The notes beneath the pieces were generated by a model that was not told the DNA's origin, made no database searches, and was given only the letters and a program-made list of their open reading frames with translations. Shown in pieces: positions 1-64,000 of a stretch of DNA of 64,000 nucleotides (positions are counted from its first letter, which is position 1; every line of letters starts with the position of its first letter). Location of the stretch: positions 496,001 through 560,000 of the forward strand of contig NZ_CP101509.1 of assembly GCF_024380015.1 (NCBI RefSeq), given 5' to 3'. The position numbers were made by a program, and so were the translations under genes. This stretch comes from Photobacterium atrarenae (GTDB taxonomy: Bacteria > Pseudomonadota > Gammaproteobacteria > Enterobacterales > Vibrionaceae).

Positions 1-2
1 AC

Positions 3-899
3 GGCCTGTATGATTTTGCCGAAGTCAGCCAGACCGCCAAACCGGAGAACTGGGGCAGTCCTGATCACCCGGCGAGCGTGCCGGTCGCTCACGGTACGCC
101 CCCTACCACCTTGAATGATGTCATCGTGATCCCGTTCAACGATCCTGAAACCGCCATCGCCATCCTGGATCAGCACGCCGACGAGCTGGCCTGTGTGCTG
201 GTCGATCCGATGCCGCACCGGGTCGGGCTGATCCCGGCCTCGGAGTCCTTTATCACCGCCCTGAGCAACTGGACCCGCAATCACGGCGCGCTGCTGGTGT
301 TCGATGAAGTGATCACCTTTCGCACCCGGTACGGCGGCGCACAGGAGCGCTATGCGGTTCAGCCGGATCTGACCGCGATGGGCAAGATGATTGGCGGCGG
401 CTTTCCGGTCGGTGCCCTGGCCGGACGCCGGGACGTCATGGAAGTAATGAATCCCCGGGCGAATCAACTGCTGTTCCCACACTCGGGGACCTTTTCGGCT
501 AACCCGATCACCATGACCGCTGGGCTGACCGCAATGCAGCTGTTCGACCGTGATGCCGTGAGCCAACTCAATGCCCTGAGCGATCAGCTTCGCGGACAAA
601 TCACCGAAGCCATCCAGCTGGCCGATGTTCCGGTCTGTGTTACGGGCGAAGGCTCGATGTTCCGCATCCATATGAAGCCAACGCCGCCGACGGATTACCG
701 CTCAGCTTACGAGACGCCGCAGGAAGCCCGGATCAAGTCCGCCCTGCTGGATCACCTGTTCAACCATGGATTCATGATGATCAATACCTGTTCGGGGACT
801 CTCTCAACTGCCATGACTGAGAAAGAAATCAGCGCTTTCAGTGAGGTCCTGTTGAACGGCTTCCGCACCGTGAAGCCGCTTTTTGATGAATCAGCCTGA
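3..899 (+). CDS. Class III PLP-dependent aminotransferase, 5'-truncated by window edge
   Basis: The reading frame is open from base 3, so the N-terminus lies outside the window; the GTG at 78 is internal, because sequence-like coding (GLYDFAEV) continues upstream of it. The visible part has the features of the glutamate-1-semialdehyde aminomutase / class III aminotransferase fold: an FDEV segment (Asp that contacts the pyridine nitrogen of PLP) and GKMIGGG, whose Lys would form the Schiff base. Such enzymes are cytosolic and move or transfer an amino group using PLP. The substrate cannot be told from sequence. It is followed 84 bp later by a thiolase gene on the same strand, with no obvious terminator between them, so co-transcription is possible. 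Confidence 0.85.
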   Translation, partial: GLYDFAEVSQTAKPENWGSPDHPASVPVAHGTPPTTLNDVIVIPFNDPETAIAILDQHADELACVLVDPMPHRVGLIPASESFITALSNWTRNHGALLVFDEVITFRTRYGGAQERYAVQPDLTAMGKMIGGGFPVGALAGRRDVMEVMNPRANQLLFPHSGTFSANPITMTAGLTAMQLFDRDAVSQLNALSDQLRGQITEAIQLADVPVCVTGEGSMFRIHMKPTPPTDYRSAYETPQEARIKSALLDHLFNHGFMMINTCSGTLSTAMTEKEISAFSEVLLNGFRTVKPLFDESA

Positions 900-952
900 T
901 ACATGAACCTGATGAATGCGCTTGATGGCTTGGTTTTTTTGAAGGATTGAGC

Positions 953-968
953 GTTTCATGCATGAAAC
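953..968. promoter_or_regulatory. Perfect 16-bp palindrome upstream of thiolase gene
   Basis: GTTTCATG is followed immediately by its exact reverse complement CATGAAAC, ending 18 bp before the probable ATG of the thiolase gene. A perfect dyad here could be a repressor or activator site, or simply chance. No regulator gene is adjacent that could be matched to it. Confidence 0.3.
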
Positions 969-986
969 AAGAAAGGAATTTAAGTG

Positions 987-2186
987 ATGAATGACGTTTA
1001 TCTGTGCGATGCGGTACGAACCCCCATCGGCCGCTACGGCGGGGCGCTGGCTTCGGTGCGGGTCGATGATCTGGCGGCGCTGCCCATCAAAGCGTTAATG
1101 GCGCGCAACCCGGAAGTAAACTGGCAGCAAGTCGATGATGTATTGCTCGGCTGTGCCAACCAATCCGGCGAAGACAACCGCAATGTGGCAAGAATGGCGA
1201 CCCTGATCGCCGGACTGCCGATCGAGGTTCCCGGCGCGACCATCAATCGGCTGTGCGGCTCCGGTCTCAACGCGATCGGCGATGCCGCCCGCGCCATTCG
1301 ATCCGGCGAGACCGATTTAATCATCGCCGGCGGCATTGAGAGCATGTCCCGCGCGCCGTTCGTCATACCCAAGGCCACCAGCGCCTTTGCCCGCTCGGCA
1401 GAGCTGTACGATACCACCATGGGCTGGCGGTTTATCAATCCCGAATTTGACCGGCAGTTCGGCACCGAAACCATGCCAAAAACCGCTGAAAACCTGGCGG
1501 CTGAGTTTGGGATCAGCCGCGCCGATCAGGACAAGTTTGCCGTCAGCAGCCAACTCAAAGCCGCCACCGCCCAGGAAGACGGACGGCTGGCTGAAGAGAT
1601 CATCGCCGTCACCCTGGCCAACAAAAAAGGACCGCCGACCATTGTCGATCAGGATGAGCACCTGCGCGCTACCAGCTTCGACAAACTCAGCCAGCTCAAG
1701 CCCCTGTTTGAAGGCGGCACCATCACCGCCGGCAATGCCTCAGGGATCAACGATGGCGCCGCCGCCCTGCTACTGGCCTCTGCCGCCGGACTGAAGCAAC
1801 ACAACCTGACGCCCCGAGCCAGAATCCTGGGAATGGCCGTCGCTGGTGTTCCGCCGCGCATCATGGGGCTCGGGCCGGTACCGGCCACCCAAAAACTGCT
1901 GAGCCAACTCAACATGACCCTGAGTGATTTTGACCTGTTGGAATTTAATGAGGCGTTCGCGGCCCAGGCGCTCACCTGTACCCGCCAGCTCGGCCTGGCG
2001 GATGACGATCCGCGGATCAACCCGCAAGGCGGTGCGATTGCCCTGGGCCATCCGCTCGGGATGAGCGGCGCCCGTCTGGCAACCACGGCAATGTATCAGT
2101 TAGAACGCACAGGTGGGAAGCTGGCCTTGTGCACCATGTGCATCGGCGTCGGCCAGGGGATCGCCGTGGCGATTGAGCGGGTTTAA
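987..2186 (+). CDS. pcaF: Acetyl-CoA acyltransferase, 3-oxoadipyl-CoA thiolase type
   Basis: Thiolase of about 399 residues, the usual length for the family. The nucleophilic Cys lies in NRLCGSG (about residue 90), the catalytic His in GGAIALGHP, and the second active-site Cys in CTMCIGVGQG near the C-terminus. The segment MGWRFINP and the overall pattern resemble PcaF/PaaJ, which cleave 3-oxoadipyl-CoA to succinyl-CoA and acetyl-CoA, but no other aromatic-degradation gene is in view, so a general thiolase role is possible. A GTG at 984 and an ATG at 987 are both in frame; AAGGA at 973-977 is better spaced for 987. A rho-independent terminator follows. Confidence 0.85.
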   Translation: MNDVYLCDAVRTPIGRYGGALASVRVDDLAALPIKALMARNPEVNWQQVDDVLLGCANQSGEDNRNVARMATLIAGLPIEVPGATINRLCGSGLNAIGDAARAIRSGETDLIIAGGIESMSRAPFVIPKATSAFARSAELYDTTMGWRFINPEFDRQFGTETMPKTAENLAAEFGISRADQDKFAVSSQLKAATAQEDGRLAEEIIAVTLANKKGPPTIVDQDEHLRATSFDKLSQLKPLFEGGTITAGNASGINDGAAALLLASAAGLKQHNLTPRARILGMAVAGVPPRIMGLGPVPATQKLLSQLNMTLSDFDLLEFNEAFAAQALTCTRQLGLADDDPRINPQGGAIALGHPLGMSGARLATTAMYQLERTGGKLALCTMCIGVGQGIAVAIERV

Positions 2187-2210
2187 GTAAGGCTAAATCC
2201 AAGGCGTCCT

Positions 2211-2253
2211 AAAAAACGCTGCCGATTCAAAATGTCTGAGGCAGCGGTTTTTC
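2211..2253 (+). terminator. Rho-independent terminator after thiolase gene
   Basis: GCTGCC (2218-2223) pairs with GGCAGC (2240-2245) and the arm extends by A/T pairs into a run of T (2248-2252). It lies 25 bp after the thiolase stop codon. Confidence 0.7.
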
Positions 2254-2289
2254 ATTTCACGGTGAAGCATATTGTGTAAAGCGCTGCTG

Positions 2290-2547
2290 TTAATCCTTCT
2301 TATTGCTCAGGACAGCGTCTAATGCAGTCGCTCTTGTTTTGGTTGCTTCTTGATACACCTCATACACATCGCCACGATTACGGCCGAACAGAGAAAGAAA
2401 GCCATGAACGACGAGCATAAAGAATGAGATAACGATGACAAATATCGGTACCAGACCCCAAACATCCAGTTGGAGCAGGACGAAACCAAAAACCAGAAAA
2501 ATAGCTGAAATAATAGCGATGGACTTACTACGTGATTGATTCTTCAT
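2290..2547 (-). CDS. Small membrane protein of unknown function
   Basis: A protein of 85 residues if started at the ATG ending at 2547 (MKNQSRSKS). Two hydrophobic stretches (about residues 9-28 and 30-52) predict two membrane segments, followed by a polar C-terminal tail with Arg and Lys. An upstream in-frame ATG at 2601 would add 18 residues that do not look like a membrane N-terminus, although a GGAG lies 12 nt before it, so the start is uncertain. It lies 28-82 bp downstream of the TetR gene on the same strand. I recognise no family. Confidence 0.5.
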   Translation of the reverse strand: MKNQSRSKSIAIISAIFLVFGFVLLQLDVWGLVPIFVIVISFFMLVVHGFLSLFGRNRGDVYEVYQEATKTRATALDAVLSNKKD

Positions 2548-2629
2548 AACAAATCTACAGATGGAGATGTCCGTCAAAGCTATCTGTGATGCGTTGCACA
2601 TACTTTGACCCAGCTCCCAGAGGTGAAAG

Positions 2630-3247
2630 CTACGTTAGCACCTTTTGGGTACTATTCCCTAACATAGCCAATATTTCAGCCTGGGCCGCATTCAGTAAAC
2701 GTTGTCTTTCATCGTCGTTGGGGATCATTTTTGCAATGGTCACCGCACCAACGAGTGACGCCATCATCGCCCGCGACTTATCACCAATACATTCTGCGGA
2801 CAGTTCAATTTTCCGAATTCGGCATAATGCGACAATGCGTTTTTCCAGCATGGTGCGGACATTATGATAAGACTCCTGAAACAGCTGCTTAATGCTGTCG
2901 TTCTCGGTGCCGGACTCATTAAATAAGACACTCTCTGGGCCCGGTTGCATCCGGGCCGATTGGTGCAGCCCCCAGTAATTCGCTGCGAGTGCCAACAATT
3001 TATTCATGCTTAAGGGAGATTTCACCAACCGAGCGCGGCTGCTCTCTTTCAGCAACTCAGAAAAACACGCGGCATATAAGGCTGCCTTGGATTCAAAATG
3101 GGAATAGAATGCGCCATGGGTCATGTGCGCTTCTTTCATCACCTGACCAATGGAAACTTTATCGAACCCATCGCGGCTAAATAACGTGGTCGCGGCTTGC
3201 AGAATTCGCAACCGAGATTTTTCTTTATGCGTTTTCTTATAAGGCAT
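2630..3247 (-). CDS. TetR/AcrR-family transcriptional regulator
   Basis: A protein of 205 residues with the N-terminal TetR helix-turn-helix (RILQAATTLF, then GQVMKEAHMTHGAFYSHF, about residues 13-55) and a helical C-terminal ligand domain. TetR proteins are dimeric repressors released by small ligands. It is transcribed divergently from the ketoacyl-synthase gene at 3339, with only 91 bp between them, and an imperfect dyad lies in that gap. Control of itself and of the ketoacyl synthase is therefore likely by position. The ligand cannot be predicted, though fatty acyl compounds would fit the neighbour. Confidence 0.85.
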   Translation of the reverse strand: MPYKKTHKEKSRLRILQAATTLFSRDGFDKVSIGQVMKEAHMTHGAFYSHFESKAALYAACFSELLKESSRARLVKSPLSMNKLLALAANYWGLHQSARMQPGPESVLFNESGTENDSIKQLFQESYHNVRTMLEKRIVALCRIRKIELSAECIGDKSRAMMASLVGAVTIAKMIPNDDERQRLLNAAQAEILAMLGNSTQKVLT

Positions 3248-3263
3248 CCAACTGCTTCCTCGC

Positions 3264-3291
3264 TCTAGATATTATCTTGATCATATTTAGA
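3264..3291. promoter_or_regulatory. Candidate TetR operator, 9-bp arms
   Basis: TCTAGATAT (3264-3272) and ATATTTAGA (3283-3291) form an inverted repeat with one mismatch and a 10-bp spacer, in the intergenic region shared by the TetR gene and the ketoacyl-synthase gene. Total length of 28 bp is normal for a TetR dimer site. Assignment is by position and symmetry only. Confidence 0.45.
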
Positions 3292-3338
3292 CCATTGCTA
3301 CCGTGCTCATGTCAATTTAACACATGATGGAGACGGAG

Positions 3339-4622
3339 ATGAATTCACCAATCGTGATTACAGGCATGGGGATCGTCAGCCCACTCGGATGTGGTGTCGA
3401 TACCGTATGGCAGCGCCTGATTAACGGCCAGTCGGGCATTCAGTTCATTGATCGTTTTGCGACCGAGGACTTCCCGGTAAAAATCGCAGGTCAGGTGCCG
3501 ACAATCAATCAGGATGCAGAAGCCGGGTTTGATGTCTCCGCTGTGGCTTCGGCCAAAGAGCTCAAAAAACTCGATCGATTCACCTGCTACGCGCTGGCCG
3601 CCGCTCAGGAAGCGCTGACTCAGGCAAACTGGTTTCCCGAAAGTGATGCCGATAAAGAAGCAACAGCAACGATTATCGCCTCGGGTATTGGCGGGTTTAC
3701 AACCATCACGCAGGCACAAAAAACACTAGCAGACAAAGGCTACAAACGCGTGTCACCGTTCACCGTTCCGGCTTTTCTGGCCAACTTGGCGGCAGGCAAT
3801 GTCTCGATCAACTATGGGTTCAAAGGCCCGATTGGCTGTCCGGTCACGGCCTGCGCCGCAGGGATTCAAGCCATCGGGGATGGCATGCGGATGATCCGCA
3901 ACCATGAAGCAGAGATCGCCTTGGTTGGTGGTGCGGAAGCGTGTATCGATCCATTATCCATGGCGGGTTTCAACGCCCTGAAAGCCCTGTCTACTAGCTC
4001 TGAGCCAAGTATGGCCTCTCGTCCATTCGATCAGGATCGTTCCGGGTTTGTGATGGGGGAAGGTGCCGGTCTGCTGGTCATTGAAACGCTTGAACATGCC
4101 TTAAACCGGGGCGCAACACCGATAGCCGTTCTGAGCGGCTATGGAACCAGCGCAGATGCGCATCACATTACTTCAGGGCCAGAAGATGGCGCCGGCGCAG
4201 CCCTGGCAGTGAAGCGCGCGCTGAAACAAGCCCAGCTATCTGCCGGAGACATCCAGCATATTAATGCACATGCCACCTCTACGCCTGTGGGCGATAACGC
4301 CGAAATCGCCGGGCTGCGAGGTTTGTTTGGCGATAGTCTGGCCGCGACGCCCATTTCGGCAACGAAATCAGCGACAGGCCATTTACTGGGGGCGGCTGGC
4401 GGTGTCGAGTCGATTTTCACGGCGATGGCTGTGATCTCAGATACCGTGCCACCAACGCTGAATCTGGAGCACCCGGCAGAGACCGTTGCCGGGCTCGATC
4501 TGGTTGCAAATACTGCGAAAGTGCATCCGATCCGGCATGCATTGTGTAACGGCTTTGGGTTTGGTGGCGTCAATGCATCATTGATTGTCAGTCAATATCT
4601 CAGCGAAGAGTCATCACGCTAA
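3339..4622 (+). CDS. fabF: Beta-ketoacyl-ACP synthase II (FabF type)
   Basis: KAS enzyme of about 427 residues that elongates acyl-ACP with malonyl-ACP in the cytosol. The Cys-His-His triad is visible: Cys in CAAGIQAIG (about residue 172), His in NAHATSTPVGD and His in KSATGHLLGA. The start at 3339 is chosen because GGAGA at 3329-3333 is well spaced for it; two in-frame ATGs at 3324 and 3327 overlap that site. No fabG, fabD or acpP is beside it, so this is a solitary KAS, probably a second copy besides the housekeeping fab cluster. It is divergent from a TetR gene that may control it. Confidence 0.9.
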   Translation: MNSPIVITGMGIVSPLGCGVDTVWQRLINGQSGIQFIDRFATEDFPVKIAGQVPTINQDAEAGFDVSAVASAKELKKLDRFTCYALAAAQEALTQANWFPESDADKEATATIIASGIGGFTTITQAQKTLADKGYKRVSPFTVPAFLANLAAGNVSINYGFKGPIGCPVTACAAGIQAIGDGMRMIRNHEAEIALVGGAEACIDPLSMAGFNALKALSTSSEPSMASRPFDQDRSGFVMGEGAGLLVIETLEHALNRGATPIAVLSGYGTSADAHHITSGPEDGAGAALAVKRALKQAQLSAGDIQHINAHATSTPVGDNAEIAGLRGLFGDSLAATPISATKSATGHLLGAAGGVESIFTAMAVISDTVPPTLNLEHPAETVAGLDLVANTAKVHPIRHALCNGFGFGGVNASLIVSQYLSEESSR

Positions 4623-4632
4623 TACTCAAGTG

Positions 4633-4654
4633 AAGCCCGGCTAACGTCGGGCTT
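4633..4654. terminator. Hairpin between convergent genes
   Basis: AAGCCCG and CGGGCTT form a 7-bp stem with an 8-nt loop just behind the FabF stop codon. There is no clear T run on either side, so termination efficiency is doubtful. Confidence 0.35.
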
Positions 4655-4727
4655 ACCGCTCATGCAAACTTCCCCACCGGAATCTCACATCGCGCACCAC
4701 CTGTAAATCACGAGGAAATCGGAATGG

Positions 4728-5282
4728 CTAGGAAACCGGCTTCAGCACTCGGGCCGGATTGCCGCCGATCACTACATCATCACCAAAGCTCTTCGTCACC
4801 ACAGCGCCCGATGCCACCACAACATTATTACCGAGTGTCACGCCGGGATTGATCGTCGCGTGGCCGCCAATCCAGCAGTTGTCCCCGATGGTGATCGGTT
4901 TGGCATACTCTAATCCACTCGCTCGTTCGACGGGATCGATGGGGTGTGTTGCGGTATAGATCCCGACCTGGGGCGCGATAAAACAGTTCTTACCGATGCG
5001 CACTTCAGCAACATCTAAAATCACGCAGCCAAAGTTGGCGTAGAAATTCTCGCCGACATGAATATTTTCACCGTAGTCACAGCGAAAGGTGGGTTCGACC
5101 AGGATATTGTCGCCGGTTGAACCGAGCAACGATTTGATCCGCGCGGTGCGTTGCACGGTATCCGCCGCACTGGTGTTATTAAAGGCTTCCGTTTTCAACC
5201 TGGCTTCGAGCCTTAATGCCACCAGCTCTGCGTCACTCGGATCATAATGAAGCCCGGCCAACATTTTTTCTTTTTCGGTCAC
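4728..5282 (-). CDS. maa: Maltose/galactoside O-acetyltransferase (hexapeptide repeat)
   Basis: A protein of 184 residues, the normal size for Maa/LacA/NodL enzymes, which acetylate the 6-hydroxyl of hexoses from acetyl-CoA. An N-terminal Mac domain (MTEKEKMLAGLHYDP) is followed by left-handed beta-helix hexapeptide repeats (for example IGKNCFIAPQVGIY and IGDNCWIGGHATI). The catalytic His is expected in TATHPIDP. The C-terminal GNPARVLK segment is typical. It stands alone on the minus strand and faces the FabF gene. Confidence 0.88.
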   Translation of the reverse strand: MTEKEKMLAGLHYDPSDAELVALRLEARLKTEAFNNTSAADTVQRTARIKSLLGSTGDNILVEPTFRCDYGENIHVGENFYANFGCVILDVAEVRIGKNCFIAPQVGIYTATHPIDPVERASGLEYAKPITIGDNCWIGGHATINPGVTLGNNVVVASGAVVTKSFGDDVVIGGNPARVLKPVS

Positions 5283-5383
5283 TAAATTTTTCCTTCTTTG
5301 CTTTCAACGCAGCGCTCTTCTCCGGCGCAACCCGGACGACCATGATGATCAACAATCAGATCCATCGCCAATGTCGGCGGTGG

Positions 5384-5920
5384 TTACCAGTATTGTGGCT
5401 GATTCAGTGCAGCCACACATGCAGAAGCGCAAGCTGACGCTTCAACTTTGTCAGCGGTTAAAGATTGTGCCAGCCATCCTTCCGGGTAAGTGAGCGGAAG
5501 CGGCGCTTTCACCGCCGTCTCGCTGATCGGAGAAAATCCAGCTCTGGCATAATAGTTCGGGTCGCCATACGTAAAGACCCAATCAACCCCTTGCTTTCTG
5601 AGCACTTCCAGGCCAAATGAAATCAATTTCCGGCCAATGCCCTGACGCTGATGTTCAGTGGCGACCGCAACCGGAGACAGAATAAACGCATTTTTCTGAT
5701 TCGACAGCGTCAGGCGGCTGAAATAAATGCAGGCCACGATTTGCTCATTCACGGTCGCGACAAACCCCTGCAAATCTGACGGCGCGGTCGTCGCGATCAA
5801 TTCAGACACCAGATGCCCTATCAGTTGTCCTTCTTGCGCAGTTTCCGAGTCCGAAAAAACGCGGGTAAACAGTTGAATAACGTCACCTGAATCCTTGAAA
5901 TCGAATGTTGAACAATGCAT
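5384..5920 (-). CDS. GNAT-family N-acetyltransferase
   Basis: A protein of 178 residues with a GNAT core: the acetyl-CoA pyrophosphate-binding loop motif is RQGIGRKL (about residues 92-99), preceded by the beta-4 strand LSPVAVATEH, and followed by GDPNYYARAGF, which is characteristic of the YhbS-like subgroup. The substrate is unknown. The C-terminal segment is rich in Ala and Cys. It lies 101 bp upstream of the acetyltransferase gene maa on the same strand. Confidence 0.8.
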   Translation of the reverse strand: MHCSTFDFKDSGDVIQLFTRVFSDSETAQEGQLIGHLVSELIATTAPSDLQGFVATVNEQIVACIYFSRLTLSNQKNAFILSPVAVATEHQRQGIGRKLISFGLEVLRKQGVDWVFTYGDPNYYARAGFSPISETAVKAPLPLTYPEGWLAQSLTADKVEASACASACVAALNQPQYW

Positions 5921-5997
5921 TCACGGGCCTTCTGTTGTTGGAGCCGACAATACACCAACATTAACACAGCGGCAGGGAACCGGAGAGGGGACGCGAC

Positions 5998-6036
5998 AAA
6001 AAATGCCGCCGTGGTACGGGCCCACGGCGGCAGAAA
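5998..6036 (-). terminator. Strong rho-independent terminator of the amidohydrolase gene
   Basis: TGCCGCCGTGG (6004-6014) and CCACGGCGGCA (6022-6032) make a perfect 11-bp GC-rich stem. Read on the minus strand it is followed by six T residues, so it terminates the amidohydrolase transcript that ends at 6055. Confidence 0.85.
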
Positions 6037-6054
6037 ATAATTAAAACGGTTTGA

Positions 6055-8094
6055 TTAAGCCGGCGTTAGTTCTGTGCTCACGCAATCATCTGTTTGTTCT
6101 GCGCTTGGTTCCGATTTTTCCTCAGCGCATGGTTCGGACTGTTGCTCTGAATTGCCCACATAGCGCAGTTTCCCACCAACCCAGGTTTGTAGAACACCAA
6201 TATCCCTGATCTTTTTGCTATCATCCAGAGTGATCGGATCATCTTCCAGAATGACGTAATCAGCCAGTTTTCCTTGTGCCAGACTTCCGGCCCACTCATC
6301 AATATGACATTGCCAGGCGGCATCTAAAGTGATCGCTCTGAGCGCTTCCTCACGGGTGATTCGCTCTGAACCGTTCAGCACAGACAGATCCGGAGATTTC
6401 TCCATCACCCGGGTGACCGCCTGCTCCATCATCCGCAGCGGACCTAACGGCGTGACCGATAAATCGCTGTGGAGCGTAATCCGCGCGCCTTTATCCAGCA
6501 TCGTCTTGCACCGGTCCAGTAACTGGGCTTTCTCTTTAAAAATCACCTGTTCAAAGGCATAACCCCAGTAGCCGACATGACCAATTAAGAAACTGGGTGA
6601 AATGCCCAACGCAATCATTTTCTCCGCGCTGGCATCACTCAGTAGCGAGCAATGCTCAATACGATGGCGCTTTTCAAGACCCGGTTGACCTGTTGGACCT
6701 TTTAAAGCCGTCTCGTACACAGCCAGGGCATAATCAACGGCAAGATTACCATTGGCATGGATCAGCATTGGCCAGCCTTTTTTCACGACCTCATCCACCA
6801 GCGGTTGATAACAGGGTTTACCGTCACTGTTCTGCTCTGGATCACAAGGTGTGGTATCCGGCTGGTAACTAAAGTTGAAAATGCCCTTGTTATCCTTTGG
6901 ATCACAACAATACGGGGTGGACTGATAACCCGTTAGCCCTTGATTGGAGCCATCGGACACTAACTTGACCGCACTTTGGAATAACGTCCCCATGTCTGGT
7001 TCTGTGAGTGGCTTGAATTGAGGTAATTCTTTCGCACTTTGTTCAGTGTCACACAACAGCGCATAACCTACCCGGACGTTATGAGGGTGAGTCGCCCTGA
7101 ATTTATTGAGCGTCGAAATCATCTTAGATTGAATCTTGCCGTTGTTATCAACAGACTCAAACCGCATCCCGGCTTCAAACATAGTGGTGACGCCACGTTG
7201 ATTCGCGGTCGCAAAAATATCTTCAACATGCTGTTCCAGATCCAAGTTGATTTGCTTCCTTTGGCGTTCCGGGATCGCCTCATACCCGTACATCGTTTGC
7301 TCTAATTCCTGTAAAGCGCCCTGGCCTTCAACCAGCTCGCGAAATTCAACTAGCTTTTTTGGCGTCCATTCAGGTTGTTTTGACAAATGTTCAACGATCA
7401 GGTCCAGCGCTTTGGTATTGATATACACGGTATGCATCGAAGCTGAGATTAAATACACCGCTCGTTCATTTACCTTTTCTATTTTGTCAAGCTTTTTGAT
7501 GTTGATTACAGCAAGCTGCTTGTCATTATCTTCAAAGGGCATCAGCGCCGGATCCACTCCAATGCCTAAAATCCAATCCTTTTTATCCGGATCTTTCTCA
7601 TCAAACTCAGCATTTTTCTCAATCAGCTTATTTTCGATGTATTCAAACTTATAATTCTTAATCAAGTCCTGACCGCAATACGGCCCCACATCTAGCCAAC
7701 CCATGGTTAATGCCGTCGGGACAATATGGACATGGGGCTCAATCAAACCGGGCAACAAGGTTTGTTTGTCTTTGAGCACAATGTGATTGTCCGGGTGCAT
7801 CCCTAAAGCTCGCATTTGCACGCTCACCTCAGCAACACTGCCGACCACCGCGACTTTACCGCCATCAAAGCCGATGGCCTCCACCGCTTCAGTACGGCCA
7901 TCGATCATCGGTCGAATGATGCCGCCAGAGTACATAACACTCGTCGTTGGCAGCAGCTCTTCCGGAGATTGAATCATGCCTGCATCAGTATCGGCTGAAT
8001 GACCCAAGCTGGAATGATGCTTTGCAAACGTGGTCCATAACGGATTATGACAGGCACATTGTGCGCACCCTTGATGGCTATGATTGTGACTCAT
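6055..8094 (-). CDS. Amidohydrolase family protein (amidohydrolase_3, YtcJ-like)
   Basis: A protein of 679 residues. After an unusual N-terminus rich in His and Cys (CAQCACH at about residues 10-17), a short beta-sandwich precedes the metal site IEPHVHIVP. Later motifs are LIHANGN, HRIEHCSL and the metal Asp in TLHSDLSVTPLGP, ending in the second half of the beta-sandwich (GKLADYVILEDDP). This is the layout of the YtcJ/amidohydrolase_3 group, zinc enzymes that hydrolyse amide or carbamate bonds; the substrate is unknown. There is no signal peptide. AAGGGAA lies 5 nt before the ATG. The C-terminal tail is rich in Glu and Ser. Confidence 0.85.
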   Translation of the reverse strand: MSHNHSHQGCAQCACHNPLWTTFAKHHSSLGHSADTDAGMIQSPEELLPTTSVMYSGGIIRPMIDGRTEAVEAIGFDGGKVAVVGSVAEVSVQMRALGMHPDNHIVLKDKQTLLPGLIEPHVHIVPTALTMGWLDVGPYCGQDLIKNYKFEYIENKLIEKNAEFDEKDPDKKDWILGIGVDPALMPFEDNDKQLAVINIKKLDKIEKVNERAVYLISASMHTVYINTKALDLIVEHLSKQPEWTPKKLVEFRELVEGQGALQELEQTMYGYEAIPERQRKQINLDLEQHVEDIFATANQRGVTTMFEAGMRFESVDNNGKIQSKMISTLNKFRATHPHNVRVGYALLCDTEQSAKELPQFKPLTEPDMGTLFQSAVKLVSDGSNQGLTGYQSTPYCCDPKDNKGIFNFSYQPDTTPCDPEQNSDGKPCYQPLVDEVVKKGWPMLIHANGNLAVDYALAVYETALKGPTGQPGLEKRHRIEHCSLLSDASAEKMIALGISPSFLIGHVGYWGYAFEQVIFKEKAQLLDRCKTMLDKGARITLHSDLSVTPLGPLRMMEQAVTRVMEKSPDLSVLNGSERITREEALRAITLDAAWQCHIDEWAGSLAQGKLADYVILEDDPITLDDSKKIRDIGVLQTWVGGKLRYVGNSEQQSEPCAEEKSEPSAEQTDDCVSTELTPA

Positions 8095-8309
8095 CTTGAT
8101 TCCCTTATTCAGTGACTGGTGAGGCGAACAAATGAGTCTTCATTCTTTCTCAAGGTTGCTGATAAATGTATTACACGGGATTACAGATTCTCACTACCGG
8201 GTGTATCACAACGATTCAAGGGGTCAGCTTTGCGGCAACCGCGATTATCCGGCGATGATATAACCAGTCTTTTATCCAACGAACCATGATTGCTTTGATT
8301 TTCCAATAT

Positions 8310-8594
8310 TCAGCGATTGTATTTGGCTTTATTCAGCACTTCTTTCAGTTCATGGGTGCGCTCAAGATCGACCCCATGCACATTCGCCAGTGCACACACG
8401 TAATACAGCACGTCATACAACTCTTCGGCAACTGACCCTTTTAATTCCGCCAGTTCCGGCTGACCGGATTTTTGCTGATTGATCGCTTGGGACAACTCGC
8501 CAACTTCTTCGATCAGCTTCAGAAAATAGTGATGTGATTGTTCAGGCGCATAATCGAACGATTGAATGTGCGCCTGTAGTTCAGAGATTTTCAT
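8310..8594 (-). CDS. MazG-like nucleotide pyrophosphohydrolase
   Basis: A protein of 94 residues when started at the ATG ending at 8594, which has AAAGGA five bases upstream; a longer frame to 8654 lacks this support. The sequence has the MazG fold signature: LIEEVGELSQAI and VAEELYDVLYYVCALAN, giving the ExxE...ExxD magnesium-binding residues. Such small MazG-like proteins hydrolyse nucleoside triphosphates to monophosphates and clear unwanted nucleotides. It lies downstream of a GNAT and a Nudix gene on the same strand, probably co-transcribed. Confidence 0.8.
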   Translation of the reverse strand: MKISELQAHIQSFDYAPEQSHHYFLKLIEEVGELSQAINQQKSGQPELAELKGSVAEELYDVLYYVCALANVHGVDLERTHELKEVLNKAKYNR

Positions 8595-8677
8595 AGCTTC
8601 CTTTTTGATTTTACGAACTCGGTCAGGTCGGGAGTTCATTCTTTTTGTTTTCAACGAGATTACTTGACTTTACAGGG

Positions 8678-9163
8678 TTACACCTGTAATTGCTTATGCA
8701 TGATATAGCTATCTACGTAGCCCAACTGTTTGTGGCGATAAGCCCGCGGGATAGTGCCGATGATCTGATATCCCAGTTTCTGCCATAGCTTCACAGCCAC
8801 TGTATTGGTTGAGACCACCGAGTTAAACTGCATCGCTTCAAAACCTAATTCAATGGCGATTTGCTGCGAATGCTCGCAAAGTTGTCTCGCGATGCCTTTT
8901 CCCTGGGCAGCCTCCGTGACCATATAGCCACAATTGCAAATGTGGTTACTCGGCCCCATGCCATTGGCCCTGATGTAGTAAGAGCCCAGGACTTGCCCTC
9001 CTTCAACAAACACAAATGCTTTCAGGGGCGTTGCACACCACAGCTGATATGCCGCCTCAAAGTTCATCTCCGGGTCAAAGGCATATGTTTCCTGCGCTTT
9101 GATCACCGACTCAAAACAAGGCCAAAATGCTGCAAAATCTTCTTTCGTCATTTCCCTGATCAT
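8678..9163 (-). CDS. GNAT-family N-acetyltransferase
   Basis: A protein of 161 residues. The acetyl-CoA-binding motif is AAQGKGIARQLCEHS (about residues 88-102), preceded by the strand ICNCGYMV; the C-terminal part LWQKLGYQIIGTIP is typical of GNATs that have a YhhY-like shape. A strong ribosome site AGAAGGAG lies just before the ATG at 9163. The gap to the Nudix gene upstream is 29 bp, and the MazG-like gene follows, so the three probably form one operon. Substrate unknown. Confidence 0.82.
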   Translation of the reverse strand: MIREMTKEDFAAFWPCFESVIKAQETYAFDPEMNFEAAYQLWCATPLKAFVFVEGGQVLGSYYIRANGMGPSNHICNCGYMVTEAAQGKGIARQLCEHSQQIAIELGFEAMQFNSVVSTNTVAVKLWQKLGYQIIGTIPRAYRHKQLGYVDSYIMHKQLQV

Positions 9164-9192
9164 TAAATCTCCTTCTACAATTCAAACCTTGC

Positions 9193-9585
9193 TTACAAGT
9201 AGCGACTGACCCTTTGATACTCACATAAAGCGACTTGATCAGCCCGAATATCAATCGGTGCTGCCGAGACTGGATACCACTCAACCGTTTCGGCTTCCAG
9301 CGAGCGCAACGCCCCTTCCCAAGCATTCACCACATAGTAATGAATGAGCTGTAATTCTTTGGTCGGATGGTACAGCGAACACAAGAACTGGTAGGTTTTT
9401 GGGGTGACATCCAGCTCCTCTTTCACTTCCCGGAACAACGCTTGAATTTGACTTTCACCCCTCTCAATGTGACCACCGGGAATGGCGTTCAGCCCCGGAT
9501 CAGTTGCTTTATCTTCTGCGCGTTTCTCCAGCAAGAGCTTGCCATCTTCAATGAGCAGAAAAGACACACATTCATGTGCTTTCAT
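9193..9585 (-). CDS. Nudix hydrolase
   Basis: A protein of 130 residues. The Nudix box begins at GGHIERGE and ends at REVKEELD, giving the metal-binding REXXEE core; the Gly usually found near the end of the box is Asp here. Nudix enzymes cleave nucleoside diphosphates linked to other groups. AAAGGAA precedes the ATG. It heads the presumed operon Nudix, GNAT, MazG-like. The substrate cannot be told from sequence. Confidence 0.85.
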   Translation of the reverse strand: MKAHECVSFLLIEDGKLLLEKRAEDKATDPGLNAIPGGHIERGESQIQALFREVKEELDVTPKTYQFLCSLYHPTKELQLIHYYVVNAWEGALRSLEAETVEWYPVSAAPIDIRADQVALCEYQRVSRYL

Positions 9586-9638
9586 TTCAGTTTCCTTTGT
9601 CTGTTCTCATGAATTAGCCTCCGGCCCCATTCAATAAC

Positions 9639-9670
9639 AGATAAAGCGTCGCCTGTGCGACACTTTATCT
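9639..9670. terminator. Long hairpin between amidohydrolase and Nudix genes
   Basis: AGATAAAG, one mismatch, GTCGC, a 4-nt loop, then GCGAC, one mismatch, CTTTATCT. The stem spans 14 pairs and lies 16 bp after the end of the amidohydrolase gene that finishes at 9686. There is no T run, so it is a probable but not classical terminator. Confidence 0.5.
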
Positions 9671-9685
9671 CTATGAATGGTTAAA

Positions 9686-11023
9686 CTAATTCAGTTCATT
9701 CTTATAAATCTTGCCATTCTTCATGATCAAATCGAAGTTTTCCTGCGGATTGGCGACCAAGTCAATATTTTCCAGCGGATTTCCATCGACAAGAATTAAG
9801 TCGGCATACGCCCCTTGCTTGATAACACCAAGCGGGCCTTCAGGATAAGGATTTCGCGGACCAGATCGTGCCAATAGCTCTCCGGCGGTTGAGGTTGCTT
9901 GTCGTAATACTTCTACCGGCGTATACCATCGCGCTAATTTGGCCAGTTGTTTTCCTTGTTTCTCAGCAAGTTCTGGATCGAACAGCGTATCAGTACCGAA
10001 AACGGTTTTGACACCAATCTTTTTCGCCAGCTGATACACCCTATCAGTCCCTTTGGTCACCGCGATATACTTCATACGACTGAATGAGCCTTCAGGAAAT
10101 GGGATCGCATCTTCATCATCCAATATGGGCTGCATGCTCAAATAAGCGCCTTTCTCCTTCATCAAACGCAACGTTTCTTCACTGAGTAAATGGCCATGCT
10201 CAATACTTAATACGCCAGCCTCAACCGCACGTCTCGTTGCAGCATCGGTGAAAGTATGGGTTGCCACATAAGTATTCCAATCTTTTGCAGCATCGACCGC
10301 AGCTTTCGTTTCCTCAATGGTGAACTGCGTAACGTCAAGCGGATCAAAGGAGGAAGAAACCCCACCGCCTGAGTTAATTTTGATTTGCGTTGCTCCCATC
10401 CGAAGTGCTTCCCGGGTTCGCTTCAGCACTTCCGGTACACCATCAGCAACAATGACGTGGCCGATTCTTTCCATGTAAACCAACGGGGCATCGAGATCGG
10501 CAGGGACGGCGGTTGATGGCCGAAAATCAGTGTGTCCTGATGTTTGGCTGATTGCCGGCCCTGAAGGAAAGATTCGAGGACCATCATAGACCCCGGTATC
10601 AGTGAGCTTGGCTAAGGAAAAAACATTACCGCCAACATCCCGAACAGTCGTGAAACCACGTAGGAGTGCTTTTTCATTACTTTTCGCACCAATCAGCAAA
10701 TGATAGGCATGATCAGACGTAAGACCGACATTCATCGGTATACTGGCATATGCCGAGTGCCAATGCATATCAATCAGCCCTGGAATTAAAGTTCGCGCCT
10801 TACCATCAATTTGTATTGCATCATCGACAAGAATAGGTTGATTCGAAATTTGTTTAATCAAATGATCTTCGATCAGAACATTGGAATTCATTAAACGCTC
10901 TTCACTCACGCCATCAAAAATGTGAACATTCGTGATCAGTATTTTTAATGGCTTGTCACCAGCAAACGCTGATGACAAGCTAAGAGCGAGCGACAATAAC
11001 AGTAACTTTATACATAGATTCAT
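9686..11023 (-). CDS. Secreted or periplasmic metal-dependent amidohydrolase
   Basis: A protein of 445 residues. A signal peptide is visible (hydrophobic LLLLSLALSLSSAFA, cleavage after about residue 21). The mature protein has the amidohydrolase superfamily pattern: LIDMHWHS metal site, TVRDVGG, KINSGGG (probable carbamylated Lys strand), VATHTF, IEHGHLL and FGTDT with the catalytic Asp, then a closing beta-sandwich (GAYADLILVDGNP). This resembles the imidazolonepropionase-like or Xaa-Pro dipeptidase group often annotated as metal-dependent hydrolase. The substrate is unknown. It differs from the cytosolic amidohydrolase at 6055 in size and by being exported. Confidence 0.85.
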   Translation of the reverse strand: MNLCIKLLLLSLALSLSSAFAGDKPLKILITNVHIFDGVSEERLMNSNVLIEDHLIKQISNQPILVDDAIQIDGKARTLIPGLIDMHWHSAYASIPMNVGLTSDHAYHLLIGAKSNEKALLRGFTTVRDVGGNVFSLAKLTDTGVYDGPRIFPSGPAISQTSGHTDFRPSTAVPADLDAPLVYMERIGHVIVADGVPEVLKRTREALRMGATQIKINSGGGVSSSFDPLDVTQFTIEETKAAVDAAKDWNTYVATHTFTDAATRRAVEAGVLSIEHGHLLSEETLRLMKEKGAYLSMQPILDDEDAIPFPEGSFSRMKYIAVTKGTDRVYQLAKKIGVKTVFGTDTLFDPELAEKQGKQLAKLARWYTPVEVLRQATSTAGELLARSGPRNPYPEGPLGVIKQGAYADLILVDGNPLENIDLVANPQENFDLIMKNGKIYKNELN

Positions 11024-11391
11024 CCTTTTCTCCCTATGAGATTAAAATACTATCCTCTGTCAAGTTGATATAGCAAACCGATACGAGTCGACTCAAACAC
11101 TAAGACATCCGACATGAAAGCCACCTAGGCATCGCAATATAGCTCAACGTACTCCACTGCAGATAACTCCGAATACTCCGTATCGAATACCGCAAGACAA
11201 GGTTGATCGAGATGTAACTGACACAAAACTTCACCTGTTGGAGCACGTCCATGCCATGGGCATTTGTACGATGCCTATTTTCAAGTACCGCTCCTTATCC
11301 TTTTAAAAAGCAACGGCAGGCCCGACGTTGCGCTCCACCACTGTTTATCGAACATCTCCATTTCATCGGAGACAATTCAATATCAGTCACT
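11024..11391. other. Intergenic region with a possible decayed coding fragment
   Basis: No complete gene is apparent. On the minus strand, from about 11265 down to the stop near 11127, there is an open frame without a normal start (CPWHGRAPTGEVLCQL and onward) that reads like the end of a protein. It may be a gene remnant, but I do not recognise it. Confidence 0.3.
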
Positions 11392-11820
11392 TCATTCATC
11401 CCGATACACATCCGGTTGCCAGATTTGCATGAAAATTTCCGGGTTTTCGATGGCTTTAAAACCAAACTGTGCATACAGCCCATGCGCATCCCGTGTCGCT
11501 AAAACCATACGGCGTAATCCTTGAAGCTCAGGATGAGCAACAATGTGCTCAATAAGCCATTTACTTAACCCCTGACCTTGATGCGATTCAACGATGAACA
11601 CATCAGCCAGGTAAGCAAAAGTAGCTTTGTCCGTGATCAGGCGGGCGAAACCGACTTGCTGATCCGCTTCGTCAAAGACACCAAAGCAAAGTGAATTGGA
11701 AATCGCCTTGGCGAGGGTCTCCCGGGGGATCCCACTCGCCCAGTAGCTGTGTGAGATCACTTGATAGATCACTTCAAAATCAAAGTCATCTTGGGCTGTG
11801 CTGATTTCATATCCTTGCAC
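11392..11820 (-). CDS. GNAT-family N-acetyltransferase
   Basis: A compact protein of 142 residues. The core motif is ESHQGQGLSKWLIEH (about residues 78-92), preceded by strand FAYLADVFI, and the C-terminal HGLYAQFGF is the usual GNAT end with a Tyr that can act as general acid. This pattern matches small single-domain GNATs of unknown substrate that are common in Vibrionaceae. It is alone between two non-coding stretches. Confidence 0.85.
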   Translation of the reverse strand: MQGYEISTAQDDFDFEVIYQVISHSYWASGIPRETLAKAISNSLCFGVFDEADQQVGFARLITDKATFAYLADVFIVESHQGQGLSKWLIEHIVAHPELQGLRRMVLATRDAHGLYAQFGFKAIENPEIFMQIWQPDVYRDE

Positions 11821-12166
11821 GAAAACTGCCTCCTTTGCCTAGTTTTCAATGATGATTAATATTAAAACCTAAGTCTGTTAAACGTGCTTTTTTAATAACG
11901 TCTCCGTTCCTAAAATTAATTCGTCTCTTACCATTAAGTTTCAAAGTCACCTTATTCAATGCTCTATATTTCATAGACAACAGCGCTTAAAATACTAACA
12001 AACAGGAATATCATCATTGCCAATGCTGAGTATGTCGCCACATAATGAATTATTTTTGAGATTAAATAGACCTTCCGATTCATTGAATTGGTTCGATGTG
12101 ATATATAAATTTCTCTTGTAAGACCAATTGGATGAATGAAATACTGGATTTTTCCGTACCCAAACG
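11821..12166. other. Non-coding stretch
   Basis: AT-rich sequence with no open frame of useful length on either strand, no clear hairpin terminator and no repeat. I see nothing to annotate. Confidence 0.5.
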
Positions 12167-12451
12167 CTATGCCTCGGTATAGCTTTTTTTGTATTCGTGA
12201 AGTATCGGAGACAAGTGAATCAATATTCGAGTGAGAACACCTAAGACTAAAACAATCGTTCCGAATGCCATCGATAACATCATTGAATAACAGCGAATAC
12301 CGTCAACTGAACAAGTCTCCGGCAACCACCCACCAAAGGTGAAAATAATAAAAGCAAATCCACCACCAAGCACACACAATGAGAGAATTATATTAACACC
12401 AGGGACGAGAATATGTTTCAGAAATAGCTTCATCACGATAAAAATATTCAA
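12167..12451 (-). CDS. Small membrane protein of unknown function
   Basis: A protein of 94 residues (88 if started at the second Met, position 12433). Two long hydrophobic stretches (about residues 17-42 and 56-80) predict two membrane helices connected by a short loop holding two Cys (ETCSVDGIRC), which could form a disulfide if the loop is periplasmic. The C-terminus is charged. No ribosome site is convincing. It is isolated in an otherwise gene-poor AT-rich region. I recognise no family. Confidence 0.45.
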   Translation of the reverse strand: MNIFIVMKLFLKHILVPGVNIILSLCVLGGGFAFIIFTFGGWLPETCSVDGIRCYSMMLSMAFGTIVLVLGVLTRILIHLSPILHEYKKSYTEA

Positions 12452-12868
12452 AATAAGCTCTCAGTATAATAATCAGCCGTAAATGGAAAACAGGATAAAT
12501 AACTCCTGACACGGTTTACCCCACGCGACCGCTCATAAGCCACGTACTTATGGTTACCTCATGGGTATTGACCACCAACCAATGCATCATTTCACTGAAC
12601 ACTATGATCGCAAAACATGCCACCTGCGCTTGATACAGAGTAACTGAGACATCACTCCGAAACTTCCCGGCACTTGAGCCATGCACCACCGGCAGAGCAA
12701 CACAAAGTGCCCGAGGGCGGCGCGATTGTAGATCTGGAGCCGCTAATAATCGTCGGCAAGCCGATCTAGCTTATACATGTCACTCGTACGAAGTGACTTG
12801 CAACCATCGCTTTATTTAGCCGAGATGACTCAGTAGAATATCCACAAACCACGCATACTGAGAACATC
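12452..12868. other. Non-coding stretch with a small hairpin
   Basis: No gene is apparent over about 400 bases. GTCACT (12779-12784) pairs with AGTGAC (12792-12797) around the palindromic core CGTACG. This is the only ordered feature seen; it lies 72 bp upstream of the DUF2058 start and may belong to its leader or operator. Confidence 0.35.
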
Positions 12869-13396
12869 ATGGCAAAACTGACACTCCAAGAGCAGTTACA
12901 ACAAGCTGGCCTTATCAGCAAAAGTAAACTGGAAAAAGCCAAGAAACGCCCTAAAAAATCACGCGTTCAAGCCCGTGAAGTCAAAGCGGCGATTGAAGAG
13001 AAGAAGCGCCAACAACAAGCGCATGATAAAGCGTTAAGCGAACAACAGAATGAACTGCGCCTAACGAAGGAAATTCAGGCTCAAATCAAGATGTTAATTA
13101 ACATGAACAAGATTGATTTGGGTGATGGCGACATCAAGTACAACTTCACTGACGGGACGCTTGTAAAATCGCTGTATATGACCGGCGCCGTTCGGGAGCA
13201 GCTGATCAAAGGCGTGCTGGCCATTGCGCGCGATGAAGACCGCTATGTCGTCATCCCAAGCACAGTTGCAAACAAAATTAAAATTGCGCAGCGAGATCCC
13301 GAGTCCATCATCGACCAGAAAGCACCGGAATCAGACGTTATTGCTGAAGACGATCCTTATGCTGATTTCGTCGTTCCAGACGATCTCATGTGGTAA
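12869..13396 (+). CDS. yaiL: DUF2058 family protein (YaiL-like)
   Basis: A protein of 175 residues matching the YaiL/DUF2058 layout. The N-terminal third is very basic and helical (LTLQEQLQQAGL, then many Lys and Gln to about residue 75), a probable nucleic-acid-binding coiled coil. The second half is a small globular domain (IKYNFTDG, VKSLYMTG, LAIARDEDRYVVIP). The C-terminus is acidic (EDDPYADFVVPDDLMW). Members are described as nucleoproteins or polynucleotide-associated enzymes of uncertain function. Monocistronic by context. Confidence 0.85.
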   Translation: MAKLTLQEQLQQAGLISKSKLEKAKKRPKKSRVQAREVKAAIEEKKRQQQAHDKALSEQQNELRLTKEIQAQIKMLINMNKIDLGDGDIKYNFTDGTLVKSLYMTGAVREQLIKGVLAIARDEDRYVVIPSTVANKIKIAQRDPESIIDQKAPESDVIAEDDPYADFVVPDDLMW

Positions 13397-13397
13397 A

Positions 13398-13601
13398 TCA
13401 AATGAGCTGCCTCATTTCCACCAAATCCGGCAGCTCGATTCTCATCCCCTTTGCGCCAGCAAACTGAACTCTTCGCTCTCCCCCACCAGCCACACAGTCA
13501 GCCATGCTACCGCCCTCAGGTGACGTTCCTACGCTCGTATCATTGGCATTGATAACACAATGCATCTTATTGAATACAATTTCGCGCAGACATTCAATCA
13601 A
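13398..13601 (-). CDS. Doubtful small open frame
   Basis: A frame for 67 residues fills most of the gap between DUF2058 and the chemoreceptor. It has no ribosome site, no hydrophobic segment and no family I recognise. It could be the end of a decayed gene or a chance frame. Recorded because nothing else occupies this stretch. Confidence 0.2.
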   Translation of the reverse strand: MIECLREIVFNKMHCVINANDTSVGTSPEGGSMADCVAGGGERRVQFAGAKGMRIELPDLVEMRQLI

Positions 13602-13702
13602 TAATTGAAAAAGAACAACTTAGCTAACATTCAGAGCAAGCAAAATACTTGAGGTTTAACCCAATACCATTCAGCTGTCTCGTCGGGCTCCCCCGTAAGC
13701 CG

Positions 13703-15709
13703 CTAAATTTTAAAAGTATTGGCCAGTTTTCTCAGGGTTGTTGCCAGCTCGGCTTGCTCTCTTGCTGTCGAAGCGATTTGAGCCGCCCCGGTCGTCGATT
13801 CAGTCGACTTATCTTCGACTGTCATAATGTTTTTTGCAATCTCCTGAGTCACAACGGCCTGCTCTTCAGTCGCCGTCGCAATCTGCTCTGTCATACTAAA
13901 GATATTGCTGACAGATTCAGAAATTCCCTCAAGCGTCTGCTCTACATTTCTGGAATCTTGAACAGCAGCCATGGCCTTCCCCTGGTTATTCTCAATGAGA
14001 TGAAATGCTGACTCGACATCGGATTGCAGCGAATTAATAAAGCCCTCAATTTCAGCGGTTGACTCTTGTGTGCGCTGTGCAAGCTTTCTGACTTCATCGG
14101 CAACAACAGCAAAACCACGTCCTTGGTCACCGGCACGAGCCGCTTCAATCGCAGCATTCAAAGCCAGTAAATTCGTTTGATCTGCGACGGAGTTAATCAC
14201 ATCCACCACGTTGTGGATATTGTTACTACTGTCGTGCAGGTGGGTAATTTTCTCTGCCAAGCCATCGATTTCTGCAGCCAAACTTTCAATAGATTGATAA
14301 GAGTGCTGCACCGTTCTTAATCCATTGAGAGTCTGTTCGTCTGCCAATTTGGCAGATTCAGACGTTTGCTGCGTTTTGCCGGCAACTTCATTGACGGTAG
14401 TCGAAAGTTCCTCAATCGCCGTGGCTATCAACCCTATTTGCTCTTGCTGCTCAACCATGGACGTTGAGTTGTACTGACATGTCTGAGATGTTTCTTCTGC
14501 TGCGGAGGCAAGGGTCATGCTTGAGTTTGAAAGATTATCGATGACTTGGGAAAACTGCGCCAACGTCGCGTTTAATGATGCAGAGATCACCCCCAGTTCG
14601 CTCTTGTCAATGTAGTGAGCACGGACCGTCAAATCATTCCCTTCTCGAACTTTGGCCATCACGGAAGTTAAGTCATTGACTCGTGCAGAAAGGTCTTTAA
14701 TGACAAAATAACTTACAACCGTCACGGTTAGCACTGTCAACAGGAAAATGATGATATTGGCAGTCATTGAAGTTTGAGCGGCCTGAAGTTTTTCCTCAGT
14801 CAGCTTGATCAGGGAAGCCGCGACTTTATTTTCAATCTTTTTCAGCTGTCCAATCCGTTTCGTTGCTTGCGCAAACCAGTAAACAGGATCAACATCAAAT
14901 TGGCCTGACTGCGCCTTGGCCAGATCTCGAAGCTGATTGACTTCATGAACAGACTTGTCATTCAGCTGCTGCGAAAAATACTGCTTGTTGGTGTCATTCG
15001 TCAGTACATAAAAATTATCGAAATAGGTCTCCTGCTCCGTCACTAAAGCAATAAACTTCACTAGCATCCCTGTTGCAAATGCATCCTTTGAGAAAGTATT
15101 ACTGAGAACAGCACGCTCGATGCCCGCCCGCTCCTTCCCCTGAAGGAAATTGTAGTAAGCAACCGTTTCTTTCGTGATGGCCGAGTTTGTACTGAACTCA
15201 GCAATCAGGCCAGAGACGCTGAGCAGTTGATGATTGAGCCGGGTGTAGTAAGCAAGCGCATCTGAAAGTGAGATCGATTGCATTTCAACCCGACGGCGAA
15301 TCGTGTCAATCTCATGCAGGCCCTGATCAATGGCGTCATTGAGCTGCTGTATATTACGCAGGTCAATGTCAGCAGATTGCCAGTCATTAATGCGTTGCTT
15401 TCGTTTGGTATCCGTGGCTTGTTGCTGAGATCTGAGTTCGTCGCCAAACTGACTGCCATTAGAACCAAGATAACCGGCAGTCATACCTCGTTCTTTTTGT
15501 AATTCATGAACAAGCTCACTATATGAAACAGACAGTCTAATCAGTTGATTCAGAGAAGCCATCTCACGGGTCGTCGACACACTATGAGACATTGAAGACC
15601 CGCTTAGAAAGAGAAAAGCGAGGACAGGCAAAGCGAGCAAAACAACGATTTTTTGCTTGAAGGAGAAGTTAGACAGATTCATTTGTACTTCTTGTAATTC
15701 GTTTAGCAT
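13703..15709 (-). CDS. Methyl-accepting chemotaxis protein with NIT sensor domain
   Basis: A protein of about 668 residues. TM1 (about residues 27-44) is followed by a large periplasmic domain with the NIT hallmark [18 protein letters not shown], a helical domain described as nitrate/nitrite-responsive in other proteins. TM2 (about 320-338) leads to HAMP and a signalling domain with the tip motif [20 protein letters not shown]. The protein controls CheA at the receptor array. Start choice is open: the ATG at 15709 has AGG at good spacing; an ATG at 15682 would begin immediately before TM1. No C-terminal CheR pentapeptide is present. Transcribed alone. Confidence 0.9.
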
Positions 15710-15974
15710 TACAGCCTTTGAACTAATTCCAAAGGTTGAGATTGCCCCTCAGGAAAATTGCACAGATTCTTAGGCTTTGGTTATATAGTGTCAATAACTC
15801 TAAAGAGGCACATTAATTCCGCCATGATTTGAAGCAAAATTTACCTCATTAATGTCAATTTTATTAATATAAATTACCCATAATTTTCGAAATTACCACG
15901 CCGTGGTTTATTTCTGATCCAAACCCTCTTTGAGAAAAATTTTAACCTGATAATTTTTACTTCAGCTGCAACTA

Positions 15975-16136
15975 ATACCAATCAAAGTAAATCAGTGTTC
16001 AGAAATAGCGCAGGAAAAATGTTTGAGAACAAGGCAGAATTTTCAGATAAGTAGTTATTCTACAATCAAAAATTCTAACGCAGTTATCGAGCATTTTAAC
16101 AAGCTAGGATGACCCGCTATTTACTGCGATTGGTAT
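15975..16136. mobile_element. MITE-like element, long form
   Basis: A 162-bp non-coding element bounded by 18-bp terminal inverted repeats (ATACCAATCAAAGTAAAT on the left, matching the right end except at two positions). The right third shares the block GTCATCCTAGCTTG with the shorter element at 34155-34228 (opposite strand here). No transposase gene is inside. The pattern of two related copies with the same termini and different internal length fits a non-autonomous miniature transposable element. Confidence 0.7.
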
Positions 16137-16185
16137 AAAATATTAAGCTTGTGAGAGACACCATCACAACAATTCCAAGCCCAGA

Positions 16186-18074
16186 ATCGAGTAGGAGGAG
16201 GCCTCACGGCCTCCGTCCTCTCACACCACCGTACAAGCGTGGGTCGCATACGGCGGTTCCGAATATATTTTCAGTGACTCGTACCCATCTCGCAACGAGT
16301 ACAGACCCATCTCCTTGAACCATTTCATTGGCATGGCCTGATTGAGCTGGGGCGATAAAGCCAAGTGCCACCACCCTTTATCTGACATCGCCAGCTTCCA
16401 CGCATTGCGTTCGCTTACACCCTCTTGGCGTAACCATGTCGCTATGCTGTATCTGCGCTTGCGCTGCTTGAGGCGATAGCACCGTAAGCGCCGCCTTATC
16501 CATTCATCCAAGCGCTGCATCGCGCTTTTCCGTATGGCAAGCTTGAAATAGTGTTGCCAACCTCTTAGGTATTGAGTGAGTTCGACTAGGACTGTCTTCA
16601 ACTCTCGCCCTCGATTCCGCTTCGTTATTTGACGCACTCGCTTCTTCATCTGAGTTTGTGCTGTCTTCGAGATATAGATGCTTCCATCTCGGTGAAAGCG
16701 ATGGCCTAGGTAAGTCCGCTCTGTCACTCTCGTTGCCGCACTTTTCTCACGGTTAACCCTGAGTTTCAGTTTCTGCTCCAAGAACTCCGTGATTGAGGCT
16801 TTTACTCGATTGGCGGCTTCCTCACTGTGCACGTAGATTTGGCAGTCGTCTGCATATCGGCAGAACTTATGCCCTCTTCGCTCAAGCTCTTTATCCAACT
16901 CATCTAATACGATATTTGATAGCAGCGGAGATAATGGTCCACCCTGTGGCGTCCCTCGTTGCCTCTGCTCAACTAACCCGTTTCGCATTATGCCTGCCTG
17001 TAGGTATGACCTGACCAGCTTCAGGACCCGTTTATCTGTGATGTCCTCCGATAGCCTGTGCATCAGTCTATCGTGGTTCACAGTATCGAAGTATTTCGCC
17101 AGGTCTATGTCGACTACATAACCCCGCCCCTCCCTGATGTAGTGGCTTGCTGCCACCAATGCATGGTGGGCACTGCGGTTAGGCCTGAACCCATAACTGT
17201 TGCTTGAAAACTGAGGTTCGTAGATATCTGTCAGTACTGAGGTAATGGCCTGTTGGACTACCCTATCAAGTACAGTTGGGATACCTAGCTGCCTCACTCC
17301 CCCGCTAGGTTTGGGAATTTCTACACCCAGAACGGGTTGCGGTTGGTAGCTCCCGTCCAGAAGGCTCTGGCGGAGCGCTTGCCCATTAGAAGACTGCCGA
17401 AGCATCGAGATAGTCGCTGTTATGTCGAGTTTATCAACCCCAGCACATCCCTTGTTCTTCTTCACTCTTCTCAGGGCTTGGTTCAGATTTGTTGAGGAGC
17501 AGATCCGCTCCATCAACTGAGTTGAGGTCACCAAGACTCGTCCTCCTGTCTACGCCGATCATGCTTGTCATTCTTCGTGGCCATGAGCGTCACTTGCGGT
17601 GTTGCCCAGTAGTACGTAGAGATGTTGTTCATCTTGCTATGACCCCACATGATTGAGTGTCTAGTGACTGCTTCTTGATATATTCAGTTCCGGCCTTCCC
17701 TTGGGTTGTACTTCCCCAAGGTACTATGCCTTCTGCTGACTTCTTATTACCCGTCACACAACATCACTGTTGTATTAGTCTCATCCGAGACAGGTCGTAA
17801 GATCTCCCGAGGTAAGACGTTGTTCTTTCCCTTGGCTGTGCCTGATTTACCCGTACACACTTCCCGTCGAGGCATTGGGCTGTTCTATATATTGCTAGGT
17901 TACCCAAGTTGTACTGGCCTACTATCAGGTTTCTGTTCGTCACACCCAAGTTTTGCCGTTTGCTTCCTTCAGATCCCACCTCACGGTGGGCACCCTTGCA
18001 TAGGCTAACGGTTCTCGCTCGACTGAGCCCGTAGAGGACTTTCACCTCCTAGAACAACGCCATGCTCGGCGCAC
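16186..18074 (-). mobile_element. Complete group IIC intron
   Basis: On the minus strand the 5' end at 18074 reads GTGCGCCGAGCATGG followed by a GTGAAAGTCC motif, the classic start of this intron class. The 3' part has a domain V-like hairpin (CCGCCGTATGCG pairing with CGCTTGTACGGTGG, about 16223-16262), partly encoding the end of the maturase, then a domain VI hairpin (GGAGGCC/GGCCTCC), ending CTCGAT at 16186. Total length is 1889 nt. It encodes its own reverse transcriptase. The 5' junction lies four bases after the T run of a terminator hairpin, the preferred target setting of group IIC introns. All parts look intact, so it may still be active. Confidence 0.85.
16221..17534 (-). CDS. ltrA: Group II intron reverse transcriptase/maturase
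   Basis: A protein of 437 residues resembling the group IIC enzymes typified by the Geobacillus GsI-IIC protein. It has the RT0/RT1 region (EIPKPSGGVRQLGIPTV), YGFRPNRSAHHAL, the active-site CRYADDCQIYV (about residue 227), QGGPLSPLLSN, and the maturase/thumb domain X (LTQYLRGWQHYFK). There is no HNH endonuclease domain, as expected for class C. It splices its host intron and copies it into new DNA sites. AGGAGG lies 7 nt before a TTG start at 17534; GTG at 17531 and ATG at 17513 are alternatives. The last codons overlap intron domain V. Confidence 0.93.
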   Translation of the reverse strand: MVTSTQLMERICSSTNLNQALRRVKKNKGCAGVDKLDITATISMLRQSSNGQALRQSLLDGSYQPQPVLGVEIPKPSGGVRQLGIPTVLDRVVQQAITSVLTDIYEPQFSSNSYGFRPNRSAHHALVAASHYIREGRGYVVDIDLAKYFDTVNHDRLMHRLSEDITDKRVLKLVRSYLQAGIMRNGLVEQRQRGTPQGGPLSPLLSNIVLDELDKELERRGHKFCRYADDCQIYVHSEEAANRVKASITEFLEQKLKLRVNREKSAATRVTERTYLGHRFHRDGSIYISKTAQTQMKKRVRQITKRNRGRELKTVLVELTQYLRGWQHYFKLAIRKSAMQRLDEWIRRRLRCYRLKQRKRRYSIATWLRQEGVSERNAWKLAMSDKGWWHLALSPQLNQAMPMKWFKEMGLYSLRDGYESLKIYSEPPYATHACTVV

Positions 18075-18077
18075 AAT

Positions 18078-18107
18078 ACAAAAACCCCAGCTCGGAAGCT
18101 GGGGTTT
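18078..18107 (-). terminator. Terminator at the end of the tRNA-Ser/RtT transcript, intron target
   Basis: On the minus strand AACCCCAGCT pairs with AGCTGGGGTT around a 4-nt loop and is followed by five T residues. It closes the tRNA-Ser plus repeats transcript. The group IIC intron begins at 18074, immediately past the T run. Confidence 0.85.
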
Positions 18108-18113
18108 CAAGTG

Positions 18114-18248
18114 TGGCGGAGCGCTTTGGATATAGGGGGATTTACTGCGCCCTTCGGGCCGTTGCCTGAAACGCCTTCGGCTGGCAACGTTGTCTCGCTG
18201 CGCTCGGCTGAACCCCGTCCAGGGTTCTTCACCCTATCTCATCATCAC
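18114..18248 (-). ncRNA. RtT-like RNA repeat, distal copy
   Basis: Second repeat unit downstream of tRNA-Ser. It shares the structured core with the proximal copy: a GTTGCC/GGCAAC stem enclosing a GCCGAAGGC hairpin, a GCCCGAAGGGC hairpin, and the flanking GATAGGG segment. Its 3' end differs: instead of the tRNA-Ser(UGA) acceptor end it has CGCTCCGCCA, like the 3' end of another tRNA-Ser. Differences from the proximal copy include a T-A to C-G exchange on both sides of the main stem, which preserves pairing. Naming follows the tyrT repeat/RtT RNA of E. coli; identity to that Rfam family is not proven here. Confidence 0.6.
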
Positions 18249-18260
18249 AAATTGGAGGCA

Positions 18261-18290
18261 CAAAAAAACCGCTGAATTGTCAGCGGTTTT
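18261..18290 (-). terminator. Terminator between the two RtT-like units
   Basis: On the minus strand AAAACCGCTGA, a 4-nt loop and TCAGCGGTTT form the stem, followed by a run of seven T. It is the same hairpin as at 18436-18466, so most transcripts may stop before the distal repeat. Confidence 0.85.
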
Positions 18291-18298
18291 CTTAAAAG

Positions 18299-18424
18299 TG
18301 GCGGAGAGATAGGGATTTACTGCGCCCTTCGGGCCGTTGCTCTAAAGCGCCTTCGGCTAGCAACGTTGTCTCGCTGCGCTCGGCTGAACCCTGTCTAGGG
18401 TTCTTCACCCTATCTCATCATCAC
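18299..18424 (-). ncRNA. RtT-like RNA repeat, proximal copy
   Basis: Structured unit 51 nt behind the mature tRNA-Ser end. GAGATAGGG at its 5' side can pair with CCCTATCTC at its 3' side, enclosing CCCT/AGGG, a GTTGCT/AGCAAC stem with an inner GCCGAAGGC hairpin, and GCCCGAAGGGC. Its last 18 nt (CCCTATCTCTCCGCCA in part) repeat the T-arm and acceptor end of the tRNA-Ser(UGA) gene; between the tRNA-like GGGTTCA and AATCCC lies an insert of about 75 nt. This is the architecture of the tRNA-derived RtT RNAs. Confidence 0.65.
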
Positions 18425-18435
18425 AAATTGGAGGC

Positions 18436-18466
18436 ATAAAAAAACCGCTGAATTGTCAGCGGTTTT
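18436..18466 (-). terminator. Terminator directly behind tRNA-Ser
   Basis: An 11-bp stem (AAAACCGCTGA / TCAGCGGTTTT) with loop attg, followed on the minus strand by a T run. Located 9 bp behind the tRNA CCA end. Confidence 0.88.
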
Positions 18467-18474
18467 CTTAAAAG

Positions 18475-18565
18475 TGGCGGAGAGATAGGGATTTGAACCC
18501 TAGATACGCTATTAACGTATGCCGGTTTTCAAGACCGGTGCTTTCAACCACTCAGCCATCTCTCC
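18475..18565 (-). tRNA. tRNA-Ser(UGA)
   Basis: Minus strand, 91 nt including an encoded CCA. The acceptor stem GGAGAGA pairs with TCTCTCC, followed by discriminator G and CCA. The anticodon stem-loop CCGGTCTTGAAAACCGG carries the anticodon TGA. A long variable arm (CATACGTTAATAGCGTATC) is present, as in class II serine tRNAs, and the T-arm reads GGGTTCAAATCCC. It appears to be a single tRNA gene followed by three terminators and two RtT-like units. Confidence 0.97.
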
Positions 18566-18726
18566 GTAAGTGCGGTGAATCATACCCAGTCAGGCGGGCA
18601 TTGTAAAACCCCAAAAGATTCAACTGCTCAATTGTTCACCTGATATTTCAAACTTTTTTGGTTTTCTCCGAGGCTTGGCGAAAATGCAGCAACAACGTGC
18701 AATAATAGACCATCAATCTCGGCGAA

Positions 18727-19179
18727 TTATTCCGTTTCCGCTGACTTTTCTTCAATACCTGAGCCCCAGAAAGCCTGTTCCGGATCGGCTCCTGTAGCAA
18801 TAAGCGCCCTTAACGCTACCGGATACAAATTGAATTGTTCCACCTCTGTTTGATGCGCCCAAAGGAACTCCAGATGCGGCTCGTTGGAGATGACCGGTTG
18901 CTGCGCCTGCAAATCCGTTTTCGCCGCAAAGATCAGATTAATTTCAGCGTTGAGCGTCCCCTGTTCAAACCACTCATTCTCCGCCGCACCGATAAATTCG
19001 CCCACCTCAGCATCAATGGATGCCTCTTCCCACAGCTCACGCTTGAGTGCCTGTTTGGCCGGCTCGGCAAATTCGATGTGTCCGCCGGGCAGGAAGGTTT
19101 TGTCGTCGCCTTTGGCCCGAACCAGCAACACATACGCACCGGAAGTGATAATCCCCCGCGCCTGATAGTGAAACGTCAT
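18727..19179 (-). CDS. Nudix hydrolase
   Basis: A protein of 150 residues. The Nudix box runs from GGHIEFAE to RELWEEAS; the REXXEE metal-binding core is intact and the last Gly of the consensus is Ser. FLWAHQTEVEQFNLYP near the C-terminus is commonly seen in Nudix proteins acting on small nucleoside or phosphate derivatives, but the substrate is unknown. It is divergent from the carboxypeptidase gene at 19307 and precedes the tRNA-Ser on the same strand. Confidence 0.87.
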   Translation of the reverse strand: MTFHYQARGIITSGAYVLLVRAKGDDKTFLPGGHIEFAEPAKQALKRELWEEASIDAEVGEFIGAAENEWFEQGTLNAEINLIFAAKTDLQAQQPVISNEPHLEFLWAHQTEVEQFNLYPVALRALIATGADPEQAFWGSGIEEKSAETE

Positions 19180-19306
19180 TCAAATCCCCCTACATTCAAA
19201 CCGGGACATGATATAACGTTCTTCCCGGATCTGGGGATCCTTTTTCAATCCTGCCCCAAAGTTGTGCTAACCTCGGACATTCATCCTCCAATAACGCAAG
19301 ATCACC

Positions 19307-20431
19307 ATGAGAATATTCAGTAATTTCGAAAGCGGCAACATCAATGTCGTCAAAGCCGACGATGCCAACGACATTCAACTAACGATCCCGAACGATAACC
19401 AGTCTGAGTTTTATCAGTGGTTCCATTTCCGCCTGGAAAGCCAGCCGCATTCAGAGCACCAGATCAAGCTGCTGAACCTGGCTAAATCAGCCTACCCGGA
19501 AGGCTGGCAAGGGTACGATGTGGTTGCGTCCTATGATCGCGAAGAATGGTTCCGCATTCCATCCGAGTTCGACGGTGACACCCTGAGCTTTAAGGTGATC
19601 CCGGAGCATCACTCGATGTATTTCGCCTACTTTGCGCCGTACAGCTACGATCGTCACCAGGATCTGCTGCATCAGGCGCAGCTGCATCCGGAATGTCGCC
19701 TGGAAACCCTGGGCAGCACCTTGGACGGCAACGACATGAGCCTGCTGACCATCGGCGAGCCGTCGGATGAGAAGAAGAACGTCTGGATCATCGGCCGTCA
19801 GCACCCGGGCGAAACCATGGCCGAGTGGTTTATTGAAGGCCTGCTGCAACGCCTGCTGGATGATACCGACACCGTGGGCCGTGCGCTGCTGGAGCAAGCG
19901 GTATTCCATGTGGTACCGAACATGAACCCGGACGGCAGTATCCGCGGTCACCTGCGCACCAATGCGGTCGGGGTGAACCTGAACCGCGAGTGGCAAACCC
20001 CGTCGATGGAGAAGAGCCCGGAAGTTTACCTGGTCCGTGAGCGCATGCTGGCCACCGGGATCGATCTGTTCCTGGATATCCACGGCGATGAAGCCATCCC
20101 GTATAACTTTGTCGCCGGCAGCGAAGGCGTGCCGTCTTACGATGCGCGCATGGCTGAGCTGGAGCAGGCCTTCAAACAAGCGCTGCTGACCATCACCCCG
20201 GAATTTCAGGACGAGCACGGCTATGACAAAGACAAGCCAGGCGAAGCGAACCTGACGGTGTGCTCAAACTGGGTTGCTGAACAGTTCAAGTGCCTGTCCT
20301 ACACCGTGGAAATGCCGTTCAAGGATCACAACCTGCATCCGGACAGCTTCTACGGTTGGTCGCCGGAGCGAAGCGTAGCCTTTGGGCAGGACATGCTGGC
20401 CGCGATTCAGGCCGTGATTGCCAAGGTGTGA
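19307..20431 (+). CDS. M14-family zinc carboxypeptidase, cytosolic type
   Basis: A protein of 374 residues without a signal peptide. An N-terminal beta-sandwich domain (about 1-115) comes before the M14 catalytic domain, the layout of the cytosolic carboxypeptidase (CCP/AGBL-like) subfamily. Zinc ligands are visible: RQHPGETMAEW (His166 and Glu169) and DIHGDE (about His261); NMNPDGS and LNREW are substrate-binding; the catalytic Glu is in YTVEMPF. Bacterial members remove C-terminal residues from proteins or peptides; the target here is unknown. A terminator hairpin follows. Confidence 0.9.
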   Translation: MRIFSNFESGNINVVKADDANDIQLTIPNDNQSEFYQWFHFRLESQPHSEHQIKLLNLAKSAYPEGWQGYDVVASYDREEWFRIPSEFDGDTLSFKVIPEHHSMYFAYFAPYSYDRHQDLLHQAQLHPECRLETLGSTLDGNDMSLLTIGEPSDEKKNVWIIGRQHPGETMAEWFIEGLLQRLLDDTDTVGRALLEQAVFHVVPNMNPDGSIRGHLRTNAVGVNLNREWQTPSMEKSPEVYLVRERMLATGIDLFLDIHGDEAIPYNFVAGSEGVPSYDARMAELEQAFKQALLTITPEFQDEHGYDKDKPGEANLTVCSNWVAEQFKCLSYTVEMPFKDHNLHPDSFYGWSPERSVAFGQDMLAAIQAVIAKV

Positions 20432-20447
20432 TCTGCTTGAAGATAAA

Positions 20448-20474
20448 AGAGGCTCACCACTTCGGTGAGCCTCT
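20448..20474 (+). terminator. Hairpin terminator behind the carboxypeptidase gene
   Basis: AGAGGCTCACC and GGTGAGCCTCT form a perfect 11-bp stem with loop acttc, 17 bp after the stop codon. A short T-containing tail follows. On the opposite strand it also lies at the end of the decayed DsbA/FrnE fragment. Confidence 0.75.
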
Positions 20475-20475
20475 A

Positions 20476-20690
20476 TTGTAACGCCAACAGCAAGCTGATG
20501 GTGCTCTACAATATCCTGCTCCATCTCAAGCTGCCGTCGGGGATCCGAAAAGTCGCGTTCAAATCGGGTTGAGTCCAGCCCCACTTCAGCTGCAATCGCG
20601 GCGATAAAACGTAACACCAACCGCAGATCGCATCATGAAAAAACTCGACTCGGATTTGCCGACTCAATGCAGCTCTCCTGCATATGCTGA
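20476..20690 (-). pseudogene. Remnant of a DsbA/FrnE-family oxidoreductase gene
   Basis: Two pieces of a thioredoxin-fold protein lie in different frames and are joined by an internal deletion. The first (IRVEFFHDAICGWCYVLSPR, about 20590-20660) is the N-terminal strand and CxxC active site of the FrnE/DsbA group. The second (VLRFIAAIAAEVGLD and HHQLAVGV, about 20480-20620) is the helical region and the start of the return to the thioredoxin fold. The rest is missing, cut at the hairpin at 20448-20474. It directly follows the glutathionyl-hydroquinone reductase gene, so it was probably the third gene of that operon. Confidence 0.65.
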
Positions 20691-21572
20691 TCACCAGTTG
20701 AGCGCCGGGCCGGCCGGCACAATGCCGTGCGGATTGAGGGGCCGGTGTGAAACGTAGTAATGCTGCTTCATGTATTCAATATCAATCGTCTGCCCGATGC
20801 GCTCCATGCTGATCAGATCCAGCATATATCGATACAGCCGGGTAAACGCACTGAGCGATTGTTTGTTGGCCTTAAAATGAAGCGCATACACCGCTTCAAA
20901 ACGAACCAGTGTCGGCAGTAGAAACAGATCAGACAGGGTGATCTGGTCACCATGCAAATAACGATGTTCACCAAGTCTGCGATCCAGTTGTGCCAGTGCC
21001 GAGAACAACGTATCACTGGCCGCATCGTAGGCTTGCTGATCCGTGGCAAACCCGACGTGATAGACCTTACGGTTGACGTTCTGGTGCAACCACAGATTCA
21101 TCGCCTCAATTTTTTCGCGTAATTGCGCCGGCACGAGTTCCGCTGGGTGCTTGGCCAGTGGCAACCAGTCTTTAGCCAGCATCACCGCCAGTGCCGACGA
21201 GTCATTCCCCCGGATAGTTTGCGCTTGCTTGTCCCACAGTACCGGTACAGTCACGCTCCCGCTATAAGTCGGCTTGGCCTGAAGGTAGCGCTCGGCCAGA
21301 GTAGACACGTCATCCAGGGGATCAGGATGTTCCGTATCAAATCGCCAGCCGGACTCAAACCGCTCGGCCGCCACCGAAGAGACCGAGATCGCATCATCCA
21401 ACCCCAGATAACGGATCACCAAATAAGGCCGGTGGGCAAACGGACAGGCGTAAGACATATACAAGTGATATCGCCCGGCCTCTGCTGCCACCGGAAGGTC
21501 AAACTGATCTTCAGTAACCAGATCGCTCGCGACTTTATCGGGATACCAGATCCCCTGCTCCATCACGGCCAT
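20691..21572 (-). CDS. yqjG: Glutathionyl-hydroquinone reductase (YqjG/ECM4 family)
   Basis: A protein of 293 residues belonging to the Xi-class glutathione transferases. The N-terminal thioredoxin fold has the catalytic Cys43 in SYACPFAHRPY, and VPVLWDKQ is the cis-Pro segment; the C-terminal helical domain contains DRRLGEHRYLHGD and the family's LISMERIGQTIDIEYMKQHYY (given in part). These enzymes reduce glutathionyl-hydroquinones with glutathione. It starts 2 bp after the FMN reductase stop, so both are in one operon; a divergent LysR gene probably controls it. Confidence 0.88.
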   Translation of the reverse strand: MAVMEQGIWYPDKVASDLVTEDQFDLPVAAEAGRYHLYMSYACPFAHRPYLVIRYLGLDDAISVSSVAAERFESGWRFDTEHPDPLDDVSTLAERYLQAKPTYSGSVTVPVLWDKQAQTIRGNDSSALAVMLAKDWLPLAKHPAELVPAQLREKIEAMNLWLHQNVNRKVYHVGFATDQQAYDAASDTLFSALAQLDRRLGEHRYLHGDQITLSDLFLLPTLVRFEAVYALHFKANKQSLSAFTRLYRYMLDLISMERIGQTIDIEYMKQHYYVSHRPLNPHGIVPAGPALNW

Positions 21573-21574
21573 GA

Positions 21575-22132
21575 TTAATTCTCCTGCACCGATGAAATCG
21601 CCTGCTCAAATGCGGCAACCAGATCGGCCAGCGCTGCTTGTGTCTCAGCATCAAAAGCGCCCTCGCGAAACTTCTCCGGATAACTGCCCAGACTGTAGGT
21701 GGCTTTCACATCCCCGCCCCACCACGGCATCAGCTCAGCCATGGTCTTGAGGTTAGTCGCCCCGCCATTCGGCCCCGGCGACGTGCTGGCAAGCAGCACC
21801 GGCTTTTTCGTCTCACCAAAGAAAGGCTGGCCCGGCTCGGCCACCCGGGAAAGCCAGTCAATCACATTTTTCAGAAACGCCGGCATCGCGCCATTGTGCT
21901 CCGGCGAAGCGATGATCAGTGCATCATGATCGTGCATGATGGCTTTTAACTTCATGACGTTGGCGGGAATACCCTGGGCTTCGATATCAAGACCGTACAT
22001 CGGCAATTCAAAGTCACCCAGATCCAGCACCGTGACTTCAGACTCGGTCACTTGCGCCGCCAGGGCGTGAATTAAGCTGTTGTGAATCGACTGGCTGTGG
22101 TTGCTGCCCGAAAAAGCTAGGATTTTTTTCAT
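21575..22132 (-). CDS. NADPH-dependent FMN reductase
   Basis: A protein of 185 residues with a flavodoxin-like fold. FSGSNHSQSIHN near the N-terminus binds the FMN phosphate, and SPEHNGAMPAFLKNVIDWLSR is the hallmark of the NADPH-dependent FMN/quinone reductase family (about residues 76-96). The ATG at 22132 is preferred over the GTG directly before it; GGAGAAG precedes. Family members reduce FMN, quinones or azo dyes in the cytosol. First gene of the redox operon with the glutathionyl-hydroquinone reductase. Confidence 0.88.
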   Translation of the reverse strand: MKKILAFSGSNHSQSIHNSLIHALAAQVTESEVTVLDLGDFELPMYGLDIEAQGIPANVMKLKAIMHDHDALIIASPEHNGAMPAFLKNVIDWLSRVAEPGQPFFGETKKPVLLASTSPGPNGGATNLKTMAELMPWWGGDVKATYSLGSYPEKFREGAFDAETQAALADLVAAFEQAISSVQEN

Positions 22133-22311
22133 CACTTCTCCTTAAAATTGATTTCATCTACACCTCATTGCAAGGTGATGATTCAATCCTAAACAACCAA
22201 AACAAGTGAATAAACATTACTATAGTTGCCATATAGTTCACCCTGAGTAAACTATCATTCGTATCACACACCAACTTTGGCCCACCTGATCATCAACTAA
22301 GGACGACAAAG

Positions 22312-23220
22312 ATGGATAAAATCAGAGCGCTGACGGTTTTCAGACGCGTGGTGGAACTGGGCAGCTTTAAAGCCGCCGCGGAAGATCTGGCGTTGTCCAA
22401 AGCAGCAGTGAGCAAGAACATCAATGAGCTGGAAGATTACCTGAAAAGTCCGTTAATCAACCGCACCACCCGGAACATGCACATCACCGATCAGGGACAG
22501 CACTATTACAACCGGGTGTGCCATATTCTCGATGAGCTGGCCTCGGCCGATCTGTCGGTCATTGAGTCTTCCCACAACTTAACCGGCTCGCTCAAGATCA
22601 GCGTGCCGATGTCACTCGGGATCCTCGAAATCAACCCGATCATTTGCGAATTCATGCACCAGCATCCGGAGTTATCGATTGAAGTGGTGATGAATGACCA
22701 GTACGTTGATCTGATTGATCGGGGTATTGATATCGCGATCCGTGGCGGTGGCGAGCTCAGCAACTCCAGCCTGAGATCGCGCAAACTACTCGAGATGGAA
22801 CGTGTCCTGTGCGCCGCCCCGGACTATCTGGCTGCTGCGCCGGATCTGCGGGAGCCCCGGGATCTGATCCAGCATCAATGCCTGATCTACAGCTTTTCGT
22901 CCTCCGCACGGCGCTGGTTATTCACCCATGCTGACGATGCAACGCAAGTTCAGGAAGTTGATCTGCCGCCCGGCCCCTATGTGGTCAACAACGGCATTGC
23001 CCTGAAGCAAGCCGCCTGCGCCGGCCATGGTATTTTATTGCTGCCGAAGTTATTCGTCGATAAAGAGCTCAAATCAGGCCGGCTGATCACGGTGCTGCCA
23101 ACCTGGCAGGCTGAGACCCATTCTCTGTATGTCGTGTACCCTTACCACAAAGAGCAATCGCAAAAAGTCAGGGCTTTGATTGATTTCATGGCCGAACATT
23201 TTTCCAGCGACCAGCCATAA
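22312..23220 (+). CDS. LysR-family transcriptional regulator
   Basis: A protein of 302 residues with an N-terminal winged helix-turn-helix (FRRVVELGSFKAAAEDL, about residues 9-27, then SKAAVSKNI) and a periplasmic-binding-protein-like effector domain. It belongs to the subgroup often found divergent from quinone or flavin reductase genes. It is divergent from the FMN reductase operon with 179 bp between starts, so regulation of that operon is likely. The effector is unknown. Confidence 0.9.
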   Translation: MDKIRALTVFRRVVELGSFKAAAEDLALSKAAVSKNINELEDYLKSPLINRTTRNMHITDQGQHYYNRVCHILDELASADLSVIESSHNLTGSLKISVPMSLGILEINPIICEFMHQHPELSIEVVMNDQYVDLIDRGIDIAIRGGGELSNSSLRSRKLLEMERVLCAAPDYLAAAPDLREPRDLIQHQCLIYSFSSSARRWLFTHADDATQVQEVDLPPGPYVVNNGIALKQAACAGHGILLLPKLFVDKELKSGRLITVLPTWQAETHSLYVVYPYHKEQSQKVRALIDFMAEHFSSDQP

Positions 23221-23264
23221 GCAATTCTTTTCCTGACACGTTCACACCTGCTTCGCCCCCGTAT

Positions 23265-24170
23265 TCAGGAGCGAATGCGATCAGACCCCGGTTTAACCGT
23301 TGTCATTTGCAGCACGATTGTGGAGACAATCGAGAGGAGGATCCCGGGATAGACAGCAACCGGGATCGCTTTGCCTTCAAACAACAGCATCAGCACCGCG
23401 ACAAAGACCGGACTTAAATAGATATAGGCCATCACTTTTGCCGGCCCCAGAGCCACAGTGGTTTTGTGAATAATGAAGGTCGAGACCAGGGTGGCAAAGA
23501 AAGCAAGATAGAGCATATGGCCGGTCAGCCTGGCATCAAACCGAGCCCAGTCCAGCGGCTGCTCCAACACAAACAGCGCCAGTGCCATCCAAAGCGCGCC
23601 GCCGACCAGGGTACAAAAGACAGTCACCACGCTGTCTTCTCCCCGGTGAAACAGTTTCATCGACAGCGAAAAACAGACCATCGACACACATCCGAGCAAA
23701 AATAACCCGTCCCCCTGGTTAAGATTCAGGCTCAGTAATGTTGCCAGATCACCACGCACCACGACCCAGCAGGTCCCCGCGGCCCCGGTCAAATAGACCC
23801 CCAATCGCACAAGCGAAATGGTTTCCTTAAACAACAACACACTCGCCATCGCAGTGATAAACGGAACCAGGGTATATAACGTGCCGGTATTTAAAGCCGT
23901 GGTGGTTTCCAGCCCTTTAAACATGCAGATAAAAAAGATCGCAAAGAACAGGCTCATCACCAAACTTCTTGGAAAGACCCGAATCGCCATCCGGATCCGC
24001 GGTTTGGCCAGCAGAATGTAAGGCAGCAAAACCAGAGCCGCCAGCAAGAACCTGAGTAGCGTCAGGGAAAACGGATTCATCACGCCGGAGAGCTGCGCCG
24101 AAGAGAGAAAAGAACCGGCCACCAGCGCAGTGACCAATAAAGAGAGTAAATGATATTTCAGAGTGTTCAT
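23265..24170 (-). CDS. EamA/DMT-family exporter
   Basis: A protein of 301 residues with ten predicted membrane helices in two EamA halves (first half to about residue 135, second from about 150). The pattern FSLTLLRFLLAALVLLP and LNTGTLYTLVPFITAM is typical of drug/metabolite transporters. It faces the LysR gene at 22312 convergently. Substrate unknown; family members export amino acids, nucleosides or other metabolites. AAGG lies 6 nt before the ATG. Confidence 0.88.
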   Translation of the reverse strand: MNTLKYHLLSLLVTALVAGSFLSSAQLSGVMNPFSLTLLRFLLAALVLLPYILLAKPRIRMAIRVFPRSLVMSLFFAIFFICMFKGLETTTALNTGTLYTLVPFITAMASVLLFKETISLVRLGVYLTGAAGTCWVVVRGDLATLLSLNLNQGDGLFLLGCVSMVCFSLSMKLFHRGEDSVVTVFCTLVGGALWMALALFVLEQPLDWARFDARLTGHMLYLAFFATLVSTFIIHKTTVALGPAKVMAYIYLSPVFVAVLMLLFEGKAIPVAVYPGILLSIVSTIVLQMTTVKPGSDRIRS

Positions 24171-24443
24171 ATCCAGCCTTCTGTGTCAGGAATCCAATAG
24201 GGTTATTGCAACACCGGCACTTTATCAACCGGTGACTGTAAATAAACACAGGTTGGGTAACTTCTCTGTTTACTCAAAGAAAACAATCAACGAAAAAAAC
24301 ACAACAAAACCTATAACCAACCGCAAATAATCCACTAACAGTAAATAGTCTATTCACCTAGGTCCTGTTTATCCTCACCCGAACCGCCCCTACACTGAAT
24401 CGTGAACTCACTATTCAACTTTTGAAAACGCGGAGAGCGAACA

Positions 24444-25253
24444 ATGAACAAATGGATCAACTTGGTACTTGCCGGCATGCTGACTGCCTTACCCATAGCT
24501 GAGAGTGTGGCGAAAACAGGATCGACCGAAGGGCAACTAACCTTGCAATACAGCGATGGCCGGGCAGCCTCGCATGGCCTGCAGGAAGTAAACAGAGTAC
24601 TGAAAACCGTCGGGGTGCGGGTCAGCCAGACAACCATTCCAAGCGAAGCGGCACCGCTCCTGAAAATATCTGAGCAACGGGCGCTGAACAGTGCAGAATC
24701 GAACCAGTTAATCTCGATGTTCCACCTGCACCGGGGCGAGCTGTTAGATCAAATCAAACTGGCGGGCCGTGAGCCGGAAGCCCATCGCGGCGGGTATCTG
24801 TCGACATCAGAGATCGGTGTCGCCCCTTACCCGAAAGTCTATGACATGAAGGCCATGACCCCGGAAGTGATGTACTATTTGCAGGAGAAGTTCGGCAAAC
24901 TCCACGTCAACAGTGCCAATAGTGGCGTCGGGATCGACGAAGTCATGACCATTGTCTCAGGCGGGCCGTGGACCTGGTTTTTCGTCCTACCGGATAACGT
25001 GATCGGAAAACTGACCCTGGGTGAAGTGTCCTACCCGGGCAACGCCTGGCGGATCAGCTATCCGGGTCTGGTGCCTCATGGTGGATTCCTGGATGCCCCC
25101 CACGGGCTGGTGGTGGCCTTCGCGCACGGACCGGAACACTTTGTGATGCGTTACGAAGAGCCCAGCGTGATGGGAACCGAAGTGCTCGGCACCAACAGCT
25201 GGATCGACTTCAGCGGCGAAGTTCCTCAACTGCTGGACGAAGCCCAGAACTAA
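24444..25253 (+). CDS. Exported protein of unknown function
   Basis: A protein of 269 residues. A signal peptide is likely (LVLAGMLTALPIAESVA, cleavage near residue 22). The mature part contains HRGGYLSTSEIGVAPYPKVYD, GPWTWFFVLP and several Trp, Gly and Pro-rich loops, and reads like a compact beta-rich periplasmic domain of about 245 residues. It has no Cys in the mature part. I do not recognise the family. Its stop codon overlaps the end of the convergent HAD gene by 4 bp. Confidence 0.65.
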   Translation: MNKWINLVLAGMLTALPIAESVAKTGSTEGQLTLQYSDGRAASHGLQEVNRVLKTVGVRVSQTTIPSEAAPLLKISEQRALNSAESNQLISMFHLHRGELLDQIKLAGREPEAHRGGYLSTSEIGVAPYPKVYDMKAMTPEVMYYLQEKFGKLHVNSANSGVGIDEVMTIVSGGPWTWFFVLPDNVIGKLTLGEVSYPGNAWRISYPGLVPHGGFLDAPHGLVVAFAHGPEHFVMRYEEPSVMGTEVLGTNSWIDFSGEVPQLLDEAQN

Positions 25254-25897
25254 GCGCCACCCCCGATGACGAAACGCAACGCCGCATCGACATCGAGATA
25301 GTTCGGCAACTGCTGATGATGCTCGACGCGGTTGCCGATAATCACTAGGTTCACTCCCAGTGACCGGCAGGCATTCACATCCCATAGTGCGTCGCCAAAA
25401 TAAGTCAGTGATCCCTCGCTCACCTCGCCGACCTGATGTCTGGCGATCTTCATGATCCCGGTCCTGGCATGATGATCATTTGAGGAGGTAAGCTGTAGCC
25501 GGCTGGTATCAAACCCGGCAGACTGCAACTTGAGCAGCGCCGTCTCTCCCCATCCGCCGGTCGCCAGGGAGACCGTAAACTGGTCGCTGTCGAGCAGTTG
25601 CGCCATAAAATTCCGCGCCCCTGCGATTTCGCGAACCGGATGGTCGCTGATGTGTTGTTTGATATTGCGGATGAACACGGCTTTCACCTGCTGCTCCAAG
25701 CTCGCCAAATCGTATTGGGGTAGTTGGCGTTCAATCAAGGTCATCAAAATCCCGCGATCGGTCGCATGAGGATAACGCTCCCAGTTACTGTCCACCGACA
25801 AACCGGTCACTTCCTTGATTGCTGCAACAAAACAATCGCTATCAAACTGATACGACTCAATTAAAGTACCGTCGATATCAAACATGACGTGATGCAT
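25250..25897 (-). CDS. HAD-superfamily hydrolase
   Basis: A protein of 215 residues. Motif I is MFDIDGTLI (nucleophile Asp at about 7), motif II is in SLATGG, motif III near the Lys in TGIMKIA, and motif IV is YFGDALWDVNA. A helical cap lies between motif I and II, giving the phosphoglycolate-phosphatase-like subclass. Family members are cytosolic phosphatases for small metabolites; the substrate is not predictable. The SFGD.WD variant of motif IV is retained, so the enzyme should be active. Confidence 0.85.
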   Translation of the reverse strand: MHHVMFDIDGTLIESYQFDSDCFVAAIKEVTGLSVDSNWERYPHATDRGILMTLIERQLPQYDLASLEQQVKAVFIRNIKQHISDHPVREIAGARNFMAQLLDSDQFTVSLATGGWGETALLKLQSAGFDTSRLQLTSSNDHHARTGIMKIARHQVGEVSEGSLTYFGDALWDVNACRSLGVNLVIIGNRVEHHQQLPNYLDVDAALRFVIGGGA

Positions 25898-26061
25898 TCA
25901 TATCCTCTCCCTTGTCCCACGAAAGCACTGCCCGTGTCTGTTCTGGTGAATAACTGAGAAACCAAACCATGTTCCCTTTTGTCAGAGACCACGGTAACCT
26001 GAAACACGCAAAAGGAAAACAGCTTCAATTCATTTGAAAACAAATACATGGAGAGTCAGTC

Positions 26062-26952
26062 ATGGTCAACGGCCTTTGTGCATTTCCCCTCACGCCACTC
26101 AACCAACGCGGGATTGATGAAGCGGCTTTCATTCGACTGATCGAGCGTCTGGTCGCCGCCGAGGTCGATTCTATCTGCGTCCTCGGCTCTACCGGCAACT
26201 ACGCCTACCTCAGCCGTGCCGAGCGTGCGCGGGTGATCCAGTTGGCCATGCAGCATGCCGGACACATTCCGGCGATGGCCGGGATCAGCGCCTTGACTAC
26301 GAAAGATGTGCTGGATCTGGCACAAGATGCCCAGCAGGCCGGTGCCGGCGCGGTCCTGCTGGCACCGATGTCGTATCAGAAGCTCACCGCGGATGAAGTG
26401 TTCGGCCTGTATGAAACCGTAGCCCACGCCCTGTCGGTACCACTGTGCGTCTACGACAATCCGGGGACGACACATTTTGAATTCAGCGACGAACTGCACG
26501 GCCGGATCGCGCAACTGCCGAATGTGGCTTCCATCAAGATCCCACCGGTGCCGACCGATCCCGAAGCCGCCAAAGCCAGGGTCGATCGCCTGCGCGCGTT
26601 GATCCCATCTCACGTCAGTCTGGGGATCAGCGGTGATGTCTGTGCCGCCACCGGGATCGAGGCCGGATGCGAAACCTGGTACTCCGTCATCGGGGGGCTG
26701 TTCCCGCACACCGCCCTGAGCATCACCCGCGCCGCCCAAGCCGGAGACTCCCAAACGGCTGCCAAACTGTCCGCACAGCTGGAAAGCCTCTGGGCACTGT
26801 TTCGCCAATACGGCAGCCTGCGGGTTGTTGCCACTGCCGCCGAAATTTTGGCCCTGGCTGAATCACCTTGCTTGCCGGCACCGCTCCAACCGCTGACCGG
26901 CCAGGCGCGCCAGCAACTGGCACGGGTGCTGGAGCCGCTGTCACTGAGATGA
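26062..26952 (+). CDS. Dihydrodipicolinate synthase/N-acetylneuraminate lyase family protein
   Basis: A protein of 296 residues with a (beta/alpha)8 barrel. The Schiff-base Lys is at about 159 (VASIKIPP) and the catalytic Tyr at about 131 (CVYDNPG). The pyruvate-carboxylate-binding loop is GSTGNYAYL instead of the usual GTTGE, so it is a family outlier and not a plain DapA. It stands apart from the sialic acid cluster, which has its own NanA. The reaction should be an aldol cleavage or condensation with pyruvate, but the substrate is unknown. Confidence 0.85.
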   Translation: MVNGLCAFPLTPLNQRGIDEAAFIRLIERLVAAEVDSICVLGSTGNYAYLSRAERARVIQLAMQHAGHIPAMAGISALTTKDVLDLAQDAQQAGAGAVLLAPMSYQKLTADEVFGLYETVAHALSVPLCVYDNPGTTHFEFSDELHGRIAQLPNVASIKIPPVPTDPEAAKARVDRLRALIPSHVSLGISGDVCAATGIEAGCETWYSVIGGLFPHTALSITRAAQAGDSQTAAKLSAQLESLWALFRQYGSLRVVATAAEILALAESPCLPAPLQPLTGQARQQLARVLEPLSLR

Positions 26953-26979
26953 GTACTGAGGTGAGAATTTCATTGGGGT

Positions 26980-27015
26980 AAAAAACATCACGGCTTCCCG
27001 GAGGAAGCCGTGATG
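26980..27015 (-). terminator. Strong rho-independent terminator, probably serving both convergent genes
   Basis: CATCACGGCTTCC (26986-26998) and GGAAGCCGTGATG (27003-27015) form a perfect 13-bp stem with a 4-nt loop. Read on the minus strand it ends in six T, so it terminates the 27055-28224 gene; the other direction has only a short T-rich tail. Confidence 0.85.
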
Positions 27016-27054
27016 CTTCATTTCGCAAGGAGTGATACCGGCCTGATTCGATAG

Positions 27055-28224
27055 TTATGGCTCATCAGAACAAAAGACATCCGGAGACAACTGGCAAAGC
27101 GCTTCCAGTAATACCCCGGGATCCTCAAAGCCACACGCTTCACTTTCAAGCACGGCCAGCGAATCACCGACGCACACCAGCGCTTCCCTTTCGCCAGTCA
27201 ACTCGCCATCTTCCATCGCTTCGGCCAGCACAAACCCCACCCCAGCCAGATAATACTTAAATTCACTGGAATCGGGTTCAAGCGGCGTAAAATCAAGCGT
27301 TTTCAGGCAATTGCCTTCACAGGGAAATGCTTCATTTTCTTCAGTCGGCGTCGCCATCAGGTTAACATATTGCACGATGTCCTCCGCTTCACCCAGTGCA
27401 AACTCTTGTCGGTGTGCCTGATCAACAACAGGTTGTGCTCGGATCAGAACGCCCGACTTGGCAAACGCTTTGCCAGCCTCGAACGAACCATCCAGATTGG
27501 ACAAGCGGCCGTCTTCGTAATTGCGGGACAGCTCACCACAGTAATAAACATTTCCTGCCTCATCCTGGGCATACCAGTCATCGGTCCATTCTTCCGGAAT
27601 GTATTGTGCACCGCCATTATCTTCATCTTCTTCCAGCGTCAGCACGATATCGACTACAACCCGGCAGGCGACGCCCTGAATGTCGACGCTTTGATCCGTC
27701 ACGTGGACAACCACCGTTTCTTCGCCGTCCTCACCAGCCTGCAAGACATACGTATGCCCGGAAACCAGGGAGATATAAGGGTTCGGATCGACGCTGGCTC
27801 CAACCTCGTCAGGCGCGACAAAAGTAATGGCAGGATCGAGCAGCGGATCCGGATCATACCGGCTTTCACCTAAGAGCTCGCAGGCATCTTGTCTGGCATC
27901 GGACTGCTCCGTACACGCCGCTTGCCCCTCAAGCTGGGCTTCTTCGGCGCTGGTCATACATGCCGCGCGATCAGCATCCAGCGCCAGATTATTGCAGTTG
28001 GCCAGCGTCGTGCTGTAATCATCACTGATATCTGCATGGCAGGCCTGAAGAAGTAAATCTGCGGTCACCTGACACTCAGACAGAGGTTCAGGGTCCGGAT
28101 CTGGGTTTGGGCCAGGATCTGGCTGAGGCTCATAGTAATAGGATTGACCGGCCTCAGCATCCCCGGGTTGAAAGAAGGGTAAACAGAACAACGCCAACAC
28201 AAATGCCACTGTACAGTTATTCAT
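27055..28224 (-). CDS. Secreted acidic Cys-rich protein of unknown function
   Basis: A protein of 389 residues with an N-terminal signal peptide (VAFVLALFCLPFFQPGDAEA). A Pro/Asp-rich linker (PQPDPGPNPDPDPEP) follows, then a segment with regularly spaced Cys (about residues 52-130) that resembles a disulfide-knit repeat, then a mostly acidic domain with further Cys pairs up to the C-terminus. It is very rich in Asp and Glu. I recognise no family. It is divergent from vxrA with 272 bp between starts and could be under the same control. A strong terminator follows. Confidence 0.7.
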   Translation of the reverse strand: MNNCTVAFVLALFCLPFFQPGDAEAGQSYYYEPQPDPGPNPDPDPEPLSECQVTADLLLQACHADISDDYSTTLANCNNLALDADRAACMTSAEEAQLEGQAACTEQSDARQDACELLGESRYDPDPLLDPAITFVAPDEVGASVDPNPYISLVSGHTYVLQAGEDGEETVVVHVTDQSVDIQGVACRVVVDIVLTLEEDEDNGGAQYIPEEWTDDWYAQDEAGNVYYCGELSRNYEDGRLSNLDGSFEAGKAFAKSGVLIRAQPVVDQAHRQEFALGEAEDIVQYVNLMATPTEENEAFPCEGNCLKTLDFTPLEPDSSEFKYYLAGVGFVLAEAMEDGELTGEREALVCVGDSLAVLESEACGFEDPGVLLEALCQLSPDVFCSDEP

Positions 28225-28400
28225 GGAATTTTCCTCTTCAACAGGATCGATTATTGCGCGAACAAAGAAGATTCAATGGCGCAAAATCACCCAAAAGTTT
28301 AGACCACAGAGCAGAAGAACGACGTTTTCTTCCCACAACGCCAAAATACCGATTCAAGGGGCGGCCAACATTTGGAGTCGGCCATCGCTCTTCCCCCATT

Positions 28401-28416
28401 TCAACACCAATGTTGA
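28401..28416. promoter_or_regulatory. Dyad in the vxrA upstream region, overlapping a TTGACA
   Basis: TCAACA, 4-bp spacer, TGTTGA: a perfect 6-bp inverted repeat about 80 bp before the vxrA start. TTGACA at 28412-28417 could be a -35 element for vxrA, though no good -10 is at the proper distance. May be a site for VxrB or another regulator. Confidence 0.3.
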
Positions 28417-28496
28417 CACTGAAGTTACAAACCTGAAGTAAAAGCCGCTAAGATTGCGACTCTTATTTTCTGTCACCTCTTCGGAATTGCTGCTGC

Positions 28497-29981
28497 ATGG
28501 GTTTGAACTTGTTGTTTCGTCCGCGTATTTTTGCGCGTCAACGCGGCTGCTGCCTGACTGCCTTATTGCTGTTGCCAACGTCAGCGGTAGCAGCCAACCT
28601 GCAGGAGCGATGGCAGCAGTTTTACCGCCAGGCCTGGCAGGACGCGGAGATCACCGTCACCCAAGCAGCACTGAGTACATATCCCAAAACCCTGCTGTAC
28701 AGCGATGTCCGCTATCCGGATTTTGAACGTTTCAGCTGGACGGAAATCCAGCTGCTATGGCAGGTCCGAAACCAATGCCAGCCGAGCGCAGCCAATTTGT
28801 CGCCGGCCCTTGCCGCCGCTGAGACCTTTGAGCTGGCTCTGTGCCGTCATCAGCCACTCAGCGAGTCCTGGTTTCGCAACCATGCGCTCCGGCACCCAGC
28901 CGGCAACAGTTACGCCGATCGTTATGTGAACCATTTCAAGACCCGGTTCGCCAATACGCCGATCCCTCGTGACTTGGCTACTCGCCTGACCCTGAATCAT
29001 CCACGCCACCCGCTCTATCCAACCCTGGAGGGACTCAGTGAAACCGGCCGGGACGCATTACTAAACGGCAACCGCGCCTATCTGGACCAGGCGGTGCTGT
29101 GGCTGAGCGGGGAAAGCGGCTGGAAGTCTTTGCCCGCTGCGCACTGGCAGCCCCTGGCGCAGCAATTTGGCCTGGCTATCAGTGATGAGGCGCAAGATTG
29201 CAGCTTTCGCTACAGCAACCTGTGCCTCAACGAGCCGGAAACCAAGTCACCAGCGGCACAAATTGCCCTGGTCGTCACGGTTATCCTCTTGCTGCTGACA
29301 CTTGGCTACGGCGGGTACCAGCGCCTCCGGCAAAGGAAGGAAAGACGCTTCATCCTGCAACTGCTCACCCATGAGCTACGCACCCCGATCACCAGCCTGG
29401 GACTGACGGTGGAGATGTTCCGCACCGAATTCGATGCGCTCCCTCCGGCCGCACAACAAGCCCTGTGGCGACTGATGTCCGATCATCAACGGCTGACCCA
29501 ACTGACCGAGGCCAGCAAAGATTATCTCGGCGCCCGGCCGAGCCAGTCCTTGCCACGGCAACCGGCCGATCTTCTGGACTGGCTGGCGCACATTGCCGAC
29601 AAGCATCCGGTGACGGTTCAGTGTCAACCTGAGCAAGATCCAACGCAGGAGCTTGAGCTGGCACTACCCTATTACTGGCTGACCCTGTGTGTCGATAATC
29701 TGATCCGCAATGCCCGCCAGCACGGCCAGGGTGAGATCACACTTGAAGTCTCCGTCTCGGCGCAACCACACATCCTGCGCATTATCGTTGGCGACCAGGG
29801 CTGTTTCCCGTCCGGGCTCCGGCGTTTCTATCGACGTGTGTTGCAAACCATCAGACCGACACATCGGCCGGACAACATGGGGATCGGGCTGGATATTGTT
29901 GCCCGGCTGATGAAACAGATGGGCGGCCGGTTGATCCTGCGCCGTCATCCGACCCGCTGCATTCTGGAGTTACCCTTATGA
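28497..29981 (+). CDS. vxrA: VxrA-type sensor histidine kinase (DUF3404 sensor domain)
   Basis: A protein of 494 residues. A signal sequence or first membrane segment (about 20-33) is followed by a periplasmic DUF3404 domain (about 35-250; YPDFERFSWTEIQLLWQ), a membrane helix at 255-274, and the kinase core: phosphoacceptor His292 in LLTHELRTPITS, N box DNLIRNARQHG, and G2 MGIGLDIVARLM. The G1 box is changed to GDQGCFPSG. VxrA of Vibrio cholerae senses cell-wall stress and phosphorylates VxrB. The stop overlaps the vxrB start by ATGA, so both are translationally coupled. Confidence 0.88.
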   Translation: MGLNLLFRPRIFARQRGCCLTALLLLPTSAVAANLQERWQQFYRQAWQDAEITVTQAALSTYPKTLLYSDVRYPDFERFSWTEIQLLWQVRNQCQPSAANLSPALAAAETFELALCRHQPLSESWFRNHALRHPAGNSYADRYVNHFKTRFANTPIPRDLATRLTLNHPRHPLYPTLEGLSETGRDALLNGNRAYLDQAVLWLSGESGWKSLPAAHWQPLAQQFGLAISDEAQDCSFRYSNLCLNEPETKSPAAQIALVVTVILLLLTLGYGGYQRLRQRKERRFILQLLTHELRTPITSLGLTVEMFRTEFDALPPAAQQALWRLMSDHQRLTQLTEASKDYLGARPSQSLPRQPADLLDWLAHIADKHPVTVQCQPEQDPTQELELALPYYWLTLCVDNLIRNARQHGQGEITLEVSVSAQPHILRIIVGDQGCFPSGLRRFYRRVLQTIRPTHRPDNMGIGLDIVARLMKQMGGRLILRRHPTRCILELPL

Positions 29982-30622
29982 GCCGCATTTTGTTGATTGA
30001 AGACGATCCCTTGATTGGTGAAGGCCTGACGTATTTTCTCGAATCCCGGGGGTACGCCTGTATCTGGAGGCAAACAAGTGATCAGGTTGAGTCCCACTGG
30101 TACCAGGCCGATCTGGTGATCCTGGATCGGCAGCTGGCCGATGGCGACAGCCTGCGCCACCTCCCCCACTGGCTGAGCATCAAGGCGCTCCCGGTGATCA
30201 TGCTGACCGCGAAAGTCGACGTCGAGCAGCGGGTTGAAGGCCTGATGGCCGGTGCCAAGGATTACGTGATCAAACCCTTCTCCCATGATGAACTGCTGGC
30301 CCGGGTGGTCGCCCAGCTGCGCCCGCTCGGGGAAAGCCGGCTCAGTTACCAGGGTATTGAGATTGAGCTGTCTCAGCGCAGCGTCACCCTGAAGGGCGAA
30401 GCCATTGACCTCAAGCCGAAAGAATTTCAGTTACTGTTGCTCTTCGTGCAACATCAGGGACGGGTGTTCCACCGGGAAGAGCTGCTGAACAAGATCTGGG
30501 GCTATCAGGCGTTTCCCACCACCCGCACGGTAGACAACCATATTCTCCGCTTGCGGCAAAAGTTGCCGGGGTTGACCATCGAAACCCTACGTGGGGTAGG
30601 CTACCGGCTGGTGGCGACATGA
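29978..30622 (+). CDS. vxrB: VxrB-type response regulator (OmpR family)
   Basis: A protein of 214 residues. The receiver has EDD (9-10) and phosphoacceptor Asp50 in LVILDRQL, with Lys about 99 in IKPFSHDEL. The C-terminal winged helix (LKPKEFQLLLLF and TVDNHILRLRQKL) is of the OmpR/PhoB type. In Vibrio species VxrB regulates cell-wall synthesis, type VI secretion and biofilm genes; which of those are its targets here is unknown. It overlaps vxrA upstream and the vxrC-like gene downstream. Confidence 0.9.
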   Translation: MSRILLIEDDPLIGEGLTYFLESRGYACIWRQTSDQVESHWYQADLVILDRQLADGDSLRHLPHWLSIKALPVIMLTAKVDVEQRVEGLMAGAKDYVIKPFSHDELLARVVAQLRPLGESRLSYQGIEIELSQRSVTLKGEAIDLKPKEFQLLLLFVQHQGRVFHREELLNKIWGYQAFPTTRTVDNHILRLRQKLPGLTIETLRGVGYRLVAT

Positions 30623-30633
30623 GGATATCCACG

Positions 30634-31575
30634 ATGAAAACAAAGCTCAATCTATGGTCCGGAACACTGGTATTACTGGCCTCAGGTGCTGTCGCATCAG
30701 ACACCGCTTGGTTTTCCGATTCGCCGCTGCAGGCCACGTACACGGCACTTGCCCGGCACCAGCCGCTACTGGCGTGGCAGGAGCTGCAACTTACGCTCAG
30801 TCAGTCGCCGCTTTCACCGCAGTCTCTTACGCAGCCGTCTCTTTCGCTGAAAGCAGCAGCGCCACCCCCTGCAAGCCAGAATCACCCGCCCCCCTGGCAC
30901 TGGTTGCCGGTGAAAACTGCAATCCTGAGCCAGACCGACTGCGGACGGCAGTTAACTCAGGGGCCGGCGCTACCCGGGCGGCTGCGGGTGGATTTCATCA
31001 GCAAATCCGGCGCGGCAGATCTGGGCTATCAGATCAAGCTGGCGGCAGAGTCGGTCAGCCAGACGATGACGCTCCGACTGCTTGCCCCCGACAGCAAAAC
31101 ATTGCTGAGCGCCCGATTTTCACCCCAGGCACAGTACGCGGAGGCTGAAAGTGAGGAGTTCCTCACCCCGCCTGCGCCTGGCCTGTATCAACTGGTGATC
31201 AACGACCACCCCTATCCGCTGATCATTGCCGGACTCAGCGACAACCCCTGGCTTCAACTGGAAAACACCGCCTCGCCACGACTCAAACTGGATCTGCCGC
31301 CAAGCCAACCCAGCTGCGCGCCGGCGTTCGCCCACTGGCAGTGGTTTGACGCGCAATACAACCTGGTTGGTCCGCGCCAGCCCGTCATCGCCAGTGGAGC
31401 CGAACCGATCGCCGAACTGCCCGCAACCATCCCACCGAAGGCCGTCCGGCTCAGCGCCGCCGTCAGTCAGTACGAATATCAGTCCGGGATCAAAGTGACT
31501 TACATCCAGCGGATGGCAATGCCCTTTCCTGCCAGGCAGCAGGACGCAGCCACCAATTCGGCCAACGTCAAATAG
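30634..31575 (+). CDS. vxrC: DUF2861 exported protein, VxrC-like
   Basis: A protein of 313 residues from the ATG at 30634; an ATG at 30619 overlaps the vxrB stop and adds five residues. A signal peptide ends near GAVASDTAWF. The mature part has an N-terminal helical stretch (PLQATYTALARHQPLLAWQEL), a Pro-rich linker and a beta-rich C-terminal domain. This arrangement and the position behind vxrAB match the DUF2861 proteins called VxrC. Its role is not known. VxrD and VxrE as seen in V. cholerae were not recognised here. Confidence 0.75.
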   Translation: MKTKLNLWSGTLVLLASGAVASDTAWFSDSPLQATYTALARHQPLLAWQELQLTLSQSPLSPQSLTQPSLSLKAAAPPPASQNHPPPWHWLPVKTAILSQTDCGRQLTQGPALPGRLRVDFISKSGAADLGYQIKLAAESVSQTMTLRLLAPDSKTLLSARFSPQAQYAEAESEEFLTPPAPGLYQLVINDHPYPLIIAGLSDNPWLQLENTASPRLKLDLPPSQPSCAPAFAHWQWFDAQYNLVGPRQPVIASGAEPIAELPATIPPKAVRLSAAVSQYEYQSGIKVTYIQRMAMPFPARQQDAATNSANVK

Positions 31576-31695
31576 GCGCATGATGAAATAGAGACATTCG
31601 GGTGACAAATCTGGCGGGAAATTGCGGCTTAATCGCAGGCCTATTTCATTGAGTCATAAACATTGAAACCATCGGCCAACACTCTGGAGAACCTG

Positions 31696-34020
31696 ATGTC
31701 CCTTCTTATCCCGGTGCCGCAACGCTGCGCCCTACTTTCCCTCCTGCTCGCCACCATTGCAGGCAGCCCCCAGGCGGCTGAAATTGCCCTCTCCGACGGC
31801 GAGCAAGCCGTCACGCTTGATCCGCAGACCCTGAGCATTGACTGGAACAATGTGCAGATTAATCAGGCCACACTGCGCATCGGCGGCAAAACCCAGACTG
31901 TCACCGAACTGCGTCAAAGCGCGGCGCAGCAGGCCAGCTGGACCCTGATGCCGGCCAGGGTCCGGGTCCGCGCCTCGCTGGATCAGACGCTGTCGCTGAC
32001 ATTTGCCATCGATGACACCGTGACCATTGCGCGCGATCAGCCCGTCACGCTGGCGTGGTTCGATCTACCGCATCAGGCAACCCGTACCCTTTATCTGCCT
32101 TTCAGTGAAGGGATGCGGGTACCGACCGACCATCCGGTTTGGGCGCAGTATCTTCAGCAGCACCATTCCGGTGCTAACACCACCCAGAATTTGAAGATGC
32201 CATTCTGGACGACCAGGCAAGGTGACACTTTTATCAGCTATCACCTGGTGACAGCCACCAACAACCAACTGACCTTTACCGAGGCTGCTGAGGGGCCTAC
32301 CGGCGTTCAGGCTCAAAACCAGGCTCAAAACGAAAAACCGCAGTTGGATATGCAGGCCAGCCATCAGTTCACACCGCTCAACCGCAGTCAGGACTTTGTG
32401 GTCCGGATCAGCCTGGGCGATAACCCGCTTTCCGGGGCTAAACAATATCGCCAGTGGCGAGCTGGGCACCATCAGGCACAGCCGCTGGCGGCCAAGCTAC
32501 AACACAATCCGGCGCTGAAAAAACTCATCGGTGCCAGTCAGGTCTACCTGTTCGGCAAAGATGTACTGGCCGTGCAGGACGTTAAAGACTGGTGGGGGCT
32601 GAAAAACTGGATCATGAGCCACCCAGAACTGACACTCAGCAAAGAAGCAACACAAGAGCTCGGCAACCTGAAACAGGGGCAGGACTGGCTGAGCCGCTAT
32701 CACAAGCAATTGCTGGTCAACAGTCTCAACACCGCACTGAACCAGCTGTTTCCGGCCGAGCCCGTACAGCTCAACAACAACACAATTGAATCCCAATTCA
32801 ATGCAGCACAACTGCGCAAGTTATGGCTCAGCAACCAGGCCGGGCGCTACCTGACGCCTCCTGACAGCTGGGGACAGGGGCTGGCGAGTTCGATGATCAC
32901 CAACCTGCAAGCCGCCGGGCTGAGCAAGCTCTGGCTCGGGCTGGATAACTGGATGCCGGCTTTCTATCAGCCGCAGGTGGTCGATCAGGCCAAATCCGCC
33001 GGGTATCTGGTAGCCACTTATGATTCCTACAACACGGCGATTCCGGCCGGGCTCAATGACGGCTGGCTGACGGCACAATTGCCGGGTGAAATGCGCACCG
33101 GCTGCGCCATCAAACAAGCCAACGGGACGAAAAAGAAAGGGTTTCGCGGCCATGGCTTTTACCTCAACCCGAACTGCCAGCGCGGTTATGTCGAGCAGCG
33201 GATCCGCGACATTACCCGGTTTGGCCACTTCGACAGTCTGTTTCTGGATGTTGATGCCACCGCCATGGCGCGGGAGGATTATCGCGATGGCACCAGTGAG
33301 CAGCAGATGCTGCACGCCTTTAACGACCGGATGCAGTGGATCGCGGACTCAACATCCATGGTCCTCGGCTCAGAAGACGGCAACAGTTTAACCACCCGGG
33401 GCATTGCGTTCGCCCACGGACTGGAAACCGTCGGCTTTGGCTGGAGCGATCCGGACATGAGAAACAACCGTCAGTCGCCTTACTATTTAGGTCGCTGGTA
33501 TCCCGATCACCGGCCGGACTTTTTCTTCCAACCCGCCAAAGTCAAGGCGCCCTATCAAACCTTGCTGTTTGCCCCGCAATTTCGGATCCCGCTGTATCAG
33601 GCGGTATTTCATGATGAGGTGATCAACAGCCACCACTGGCATTCCGACAGTCTGAAGTTCAGCAATGTCCGGACCGAGCGGGATCTGATCGGCATGCTCT
33701 ATAACACCCCGGCGATGGTGCACCTAAGTCGGGAAGATGCCGCTTCACCGGACAGCCCCCGCATCAAAGCGCTGAGGCATTACCAAGACGGCTATCTCCC
33801 GCTTCATCGCGCGCTGTGGGATCAACCCTTGGTTGATTTTCGCTGGCTGGACGATGAGGGCTGGCTGCAGCAAACCACTTTCGATGACGGCAGCCGGGTG
33901 ATCGCCAATTTTTCCGGGCAAGCCCGGCGCTATCAGCAGCAAACTGTGCCGCCGCAGTCAATCATCGCAACCCTGAGCGATGGTGAGGTCATTCGCTGGC
34001 AGTCACAGCCAAACCTCTAG
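31696..34020 (+). CDS. Secreted glycoside hydrolase-like protein
   Basis: A protein of 774 residues from the ATG at 31696, which has TGGAGAA upstream and gives a clean signal peptide (LLSLLLATIAGSPQAA); an in-frame ATG at 31663 is less likely. An N-terminal beta-sandwich (about 25-235) is followed by a long helical segment, a probable TIM barrel (about 370-650) and a small C-terminal beta domain. FLDVDATA (about 515-522) and VLGSEDGN (about 555-562) sit on barrel strands where a nucleophile and an acid/base would be expected in retaining enzymes related to GH101-like families. I cannot name the family. It follows vxrC by 121 bp and ends with its own strong terminator. Confidence 0.7.
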   Translation: MSLLIPVPQRCALLSLLLATIAGSPQAAEIALSDGEQAVTLDPQTLSIDWNNVQINQATLRIGGKTQTVTELRQSAAQQASWTLMPARVRVRASLDQTLSLTFAIDDTVTIARDQPVTLAWFDLPHQATRTLYLPFSEGMRVPTDHPVWAQYLQQHHSGANTTQNLKMPFWTTRQGDTFISYHLVTATNNQLTFTEAAEGPTGVQAQNQAQNEKPQLDMQASHQFTPLNRSQDFVVRISLGDNPLSGAKQYRQWRAGHHQAQPLAAKLQHNPALKKLIGASQVYLFGKDVLAVQDVKDWWGLKNWIMSHPELTLSKEATQELGNLKQGQDWLSRYHKQLLVNSLNTALNQLFPAEPVQLNNNTIESQFNAAQLRKLWLSNQAGRYLTPPDSWGQGLASSMITNLQAAGLSKLWLGLDNWMPAFYQPQVVDQAKSAGYLVATYDSYNTAIPAGLNDGWLTAQLPGEMRTGCAIKQANGTKKKGFRGHGFYLNPNCQRGYVEQRIRDITRFGHFDSLFLDVDATAMAREDYRDGTSEQQMLHAFNDRMQWIADSTSMVLGSEDGNSLTTRGIAFAHGLETVGFGWSDPDMRNNRQSPYYLGRWYPDHRPDFFFQPAKVKAPYQTLLFAPQFRIPLYQAVFHDEVINSHHWHSDSLKFSNVRTERDLIGMLYNTPAMVHLSREDAASPDSPRIKALRHYQDGYLPLHRALWDQPLVDFRWLDDEGWLQQTTFDDGSRVIANFSGQARRYQQQTVPPQSIIATLSDGEVIRWQSQPNL

Positions 34021-34031
34021 CCCAATGAAGC

Positions 34032-34058
34032 AAAAGCCGACACGAGGTCGGCTTTTTT
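34032..34058 (+). terminator. Strong rho-independent terminator of the glycoside hydrolase gene
   Basis: AAAGCCGAC and GTCGGCTTT form the stem with a 5-nt loop, followed by a run of six T. Located 12 bp after the stop codon. Confidence 0.92.
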
Positions 34059-34154
34059 GGGGGCCAATCACAGCATCGGGTCAACGCAGCAAGGCCACGA
34101 CCGTCTGGCGGCGCACATTAACCTGGCACCGATTGCACCGTTGATTCCGCTGTA

Positions 34155-34228
34155 ATACCAATCGCATTAAATAAGGGGTCATCCTAGCTTGATCAAATGC
34201 TCGATAACTGACTTACTTTGATTGGTAT
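34155..34228. mobile_element. MITE-like element, short form
   Basis: A 74-bp sequence with ATACCAATC at the left and GATTGGTAT at the right. It contains the block GGTCATCCTAGCTTG and ATGCTCGATAACTG found in the 162-bp element at 15975-16136 (other strand), so it is an internally deleted copy of the same element. It sits between the glycoside hydrolase terminator and the end of the MFS gene. Confidence 0.75.
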
Positions 34229-34232
34229 AACT

Positions 34233-35480
34233 TCACTGCGACTCGCTTTCACACGGCACTCTGATCAGCGGCACACTCATGATCAGTACCGCAGCAACCC
34301 ACAGCAGGATTTGATAACTCAGTACGCCCGAGTCTGATACCACAACCAGCCCGGCCCCTGCCATCCCGGCCACGCCGCTGCCCAGATGCATCAACGCATT
34401 CTGATAGCCGATAAACCGGGCTCGCAACTGAGCGCTCAGCGCACAGGTGATCTCGGTGACAACCACGGTGGTCCGGGTGGCGCTGAGGATCATAAAGCCA
34501 ATCAAGCCGGCCAACGCCTGAGGGGCATCCTGGGTGGAAAAACCGGCCAGGACGACCAGCACCATGCCCGTCGAGAGCCCGGCAATCAGCCACTGACTAT
34601 TTATCCGCTGGCCCCAGCGGCCATAAACCTGGAAGGTAAGAAAGGTCCCGGCCCCGCCGATGATATAGGCACAGCTCAGCGATTCGGTCGCCACCTTGAG
34701 GCCGGCAACCAGAAAGACCGGGTACTGGGTCACAATCAAAAAGGTACTGAACACCGCCAAAAATACCGCCAACAACGGCCGGCCAAGTCCCCGGTTCGGG
34801 AATGCAACTGAGCCTGAAAGTACTTCAGCAGCCGTCTCTTTCCCGGTTGCCTGACTTGTGACCATACTGTCCGCTCGACTGGCAGCCGAATCCAAGACCT
34901 GATCCTGCTTCAGATCGCGAAGTATCACCACCCCAGCGGCCACCAGCAGTCCGCCCCCCAACCACAGAAACGCGGCCTGCCACCCGACGCCGCCGGAAAG
35001 CTGCAGCAGCCCGGGCACCCCCAGGGTCAACGCCAATGGAAACATCCCCATCACCAGAGCCACCGCTTGTTTGCGCTTCTCCGGCGCCAGCAAGATCATC
35101 AGCAGATTTAAATTCAACGCCACCACCACACCGGCAAAACCGCCGGCCAGGCACCTCATCGCCAACAGTGCGATAAATCCGGGCGCACAGGCAAACCCCA
35201 GTGTCACCGCACCCAGTCCCAGCAATGCCAGACGCATGACGCGCAACATGCCCTCCGGCGTCGCGGCCGGCCTGAACAGAACACTCGCCAGCGCCGCAGC
35301 CAGAGCATAGCTACTGTTGAGATAACCGGCCTGCTCCGGGGACACCGCCAAGGACAAAACAATCTCAGCACTCAGCGGGATCACGACTAGGGCATCCAAC
35401 GCGACTAAAAACTGGACCACACACAGCAGGCTGAGCGTCCCTTTGGCTCGCCTGTCCCGATTCTCGATCACAACATCCAC
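34233..35480 (-). CDS. MFS transporter
   Basis: A protein of about 415 residues with 12 predicted membrane helices. The start chosen is the GTG ending at 35480, which has AAGGAG six bases before it; an upstream GTG at 35510 adds ten charged residues. The opening TM (LLCVVQFLVALDALVVIPLS) is typical of the DHA1-like drug or sugar efflux group; the central loop (about residues 195-220) is long and polar. Substrate unknown. It is divergent from a LysR gene at 35606, which probably regulates it. Confidence 0.85.
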   Translation of the reverse strand: MDVVIENRDRRAKGTLSLLCVVQFLVALDALVVIPLSAEIVLSLAVSPEQAGYLNSSYALAAALASVLFRPAATPEGMLRVMRLALLGLGAVTLGFACAPGFIALLAMRCLAGGFAGVVVALNLNLLMILLAPEKRKQAVALVMGMFPLALTLGVPGLLQLSGGVGWQAAFLWLGGGLLVAAGVVILRDLKQDQVLDSAASRADSMVTSQATGKETAAEVLSGSVAFPNRGLGRPLLAVFLAVFSTFLIVTQYPVFLVAGLKVATESLSCAYIIGGAGTFLTFQVYGRWGQRINSQWLIAGLSTGMVLVVLAGFSTQDAPQALAGLIGFMILSATRTTVVVTEITCALSAQLRARFIGYQNALMHLGSGVAGMAGAGLVVVSDSGVLSYQILLWVAAVLIMSVPLIRVPCESESQ

Positions 35481-35605
35481 CTTTTTCTCCTTCCTATTCA
35501 ACCGCCTCACTGTATGCTCTGAACAAAGTGGGATAAAGGTGTTAGATTGGGAATGATAATTTCACTTTCAGGGATAATAAGAAGGAGCTGTTATGAGGAA
35601 CAATG

Positions 35606-36523
35606 ATGATGAGCGAGCTTGATCCCCGCTGGCTGCGGAGCTTCCACCGCGTCGCGGAGTGCCGGAGCTTCAAGGCCGCGGCCGAACAACTTGAGATCCC
35701 GAGCTCCAACCTCAGCCGGTATATCGCCAGCCTGGAAAAGCACCTGGGCACCCGGCTGATTGAGCGTACGACCCGACACATGCGACTGACCCAGGCCGGC
35801 GAGCAACTCTATACCCGCACTTTCCCCCTGCTCAGCGCACTGGATGCTGCGCTGGAAGATGTCAGCCAGAACACGCAGCAGATCAGCGGTACACTGCGGA
35901 TCCTGCTGCCAGACACACCTCAATTCGCCATGCTGCTGACCAACTTTGCCCGCCGCCACCCGGCGCTCAATATTCACTGTGAGACCAGCCTGAGCGGACG
36001 CGACCTGATGCAGGATTTAGTACTCGACGGCTTTGATCTGGTGCTCACCTTCAATCGCGGCCAGCTGGCAGACAGCGGTTGGATCGCTAAAAAACTGACC
36101 GAATGGCCAAGTGTGGTGGTCGGGTCGCCCGAACTCATTCAAGCCTGCGGCAAGCCAGAAACACTTCAGGCGCTGGCCGAACTTCCCTGTATCACCACGC
36201 TGACCGCCTCAAATGGGTCCCCGTGGCAATTTGACACCGGCGGGCCGACGCCGCATGCCCTCAGGGTTCAAAGCCGATTTAAGGTCAACAGCGGCCATAT
36301 GGCGAAAGCCGCAGCCCTCGCCGGGCTCGGTTTCGCCCTGTTGCCCGCATCAGCATGTCAACAAGAGCTCGATGACGGCGAGCTGATCCCGCTCGCGCTG
36401 GATGCCCCGCCGGTTGAGCTGGCACTCTATGCTTTTTATGCCGGACGTACCCACTTACCGAAAAAAATCAGCCTGTTTCTGAACGAGCTGGCCGCCAACT
36501 TTCCGAGTGAAAAAATGAGTTAA
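35606..36523 (+). CDS. LysR-family transcriptional regulator
   Basis: A protein of about 305 residues with the usual N-terminal winged HTH (RSFHRVAECRSFKAAAEQL) and a C-terminal effector domain. Three ATGs in a row (35603, 35606, 35609) make the exact start unclear; AGGA at 35596-35599 favours the second or third. It belongs to the same broad subgroup as the LysR at 22312. It is divergent from the MFS gene and is the likely regulator of that transporter. Confidence 0.88.
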   Translation: MMSELDPRWLRSFHRVAECRSFKAAAEQLEIPSSNLSRYIASLEKHLGTRLIERTTRHMRLTQAGEQLYTRTFPLLSALDAALEDVSQNTQQISGTLRILLPDTPQFAMLLTNFARRHPALNIHCETSLSGRDLMQDLVLDGFDLVLTFNRGQLADSGWIAKKLTEWPSVVVGSPELIQACGKPETLQALAELPCITTLTASNGSPWQFDTGGPTPHALRVQSRFKVNSGHMAKAAALAGLGFALLPASACQQELDDGELIPLALDAPPVELALYAFYAGRTHLPKKISLFLNELAANFPSEKMS

Positions 36524-36661
36524 CATGCAGCCATCACAGGCCAGTATTCGGCGGCATCAAAAAATCAACTTTACCTTCTGCGTCAAGGCTTAATCTTGAG
36601 AATAAGGCCGGGAAACCAAGCGTTATACTTAATCAGTCAAATATTTCCGGCTGAGGGGCTT

Positions 36662-37258
36662 ATGTTACGGGCATATCTCTGTGCTATCGCCGTCTCCATA
36701 ACTCCCGGCCTATCTTCAGCCGCTACATGGCTCAATAGTATCGAGATCGGTACCGGGAAGTCTTTTGACCATGACAACGTTTACCGGATCAGCCTGCAGC
36801 GCCACTTTGATCACCAGTGGATACCCAGTAAAACTGGCTTTCTCAGCGGCTATTTGGATGTATCCTACAGTCACTGGAAAAATGGTCACACCGACAAGAA
36901 TGGCAACAACAATGTTTATGCACTTTCTCCGGTGTTTAGCTACGTTTTTCACACCCCCTCCCCAACCAGCTATCTCTTTATCGAAGCCGGTATCGGGGCC
37001 AGCTATCTCAGCGAGCACTCGATTGGCGATCTCAACTTCGGTGGCCAATTTCAATTTGAAGACCGCCTCGGAATCGGTGCTCAGCATCAGAGCTGGCGTG
37101 TTTCATTCCGGCTGTTTCATTTCTCCAATGCCGATATCTACGACAGCAACGACGGCATTGACTTATGGCTCGTCAGTTTACAATACCTGTTCATCCCCGC
37201 TTGGTCTGCCAGACCGCAGCCAGAATACAAAGAACACCAAGCAACTGAACGGTACTGA
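36662..37258 (+). CDS. pagL: PagL-like lipid A 3-O-deacylase
   Basis: A protein of 198 residues from the ATG at 36662 (AGGGG just upstream); the longer frame to 36596 adds a non-signal-like stretch. The first 24 residues form a signal peptide. The rest shows alternating aromatic beta strands of an eight-stranded outer-membrane barrel, and the motif FHFSNADI carries the His and Ser of PagL-type enzymes, with NDGID providing the Asp. PagL removes the 3-hydroxyacyl chain at position 3 of lipid A. Its last 68 bp overlap the end of the convergent YdcZ-type gene. Confidence 0.75.
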   Translation: MLRAYLCAIAVSITPGLSSAATWLNSIEIGTGKSFDHDNVYRISLQRHFDHQWIPSKTGFLSGYLDVSYSHWKNGHTDKNGNNNVYALSPVFSYVFHTPSPTSYLFIEAGIGASYLSEHSIGDLNFGGQFQFEDRLGIGAQHQSWRVSFRLFHFSNADIYDSNDGIDLWLVSLQYLFIPAWSARPQPEYKEHQATERY

Positions 37259-37619
37259 TCCCACGGCTCAAGGCGTCCAGCCCCACCCCGGTCAACAACT
37301 GCCCCCCAATGACCAGTAGTGCAGTCAGCGAGGCGCCCAACCGCGGCAGCACATAGCTGTTCAGGGCGACAAACAAAGCGCCGATGATCCCACCGCTCCA
37401 GGCCAGGAGCGGCGCATCGAGCGTTGCCGAAACAGACGCACTCGACCCGGATGTCGAAGCCGTCAACCAGACCACCAGGCTGAGAAAACCAAAACCGACC
37501 AGGTGATTCCACAGGGAGGCATTAAGCGCGCCGGTTTCCTGTCCCAAGCGGCCATTGATGATCCGGCAGATGCTGATACAGCCACCATTGATCAGAGCCA
37601 GTAAAATGGAAGTGATCAT
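37191..37619 (-). CDS. DMT-family transporter, YdcZ type (second half-transporter)
   Basis: A protein of 142 residues with about five membrane helices, matching the DUF606/YdcZ group of short DMT proteins. LLALINGGCISICRIINGRLGQ at the N-terminus is typical. Its start overlaps the stop of the preceding YdcZ-type gene (ATGA), so the two are likely a heterodimeric pair. Its 3' end overlaps the convergent PagL-like gene by 68 bp. Confidence 0.82.
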   Translation of the reverse strand: MITSILLALINGGCISICRIINGRLGQETGALNASLWNHLVGFGFLSLVVWLTASTSGSSASVSATLDAPLLAWSGGIIGALFVALNSYVLPRLGASLTALLVIGGQLLTGVGLDALSRGISTVQLLGVLCILAAVWQTKRG

Positions 37620-38176
37620 TGGCCATGGCCTCCGAATAAAATCAGCACGCCTCCAAGGGCTATTAACAACAACACCGCACCATCCCCACGCTTGATTGCC
37701 CGCTTGGGCAAACCAAACCAGCCCAAGGCATCACTAAACAGCCCGAACAGCACTTGTCCGGCCATGATCAGCGCGATGGTGCCAGAGAGCCCCAGCGGGC
37801 TGTTCACTGTGACAGCCGCCAGGATCACAGTCAATGCACCGGGGATCCCGCCTAAGTAAGCCCAGAACGGCACGCCGGCAACCATGGTTAAACCCAGCCT
37901 GGTCCGGTGCCATAAATTTGCGCCCACCACCAGGATCAGACTGGTGACTACACCCACGCCATGGGCCAACCAGGATGCCAGTAATGGTGAGCTATAAGTG
38001 GCAAGGTAACTGTTAATCGCAATCATACTAGCCAAGGTGATCCCGCCGGTCAGCGCCAGCACCACGTTCTTCGGGCCGAGGCGATCCGCATTTGGGTGCT
38101 GCACGCCTGAATGATTAGAGACCAGGCTAGTGGCCCCGGGATGCTTGGGGTCTAAAGATACCGAATGTGATTTCAT
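37616..38176 (-). CDS. DMT-family transporter, YdcZ type (first half-transporter)
   Basis: A protein of 186 residues. After a polar N-terminal extension of about 38 residues comes a five-helix DUF606 domain (ALTGGITLASMIAINSYLA and LGLSGTIALIMAGQVLFGL). The N-terminal extension is unusual for the family, which suggests the true start may be internal, although no better ribosome site is obvious. It is the first gene of a two-gene operon and is divergent from a LysR gene at 38291. Substrate unknown. Confidence 0.82.
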   Translation of the reverse strand: MKSHSVSLDPKHPGATSLVSNHSGVQHPNADRLGPKNVVLALTGGITLASMIAINSYLATYSSPLLASWLAHGVGVVTSLILVVGANLWHRTRLGLTMVAGVPFWAYLGGIPGALTVILAAVTVNSPLGLSGTIALIMAGQVLFGLFSDALGWFGLPKRAIKRGDGAVLLLIALGGVLILFGGHGQ

Positions 38177-38290
38177 CAGAATTTTCCTTCCTTACTGCAT
38201 GGCGGGCACTATAGTTGGTTTCTTATTTCCTGATAATCACCTATATTTGGATTTCTTTGTTTCCCTAAAATAAACAATAAAACGAAACGC

Positions 38291-39190
38291 ATGGATAACT
38301 ACACCACCATTCCGGTCTTTACCACCGTGGTCGAACTGGGCAGCTTCTCAGAGGCCGGGCGAAAACTGGGGATCAACAAGTCAGCCGTCAGCAAGCGGAT
38401 TTCTGCCCTGGAGGCTCACCTGGGCGTCAAACTCATTCAGCGAACCACCCGCAAACTGAGCCTGACCGAAGCCGGCGAACAATATTACAGCTATGTGTGC
38501 CGGGCGCAGGCCCTGATCCAGGATGGGGAAGCGGCGATCAGCAGCCTGCAAGGCAGCCCCAAAGGCCATCTGAAGGTGAGTATTCCGATGGTTTTCGGCC
38601 AGCGCCATATCGCGCCGCTGCTCAGCGAGTTTCTGCAGCGCTATCCGGCTATCAAGCTGACTCTATCGCTCGATGATCGGGTGGTGGATATATACGAAGA
38701 AGGGCTGGATATGGTGCTGCGGATCGGCGCGCTTTCTGATTCAAACCTAGTCGCCCGCAAGCTCTCCCCGTGCCGCAGCGTGCTCTGTGCCTCGCCCGGC
38801 TACCTGGCACAACACGGGATACCGGCCAGCCTGGCCGATCTCAAACAGCATAATTGCCTGTACTATTCCTATTTCAGGGCCGGCACCGAATGGACGCTCG
38901 AGGGGCCGCAAGGCATTGAGCGGTTCAAACCGGAGGGAAATATTCAGGTCAACAACAGCGAGGTGCTAAAGCAGTTGATGCTGGAACATATCGGGATCGG
39001 GCAGATGCCGCTGTTTCTGGTCGAGCCGGAACTGGCTTGCGGCACCCTGGTGCCCATTCTGGAAGACTACACCTTACCGGAGCACGGCATTTATGCCGTC
39101 TACCCGGAACGGGCCTTCATGCCGGCCAAACTCCGGGTCTTTATTGAGTATCTGGAAGAAAAGCTATCGGCCAAGCAGCACATCTGGTAG
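38291..39190 (+). CDS. LysR-family transcriptional regulator
   Basis: A protein of 299 residues, HTH VVELGSFSEAGRKLGINKSAVSKRI at the N-terminus (given in part of the motif: ELGSFSEAGRKLG), effector-binding domain behind it. It is divergent from the YdcZ-type transporter pair with 114 bp between starts, so control of that pair is likely. It is the third LysR gene in the window that lies back to back with a transporter or enzyme operon. Confidence 0.9.
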   Translation: MDNYTTIPVFTTVVELGSFSEAGRKLGINKSAVSKRISALEAHLGVKLIQRTTRKLSLTEAGEQYYSYVCRAQALIQDGEAAISSLQGSPKGHLKVSIPMVFGQRHIAPLLSEFLQRYPAIKLTLSLDDRVVDIYEEGLDMVLRIGALSDSNLVARKLSPCRSVLCASPGYLAQHGIPASLADLKQHNCLYYSYFRAGTEWTLEGPQGIERFKPEGNIQVNNSEVLKQLMLEHIGIGQMPLFLVEPELACGTLVPILEDYTLPEHGIYAVYPERAFMPAKLRVFIEYLEEKLSAKQHIW

Positions 39191-39216
39191 GCATGGGTCG
39201 GCACCCGCTGTGTTGA

Positions 39217-39235
39217 GCCGCCGGGTACCGGCGGC
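39217..39235. terminator. GC-rich hairpin between convergent genes
   Basis: GCCGCCGG and CCGGCGGC pair perfectly around a 3-nt loop between the LysR stop and the end of the chemoreceptor gene. No T run follows on either strand. Confidence 0.45.
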
Positions 39236-39257
39236 CTGCTCTCGATATCCCGAGCGA

Positions 39258-41255
39258 CTAAACCGCGAACTTCTGCATAGCCTGATTCAGATCGTCAACC
39301 TGAGCTTTTATCGCTTCGGCGCGCTGGCGCGCAGCATCGCAATGGCCAGAGACATCACTTGCCGAGCCGGACAGCTCATGCACCAGGCCAGCCAGAGACG
39401 CCGCCACTTCCGACTGCTGCTCGGTGGCCACGGCCATGTTGCGCACTTTCTCCGCCACGTCATCCATCGAACGAATCGTCGCCTGCAACGTCTCACCAGC
39501 AGCCGCGGTATGCTCGGTGCCGGTCCCCACCAGGGTCTGGCTGTGGTCGATCACCGACACCACCTGGCGGGTCGAGCCCTGAATCGCCTGAACAATGGCA
39601 TTAATTTCGGTGGTGGAATCGGTCGTGCGCTGGGCCAGCAGCCGCACTTCATCAGCCACCACCGCAAATCCACGTCCCTGCTCACCGGCCCGGGCCGCTT
39701 CAATCGCCGCATTCAGCGCCAACAGATTGGTCTGCGCCGCAAGGTTTTCAATCACTTCCGTCACCCGCTCAATCCGATCACTTTCCGCGCTGAGGTTCTC
39801 CACCATACTGCTGGCCTGGCCGATCAGGGTATTGAGCTCTGTCACGGTCTGCTGGTTTTGACCCAACGCCTGCTCGCCGTCGGTGAGCAATGACACGGCT
39901 TGTTGCAAATCATTTGCAGCCGATTGCGTATGTCGGGCCGTTTCATCGGCCGTCACCGACATCTCTTCAATCGCTGCCGCCATCGAACTGACCTTTTCCG
40001 CCTGCTTCACGCTCTCGCTGGCGGTTCCGCTGTTATTGATCAGCAGTTGATCCATACCGGTGTCGACCACCGCCGCTTTCTCGCTCACTCCGGTCACCAG
40101 GGACGACAAAGACGCCGTCATCCGGTTCACCGTCGTCACCAGCGCTGCAATTTCATCCCGGCCTTCCCCGCTCAGCGGCTGCCCGGAAAAATCCCCGTGA
40201 GAGATCTCATCAGCGCGTTTCACCACCCGTGCCAGGCGCGAGCCAATATGACGTCCCAGCCAGGTCGCCACCAGCAAGGCGAACGCGGCTGCTACCAGCA
40301 CCACCGTAATCAGTGTCATCATCATCTGGGTTACGTTGTCGCTCACCGCCCGGCCATTGAGCTGAGCTTGCGCCTGTCGGGCCGACACCACACCATCGAG
40401 GATCTCCGCCAGCTCACTCGCCGCCGGCGCGGTTTGCTGCGCCATCATAAAATTTGCCTGGTTCCATTCCGGCGACTGACGCAGGGAAATCACCTGCTTT
40501 GCCAGCGGCAGATATAGCTGCTGCATCTCTTCAAACAGTTGCCACAGCCCCTGATCGCTGCTGCTTAAACTACTCTGCTTACGTTGAATTTCGGCAACCG
40601 CCTGCGCATGGCGTGCCATCCAGTCCTGATACTTATCCAAACGCTCGGCGGCACCATCAAACAGATAATCACGCAACACACCCAGCGCATTCGAGAGCGA
40701 CGTGTAACTATCGGCATAGAGTTTCATCAGTCGCTTCCGCTCCCCGCCGTCAGGATTAGTCACTTCTTCATTGATCAGGCTTTGCAACTGATCCAAAGCC
40801 ACTTCCGCGATCGGCGCCGCTTCGTTTTGCATCAGGGCATGTGCCGGTAAATTCTCTTCACTGTGGCTGATCGCAATAATCGCCTGCTCACTGGCCTTCA
40901 GCTTGAGCCAGACTGTCTTGAGCTGCTGATACTGAGCATCGCTCACGTGCAGCTTCAGAGCCTCCAACTGTTGATCAACCTGGGCAAAGATCCCGTTGAG
41001 CTGCTGGGTTAAGGCTTGCGCTTTCTCCCCGGCACCATCAAGCAACATATACGCCCGCAGCGTTAATAATGAGGATTGGGCCGATTGCTGCAACGAGCGG
41101 CTGACTTCGACGGTTGGCAAATCATTATGAAGCAATGAGCGGGCGCTCTGCTCCACCTGACCGCTTTGTTGATAGAGGATCACGGCAGCGCCGATAAACA
41201 GTGCGATGATCAGCAAAAAACTCATCCTGAGTTTTCGGGCAATAGAAAATGTCAT
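39258..41255 (-). CDS. Methyl-accepting chemotaxis protein
   Basis: A protein of 665 residues. TM1 (about 10-28), a long helical periplasmic domain (about 30-315) with no named sensor motif that I recognise, TM2 (about 317-337), HAMP, and a signalling domain with tip [20 protein letters not shown]. The helical sensor is of the double four-helix-bundle (HBM-like) size. It signals to CheA/CheW at the pole. There is no terminal pentapeptide for CheR. Ligand unknown. It is transcribed alone. Confidence 0.9.
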
Positions 41256-41539
41256 GGGCAGTCAGTCCGTTGTTACACCACAGAAGGTTAATATAGTGTT
41301 AAATAATCAAGGAATAAACAACAAACGGGGATTTATCACCCGAATGAAAGATTAACGACCGATTGATAAGCAATCAACAACATATGCAACCAAGATGTTT
41401 ACTTACTCAATGTGAAACTGTCATTTTCATTCACGTAGCATTCACCCCGGCCAAAATAATATAAATATCAACAAGAAAACGGGGCAGGAACGTCCCCGTT
41501 AAATCACGGCCATAACCAAAAGAACAAAGGGGACAAGCT

Positions 41540-41650
41540 ATGCAGTGTCATCATAAACGCTTACAGCGAATCAAACGGACTGTTTGGCAACGAATGATTT
41601 ATAAAGAAGTCCATCGCTGTCAGGAATGTGGTGAACGCATTAAGATTTAA
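41540..41650 (+). CDS. Small zinc-ribbon-like protein, 36 residues
   Basis: A short frame starting MQCHHKRLQRIKR and ending CQECGERIKI. It has an AAAGGGG ribosome site 7 nt before the ATG. CxHH near the N-terminus and CxxC near the C-terminus could bind one zinc ion, and the middle is basic. Similar tiny zinc-ribbon proteins are found in many Vibrionaceae, but I cannot name this one. It lies in a gap of about 550 bp between the chemoreceptor and NanE. Confidence 0.55.
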   Translation: MQCHHKRLQRIKRTVWQRMIYKEVHRCQECGERIKI

Positions 41651-41756
41651 TCCCGCCAAAAACAGGGGAGGCATGAATAATTCTGAAGTTCGGTGGCGGT
41701 TCGATTTAAAACTTATTACCAGCTGGAGACGATGCTTCTGGGGAAGATCAAAATAA

Positions 41757-41783
41757 AAAGGCCACCTCAAAAGATGGGCCTTT
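41757..41783 (-). terminator. Terminator of the NanE/PTS operon
   Basis: AAAGGCC and GGCCTTT pair around a 13-nt loop; on the minus strand the stem runs into TTTTTATTTTG. Located 21 bp past the NanE stop. Confidence 0.75.
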
Positions 41784-41803
41784 GATCTTAATGGGGAATT
41801 ATA

Positions 41804-42490
41804 TCACTGTATTGCGGCGACAAATCGCTCGGTGATTTGTTTCGGCCGGGTGATGGCGCCGCCGACTACCACTGCATGACAACCAAGTGCCAGGCAGCGT
41901 TTAGCCATTTCCGGAGTTTCTACATTCCCTTCGGCAATCACCGGCACCGTCACCATTTCTAGCAATGCTTTCAGGAACTGAAAATCATGTGAAAAGACCT
42001 TATTACCTTGTGTATTTCCGGTATACCCGTGCAGGGTGGATGAAACACAGTCAAACCCTAGCCGCTCAGCCTCAACCGCCTCATCGACCGTTGCAATATC
42101 AGCCATCAGCAGAACATCAGGGTACTTTTCCCGAACCAATGCCACGAACGCTGCCAGGTGCCCATTTTCGGGCCGGGCTCTGTGCGTCGCATCCATCGCG
42201 ATCATCTCCGGGCGGGCCTGCATCAGTTCATCAACTTCCTTCATGGTTGCTGTGATAAACACCTCTGAACCGGGGTAGTCACGTTTGATAATGCCAATGA
42301 CAGGCAGGCTTACAGTTTGTTGGATTTCTGTAATATCTTCCACAGAGTTTGCCCGAATACCACAGGCACCGCCCTGCATCGCTGCCAGGGCCATCCGTCC
42401 CATAATAAAGTCACTGTGCAGCGGCTCATGTTCAAGTGCCTGGCAGGATACAATCAGGCCGCCTTTGGTGTTCGTAAAGAAGTCACTCAT
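41804..42490 (-). CDS. nanE: N-acetylmannosamine-6-phosphate 2-epimerase (PTS-linked copy)
   Basis: A protein of 228 residues with a NanE TIM barrel: [15 protein letters not shown] at the N-terminus, [17 protein letters not shown] (in part IKRDYPG), MIAMDATHR, and VIAEGNV, with Lys and Asp/Glu residues expected for the 1,1-proton transfer. It converts ManNAc-6-P to GlcNAc-6-P in the cytosol. The ATG overlaps the stop of the upstream EIIBC gene (ATGA). A second NanE lies at 51185, so this copy seems dedicated to the PTS module. Confidence 0.92.
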
Positions 42491-44028
42491 AGACTCAAAT
42501 ACTCTTCCAGTTCATTCTTAACGATGGTCACGTGCGGGCCGTAGATGACTTGCACCCCATTTCCTTTTACAACCACGGCAATCGCGCCGGTTGTTTTTAA
42601 GCCGTTTTCATCAATTTTGGTTGCATCATTCAGAGTCAAGCGCAGGCGGGTTGCACAGCAATCCACATCTTTAATGTTCGCGGCATCACCCAGGTGTTTC
42701 ACAATTGCCCCTGCGCGCTCAGTACCGGAAGCGTTGCTGGCCTCAACTTGTGACTCATCTTCGCGTCCCAGGGTTTTGAGATTAAATTTGGTGATCACAA
42801 ACCGGAACGTGAAGTAATACAGGAAAAACCAGGCGACACCAATCACCGGCACGATCATCCAGTTGGTTTTGGCCTGCCCTTGCAGGATCCCGAACAGAAC
42901 GAAGTCAATGAAACCACCCGAGAAGGTCTGGCCTATGGTGATTTCAAACATGTGAGCAAACATAAATGCGAAGCCATCAAAGACCGCATGGATCACGTAC
43001 AGGGCCGGCGCGACGAATAAGAAAGAAAACTCCAGCGGCTCCGTAATACCGGTCAGGAACGAAGTCAGCGCTGCGGAGAGCATCAAACCGCTGACTCTGG
43101 CTTTGTGTTCAGGTTTGGCGCAGTGGTAAATCGCCAGTGCCGCGCCCATGAGGCCGAACATCATGGTGATAAACCGACCCGACATGAAACGAGAAGTACC
43201 GACGAAGTATTGCTGCACAGACGGATCAGCGAGCTGGGCGAAAAAGATACGCTGTGTTCCTTCGACCAATACCCCGTTGACGACTTCAGTCCCGCCCAGG
43301 GCCGTGGTCCAGAAAGGAAGGTAGAAAATATGGTGAAGCCCAAATAGCCCCAACATCCGCAGAATAAAGCCGTAGAGTAATGTACCGATATAACCTGTGG
43401 TTTCGATTAAGCCGCCCATGCCGAAGATACCAGCTTGAATCTTCGGCCAGATCAGGTACATGACGGCACCGAGGATGATCGCAGAGAAGGCTGAAACAAT
43501 CGGCACAAAGCGTGATCCGCCAAAGAATCCGAGGAATTTAGGGAGCTCGATGTTGCTGTATCGTGTATGCAGAAAGCTCGCCATGATCCCGACGATCACC
43601 CCGCCAAACACGCCGGTATCGAGGGTTTGAATCCCCAGGATCATCCCCTGGCCAACAGCGCCGAGGTTGCCCGTAGCCAGGCTGCCTTGAAGCGACAGCA
43701 TGGAGCCGATCGTGGCGTTCATCACCAGGTAAGCCAGCAGTGCTGCCAGCCCGGCCGTCCCTTTATCACTTCTGGCCAACCCGACTGCGACCCCCACGGC
43801 GAACAGTACGGGTAAGTTACCAAATACGATAGCACCGGCAGCGGTCATAATGGTGAAGATGGCTTGCAAGAATGCAACATCCAAAAACGGGTACGCGACC
43901 AGAGTGTTTGGGTTTGATAAAGCACCGCCAATCCCCAGTAACAGGCCGGCAGCGGGTAGTACTGCTATCGGCAGCATAAATGACTTACCGAATTTCTGTG
44001 CAGCTTCAAAGAAGGTAGAACCTGACAT
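42487..44028 (-). CDS. PTS EIIBC permease, glucose/MalX family, probably for ManNAc
   Basis: A protein of 513 residues. The EIIC membrane domain (about 1-415) has the [15 protein letters not shown] signature of the glucose superfamily; the fused EIIB domain has its phospho-Cys in [10 protein letters not shown] (about residue 456). No EIIA domain is attached, so a shared EIIA-Glc is probably used. The sequence resembles E. coli MalX in layout. Translational overlap with NanE points to uptake and phosphorylation of N-acetylmannosamine, or another sugar giving ManNAc-6-P. This substrate is inferred. Confidence 0.85.
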
Positions 44029-44095
44029 AGGAAGTTAAACTCCATTAATTGACAACATATGGAGTATAGTTTCACCAACAAGCGTGATCATCTAT

Positions 44096-44115
44096 CATGA
44101 ATGCATCAATTCATG
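44096..44115. promoter_or_regulatory. Candidate RpiR operator upstream of the PTS gene
   Basis: CATGAAT (44096-44102), 6-bp spacer, ATTCATG (44109-44115): a perfect 7-bp dyad, 68 bp before the EIIBC start and 41 bp past the end of the RpiR gene. Confidence 0.4.
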
Positions 44116-44155
44116 AGATGAATCACAAAAATATGGATCACATATGCATGGTATT

Positions 44156-45007
44156 TTACATGATGGACTGCGTAGTTTTCAGCTTATTGCGTTTAGCCGT
44201 GTCGAGATCAGCGCGAACCAGCTCGGTATAGAGGAGGTCAAGGACAAAGACTTGTGCGACCTTAGTCCCGATGGAATCCCCCTGTAACCAGTTTTCCCGG
44301 TTACCGTTGAGCAACACTTTGTCGGCATACCGACAAATCGTCGATTGTGAATTATGTGTCAGGGCAACGGTGAATGCGCCCGCTTCTTTGGCAATCCGCA
44401 AGGCCTTAATCGTTTCAGGAGACTCCCCTGAATGTGAAATGGCAACTACAACGTCCTTTTCACCAAGCAAGGAAGCCTTCATGTACATGAAGTGATTGTT
44501 AGCGATTGCATCAACATTCAGCCCGATCCGCATCAGCTTATTTTTGGCCTCTTCCGCGGTCACACCGGAAGAGCCGACACCAAAGAATGTTGTCGACGCT
44601 GAATAGGCGATGCTATTCGCAACCTCCCGCAGAATATCAAAATCCAGGAGTGCCCGCGTTTCTGATAGTACATGCTGCAGCACTAACTGAAGTTTTTCAG
44701 CAACGATATCCATCCCGTCCGTCAGATCGATCTCGCTCGACAATAAGCCTGGTTGTGGGGTCTCGTTTTTCACCAGCGAGACCGCCAACAACATTTTGAA
44801 CTCCTGATAGCCAGAGAAGCCCATCTTCTTACAAAAACGGATCAGGCTTGCTTCTCCGACAGCACAACTGCTGGCAAGCTCAGAGGTGGATAGGTTGGCT
44901 ATTTGTTCGGGATGTTCCAGAATGAAATCTGCAATCCGCTGTGATGATACAGTGAGGCTGTTTCTGACGCTTCGAATACTCGCCAGAACATCTTTCGTGT
45001 GATTCAT
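44156..45007 (-). CDS. RpiR/MurR-family transcriptional regulator
   Basis: A protein of 283 residues. The N-terminal RpiR HTH (LSTSELASSCAVGEASLIRFCKKMGFSGYQEFK; core ASLIRFCKKMGF) is followed by a SIS sugar-phosphate-binding domain (FFGVGSSGVTAEEAKNKL in part, and AISHSGESPETIKAL). It lies upstream of the EIIBC and NanE genes on the same strand with 127 bp between, so it is their probable regulator, with ManNAc-6-P or a related phosphosugar as a likely effector. Confidence 0.88.
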   Translation of the reverse strand: MNHTKDVLASIRSVRNSLTVSSQRIADFILEHPEQIANLSTSELASSCAVGEASLIRFCKKMGFSGYQEFKMLLAVSLVKNETPQPGLLSSEIDLTDGMDIVAEKLQLVLQHVLSETRALLDFDILREVANSIAYSASTTFFGVGSSGVTAEEAKNKLMRIGLNVDAIANNHFMYMKASLLGEKDVVVAISHSGESPETIKALRIAKEAGAFTVALTHNSQSTICRYADKVLLNGNRENWLQGDSIGTKVAQVFVLDLLYTELVRADLDTAKRNKLKTTQSIM

Positions 45008-46211
45008 TGTGTCGCCTTCGTGAAATACTGATTAATGATACTACCGGAACAGGACCGAAGTCGTCTGCCCTCAATATCTTAACCTATGAGGTGCTACGGC
45101 GTGATACAAGGCTAATAAATACCCCGAACAATGTTCGCAAACAGGAACTTTCGCGCTCCCCCTGTTGATGTCGCTATCACATAGTTCATTGAGTTTTCAT
45201 CGATATTGTAAAAGAAACCAGTAACATCAATCATGAAGCCGATGACATTATCTCTCTTGAGGAATCGTTAGCACAGCTCTTTCTGTCCCCACTTTCTGCT
45301 CACAATGGCTAAAGAATACAGATTGATACGATATGCTACCAATCTCATTAGGCACTGCTGCTATAAAACTTTGTGTGGCTACTACCGGTGCAGAAAGCTT
45401 TCTCTATCGGGCATGGTCAGTATTCATTCACCGCGGACGGGCCCAAGCTAGGACTTGGGGAGCACCCCGCGGCTTGATTGGGGAAATACGCTACACAGAG
45501 TGCTCAATTTCGACATTGATTGATCAAAAGTTGACTGTCTGTGTTAGAGAAGAACGGATGGATCAGCCAATCCAATAAATAACCATTTGTGAGCGGCTCT
45601 CTTGTGAGTTTTTACCGCCTATCAATATCATGCCATCTTCTGTAGTAATATTGATGCCATACGCAGCACCAGATGATGGACGGGCTGAGCTGACAGGAAA
45701 TTTCATCGCGTAAATCGAAAATAAACTGTTTTATTTGCGTACTTCTGAGACTCGGCTTCGTTTCACCGTCAATTAAAGTGACGGTATGAGCATCGTGAAT
45801 CAGCCCTGCATCACAATTGGCTAACAAATACCAGGTGGCCCGGCTGAATCTCACATCCGAAGACTCTCAATTAACCAATCGGGATAACAGTGTCCAGTTG
45901 CTACCATTGGCCAATACGGCCATCAAAGTAATATCCGCCCATCAGGACCTGAGGGTGGGATGCGCTGTATCTGTCGAATCTGCGCAAGCAAATGTATTGT
46001 GATGAGTTTAGATTTTTTATCCATTGTTCTGATTTCCTTATCATGAATGGCCGAGCCGCCATTGCTACGGGTTAAAACCAGTCCAATGATTGATCAGTGA
46101 AGAATTATATATTTGATAAAAATGTCAATGATAATGATTTTTATTCTTTAGTAAAAAAAGCCCATCCTAAACGAGCCTTATCAAAAGTAATTGATCATCC
46201 GTCAGAGAGCG
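45008..46211. other. 1.2-kb region without a clear gene, likely decayed coding DNA
   Basis: No convincing intact gene lies here. On the minus strand, from about 46000 down to 45612, one frame reads through two stop codons with protein-like sequence (ITLMAVLANGSNWTLLSRL, then RATWYLLANCDAGLIHDAHT), which looks like a decayed gene; I do not recognise the family. CCGCGG at 45431-45436 and 45467-45472 with an inner CCAAG/CTTGG stem form a compact hairpin. GATAATGAT followed by an A/T-rich half at 46130-46148 resembles a Fur box. Confidence 0.4.
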
Positions 46212-47045
46212 TCAGCCATTCAATAATGGCATCACCACTTCCGCGGTATCGACGACGGATTCTGAGTATTCGGGATAAATGTCGAGTAACGTATTAATCA
46301 GTACATCCACCAACAACAGGGCACCAACTTTCGAAGCAAATGCACCACCGGAGAGCGGACCTTCCGGCCGCGCAGCGACCAGCATTTCGGTCGACACTAC
46401 CGTCAAAGGGCTGTGGCTGACATTGGTGAGAGATACGACTGGAATACCACGGGCATACGCTTGGCTGGCCGCATAGACAACCTCTTTGGTTGACCCTGAG
46501 CTGGACGCCGAAAACCACAGATCCCCAGTTGAGCACCGGACCGCATTCATGGCTGCTAAATGGGTGTCTTCATACATGGTGACTTTTTTCCCAATCCGCA
46601 GCAGGCGATACGTTAAATAGCGGCCGACAATACTGGATGCACCGACGCCGACACAGCTGATGAACTGCGCCTGATGCACTAATTCACAGATACGCAGAAG
46701 AGACTTACGGTCGATGAGTTTGGCAGTATCCTGCAAACTCGCCACTGCACCCTGCGCGGAGACATCACAAATATCCCCTTCACTTGCCTGGGGTTGACTG
46801 GCGGTCTGACTCAACTCTACAGCCAATGCCATCCGAAAATCTGAATAGCCTTTATAACCCATATCCCGGCATAAACGCACCACAGTCGCTTCGCTAGTCT
46901 GTGTCTTACGGGCTAAATCAGTAATCGTCTGATATTGAACATCGTGAGCATTTTCCAAGATATAGTCAGCAACCACTCTGAGCTTTTTACTCAACGGCTC
47001 TATGTTGGAACGTAACCGAACTAATAGATTCTTAGGTGAACTCAC
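46212..47045 (-). CDS. nanR: NanR, RpiR-family repressor of sialic acid catabolism
   Basis: A protein of 277 residues. HTH core TSEATVVRLCRDMGYKGYSDF (motif ATVVRLCRDMGYKG) and a SIS domain (CVGVGASSIVGRYLTYRL in part, SASSSGSTKEVV). The RpiR-type NanR of Vibrio vulnificus represses nan genes and is relieved by ManNAc-6-P; position beside nanA and the siaPQM genes supports the same role here. It is the last gene of the minus-strand run, 133 bp after nanA with a hairpin in between. Confidence 0.87.
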   Translation of the reverse strand: MSSPKNLLVRLRSNIEPLSKKLRVVADYILENAHDVQYQTITDLARKTQTSEATVVRLCRDMGYKGYSDFRMALAVELSQTASQPQASEGDICDVSAQGAVASLQDTAKLIDRKSLLRICELVHQAQFISCVGVGASSIVGRYLTYRLLRIGKKVTMYEDTHLAAMNAVRCSTGDLWFSASSSGSTKEVVYAASQAYARGIPVVSLTNVSHSPLTVVSTEMLVAARPEGPLSGGAFASKVGALLLVDVLINTLLDIYPEYSESVVDTAEVVMPLLNG

Positions 47046-47148
47046 AAAAGCCTCTTTGGATATTTTTCTACTGCTGTAAAAGTATCAAAGACACGGGTCT
47101 ATTGACACCATAAGCCTACAGCTTCATCGATTATTTCTGTAACAAAAT

Positions 47149-47172
47149 AGAAGGGGCTTACGCCCCTTTTGT
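47149..47172. terminator. Hairpin between nanA and nanR
   Basis: AAGGGGC and GCCCCTT form a 7-bp stem with loop ttac, 10 bp past the nanA stop. Read on the minus strand the T-tail is interrupted; on the plus strand TTTTGTTTT follows. It may only attenuate transcription into nanR. Confidence 0.5.
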
Positions 47173-47178
47173 TTTCAG

Positions 47179-48075
47179 TTATGCAGAGAGAAAGCCAATA
47201 TCACGCATTTTCGCCACCACATCGGCTTTTTGCGCTGCAGTAAGCGAACGAATTGGCAACCGAGGATCCCCGGCATCAATGCCATGAAGTTGCATGGCCG
47301 CTTTCCCGGCTGCAACACCACCGTATTCCACCAAGATACGGACGATAGCGATCACTTTGTCCATTAACTGTGCCACCTTCTCGTGCTGACCCTGATGAAA
47401 CGCATCGATCATTTCCAGGTAGAGCGGCGCCGCATAGTTATAAGTACTCCCCACTGCGCCGACGGCCCCCACTGCCAGTCCGGCAGGGAAAAACTCATCC
47501 ACCCCGAACGGCATGTCAAATTTCCCGCCGGCGACCCGCATACAACGTTGATATTCATACAGATCAACATGATTGAACTTCGCGCCCGACAAATTCGGGA
47601 TTCGCTCGTACCCCTGGATCAGGAACTGCTCAAGATCCAGGTTCACCCCGGACATGCCCGAGTGGTAATAGTAGAAGCCCTTTGATGGTGCAGCGGCGGC
47701 AATTTTCGCGCAATAGTCGACCAAATCAGCAACACTGCCCGGTTTGAAGAAACATGGACCAATGGCAGAAGTGGCAAGAATATCCAGAGTTTCTGCGTGG
47801 CGCGTCAGCTCCAACGTATCGACGATACTCAAGGAACCGGTATGCAAAATAATATCCAGTTTTCCGTCAACAGCCTTCACCCAGCGTTCGGCAATGACTT
47901 TACGTTCTGCAACCGAGCAGTGAATGCCTTCCCCGGTTGTCCCGCATACGTACGCGCCTTGCACGCCCTGTTCAATCAGCAGTTGTGCAATCTCATCAAT
48001 TGCCGAAAAACTGACTTGATTGTTCGCATCAAACGGCGTGTGCGGCGCAGCAATCAGTCCGGTTAATTTTTTCAT
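47179..48075 (-). CDS. nanA: N-acetylneuraminate lyase
   Basis: A protein of 298 residues, DapA/NanA superfamily. GTTGEG at 45-50 binds the pyruvate carboxylate, Tyr in GFYYYH (about 136) and Schiff-base Lys166 in SGAKFNH are present. YYYHSGMSG is characteristic of sialic acid lyases. It cleaves N-acetylneuraminate to ManNAc and pyruvate in the cytosol. It follows siaM by 60 bp in the siaPQM-nanA run. Confidence 0.92.
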   Translation of the reverse strand: MKKLTGLIAAPHTPFDANNQVSFSAIDEIAQLLIEQGVQGAYVCGTTGEGIHCSVAERKVIAERWVKAVDGKLDIILHTGSLSIVDTLELTRHAETLDILATSAIGPCFFKPGSVADLVDYCAKIAAAAPSKGFYYYHSGMSGVNLDLEQFLIQGYERIPNLSGAKFNHVDLYEYQRCMRVAGGKFDMPFGVDEFFPAGLAVGAVGAVGSTYNYAAPLYLEMIDAFHQGQHEKVAQLMDKVIAIVRILVEYGGVAAGKAAMQLHGIDAGDPRLPIRSLTAAQKADVVAKMRDIGFLSA

Positions 48076-48135
48076 CTCAAAGTACCTTTCATCTTCAATT
48101 TCGTACCAAATAAAGCCGCATTTGGCGGTTATCAG

Positions 48136-49419
48136 TTATTGTCCGTAATCCAGCAGCAACTCGGGCAGAAACAGGGTGAACTGCGGAAAGATCGCGACCA
48201 AAGCGAGCACAATAAACAACGGCACCAACAGCGGAACAACACCTCGAGTCAAAGTATGGAACGGAATATCCCCCACCCGGGAAACGACATACAATGCCAT
48301 CCCCATGGGTGGGGTCAGAATCCCGATCATCAGATTCAGGATGGCCATCACCCCAAAGTGAACCGGATCAATCCCCACCGCCGAGGCAACCGGCACCAGG
48401 AAGGGCACCAACAACAGCAGTAAGGCCAGCGACTCGATAAACGTGCCGAGAAACAGCAACAGCAAGTTGATCAGCAACAACAAGATCAGCGGATTATCAC
48501 TGATGGTCAGGAAGTAACTGGCCAGCATTTGTGGCAATTGCTCACGGGCAACGATCCACCCAAATACGGTCACCCCCACCACCATCAGCGCAACCACAGC
48601 CGTGGTATTGACCGTTTCTTGCAAAATATTAAGAAAACCTTTCCAAGTCAGCTGCTTATAAACCACCACCCCGAGAAATAAAGCATACAGCGATGACACA
48701 ACTGCCGCTTCGGTCGGGGTAAATTTCCCCGAGAAGATCCCGCCAATAATGATGACCGGGGTCAGCAGGGACAGAAATGCTTCTTTAAAACGTTTCAACT
48801 GCTCCCGACGGGATGCCCGTGGCAAGGTGATGTAACCGCGTTTTTTACAAATCACGTAGCTCATCACCATCAGCGCGGCGCAGCACAGCAATCCGGGAAT
48901 GGCACCGGCCAGGAACAAGGCGCCAATCGAGGTATTCGATACCACACCGTAGATCACCAGGGGGATCGACGGCGGTACCAGCGGGCCGATAATACAGGAA
49001 GCCGCCGTCAAACCACCGGCAAAATCATCATCGTACTTGGCATCGCGCATCGACTTGATTTCAAGCTGGCCCAAGCCGCCCGCGTCCGCAAGTGCTGAGC
49101 CTGACATGCCGGAAAACAGCAGGCTGGCCATAATATTCACATGACCCAGGCTGCCGGTAATATGGCCGACCATGGCTTTGGCAAAATCGAAAATACGCTC
49201 GGTGATCCCGGCACTATTCATCAAGTGGCCGGTCAGTACAAAGAACGGAACGGCCAGCAGGGTAAAGTTGTTAATCCCACCCAGCATCTGTTGGGCGGCA
49301 AAGTTAATCCCGGTGCTTTGGGTCAGCACCAGAAAAACCAGCGCCACAAAAATCAGCGAAAAACCGACCGGCATCCCTGCAAACAGCAGTGCCAGCCAGC
49401 CAAATATTGAACCTGTCAT
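48136..49419 (-). CDS. siaM: TRAP transporter large membrane subunit SiaM
   Basis: A protein of 427 residues, DctM family, with about 12 hydrophobic segments. The segments MSGSALADAGGLGQ and PPSIPLVIYG are typical of TRAP large subunits. With SiaQ it uses a sodium gradient to move the SiaP-bound sialic acid inward. It begins 9 bp after siaQ. The separate QM arrangement matches Vibrio cholerae rather than the fused SiaQM of Haemophilus. Confidence 0.93.
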   Translation of the reverse strand: MTGSIFGWLALLFAGMPVGFSLIFVALVFLVLTQSTGINFAAQQMLGGINNFTLLAVPFFVLTGHLMNSAGITERIFDFAKAMVGHITGSLGHVNIMASLLFSGMSGSALADAGGLGQLEIKSMRDAKYDDDFAGGLTAASCIIGPLVPPSIPLVIYGVVSNTSIGALFLAGAIPGLLCCAALMVMSYVICKKRGYITLPRASRREQLKRFKEAFLSLLTPVIIIGGIFSGKFTPTEAAVVSSLYALFLGVVVYKQLTWKGFLNILQETVNTTAVVALMVVGVTVFGWIVAREQLPQMLASYFLTISDNPLILLLLINLLLLFLGTFIESLALLLLLVPFLVPVASAVGIDPVHFGVMAILNLMIGILTPPMGMALYVVSRVGDIPFHTLTRGVVPLLVPLFIVLALVAIFPQFTLFLPELLLDYGQ

Positions 49420-49428
49420 AACATTTTC

Positions 49429-49938
49429 CTACCGGTGAATTTCTTTGGATCGCTGGGACATCACTGCATTCCCTGCGCGACGATATTTCACAACCAGGGC
49501 CAGCATCTTCTGCAGCTGACGAAAGACCATAAACAAGCCGCCGAGCGGCAAGCTGTAATTCATCCACTGACTAGAAACACCCAAGGTAATGAGTTCAAAG
49601 AACGCATTGCGCTGGACATGTTGGTAGCCGAGATAAATAATGGCGAAGATCGAAATCAGCACCGCCGTCTCCAGTGCCAATGCCAAAATCAGGCGCAACT
49701 TTTCCGGTAATTTATCGGAGAAATAGGTGATGTTTACATGTGAATTACGCTTGATAGCAATGGCGCAGCCAATCAGCGACATGTACATAAAAAGCACCCG
49801 GGCAAGCTCTTCGCTCCAAAGGGAAGGAGCATTAAACAACCAGCGCGTCACGATCTGCCAGGTCAGGACCACCAGCAATAGAATCATCAACGGCACCGTG
49901 ATGATTTCTTCAATGTTATTTATCAATTTACGTCGCAT
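49429..49938 (-). CDS. siaQ: TRAP transporter small membrane subunit SiaQ
   Basis: A protein of 169 residues, DctQ family, four membrane helices. The ATG ending at 49938 has GGAG with proper spacing; a longer frame to 49974 would put 12 extra residues overlapping the siaP end. VTRWLFNAPSLWSEELARVLFMY is the typical DctQ segment (core NAPSLWSEELAR). It lies between siaP and siaM. Confidence 0.92.
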   Translation of the reverse strand: MRRKLINNIEEIITVPLMILLLVVLTWQIVTRWLFNAPSLWSEELARVLFMYMSLIGCAIAIKRNSHVNITYFSDKLPEKLRLILALALETAVLISIFAIIYLGYQHVQRNAFFELITLGVSSQWMNYSLPLGGLFMVFRQLQKMLALVVKYRRAGNAVMSQRSKEIHR

Positions 49939-49981
49939 GTTTCGCTCCAGGGCTGGCTGTTTCCAGCCAGCCAAGCATTCA

Positions 49982-50947
49982 TTACATATTGGCCAGTTTG
50001 TGGATCAGCGGTTCGCCAATCTTCTTATCAAACTCGCGATACAACGGCTCCATCGCCTGGCGGAACGGTGTCAGTTCCGGGTAAGTCACATTCACTCCCT
50101 GTGATTCGAAGAAAGACACCAGCTCTTCCTCTTGCGCTTTCACTGTCGCCGTATGGGCTGCACCAGTCTTCTCCACAGCATCCCGGATCAGTTGCTGCTG
50201 TTTCTCAGACAGCTTTTGCCACGAAGTTTCCGAAACCAGCACCATTTGATCATTGACAATATGGTTGGTCATCGCCAGGTTGTCCTGCACTTCATAAAAC
50301 TTCATCGCTTTAATCGTTGGCAGTGGGTTTTCCTGGCCGTCCACCGCATTGGTCTGCAGCGCAAGGTATACTTCCGAGAAGGCCATCGGTGTCGGAGAAG
50401 CACCGGAGAGTTTCGCAAAGTTCAGATTGGGTTTGGCGTTCGGCACCCTCAGTTTCAGCCCCTGAAAATCCTGGATCGATTTCAGGGCACGATTTGAGGT
50501 TGTTTGACGGGTTCCGTTGTACCAGGTATCCAGCGCTCGCCAGTTGAACTTGGCCAGCATTTCTTCACGGACCTCCTGGCCGAATTCGGAATCAAACATA
50601 CGGCGAATATGGGCATAATCTTTTGCAACATAAGGGAGGGCGACGGCCTCAGCCCGCGGGATCCACAGGCCAATCCGACCGAACTCGGCATAGGTCAGGT
50701 CCAGGTCACCATAGGTCAGTTGCTGCATCATGGCACGATCATCCCCGAGTTGCGCACTCGGGTAGAGAGCAATTTTCAATTCACCGTGGCTCATTTGATC
50801 AACGGTATCTGCTAACATTTTGGCCGAGTTGTACTCTACTGAGCCAACGGCAGCCTGCATACCCATTTTCAGCGTGGTCGCTGCTTGCGCTGAGACCGTT
50901 ACCCCCAGCGAGAGCATTACCAACGTCAGTTTATTGATACCTTTCAT
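49982..50947 (-). CDS. siaP: Sialic acid-binding protein SiaP of the TRAP transporter
   Basis: A protein of 321 residues with a signal peptide (LVMLSLGVTVSAQA). It closely follows the SiaP pattern known from Haemophilus and Vibrio: YPSAQLGDDRAM, YNGTRQTTSNRA, LRVPNAKPNLNFAK (whose Arg grips the sialic acid carboxylate) and SGASPTPMAFSEVYLALQ (in part). It captures N-acetylneuraminate in the periplasm for SiaQM. First gene of the minus-strand operon, divergent from nanEK. Confidence 0.95.
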   Translation of the reverse strand: MKGINKLTLVMLSLGVTVSAQAATTLKMGMQAAVGSVEYNSAKMLADTVDQMSHGELKIALYPSAQLGDDRAMMQQLTYGDLDLTYAEFGRIGLWIPRAEAVALPYVAKDYAHIRRMFDSEFGQEVREEMLAKFNWRALDTWYNGTRQTTSNRALKSIQDFQGLKLRVPNAKPNLNFAKLSGASPTPMAFSEVYLALQTNAVDGQENPLPTIKAMKFYEVQDNLAMTNHIVNDQMVLVSETSWQKLSEKQQQLIRDAVEKTGAAHTATVKAQEEELVSFFESQGVNVTYPELTPFRQAMEPLYREFDKKIGEPLIHKLANM

Positions 50948-50999
50948 ATGATTTCCTTTCTGTTCTACACCTGAGTTATACGATAAAAAAAATTTTTAT

Positions 51000-51060
51000 T
51001 TGGTTTGAAAAAAATATTCTTGATGAATTATTATTATGGCGGAGATTATTTTCAAACCAA
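51000..51060. promoter_or_regulatory. Perfect 12-bp inverted repeat in the siaP-nanE divergent region
   Basis: TTGGTTTGAAAA at 51000-51011 and TTTTCAAACCAA at 51049-51060, 37 bp apart, centre to centre 49 bp. They lie in the 237-bp space between siaP and nanE. NanR of V. vulnificus acts at the equivalent divergent region, so these two copies are candidate NanR half-sites or sites brought together by a dimer of dimers. A TGTGA half-site at 51073-51077 may belong to a weak CRP site. Confidence 0.55.
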
Positions 51061-51084
51061 GTTTTTACAAAATGTGATCACGGG

Positions 51085-51133
51085 CAGCCAATCGCCACCT
51101 TCTCAAGCATAGAGCCGATTTTGCGATTGGCTG
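51085..51133 (+). promoter_or_regulatory. Leader hairpin upstream of nanE
   Basis: CAGCCAATCGC (51085-51095) and GCGATTGGCTG (51123-51133) pair perfectly over 11 bp around a 27-nt loop, ending 51 bp before the nanE start. No T run follows, so it is not a terminator. It may be an RNA leader element or a second protein site. Confidence 0.45.
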
Positions 51134-51184
51134 TGGCCCAAGTTGGCAGCTCCGTGACCATCACAGCGGTAGAAGAGGCGCAGT

Positions 51185-51886
51185 ATGAACACCAAAGTGA
51201 ACCAGCTCAGTGAACTCAAAAGAAAATTGAATGGCCAGACCGTGGTCTCTATTCAGCCGATTACCGGTAGCCCGTTGGAAAGAACCGACTTTATTGTTGC
51301 GATGGCCCAAGCCGCTGAGCAAGCGGGGACTCAAGCGCTTCGTATTGAAGGGATCAGCAATGTTACTGCGGTCACTGCGAAAGTTCGCATCCCGGTGATC
51401 GGTATTGTCAAACGCGACCTGCCGGACAGCCCGGTTCGGATCACCCCTTTTCTTAAAGATGTCTTCGATTTAGAGCAAGCCGGCGCAAGTATCATTGCGT
51501 TTGATGCCACCGATCGCCCCCGCCCGGCATCCCGTGAGATGATTGCCGGTGCTATTGCCGAAACCCGCTGTCTGGCCATGGCCGATTGTTCCTGTTTTGA
51601 CGACGGCCTCTGGGCCCACCAACAGGGCGTTGAGATCATCGGTTCAACCCTGTCCGGCTATGTTGGCGGCCCAGAGCCAACTGAACCAGACTTTGAACTG
51701 ATCCGCCAATTCGCTGCCCAAGGTTTCTTTACTATGGCAGAAGGCCGCTTCAATACACCGGAACTGGCAGCCAAAGCCATTGAGTGCGGCGCAGTGGCTG
51801 TCACAGTCGGTTCAGCCCTTACCCGGCTGGAAGTCGTGACCCATTGGTTCAACCAGGCAACCCAAACCGCAGGAGCGCGTTCATGA
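51185..51886 (+). CDS. nanE: N-acetylmannosamine-6-phosphate 2-epimerase (nan-operon copy)
   Basis: A protein of 233 residues, NanE TIM barrel: [34 protein letters not shown] (core VKRDLPDSP), [12 protein letters not shown] and MAEGRFN. It differs clearly from the copy at 41804 and keeps the catalytic region. It epimerises ManNAc-6-P to GlcNAc-6-P. First gene of the plus-strand nan operon; the stop overlaps the nanK start (ATGA). Confidence 0.92.
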
Positions 51887-52761
51887 ACGTATTGGCAATT
51901 GACATCGGCGGGACCAAAGTCGCTCTGGGCTTGCTCCAGGCTGGCGTATTAACCGAACGCAAACAGATCCCGACACCCGTGGTCACCGCAGCAGATGCGT
52001 TCGCCGACGAGATCCTTCAAGCATGTCGCCCCTGGCTGGCACAGGCAGACTGTATCGGTGTGTCCACCACAGGGGTAGTCACCGAGGCCGGGATTACCGC
52101 CATCAATCCAGTCACCCTGGCATTCCCGGCACCGTTCCCACTCCAAACCGCCCTACAATCGCAAACCCAACTGCCCGTCAGAATGCTGAACGACGCTCAA
52201 GCCGCCGCATGGTATGAGTATCAACGTCTGGACGGGAAATATCGCAATATGGCCTACCTGACGGTATCAACCGGCATTGGCGGCGGATTGGTGATTGACG
52301 GCAACCTGCATACCGGAGCACAGAATTTCGCCGGCCACATTGGTCATACGGTGATCGACCGGTTTGGCCCCCCATGCGGCTGTGGCCAAACCGGTTGCGT
52401 CGAAGCAACGGCCTCGGGAACCGCAATTCAAACGCTGGCACGGAAACTCATTTCTCCGTCTGTCAGCAATCCGGAGTTGTTCGACATGGCACCGGAACAT
52501 ACACAGGCCGAGGCCATCATTCAGAACAGTGCCCGGGCCGTCGCCACCTTGTGCGCAAATTTAAAAGCCACCCTGGATTTGGAGGTGATCGTACTAGGCG
52601 GGGGGATCGGCTTAGCGGCGGGATACCTTGAGCGGGTGAAACAGCACCTCACGACCAAGCCACCGTTTTTCCAAGTCGAACTTGTCGCGGCCCAAGGCGA
52701 TCATGACGCGTGCTTGCTTGGCGCAGCCTACCTCCACACCCAACTGGCGTCAGGAGCCTAA
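51883..52761 (+). CDS. nanK: N-acetylmannosamine kinase (ROK family)
   Basis: A protein of 292 residues. The ATG at 51883 has AGGAG seven bases upstream and overlaps the nanE stop. DIGGTK (6-11) binds ATP phosphates, [12 protein letters not shown] is the ROK signature region, and the zinc site is formed by [19 protein letters not shown] (His and Cys residues of the CxCGxxGC motif). It phosphorylates ManNAc at C6. Second gene of the operon. Confidence 0.92.
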
Positions 52762-52763
52762 TC

Positions 52764-53591
52764 ATGAGCCAGAACATCAGGCCTGATGGACAGGATGCCG
52801 ACACAGATCTTATCACCCTGTGCCATACGCTGCAGCCAGTGTCGCCGTATCTGTTTCTGGACAATCTCTTCCGTAACCTCGCGAGTCAAAATCCGGATCT
52901 GAGTAAGGCACTGTTTTTAAGTGACGCCTATAGCACCTTAGCGCAGCTACCCGACACTGCGAATGACGCCGAGCGACTGACTATGCTCTGTGACCAGCTC
53001 TGTGTAAAACAAACCGCCGGTTTTATCAGTCGATCTTTGCAGATGACCGACTGCCATCGCACGTTCGGGTCCCAAGCGGATATCGTGATGTTTGGCGATT
53101 CCATTACCGAGTGGGGGGTGTGGTCTGAGATGTTTCCCGGCATCAAACTGGCCAACCGGGGTCTGGCCGGCGATACCACCCGGGGGATGTTGTGCCGGAT
53201 AGACACAACGTTACAACTGCAGCCAAAACAAGTCTTTGTCATGGCAGGGATCAACGACCTGGCCCAAGATGAAACCGTCGACGCCGTGCTTGGCCGTTAT
53301 GAGGAAATGCTCGGGATCTGGCAACAACACGCCATTGAACCGGTTGTACAGTCGACCCTGCATGTTGGCAGCCGATTGGCTTCGCTGAACTCGTCCGTGA
53401 CGTTGCTCAACCAGCGCCTCAGACAAACCTGCCGTGCAAGAGGGATCCCCTTCATCGACCTGAACGCGGTGTTGAGCGATCGGCAACAGCTCCTGGACGA
53501 GTACAGCCGAGATGATCTCCATCTGAATGCTGTAGCCTACCAGAAATGGCAACAGATCATCGAGCCCCTGCTACTTAAAAGTGGCCGCTGA
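52764..53591 (+). CDS. SGNH/GDSL hydrolase, possible sialate O-acetylesterase
   Basis: A protein of 275 residues; the ATG at 52764 lies 2 bp past the nanK stop with GGAG upstream. After an N-terminal helical region of about 100 residues comes the SGNH domain: block I FGDSITEWG (Ser113), block II in NRGLAGDTT, block III GINDLAQ, and block V DDLHLN (Asp and His). It resembles the PAF-acetylhydrolase-like esterases. It is co-transcribed with nanE and nanK, so removal of O-acetyl groups from sialic acid is a natural guess, but the sequence alone does not prove it. Confidence 0.8.
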   Translation: MSQNIRPDGQDADTDLITLCHTLQPVSPYLFLDNLFRNLASQNPDLSKALFLSDAYSTLAQLPDTANDAERLTMLCDQLCVKQTAGFISRSLQMTDCHRTFGSQADIVMFGDSITEWGVWSEMFPGIKLANRGLAGDTTRGMLCRIDTTLQLQPKQVFVMAGINDLAQDETVDAVLGRYEEMLGIWQQHAIEPVVQSTLHVGSRLASLNSSVTLLNQRLRQTCRARGIPFIDLNAVLSDRQQLLDEYSRDDLHLNAVAYQKWQQIIEPLLLKSGR

Positions 53592-53600
53592 GGTCTGAAT

Positions 53601-53629
53601 GAGAGGGCTGCACTGAAAGCAGCCCTCTC
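53601..53629 (+). terminator. Hairpin terminator of the nanE-nanK-hydrolase operon
   Basis: GAGAGGGCTGC and GCAGCCCTCTC form a perfect 11-bp stem with a 7-nt loop, 9 bp past the hydrolase stop. The T tail is weak. Confidence 0.7.
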
Positions 53630-53679
53630 CCTGTCAGCGTCTTGTCTAACCCTACACAATGAATGTTATGAAGCGGGAT

Positions 53680-54189
53680 TTACTTAATATTAATCCGGTT
53701 TTCGCAGGCAAATTCCAGCATATCGCGTAGTTTAATCATGGCGTCGATATCCTGGCTCATCTCTTTTTTAATCTCTTCCAGCTCATTGGCGCTGACTTTG
53801 CCGTCAGACAGTGCTGCCCGAATTTCCTGCTGCACATCCCCGCGTTCTTTATCCCAGTCCATCCAGGCATTCAAAACATTACGGTAAGTGATCTCATGTA
53901 GCTCACCAGTCTCTATACGCTCACATTGAAGCCCGAAGAGCTTTAGCATTTCGTCCAGAATGAACACATGACGTTCTTCCTGCTGCAATACTTTCATGGT
54001 CAACATAAACTCCTGCAAAGTCAGCTGATGACCTGCCTGCGCCGGATTGATTTTATTGGAAAACGTCCGTGGACTGATGTTTTTTCCGCTCATCACTTTC
54101 ACTTCATTGAACAGCTTTTCTATACCGAATTCCTTACTCTGAAGATGAAGTGAGCGTGAAAAACCAGTCAGTAACGAATCTTTGTCCAT
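53680..54189 (-). CDS. Phage CII-like regulatory protein
   Basis: A protein of about 169 residues from the ATG ending at 54189 (MDKDSLLTGF); upstream in-frame ATGs at 54201 and 54240 exist and none has a strong ribosome site. SPRTFSNKINPAQAGHQLTLQEF resembles the DNA-binding region of the phage regulatory CII/CP76 family found in vibriophages and satellites. The C-terminal half is helical and acidic (SANELEEIKKEMSQD). No other phage gene is near, so it is an isolated or domesticated copy. Confidence 0.65.
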   Translation of the reverse strand: MDKDSLLTGFSRSLHLQSKEFGIEKLFNEVKVMSGKNISPRTFSNKINPAQAGHQLTLQEFMLTMKVLQQEERHVFILDEMLKLFGLQCERIETGELHEITYRNVLNAWMDWDKERGDVQQEIRAALSDGKVSANELEEIKKEMSQDIDAMIKLRDMLEFACENRINIK

Positions 54190-54240
54190 TCGGATTTCCA
54201 TAATGTTCAGGGTTACAAAACTAGGGCAATGATAGGGCAA

Positions 54241-54554
54241 TACAGATAAACATCCAGGAAAAACGTGATTCTACTCCAGAAAACCAACTCAAGTGATGAA
54301 TTCATCAACATAAATGCTTTATCGGTATCAGAAAATATAAGAGACATCCCGAATTTCATGCATGCCTCTGTAACTCTTCCCTCCATAAATTCAAAGAGTT
54401 GTAATATGTCAAGCGTATAGACACCAAAATTTTAATGACTGGATACAAGTAGCATTTTTATATGCGTGCAATTCACTATGCATATATATTCATGCTCAAA
54501 TGATCACTCTTTTGATGGTTTTTTACACAAATAAAACAATAACTGGGTGACACA
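54241..54554. other. AT-rich intergenic region
   Basis: No coding frame stands out. It holds the upstream regions of the CII-like gene (minus) and the VWA lipoprotein gene (plus). It is distinctly richer in A and T than the neighbours. I see no clear dyad. Confidence 0.45.
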
Positions 54555-56066
54555 ATGAAGAAGGAACTCTTTACACTAACCGTTCTTGCTGCCGCTTTAT
54601 TGAGTGGTTGTAATAGCAGCAACTCCTCCGGTGAATCAAAAACAGGTCCCGGACAAACACCGGATACAACCCCGGCGAAAACCACATTCAGCGGGACCCT
54701 GGTAACACCGGAACCGGCTCAGGTGACAGCACAAAAAGCTCTGTTCAACGCATCGCGGGGCTTGACAACCAAAGCAACAGACGCGGCTTGTCCGAATGTA
54801 CCAACCGGCTACTACCCGCTCAGCAATGCTGCAATCTCGCTGGTCGCCAATAATGACGCGATCTTCAGTGAAACCACAACGACCGATGCGTGTGGTCAGT
54901 TCACATTGGAAGTTGAAGGGGAAGATACCGCGTTTGAGAACTCCAAACTGGTTGCCACCTCTGACAACTTTAAAACGCTGGAAGCCAATGCCCAGAACTT
55001 CATGCAAACCGCTGATCAGGTGAGTGATGTCGTCGCTTCAACGATTGCCAAGGATGCCAGCTATGTGATTAACGGGATCCAGAAAATCGATAATGACACC
55101 CTGGCATTCTCGATCACAGACAGCCAGTCCGGCAAAGCAGTGATCCAAGTCGCCAAGGGCGCGTTCCAGATTTTGGTCAATGCCAATGAGAACCCGATCG
55201 TTTCCCTCAACACCGCCGATCAGCTGCAAGTCCGCAACAGCATCGTGATGACCCTGGATGCCAGTGGTTCCATGTCTTCGAAAGTATATGACGAGCAAGG
55301 CGATCCCGTTACTGACAGTAATGACGTCACCTACAACCGTTTTCGCCTGACAGCGCTGGCAGCACATCAGTTTATGATGGAAAAAAATGTCGAAGATGAA
55401 GTGGCAGTGATCCCGTTCAGCCTGGATGTCAACTTGATTAGCAAGTCATTCCTTGATGGTTACAGCTTCCTAGACGAGAACGGCGTCGATACGACCATCA
55501 GCTACAGTGATTCCGGCTTTATGAAGGACAAGGCTTCATTGCACTTTGCGATCGATTTTTACAACATGCATGTGCCAATGTGGGAAGACAGAGTGCTCGA
55601 TACCAAACATGCCGGCCGAACAGATAACGTTCACGCCATTTATGAAGACTACCCTTGGGGAGGCGGAACTGAGCTTGAAGATTCAATTCATGTCGCGCTG
55701 GACACCACGAAACAAGCCACGGGTGATGTCAACTCGGTTTTCGTCATGACCGATGGCAATGCCAGGTTTAACGATCTTGACGGCCTGATTGCGAAAGCCA
55801 AATCGATGAACCTGCCGGTCCACAGTATTGCCATCAGCAACGACGCCTATACCCAGGACTTAATACAGATCTCGGAGCAAACCGGCGGCAGCTTCAAACA
55901 CATTACCGATGTCCAGAACATCACCGGCGTGTATTCTGCCCTGCAAACCACGGTGAAGTTTAATTATGTGGCCAACTTAACCCGGCCGGTCATGAGTCAG
56001 GATGTGCTCAAAATTATCCTGACCCTAAACGGTGAAGTCGTTGAGCGGGAAGTGACCCTCAACTGA
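54555..56066 (+). CDS. VWA-domain lipoprotein
   Basis: A protein of 503 residues. Lipobox LLSGC places the lipidated Cys at 19, with a Ser/Gly/Thr-rich linker behind it. A first beta domain (about 45-215) precedes a von Willebrand factor A domain with the MIDAS motif DASGSMSS (about 235) and FVMTDGNARF. VWA domains bind partner proteins through a metal ion. The sequence past residue 440 (VKFNYVANLTRP) is a small beta domain. Presumed outer-membrane lipoprotein; function unknown. Monocistronic, with a hairpin behind. Confidence 0.8.
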   Translation: MKKELFTLTVLAAALLSGCNSSNSSGESKTGPGQTPDTTPAKTTFSGTLVTPEPAQVTAQKALFNASRGLTTKATDAACPNVPTGYYPLSNAAISLVANNDAIFSETTTTDACGQFTLEVEGEDTAFENSKLVATSDNFKTLEANAQNFMQTADQVSDVVASTIAKDASYVINGIQKIDNDTLAFSITDSQSGKAVIQVAKGAFQILVNANENPIVSLNTADQLQVRNSIVMTLDASGSMSSKVYDEQGDPVTDSNDVTYNRFRLTALAAHQFMMEKNVEDEVAVIPFSLDVNLISKSFLDGYSFLDENGVDTTISYSDSGFMKDKASLHFAIDFYNMHVPMWEDRVLDTKHAGRTDNVHAIYEDYPWGGGTELEDSIHVALDTTKQATGDVNSVFVMTDGNARFNDLDGLIAKAKSMNLPVHSIAISNDAYTQDLIQISEQTGGSFKHITDVQNITGVYSALQTTVKFNYVANLTRPVMSQDVLKIILTLNGEVVEREVTLN

Positions 56067-56101
56067 TTGTCCTTCCATACAGTTCTAAGCGCACTCGCCC
56101 C

Positions 56102-56128
56102 TCCAGCCCGCCATACTGGCGGGCTGGA
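56102..56128. terminator. Hairpin between convergent VWA and RNase Z-fusion genes
   Basis: TCCAGCCCGCC and GGCGGGCTGGA form a perfect 11-bp stem with a 5-nt loop, lying between the two convergent stop codons (56066 and 56130). It may serve both strands, although T runs are weak. Confidence 0.7.
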
Positions 56129-56129
56129 T

Positions 56130-58145
56130 TCAGCCAGACAAGCCGGGACCGGCCCGAACCACATGGGGAAAGATCGCTTCGATTTCCCTATACATAGCGT
56201 CCGGATCCCCTTCATAACGCCGGGAGAAATGAAACGGTACCAGCTGATTCACGTTTGCAGCGAGAGCAATTTCCCCGCAGGCGGTGGTTGTCAGGTGGCC
56301 GTTATTGCGCCCGCGCCATAGATCCTGATGCGAAAATGCCGCTTCGCAGATCAGCGTGTCAGCATCACGGGCCAGTGCAATCAGCTTACGTCGGTTCTCA
56401 GGGGTATCGGCGAGATCAGTGGCGTAAACCAGCTTCTTCCCGGCCTGCTTCTCGATCAACTGTGATGCCAGAGTGCTGACCGTACACGCCTCCCCGTTGG
56501 GTAAGGTGATCAAATCATCCAGCTCGCCGGCAAGATAGCAATGCTTGAGTTTGCCCAGCCAACGATCCGGCGGATACGGCATGGCTTGCAGCACCTGCTC
56601 GGAAATCCGAATGGACTCCACCGGCTCATAAGCGTAAGCAAGAACGGGCGTCCCGTGATCCAACTCGACTGCGCGGATCAAAAACCTGGCTTCCTGGTGG
56701 ATCACGCCCTGATGAACCGTTTGCTCCGGCAATACATCAACCTGCTTGTAACCGGCCTTGAGCCGGTAGCATCGCAACGTCTTACCATGTAACTCAGCTA
56801 CCTCAAACTCCGGCCCATTCTCGCCGATGCGATCCCATAAGATCCCGCTCAGCATCCCAGCCACATGCAACGCCAACCCGGGGGGGCCAAACAGCTTGCA
56901 AGGCGATGGCGTACCAAGCCGTACCCGTAACAGCCCCATAAACCCGCCGATGTGGTCAAAATGGGCGTGAGTAATAAAAATGTGGCTGACATGATGGCTA
57001 AAGCGCATGGGTAAACGGATCGTATTGCCTAAATCAAACAAAATGCAGCGACGACTCCAGTGGGTTTTAATCAGCAACAGCGGATCTTCAAACAAACCAT
57101 TCACCAACTCGGCAGTCATATCCCGTTGTTTGATCGGCGGGCTGCGATCCACTACTTTGGTCCGGTGGGCATACACCAGGGAAGGTTTACGATTGGATGG
57201 AACCGGTTGGATGTGGGGCGTATGACGAACCGTACGCAATTTATGGCCGGGCAAGTGTCTGGCGTCCCGGAGCAAGATCTGACTCGGTGGTCGCAGTTGC
57301 AACAGCGATTGTTGGGCTATGTGCGGCACCGGACAGCGCAGCCTGATGTCTTGTGACGCCAACGCCACCACCTCCCCCATGGTTAACTGGCCCTTGTGAT
57401 CACTGAGCCGGACCAGCAGCCCCGGCCAGCGCTCGGGATCGTTTTGTGGCGGTGGCGTCCCTAATATCGACAGCATATGCAACGGCAGCTCTAACTCAAC
57501 CGATTGTGCCATATAGTGCTGCCATAGCCGGGTCCGCCAGTCCAGCCGTTCGCTACGCTGGATCAGGCGGGCCTGCGGTGATGGTGACAACCAGAGTACA
57601 GGGCAAGATAGGCTGGAAATGACAGGCATCACTTCCGCCACCTGTTCGCGCTCCGCCAACACCACCAGCCGGGACGCCGCCGTGCGGGCCACCAGGGTCT
57701 GCAACATTTCTGCCGCAGCCACGCCCTGGGTCATCCCCGGCGCATCTATCAGACACGGGGTATGCTCCGGAGCACTGCGCATCAATTGTCCAACAGCTTC
57801 AGACAACGGCAGGCGAAAACGCGCCGCATCCAGACTGCAGAGCCCTTCAAACTCAAGCAACTGCCAGTTGTCCTGGTGGCTGTTCTCCAGACGCCTATGT
57901 CCTAGACGCCATTGCCCCAGATTAACCGCCGCCGGTACGCCAAAGCTCGGCGTTCCCGGATCCGCGCTCAGGCATAAACACTCACGACCGGCAGCTGACA
58001 ACCGCCGGGCCAGCTCGGCGGCCAAAAAGCTTTTGCCAGCCCCGGTCGGACCGAAGATCAGGATACGTTCTGCCTTGTGCAACAGCTTTTCATGAAGCAG
58101 CGCCACACCGTGATGGTATGAGAACCTTGTCGTCGGTGCCTCCAT
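56130..58145 (-). CDS. Fusion of Clp1/Grc3-like polynucleotide kinase with RNase Z-like nuclease
   Basis: A protein of 671 residues made of two domains not normally in one chain. Residues 1-300: P-loop kinase of the Clp1/Grc3 type, with Walker A GPTGAGKS (32-39), SADPGTPSFGVPAAVNLG (61-78, the acceptor-side motif of the family) and Walker B LIDAPG (132-137). Residues 340-671: RNase Z-like metallo-beta-lactamase domain, with THAHFDH (392-398), His in ELDHGTP (about 497), YATD (Asp577), NGHLTT (His617) and PFHFSRRY (His639), so all metal-binding residues are kept. RNase Z cuts RNA 3' of the tRNA body; Clp1-type kinases phosphorylate 5'-OH RNA ends. The gene is 44 bp behind rtcB in the same direction. 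Confidence 0.85.
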   Translation of the reverse strand: MEAPTTRFSYHHGVALLHEKLLHKAERILIFGPTGAGKSFLAAELARRLSAAGRECLCLSADPGTPSFGVPAAVNLGQWRLGHRRLENSHQDNWQLLEFEGLCSLDAARFRLPLSEAVGQLMRSAPEHTPCLIDAPGMTQGVAAAEMLQTLVARTAASRLVVLAEREQVAEVMPVISSLSCPVLWLSPSPQARLIQRSERLDWRTRLWQHYMAQSVELELPLHMLSILGTPPPQNDPERWPGLLVRLSDHKGQLTMGEVVALASQDIRLRCPVPHIAQQSLLQLRPPSQILLRDARHLPGHKLRTVRHTPHIQPVPSNRKPSLVYAHRTKVVDRSPPIKQRDMTAELVNGLFEDPLLLIKTHWSRRCILFDLGNTIRLPMRFSHHVSHIFITHAHFDHIGGFMGLLRVRLGTPSPCKLFGPPGLALHVAGMLSGILWDRIGENGPEFEVAELHGKTLRCYRLKAGYKQVDVLPEQTVHQGVIHQEARFLIRAVELDHGTPVLAYAYEPVESIRISEQVLQAMPYPPDRWLGKLKHCYLAGELDDLITLPNGEACTVSTLASQLIEKQAGKKLVYATDLADTPENRRKLIALARDADTLICEAAFSHQDLWRGRNNGHLTTTACGEIALAANVNQLVPFHFSRRYEGDPDAMYREIEAIFPHVVRAGPGLSG

Positions 58146-58178
58146 GTCTCCCCCAGCGGTTCAGTGAAGTCACTATCT

Positions 58179-58194
58179 GTTAAGTATACTTAAC
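58179..58194. promoter_or_regulatory. 16-bp perfect palindrome across the rtcB stop codon
   Basis: GTTAAGTATACTTAAC spans the TAA of rtcB and the start of the 44-bp gap before the fusion gene. It is either a protein-binding dyad or a fold that affects read-through into the fusion gene. No further support. Confidence 0.3.
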
Positions 58195-59386
58195 CTTTGA
58201 TATTCACAATTTGCCTCAGGGTGTGGACAATATCGACCAAGTCACACTGATTGGCCATTACCGTGTCGATGTCTTTGTATGCCGTCGGAATTTCATCAAT
58301 CACACCCTTGTCTTTTCGGCATTCTATGCCGGCGGTCTGGGCCTTCAGATCGCTGACGGTGTGCAATTTTTTCGCCTGGGTCCGCGACATGCGACGTCCG
58401 GCACCATGACTGCAGCTACAAAAAGCCTCCGGATTACCGAGCCCGCGCACCACATATGAATTAGTGCCCATGCTACCGGGGATCACCCCAAGATCGCCGA
58501 CCCGGGCCCGAATCGCCCCTTTACGAGTCACCCAGACCTCCCGGCCGAAATGCACCTCGCGCTCAATATAGTTATGGTGACAGTTAATCGCTTCCTGGGT
58601 CACGGTGAATGGTGGTAACAGCCGCGCCATGCGTTTCAGCGCCGCGTCCATCATCAGCGCCCGATTCAACCGGGCATAAGCCTGCGCCCAGCTCACTGCA
58701 TCCACATAGCCCTGATAATTCCGGGCTCCTTCTTCGAAATACGCCAGGTCGGCATCGGGCAGGTGAATATGATGGCGCTCCATATCGCGCTTAGCCTGGG
58801 CAATAAAATAACGGCCTATCGCATTGCCAATGCCCCGGCTGCCGGAGTGGAGCATCACCCAAAGATCGTCGGCCTCATCCAGGCAGAGCTCAAAAAAGTG
58901 ATTGCCGCCGCCCAGGGTCCCGGCCTGATGGGCCCAGCGGCCGGGTTTGACCATCTTCCGCAATTCCGGATTAGCCTGAAGGATCTGCTCGAGCTGAACA
59001 GCCAGCGGGGAATCGCCACGGATCCGGGGCCTCTGATGCTCCTGCCCCGGCCCAAGCGGGATCACCGATTCCAACTCCTGGCGCAGCATCCGGCAGCTGT
59101 CCGGCAAATCGGCAGCGGTCAGCGACAGGCGCACCGCATTGATCCCGCAGCCGATATCCACCCCAACCGCTGCCGGAATAATCGCCCTGACGGTAGAAAT
59201 CACACTACCAATGGTCGCCCCTTTGCCCAAATGAACATCCGGCATCCCGGCAACATGATGATAAATAAACGGTAAGGAAGCGGTGTGCTTGAGCTGCAAG
59301 GCCGTCTGGTCATCTAGATCATCGGTCCAGACCTTAACCGGATGCAGCTGCTTGCCTTGCGGCGGGTAAAAGGTAGAAACCGGCAT
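58190..59386 (-). CDS. rtcB: RtcB RNA ligase
   Basis: A protein of about 398 residues from the ATG ending at 59386, which has GGAGG upstream; a GTG at 59401 is less likely. All RtcB manganese ligands and the guanylylated His are visible: VGVDIGCGINAVR (Cys about 80), GGGNHFFEL (His about 163), LHSGSRG (His about 180), CHHNY (about 270) and CSCSHGAGRRMSR with nucleophile His about 327. RtcB joins RNA ends having 2',3'-cyclic phosphate or 3'-phosphate to 5'-OH, using GTP. No rtcA or sigma-54-type rtcR gene is in view. Upstream gene of the pair with the kinase/RNase Z fusion; divergent from a TrmO-type gene. Confidence 0.95.
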   Translation of the reverse strand: MPVSTFYPPQGKQLHPVKVWTDDLDDQTALQLKHTASLPFIYHHVAGMPDVHLGKGATIGSVISTVRAIIPAAVGVDIGCGINAVRLSLTAADLPDSCRMLRQELESVIPLGPGQEHQRPRIRGDSPLAVQLEQILQANPELRKMVKPGRWAHQAGTLGGGNHFFELCLDEADDLWVMLHSGSRGIGNAIGRYFIAQAKRDMERHHIHLPDADLAYFEEGARNYQGYVDAVSWAQAYARLNRALMMDAALKRMARLLPPFTVTQEAINCHHNYIEREVHFGREVWVTRKGAIRARVGDLGVIPGSMGTNSYVVRGLGNPEAFCSCSHGAGRRMSRTQAKKLHTVSDLKAQTAGIECRKDKGVIDEIPTAYKDIDTVMANQCDLVDIVHTLRQIVNIKG

Positions 59387-59535
59387 GGGAGATGCCTCCA
59401 CAGAGCGAGCATTTGTCTCCCTTGAGTATATGCGCCCTGGTCGTAAACAAGCAGCGTCGATTTAGTCAGTTCTTCGCAGCTCGGCGAGGAAATGCTATTG
59501 TCATCCGTGAATATTCAGAAGGAGCCAGTCATTCA

Positions 59536-60030
59536 ATGAAGCATGGAAAAATTACGGTAGAGCCTGTTGGCCAAGTTGTTTCGACCAGAGCTAAAGCAAT
59601 TGATGATCATTGGGATGAAGAAACAAGTGCTATCATCATCAGTGACACGTTCAAGTCAGAAGTGCTATCCGGCCTTGCCGACTTCTCTCACATTGAGGTG
59701 CTTTACTATTTTAACCAAGTCGATGAATCAAGAATTACCGTTGGCGCACGCCATCCGAGAAATAACCCTGACTGGCCAAAGGTGGGAATATTTGCACAAC
59801 GGGGTAAAAACAGACCCAACCGGTTGGGCGTCACCATTTGTCGCGTTCTTGCGGTCAAGGGGAACGAGATACAAGTCCATGGTTTAGACGCCATCGATGG
59901 CACTCCAGTCATCGATATCAAACCCGTGATGAAAGAATTTCTGCCAAGAGAGCCTGTCAAACAGCCTGTCTGGTCCGAAGAAATCATGTCCAACTACTGG
60001 GCGCCGACGAGCAAACCCGATCATGAATAG
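59536..60030 (+). CDS. TrmO/TsaA-family tRNA methyltransferase
   Basis: A protein of 164 residues starting at the ATG at 59536; the frame extends upstream but without coding character. It has the TsaA/YaeB beta-barrel fold: PVGQVVST at the N-terminus, FSHIEVLYYFNQVD, GIFAQRGKNRPNRLGVTICRV (in part RGKNRPNRLG), and GLDAIDGTPVIDIKPV. The founding member TrmO makes the N6-methyl group of m6t6A37 in tRNA-Thr using SAM. It is shorter than E. coli TrmO (no C-terminal domain), so the substrate could differ. Divergent from rtcB. Confidence 0.82.
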   Translation: MKHGKITVEPVGQVVSTRAKAIDDHWDEETSAIIISDTFKSEVLSGLADFSHIEVLYYFNQVDESRITVGARHPRNNPDWPKVGIFAQRGKNRPNRLGVTICRVLAVKGNEIQVHGLDAIDGTPVIDIKPVMKEFLPREPVKQPVWSEEIMSNYWAPTSKPDHE

Positions 60031-60121
60031 TCTTTCGACTTATGCTTCTGCGTTCAATGGAGAATAGGGGTATGGCGTTAAGCCGCTACCAGCCTCTACC
60101 GTTCATCACTCGTTCTGAGTG

Positions 60122-60157
60122 AAAAAAGCCGCTAGCGAAAACGTCAGCGGCTTTTTC
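60122..60157. terminator. Bidirectional terminator between TrmO-like and HD-GYP genes
   Basis: AAAAAGCCGCT (60123-60133) and AGCGGCTTTTT (60146-60156) form an 11-bp stem with T runs on both strands. It serves the convergent pair 59536-60030 and 60183-61277. Confidence 0.9.
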
Positions 60158-60182
60158 TCGAGTCGTGTGCTGCTACCGCACC

Positions 60183-61277
60183 CTACGCACACATCCTGGC
60201 TTCTTCCCGGAACAGGGTAAACCGCTGCTGTGCATCCGGCTGATCAAAGTACTGCTGCAGCGCCTCCACACACAACGGATCCAACTTCCCATGATCCGCC
60301 ATCGCCTGAAGCTCAGTGAGAGCCTGCTCAAGTGTCCAGGCTTTCTTGTAGGGCCTGTCACTGGTCAGCGCATCGAAGATATCCGAAACCGTGACAATAC
60401 GGGAGAAGAGGCTGATCTCCTCCCCTTTCAATCCCTCCGGATAACCACTGCCGTCCAGCATCTCATGGTGTTCGCTGATCAGCGTCCGAATGATGCGATA
60501 CGCTTCATGCTGCTTGACGACCCCGTCGCAGGCAGCATCCACCATCGTCATCCCGTACTCCACATGTCGCTTCATTTCCCGAAATTCCTCGGCGGTCAGC
60601 CGACCGGGCTTGAGTAAAATATCATCCGCGACACCAATCTTGCCGATATCGTGCAAGGGGGAGAATTTGATCAGGTAATAAACTTCCCGGTCCGTGACCG
60701 GGCAATGCTGAACCACATGACGGGCGATAATACGTGTCAGTGTCGTCAGCCGACCACAGTGCATCGCGGTACATTCATCGCGAATTTCTGAGGCCTTCTC
60801 AGAAAACTTACTCAACGACACAATGTTGTCGAACAGAGTACGCTCATGAATGATGCTCTCGCGCAGTGACTTTACCGTGTCATCAAGCGTGGCTACGGTC
60901 AGCGGATTAAAAAACGCCTTGTTGCAGGAATTAAAAAAGATAAACCCGAGAAAATTGTTCTGAAAAAAGATCGGGATCGTATAAGACGAATGCAATTGGC
61001 TCTCACGCAGCCAGGCACTAGCTTTACCGCGACACTGACGCAGGTAACTGGAATAATCATCCACAATCCGGGTTTTCTTCTGCCGAACCAGTGCACTCAG
61101 CGACGGGGATTTTTCCAGCGGGATACTATGGTGCTTGAGCGGTTGAATGCCCTCCGTCGAATCAACATACGTTCTGAGATAGGCTTCATCCACCAGGGCG
61201 ATCGAGATCCGGTGCAACCCCTCCAGCCCAGTCTCAATCAACTCCCTATGCAACTGCCTCACTGTCTCCCTGAGCAT
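60183..61277 (-). CDS. HD-GYP domain cyclic-di-GMP phosphodiesterase with GAF-like sensor
   Basis: A protein of 364 residues. The N-terminal half (about 1-150) is a GAF-like fold (VDDYSSYLR, SSYTIPIFFQNNFLGFIFFN; core TIPIFFQNNFLGFIF). The C-terminal HD-GYP domain keeps HD in SPLHDIGKIG, ISEHHEMLDGSGYPEGL (GYP intact) and VSDIFDALTS. It hydrolyses cyclic di-GMP and so promotes motility over biofilm. There is no membrane segment, so the sensor is cytosolic. Confidence 0.9.
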   Translation of the reverse strand: MLRETVRQLHRELIETGLEGLHRISIALVDEAYLRTYVDSTEGIQPLKHHSIPLEKSPSLSALVRQKKTRIVDDYSSYLRQCRGKASAWLRESQLHSSYTIPIFFQNNFLGFIFFNSCNKAFFNPLTVATLDDTVKSLRESIIHERTLFDNIVSLSKFSEKASEIRDECTAMHCGRLTTLTRIIARHVVQHCPVTDREVYYLIKFSPLHDIGKIGVADDILLKPGRLTAEEFREMKRHVEYGMTMVDAACDGVVKQHEAYRIIRTLISEHHEMLDGSGYPEGLKGEEISLFSRIVTVSDIFDALTSDRPYKKAWTLEQALTELQAMADHGKLDPLCVEALQQYFDQPDAQQRFTLFREEARMCA

Positions 61278-61390
61278 CGCCCCAATTTCTCCAATGACTA
61301 AAAATTCGGTTTATACATAAACCACACGATTAATGTGCAATTGTAGTCACTGCATTCTGGATTTGAATATAATCATCGCGTTTTTGCTAA

Positions 61391-61885
61391 TCAGGTATGA
61401 TTTTTTCGTTTCGGGTAATCAAAATAAATGGCACCGACTTGTTTCTGACAAACCGCCTGCCAGCTATCCACTTCGAGACCAAACACCACCACACCACAAG
61501 TCGGGACATTATCAGTACGCAAGCCGAGCTGGTTCACCAGTTCATTGATGGCCGGATTGTGGCAGATCACCATCAGGTATTCAATTTGTGGTGGCACCGC
61601 TTTGATCACCTTGAGCAGGCCTTTCGCCGAATCCGTATACAGCGCCGGGCACACTTCCAGCCGGGGGTGGCTCTCCAGCCCATCGGCAAAATACTCAGCA
61701 GTTTTAAATGCCCGTAGTGCCGAGCTGGAGAGAATCACCTGCGGGCCGGTGCGCCAGGCATTGAGCCGCCCGACCATCTCCGGGGCATTTTTCCGGCCGC
61801 GATCACTCAGGGGCCTGTCGTGATCGTCCAGGGTCGGGTCCTCCCAGGAGGACTTGGCATGACGAACCAAAAAAAGCAGCTTCAT
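61391..61885 (-). CDS. Histidine phosphatase family protein, SixA-like
   Basis: A protein of 165 residues from the ATG ending at 61885, with GGGGGAG six bases upstream; in-frame ATGs at 61891 and 61945 lack such support. The catalytic RHG-type motif is LVRHAKSSW (His nucleophile about 9), with a second His in VICHNPAIN. RHAKSSW plus DHDRPLSDRGR is typical of the SixA-like branch that removes phosphate from phosphohistidine proteins, among others. Substrate not known. Confidence 0.85.
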   Translation of the reverse strand: MKLLFLVRHAKSSWEDPTLDDHDRPLSDRGRKNAPEMVGRLNAWRTGPQVILSSSALRAFKTAEYFADGLESHPRLEVCPALYTDSAKGLLKVIKAVPPQIEYLMVICHNPAINELVNQLGLRTDNVPTCGVVVFGLEVDSWQAVCQKQVGAIYFDYPKRKNHT

Positions 61886-62013
61886 TCTCATCTCCCCCGG
61901 CCTCACATCGCATCTCGGGCCCAACAACCAAACCGTCATTGGCAAGTTCTGATAAGTATAGAAAGCGGCAGGAAAAAAGCCGTCAAGGAAGAGAGACTGT
62001 CCGCGGACAGCAG

Positions 62014-63261
62014 TTAAAGTGCCGACTTCACTGCCCGGGCCAAACGCCGCGCTGCCTTGGCCGGATCCGGGTCTTTGGCATTGAAGAAGTCGCTCACGAC
62101 ATCAAAAATCGCTCCCTGAACATAGCTGGTCAGTGCCATCCCCTGCGAAACACTCGGCACCAGGGCATGGTTTGCAGAGGCAAGATTAAAGGCCGCTCGC
62201 GAGTCCTGCGCACACTGATCAAACGAACTCATATCCAGATCGTTGCGCACCGGCATTGAACCTTTATTCAGGTTGAACTGAGTCTGAAAGCGTTTATCCA
62301 GAATCGTGTGGGCCAACGCTTGCTGGGCCTGGCGGTTTTCCTCATTGCTGAGGCGGTAAAAGACAAAGCTGTCGATATTGTAAGTAAACTTGCCCTGGGT
62401 TCCCGGCGCAGCGACACACAAGTAATCCCGACCGGGCACCTTGCCGGCGGCAGCAAATTCGCCTTTGGCCCAGTCGCCCATCAGTTGCATGGCGGCTTCA
62501 CCTTCGATCACCATAGCTGTGGCATCAAACCAGCTTCTGCCCCGGTACTGCGGATCAATATAATCCCGCATCTTGCGAAAGTGAGTAAACACTTCAACCA
62601 TTTTCGGGCTGGAAAGCGCTGCCATATCCAGCTCCACCAGCGCCTTGTGAAATCCGTCGGCTCCGAGCACCGCCAGAGCGACCACTTCAAACAAGGTGAT
62701 ATCCTGCCACGGCTCCCCGCCGTGAGCCAACGGGATATAACCTGCCGCTTTGACCTGCTCAGCCACCTGGTAAAACTCATCTAAAGTGGTCGGCGCCGCA
62801 GCATCGGCTTGCTTCAGTACTTCCGAATTTACCCATAGCCAGTTCACCCGGTGAATATTGACCGGCACCGCCACATAGTTGCCTTGGTACTTCATCAGAT
62901 TGGCAACAATCTCCGGCAAAATGGTATCCCAATTGTTGGTTTTCGCCACCTCGTTCAGATCAGTCAGAAAGCCCAGCTTGGCCCACTCCTGGATCTCCAG
63001 TCCTTTGATCTGGGCCGCCGTTGGCGGGTTCCCGGAGACCACCCGGGTTTTCAGCACCGTCATCGCACTGTCCCCGCCACCACCGGCCACAGCGAAGTTT
63101 TTCCAGTGATTTCCCTGTGCTTCAACCATGCTTTTCAGCACCGAGACGGACTTGGCTTCTCCACCTGAGGTCCACCAGTGCAACACTTCCACTTCACCGG
63201 CTTGCGAGGCAGCCGCGCAAAGCCACAACCCGAGCGCGGGGACTATCTGTTTCAATTTCAT
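62014..63261 (-). CDS. ABC-type sugar substrate-binding protein
   Basis: A protein of 415 residues with a signal peptide (LGLWLCAAASQA). The mature part follows the family 1 solute-binding fold: VEVLHWWTSGGEA at the start, AVPVNIHRVNWLWVN, and the ligand loop near MQLMGDWAKGEF. It resembles glucose/mannose-binding GtsA-type proteins. No permease or ATPase gene lies beside it in the window: downstream are SixA-like and HD-GYP genes. It is 27 bp behind a sensor kinase gene on the same strand, so the two are likely co-transcribed. Confidence 0.87.
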   Translation of the reverse strand: MKLKQIVPALGLWLCAAASQAGEVEVLHWWTSGGEAKSVSVLKSMVEAQGNHWKNFAVAGGGGDSAMTVLKTRVVSGNPPTAAQIKGLEIQEWAKLGFLTDLNEVAKTNNWDTILPEIVANLMKYQGNYVAVPVNIHRVNWLWVNSEVLKQADAAAPTTLDEFYQVAEQVKAAGYIPLAHGGEPWQDITLFEVVALAVLGADGFHKALVELDMAALSSPKMVEVFTHFRKMRDYIDPQYRGRSWFDATAMVIEGEAAMQLMGDWAKGEFAAAGKVPGRDYLCVAAPGTQGKFTYNIDSFVFYRLSNEENRQAQQALAHTILDKRFQTQFNLNKGSMPVRNDLDMSSFDQCAQDSRAAFNLASANHALVPSVSQGMALTSYVQGAIFDVVSDFFNAKDPDPAKAARRLARAVKSAL

Positions 63262-63288
63262 CGGCTCTCCCGTGCGTTCTGATGTGTC

Positions 63289-64000
63289 TTACTCGTCCAG
63301 CAGACGCGGAATATAGACTTTCACTTCCAGTCCGCCCGCTTCTGCGTTGTGAATCGTGAGATCCCCGCCATGGGCATGAATAATATTACGCGCGATCCCC
63401 ATCCCGAGGCCGTGCCCTTCAGCATCTTTGGCGAGGCGAAAATAGGGTTCAAACACCGCTTCGAGTTTCTCTGCCGGGATCCCCGGGCCCTGGTCTTTGA
63501 TGATCAGTGCCAAGCCATCCGGGTGATCGGAGACAATCACCGTCACTTCACGGCCATATTTCACCCCGTTATCGATCAGGTTACTGAGGCAACGTTTCAG
63601 CGCCAACGGCTTGCCTTTCATCGGCGCAATCTGGACGTCCGGCAGGTGAACCTTCACCGTCGGACTGTTGTGGCGCTCGGCAATACTGCGCAGCAGCTCC
63701 GAGAGATCCACCTGAGTCAGATTCTCGTGCAGATCGGTATCTTTCACCGTCTGCAGTGCCCCTTTCACCATCATCTCCAGCTCATCGAGATCACGGTTAA
63801 ATTTGTCAATCTTATCTTCGTCATCAATCAGCTCCGCCCGCAACCTTAACCGGGTGATCGGCGTTTTCAGATCGTGGGAGATAGCTGAAAACAGGTGCTC
63901 CCGATCATCAAGGTAGCGCCGCAAGCGGCGCTGCATCCGGTTAAACGCCCGGGTGGCGGTCACCAGTTCACTGGCGCCCTCTTCCGCCAACGGCGGCTGA
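63289..64000 (-). CDS. Sensor histidine kinase, N-terminus outside the window
   Basis: The C-terminal 237 residues are present. A HAMP end (ELVTATRAFNRMQRRL) precedes the phosphoacceptor motif FSAISHDLKTPITRLRLR (core SHDLKTP), the N box SNLIDNGVKYG, G1 DQGPGIP, and G2 GHGLGMGIARNII. This is an EnvZ-like kinase core. The response regulator gene probably lies upstream, beyond the window. It is followed 27 bp later by the orphan sugar-binding protein gene. Confidence 0.9.
   Translation of the reverse strand, partial: QPPLAEEGASELVTATRAFNRMQRRLRRYLDDREHLFSAISHDLKTPITRLRLRAELIDDEDKIDKFNRDLDELEMMVKGALQTVKDTDLHENLTQVDLSELLRSIAERHNSPTVKVHLPDVQIAPMKGKPLALKRCLSNLIDNGVKYGREVTVIVSDHPDGLALIIKDQGPGIPAEKLEAVFEPYFRLAKDAEGHGLGMGIARNIIHAHGGDLTIHNAEAGGLEVKVYIPRLLDE

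Follow-up and report, generated by a model that had tools for sequence, protein, structure and literature searches.

Gene organisation at the rtcB locus

The window, a 64,000-nucleotide stretch of the genome of the marine bacterium Photobacterium atrarenae, carries rtcB directly followed by a gene predicted to join a Clp1/Grc3-type kinase to an RNase Z-like nuclease. The features are listed in the direction of transcription.

58190..59386, minus strand: rtcB, encoding a short-type RNA ligase (398 residues), likely ATG start (PF01139, E 7.6e-125)
58146..58189, minus strand: 44-bp spacer from rtcB to the fusion gene, with a ribosome-binding-like GGGGGAG
56130..58145, minus strand: kinase-MBL fusion gene, 671 amino acids (ORF, Pfam and NCBIfam matches, alignment of 31 fusions)
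57510..58055, minus strand: Clp1/Grc3-type P-loop domain, residues 31-212 (Pfam PF16575, CLP1_P, E 3e-12)
58029..58052, minus strand: Walker A, residues 32-39 (alignment of 31 fusions)
56160..57122, minus strand: RNase Z-type MBL domain, residues 342-662 (NF002558 match, invariant metal ligands)
56451..56648, minus strand: region aligning with the flexible, tRNA-binding arm in RNase Z, roughly residues 500-565

The upstream neighbour matches PF01139 above the cut-off (417.9 bits, E 7.6e-125). It contains DIGCG, GGGNHF, HSGSRG, CHHNY and SHGAGR, which we take to be, by role, the RtcB Cys/His motifs. The first-pass annotation had described this gene as an operon partner of the fusion. Its identity as RtcB and the 44-bp spacing were confirmed, while its start probably has to be moved: the listed ORF (58190-59401, minus strand) begins with GTG at 59401, and ATG at 59386 (MPVSTFYPP) is the more likely start judging by the sequence. 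The GGGGGAG lies immediately 5' of the fusion ATG. Scans for sigma-70 promoters and terminators gave no excess over shuffled sequence, and a strict -24/-12 (sigma-54) match upstream of rtcB was found in none of four loci scanned. There is no rtcA beside rtcB and no RTC-family match in the genome at E<=1e-20. A gene with a Phage_CP76 domain is located at 53680-54240, about 2 kb past the 3' end of the fusion.

The N-terminal half resembles Clp1/Grc3 kinases

CLP1_P covers residues 31-212 with 47.2 bits against a curated cut-off of 26.6, and the motifs GPTGAGKS (32-39) and LIDAPG (132-137) were found where the first-pass annotation had placed them. G32, G35, G37, K38, D62, D134, P136, G137 and R204 are invariant in the 31 fusions. 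Walker A and the clasp-type residues of this kinase family are conserved. A profile search of solved structures gave sequence matches to GRC3 (2.7e-6) and clpf-1 (4e-4). Since midasin, ArsA and similar P-loop proteins gave better E-values than GRC3 over the Walker A stretch, the Clp1 assignment is mainly Pfam-based. The search with PF16573 (CLP1_N) returned zero matches, positive controls included, and is thus uninformative. Taken from sequence, the N-terminal half is probably a Clp1/Grc3-type kinase with predicted activity on 5'-OH RNA.

Bacterial Clp1 proteins such as Thermus scotoductus Ts-Clp1 also have CLP1_P near the N-terminus (PMC6777427), and that study describes RNA phosphorylation by Ts-Clp1. 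The proteins surveyed there have a mean length of 333 residues, and its main text describes no RNase Z fusion of bacterial Clp1 (no mention of lactamase or RNase Z).

The C-terminal half is an RNase Z-like domain without the PxKxRN loop

Lactamase_B_2 matches the C-terminal half (E 9.1e-14), which carries all MBL metal-ligand motifs I-V (D371, HxHxDH at 393-398, H497, D577 and H639). THAHFDH (392-398), YATD (574-577), GHLTT (616-620) and HFSRRY (639-644) are positioned as originally proposed. D371, H393, H395, D397, H398, H497, D577, E601, H617 and H639 are invariant in the 31 fusions. Among solved structures, the profile matched 1y44 (2.7e-25) and ELAC1 3zwf (9.5e-19). The fusion scores below the cut-offs of both NCBIfam NF002558/PRK02126 'ribonuclease Z' (261.6 against 315 bits) and TIGR02651 RNase_Z (115.3 against 292.95 bits).

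Like canonical bacterial-type RNase Z/ELAC1, this half is an MBL nuclease by type with a putative flexible arm. The arm region can be aligned with 1y44; at the GP motif (GxPxGP) of the tRNase Z arm, 23/31 fusions have GPW, but the window protein has PPDRW. The domain differs from the canonical enzymes in its motifs. The PxKxRN loop of RNase Z, as defined in PMC3161902, is missing in the five fusions and five standalone PRK02126 relatives aligned, whereas both canonical RNase Z aligned have it in the form PTPxRN. The HEAT and HST motifs are variant (CEAA and HLT), with Glu601 and His617 retained.

The closest relatives of the MBL half are the standalone PRK02126/NF002558 proteins. The five aligned share the metal ligands, the absence of PxKxRN and the arm region with the fusion, but they lack the kinase. 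In the tree, the fused MBLs make up a separate clade on a long branch, and the four scanned score 261-285 bits with NF002558, below the cut-off, compared with 351-464 bits for standalone relatives.

Among full-length RNase Z-type matches in its own genome the fusion ranks first, and canonical RNase Z (E<=1e-40) was found in 0/17 fusion genomes of the class sample. Both findings would suit a housekeeping enzyme for tRNA 3' maturation, an RNase Z to which the kinase is an accessory. The adjacency to rtcB would then be due to chance, and we consider this explanation highly improbable.

The fusion is recurrent and patchily distributed

We found 31 database fusions that align over the full length with invariant catalytic positions, and for this reason the fusion is beyond chance. 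The search for further kinase-MBL fusions, which the first-pass annotation had recommended, was productive: among the matches listed, 118 of 120 database relatives carry both Pfam domains. With this and the agreement between the trees of the two halves, a chance ORF or a misassembly was ruled out. A unique fusion was ruled out as well, kinase-MBL fusions occurring in many bacteria. The kinase-half and MBL-half trees have the main split and groups in common, and 24 fused MBLs form the single long-branch clade, so that the trees are compatible with one fusion event. One genome (G230) has clp1 and PRK02126 as separate, unfused genes, with clp1 immediately upstream; the MBL of this pair falls outside the group of fused MBLs. 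In the literature searched, no paper on a Clp1-type/RNase Z fusion was found by title, though an earlier mention is possible. These fusions seem to be uncharacterised.

Within Photobacterium the distribution is patchy (5/36 genomes). G003 holds a remnant of the fusion and L002 a remnant of rtcB; P. alginatilyticum has retained the fusion, with rtcB reduced to a remnant. In the order of the distant genome G104, the fusion is present in one of the two genomes covered.

The patchiness, the remnants in G003 and L002 and the Phage_CP76 gene near the fusion could indicate a horizontally spread tRNA-rescue or abortive device directed against ribotoxins, anticodon nucleases or phages. PADLOC-DB, however, yielded nothing stronger than mad8, a weak P-loop match at 21.5 bits, and the full fusion was found on none of 72,556 plasmid records, on none of 50,697 phage records and not in a viral-contig scan with two MBL patterns. 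These zero counts rule against mobile-element cargo, and we find such a device distinctly unlikely. Standalone PRK02126-like genes were present on four plasmids, where rtcB was absent from the annotated flanks.

Linkage and co-occurrence with rtcB and rtcA

rtcB is directly upstream of the fusion in four of the seven Photobacterium fusion loci, and in one more, P. marinum, rtcA lies 4 bp upstream. No direct linkage to rtcB was seen outside this genus. Neither rtcB nor rtcA linkage was found in the stretches read for 11/13 non-Photobacterium class genomes with the full fusion, some of them on short contigs; in the stretch read from Halomonas urmiana (L006), rtcB/rtcA are unlinked to the fusion. 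In the distant and unrelated G104, rtcA is directly upstream of the fusion.

In the class sample, rtcB is present in 15/17 fusion genomes and in 110/352 others, and rtcA in 7/17 and 27/352, in tests which ignore the relatedness of genomes. Within rtcB-bearing genomes rtcA was not significantly enriched (6/15 with the fusion, 27/110 without, p 0.17). The two fusion genomes in which rtcB was not found are G126 (95% complete) and G394 (75%). Genomes with standalone PRK02126 also have rtcB in 14/16 cases.

In the RtcB tree, the proteins of six Photobacterium fusion genomes form one clade, and those of distant fusion genomes are intermixed with fusion-less genomes. An RtcB type tied to the fusion throughout the class was ruled out, since the fusion label needs four changes on the 51-row tree with controls. 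This tree omits long archease-type RtcBs (including that of G029, L171), matches below 396 bits, fragments and the broken copy of G249. The RtcBs of G407, G347 and G369 (60-61% identities) at first seemed special, which did not hold with controls.

The single clade and the confinement of direct rtcB linkage to Photobacterium would be expected if the fusion processed rRNA or another RNA and had rtcB as its neighbour only by descent in this genus. Yeast Grc3-Las1 processes rRNA. Against such hitchhiking stand the rtcA genes directly upstream in P. marinum and in an unrelated genome, and the enrichment of rtcB and rtcA in fusion genomes. We think it very unlikely.

A possible function in the fate of broken RNA

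The arrangement resembles an rtcBA operon in that RtcB is present and the fusion adjoins rtcB, or rtcA in P. marinum and G104. It differs in that this genome has no RtcA match and in the added 5' kinase, whose predicted product RtcB would be unable to use.

Our favoured reading, which we give a little less than an even chance, is that the fusion is a two-headed RNA end-processing enzyme of RtcB/RtcA-type RNA repair networks and competes with RtcB for breaks. It starts from the two domains, their conserved catalytic positions, a tree compatible with one fusion event, the missing PxKxRN loop, the operon-like arrangement and the co-occurrence with rtcB/rtcA; both activities, a tRNA substrate, insensitivity to CCA and antagonism to RtcB are predictions. 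Using ATP, the Clp1/Grc3-type half would turn the 5'-OH ends of RNA into 5'-phosphates. The RNase Z-like half would use its arm to grip the elbow of the tRNA. At the 3' end it would hydrolyse either a phosphodiester or a 2',3'-cyclic phosphate, with a 3'-OH as the product, and CCA would be no barrier to cutting. Judging from sequence, the most likely substrate is broken or misprocessed tRNA. Since a cut by RNase Z leaves a 5'-phosphate and a 3'-OH, there is nothing for the kinase to do on what its partner releases. It should instead act on 5'-OH ends produced by nucleases other than its partner, and these are the ends that RtcB joins. Breaks of the 2',3'-cyclic-phosphate/5'-OH kind would accordingly have two outlets in competition: RtcB would seal the break, or the fusion would render the end unusable for RtcB and direct it to trimming and decay. 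The idea that a 5' kinase blocks RtcB agrees with PMC8935212, according to which RtcB cannot use 5'-phosphate ends and animal CLP1 restrains exon ligation. The interpretation in the first-pass annotation, either a choice between sealing and decay of broken tRNA or the maturation of an unusual RNA, is partly supported overall.

A stronger version, which we hold to be doubtful, would make the fusion a widespread and unrecognised class of RtcB antagonists that recognise broken tRNA by its elbow, phosphorylate the 5'-OH to block resealing and clip CCA to start decay. This would be a bacterial counterpart of the restraint of RtcB by animal CLP1, fused to its own tRNA-recognising nuclease.

The same pair of activities is what a heal-and-seal healing enzyme needs. 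The kinase would supply the 5'-phosphate, the MBL half would open the 2',3'-cyclic phosphate to a 3'-OH, and a separate 5'-P/3'-OH ligase would act beside RtcB. In that case the fusion would be analogous to T4 Pnkp or to the portion of Trl1 with the kinase and CPDase. T4 Pnkp, Trl1 and Pnkp-Rnl-Hen1 join a 5'-OH kinase to a 3'-end activity, as proposed for the fusion, but their domains are unrelated and their partner ligase requires a 5'-phosphate. Human ELAC1, which reportedly repairs cleaved tRNAs, also counts for healing. In plants and fungi a single enzyme performs 5' phosphorylation, cyclic-phosphate opening and ligation (PMC6614914). The Pfam search, however, found no ligase domain in the fusion, and the adjoining ligase RtcB cannot use the 5'-phosphate (PMC8935212). 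We therefore regard healing as unlikely.

Should the fusion compete with RtcB, it might set the fate of broken RNAs, resealed or discarded. RtcB's role and limits in bacteria are not settled, and this operon pairs it with a predicted kinase. Since the predicted product of the fusion is unusable by RtcB, the choice between seal and discard can be tested directly: a cut tRNA and the two proteins are enough. Together with its fused sister, PRK02126 forms an RNase Z-like branch which has lost the loop linked to the sparing of CCA-bearing tRNAs and tends to co-occur with rtcB. Genes annotated as 'ribonuclease Z' or 'MBL fold' may be RNA-repair or RNA-disposal factors.

Distribution of the fusion

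The first-pass annotation proposed a database search for further kinase-MBL fusions, and such proteins were found. Our protein search with the fusion returned at least 904 relatives at E<=1e-3 among 8,000 candidates scored. By our own count, 118 of 120 relatives among the matches listed carry both Pfam domains, and the names among these matches include Photobacterium, Marinobacterium, Halomonas, Methylobacter, Nitrosomonas and Thiodiazotropha. Existing database labels are 'Clp1/GlmU family protein' and 'MBL fold metallo-hydrolase', and one protein among the matches listed, P0087, is labelled 'ribonuclease BN / polynucleotide 5'-kinase'. The architecture is therefore already visible to automatic annotation. 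Literature searches aimed at the fusion turned up no paper on it by title; the RNA repair review of Burroughs and Aravind may mention it. Saito et al. 2019 (PMC6777427) surveyed 1,543 bacterial species with complete genomes, identified Clp1 in 14 of them and report kinase activity of Ts-Clp1; their main text contains neither 'lactamase' nor 'RNase Z'.

In the class survey (E<=1e-20), 33 of 369 genomes matched. These comprise 14 full fusions (the window's counted), three fusion pieces at contig ends (G370, G347 and G121) and 16 apparent standalone MBL proteins, assigned by length and identity (29-37%). All three standalone proteins checked out of the 16 (G230, G180 and G368) passed the cut-off of NF002558, the 'ribonuclease Z' subfamily PRK02126. 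Outside the class, a full fusion was found in two of 299 phylum genomes, G471 and G558, which belong to the same genus. Since just 5 of 36 Photobacterium genomes carry the full fusion, it is dispensable in this genus; one further genome, G003, holds a remnant.

Conservation and origin of the two halves

We compared the window protein with 30 other fusions of 42-84% identity to it. In all 31, the kinase half keeps G32, G35, G37, K38, D62, G64, P66, D134, P136, G137 and R204, and the MBL half keeps D371, H393, H395, D397, H398, H497, D577, E601, H617 and H639. From these residues, both halves look active.

The trees of the two halves were built separately and share a 13/18 split, with support of 93/97 for the kinase and 100/99 for the MBL. 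A six-row group with Photobacterium and a three-row group with Marinobacterium recur in both. In a further MBL tree, rooted on a pair of canonical RNase Z sequences, 24 fused rows (two of them pieces whose kinase half lies past the contig end) form one clade with 100/100 support and a long branch, nested among the PRK02126-like standalone proteins (17 rows, two of them the same gene). The concordant trees and the single fused clade fit one fusion event. In G230 an unfused clp1 gene (312 aa, CLP1_P 110.7 bits) is closely followed, on the same strand, by an unfused PRK02126 gene. Because the MBL of this adjacent pair falls outside the fused group in the tree, kinase and MBL appear to have come together on more than one occasion. 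On a Limimaricola plasmid (L115 5977-7626) a PRK02126-like match forms part of a longer CDS whose annotation is GXWXG domain protein; this may be another fusion.

The MBL half departs from canonical RNase Z

According to a motif survey (PMC3161902), bacterial-type tRNase Z is characterised by motifs I-V, a flexible arm bearing a GP motif, PxKxRN, HEAT and HST, with PxKxRN tied to inhibition by CCA. Five fusions and five standalone relatives, aligned with two canonical RNase Z, retain the metal-ligand residues and the region of the arm. The PxKxRN loop is absent from the same ten proteins, and the window protein has CEAA in place of HEAT and HLT in place of HST. The arm motif GPW is present in 23 of 31 fusions (own count), and the window protein has PPDRW there. 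Judged by its motifs, the MBL half is not a canonical RNase Z.

An encoded CCA follows all 83 readable tRNA matches in the window's genome (87 examined; 150 of 314 candidates scored), which would leave a CCA-sensitive RNase Z little work there. Of the 369 class genomes, 11 had a canonical RNase Z match at E<=1e-40, none of them among the 17 fusion genomes; the same threshold also failed to detect 5 of 14 control genomes. ARAGORN called an odd 91-base tRNA-Thr at 23518-23608 (minus strand) of the window; it is absent from the 150 tRNA-family matches scored genome-wide and is probably false.

Linkage to rtcB and rtcA

In four of the seven Photobacterium fusion loci read (the window, G032, L003 and L005), an intact rtcB immediately precedes the fusion. 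In L001 an opposing gene separates the two and rtcB is 1.4 kb upstream, and in L002 rtcB is reduced to a 44-residue remnant. P. marinum (L004) has rtcA 4 bp upstream of the fusion and rtcB elsewhere in the genome. The G003 remnant (L063 6900-7025) consists of the last 42 residues, the 3' end only; its flanking genes look the same as those around rtcA and the fusion in L004, but between them there is no rtcA and little of the fusion. Outside the genus, where linkage was seen in few genomes, the analysis covered the 13 other full-fusion class genomes and Halomonas urmiana (L006). Eleven of the 13 had neither rtcB nor rtcA near the fusion in the sequence covered, which for some was a short contig, and H. 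urmiana had neither. G104 has rtcA directly upstream of the fusion, and in G111 rtcA is 9 kb and rtcB 11 kb from it.

At the genome level, 15 of the 17 fusion genomes carry rtcB, among them 12 of the 14 with a full fusion, vs 110 of 352 others (p 3.4e-6, or 8.8e-6 when the window's genome is excluded), and rtcA is present in 7 of 17 vs 27 of 352 (p 3e-4). Among rtcB-bearing genomes the rtcA enrichment was not significant (6/15 vs 27/110, p 0.17). The 16 standalone-MBL genomes carry rtcB in 14 and rtcA in 8 cases. Within Photobacterium, intact rtcB occurs in 4 of 5 fusion genomes vs 4 of 31 (p 0.005). All of these tests assume genomes to be independent, which is not the case, and the rtcB counts pool all PF01139 subtypes. 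RtcB is of the long type in 11 of the 15 rtcB-bearing fusion genomes and short, as in the window, in four. In the RtcB tree, six rows from Photobacterium fusion genomes form one clade, separate from congeners without the full fusion, and distant fusion genomes are interspersed among others.

Possible role of the fusion

The ends produced by RNase Z are 3'-OH and 5'-P (PMC9181182). RtcB cannot use 5'-P, and the kinase activity of animal CLP1 is described as a negative regulator of exon ligation (PMC8935212). Since the RNase Z product already carries 5'-P, the fusion kinase cannot serve the product of its partner MBL. Its substrates would be 5'-OH ends from other breaks, common to RtcB. We favour a role in which the fusion may offer broken tRNAs an outlet that competes with RtcB; the main rival is a heal-and-seal role.

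Neighbouring features

Around the rtcB-fusion locus the window contains:
53680-54240, minus strand: Phage_CP76 (phage regulatory CII) domain gene, about 2 kb past the fusion 3' end
58179-58194, minus strand: perfect 16-bp palindrome GTTAAGTATACTTAAC, overlapping the rtcB stop
59536-60027, plus strand: TrmO_N-domain gene (tRNA methyltransferase type, E 2.8e-25), divergent from and adjoining rtcB
60183-61277, minus strand: HD_5-domain (HD-GYP-like) gene, upstream of the rtcB-fusion locus

The palindrome is unchanged in the sister locus L059 and altered in L003 and L005. The HD_5-domain gene also lies upstream in L059, L002 and L003. In L059 the match to the TrmO_N gene spans just 42 residues, and the Phage_CP76-domain gene is also present there. 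In the draft contig of L005 (1522-3490) the reading frame of the fusion is interrupted at about residue 257. In G104, the gene for a 423-aa PEP-utilizers-domain protein (L051 5478-6746) immediately precedes rtcA and the fusion.
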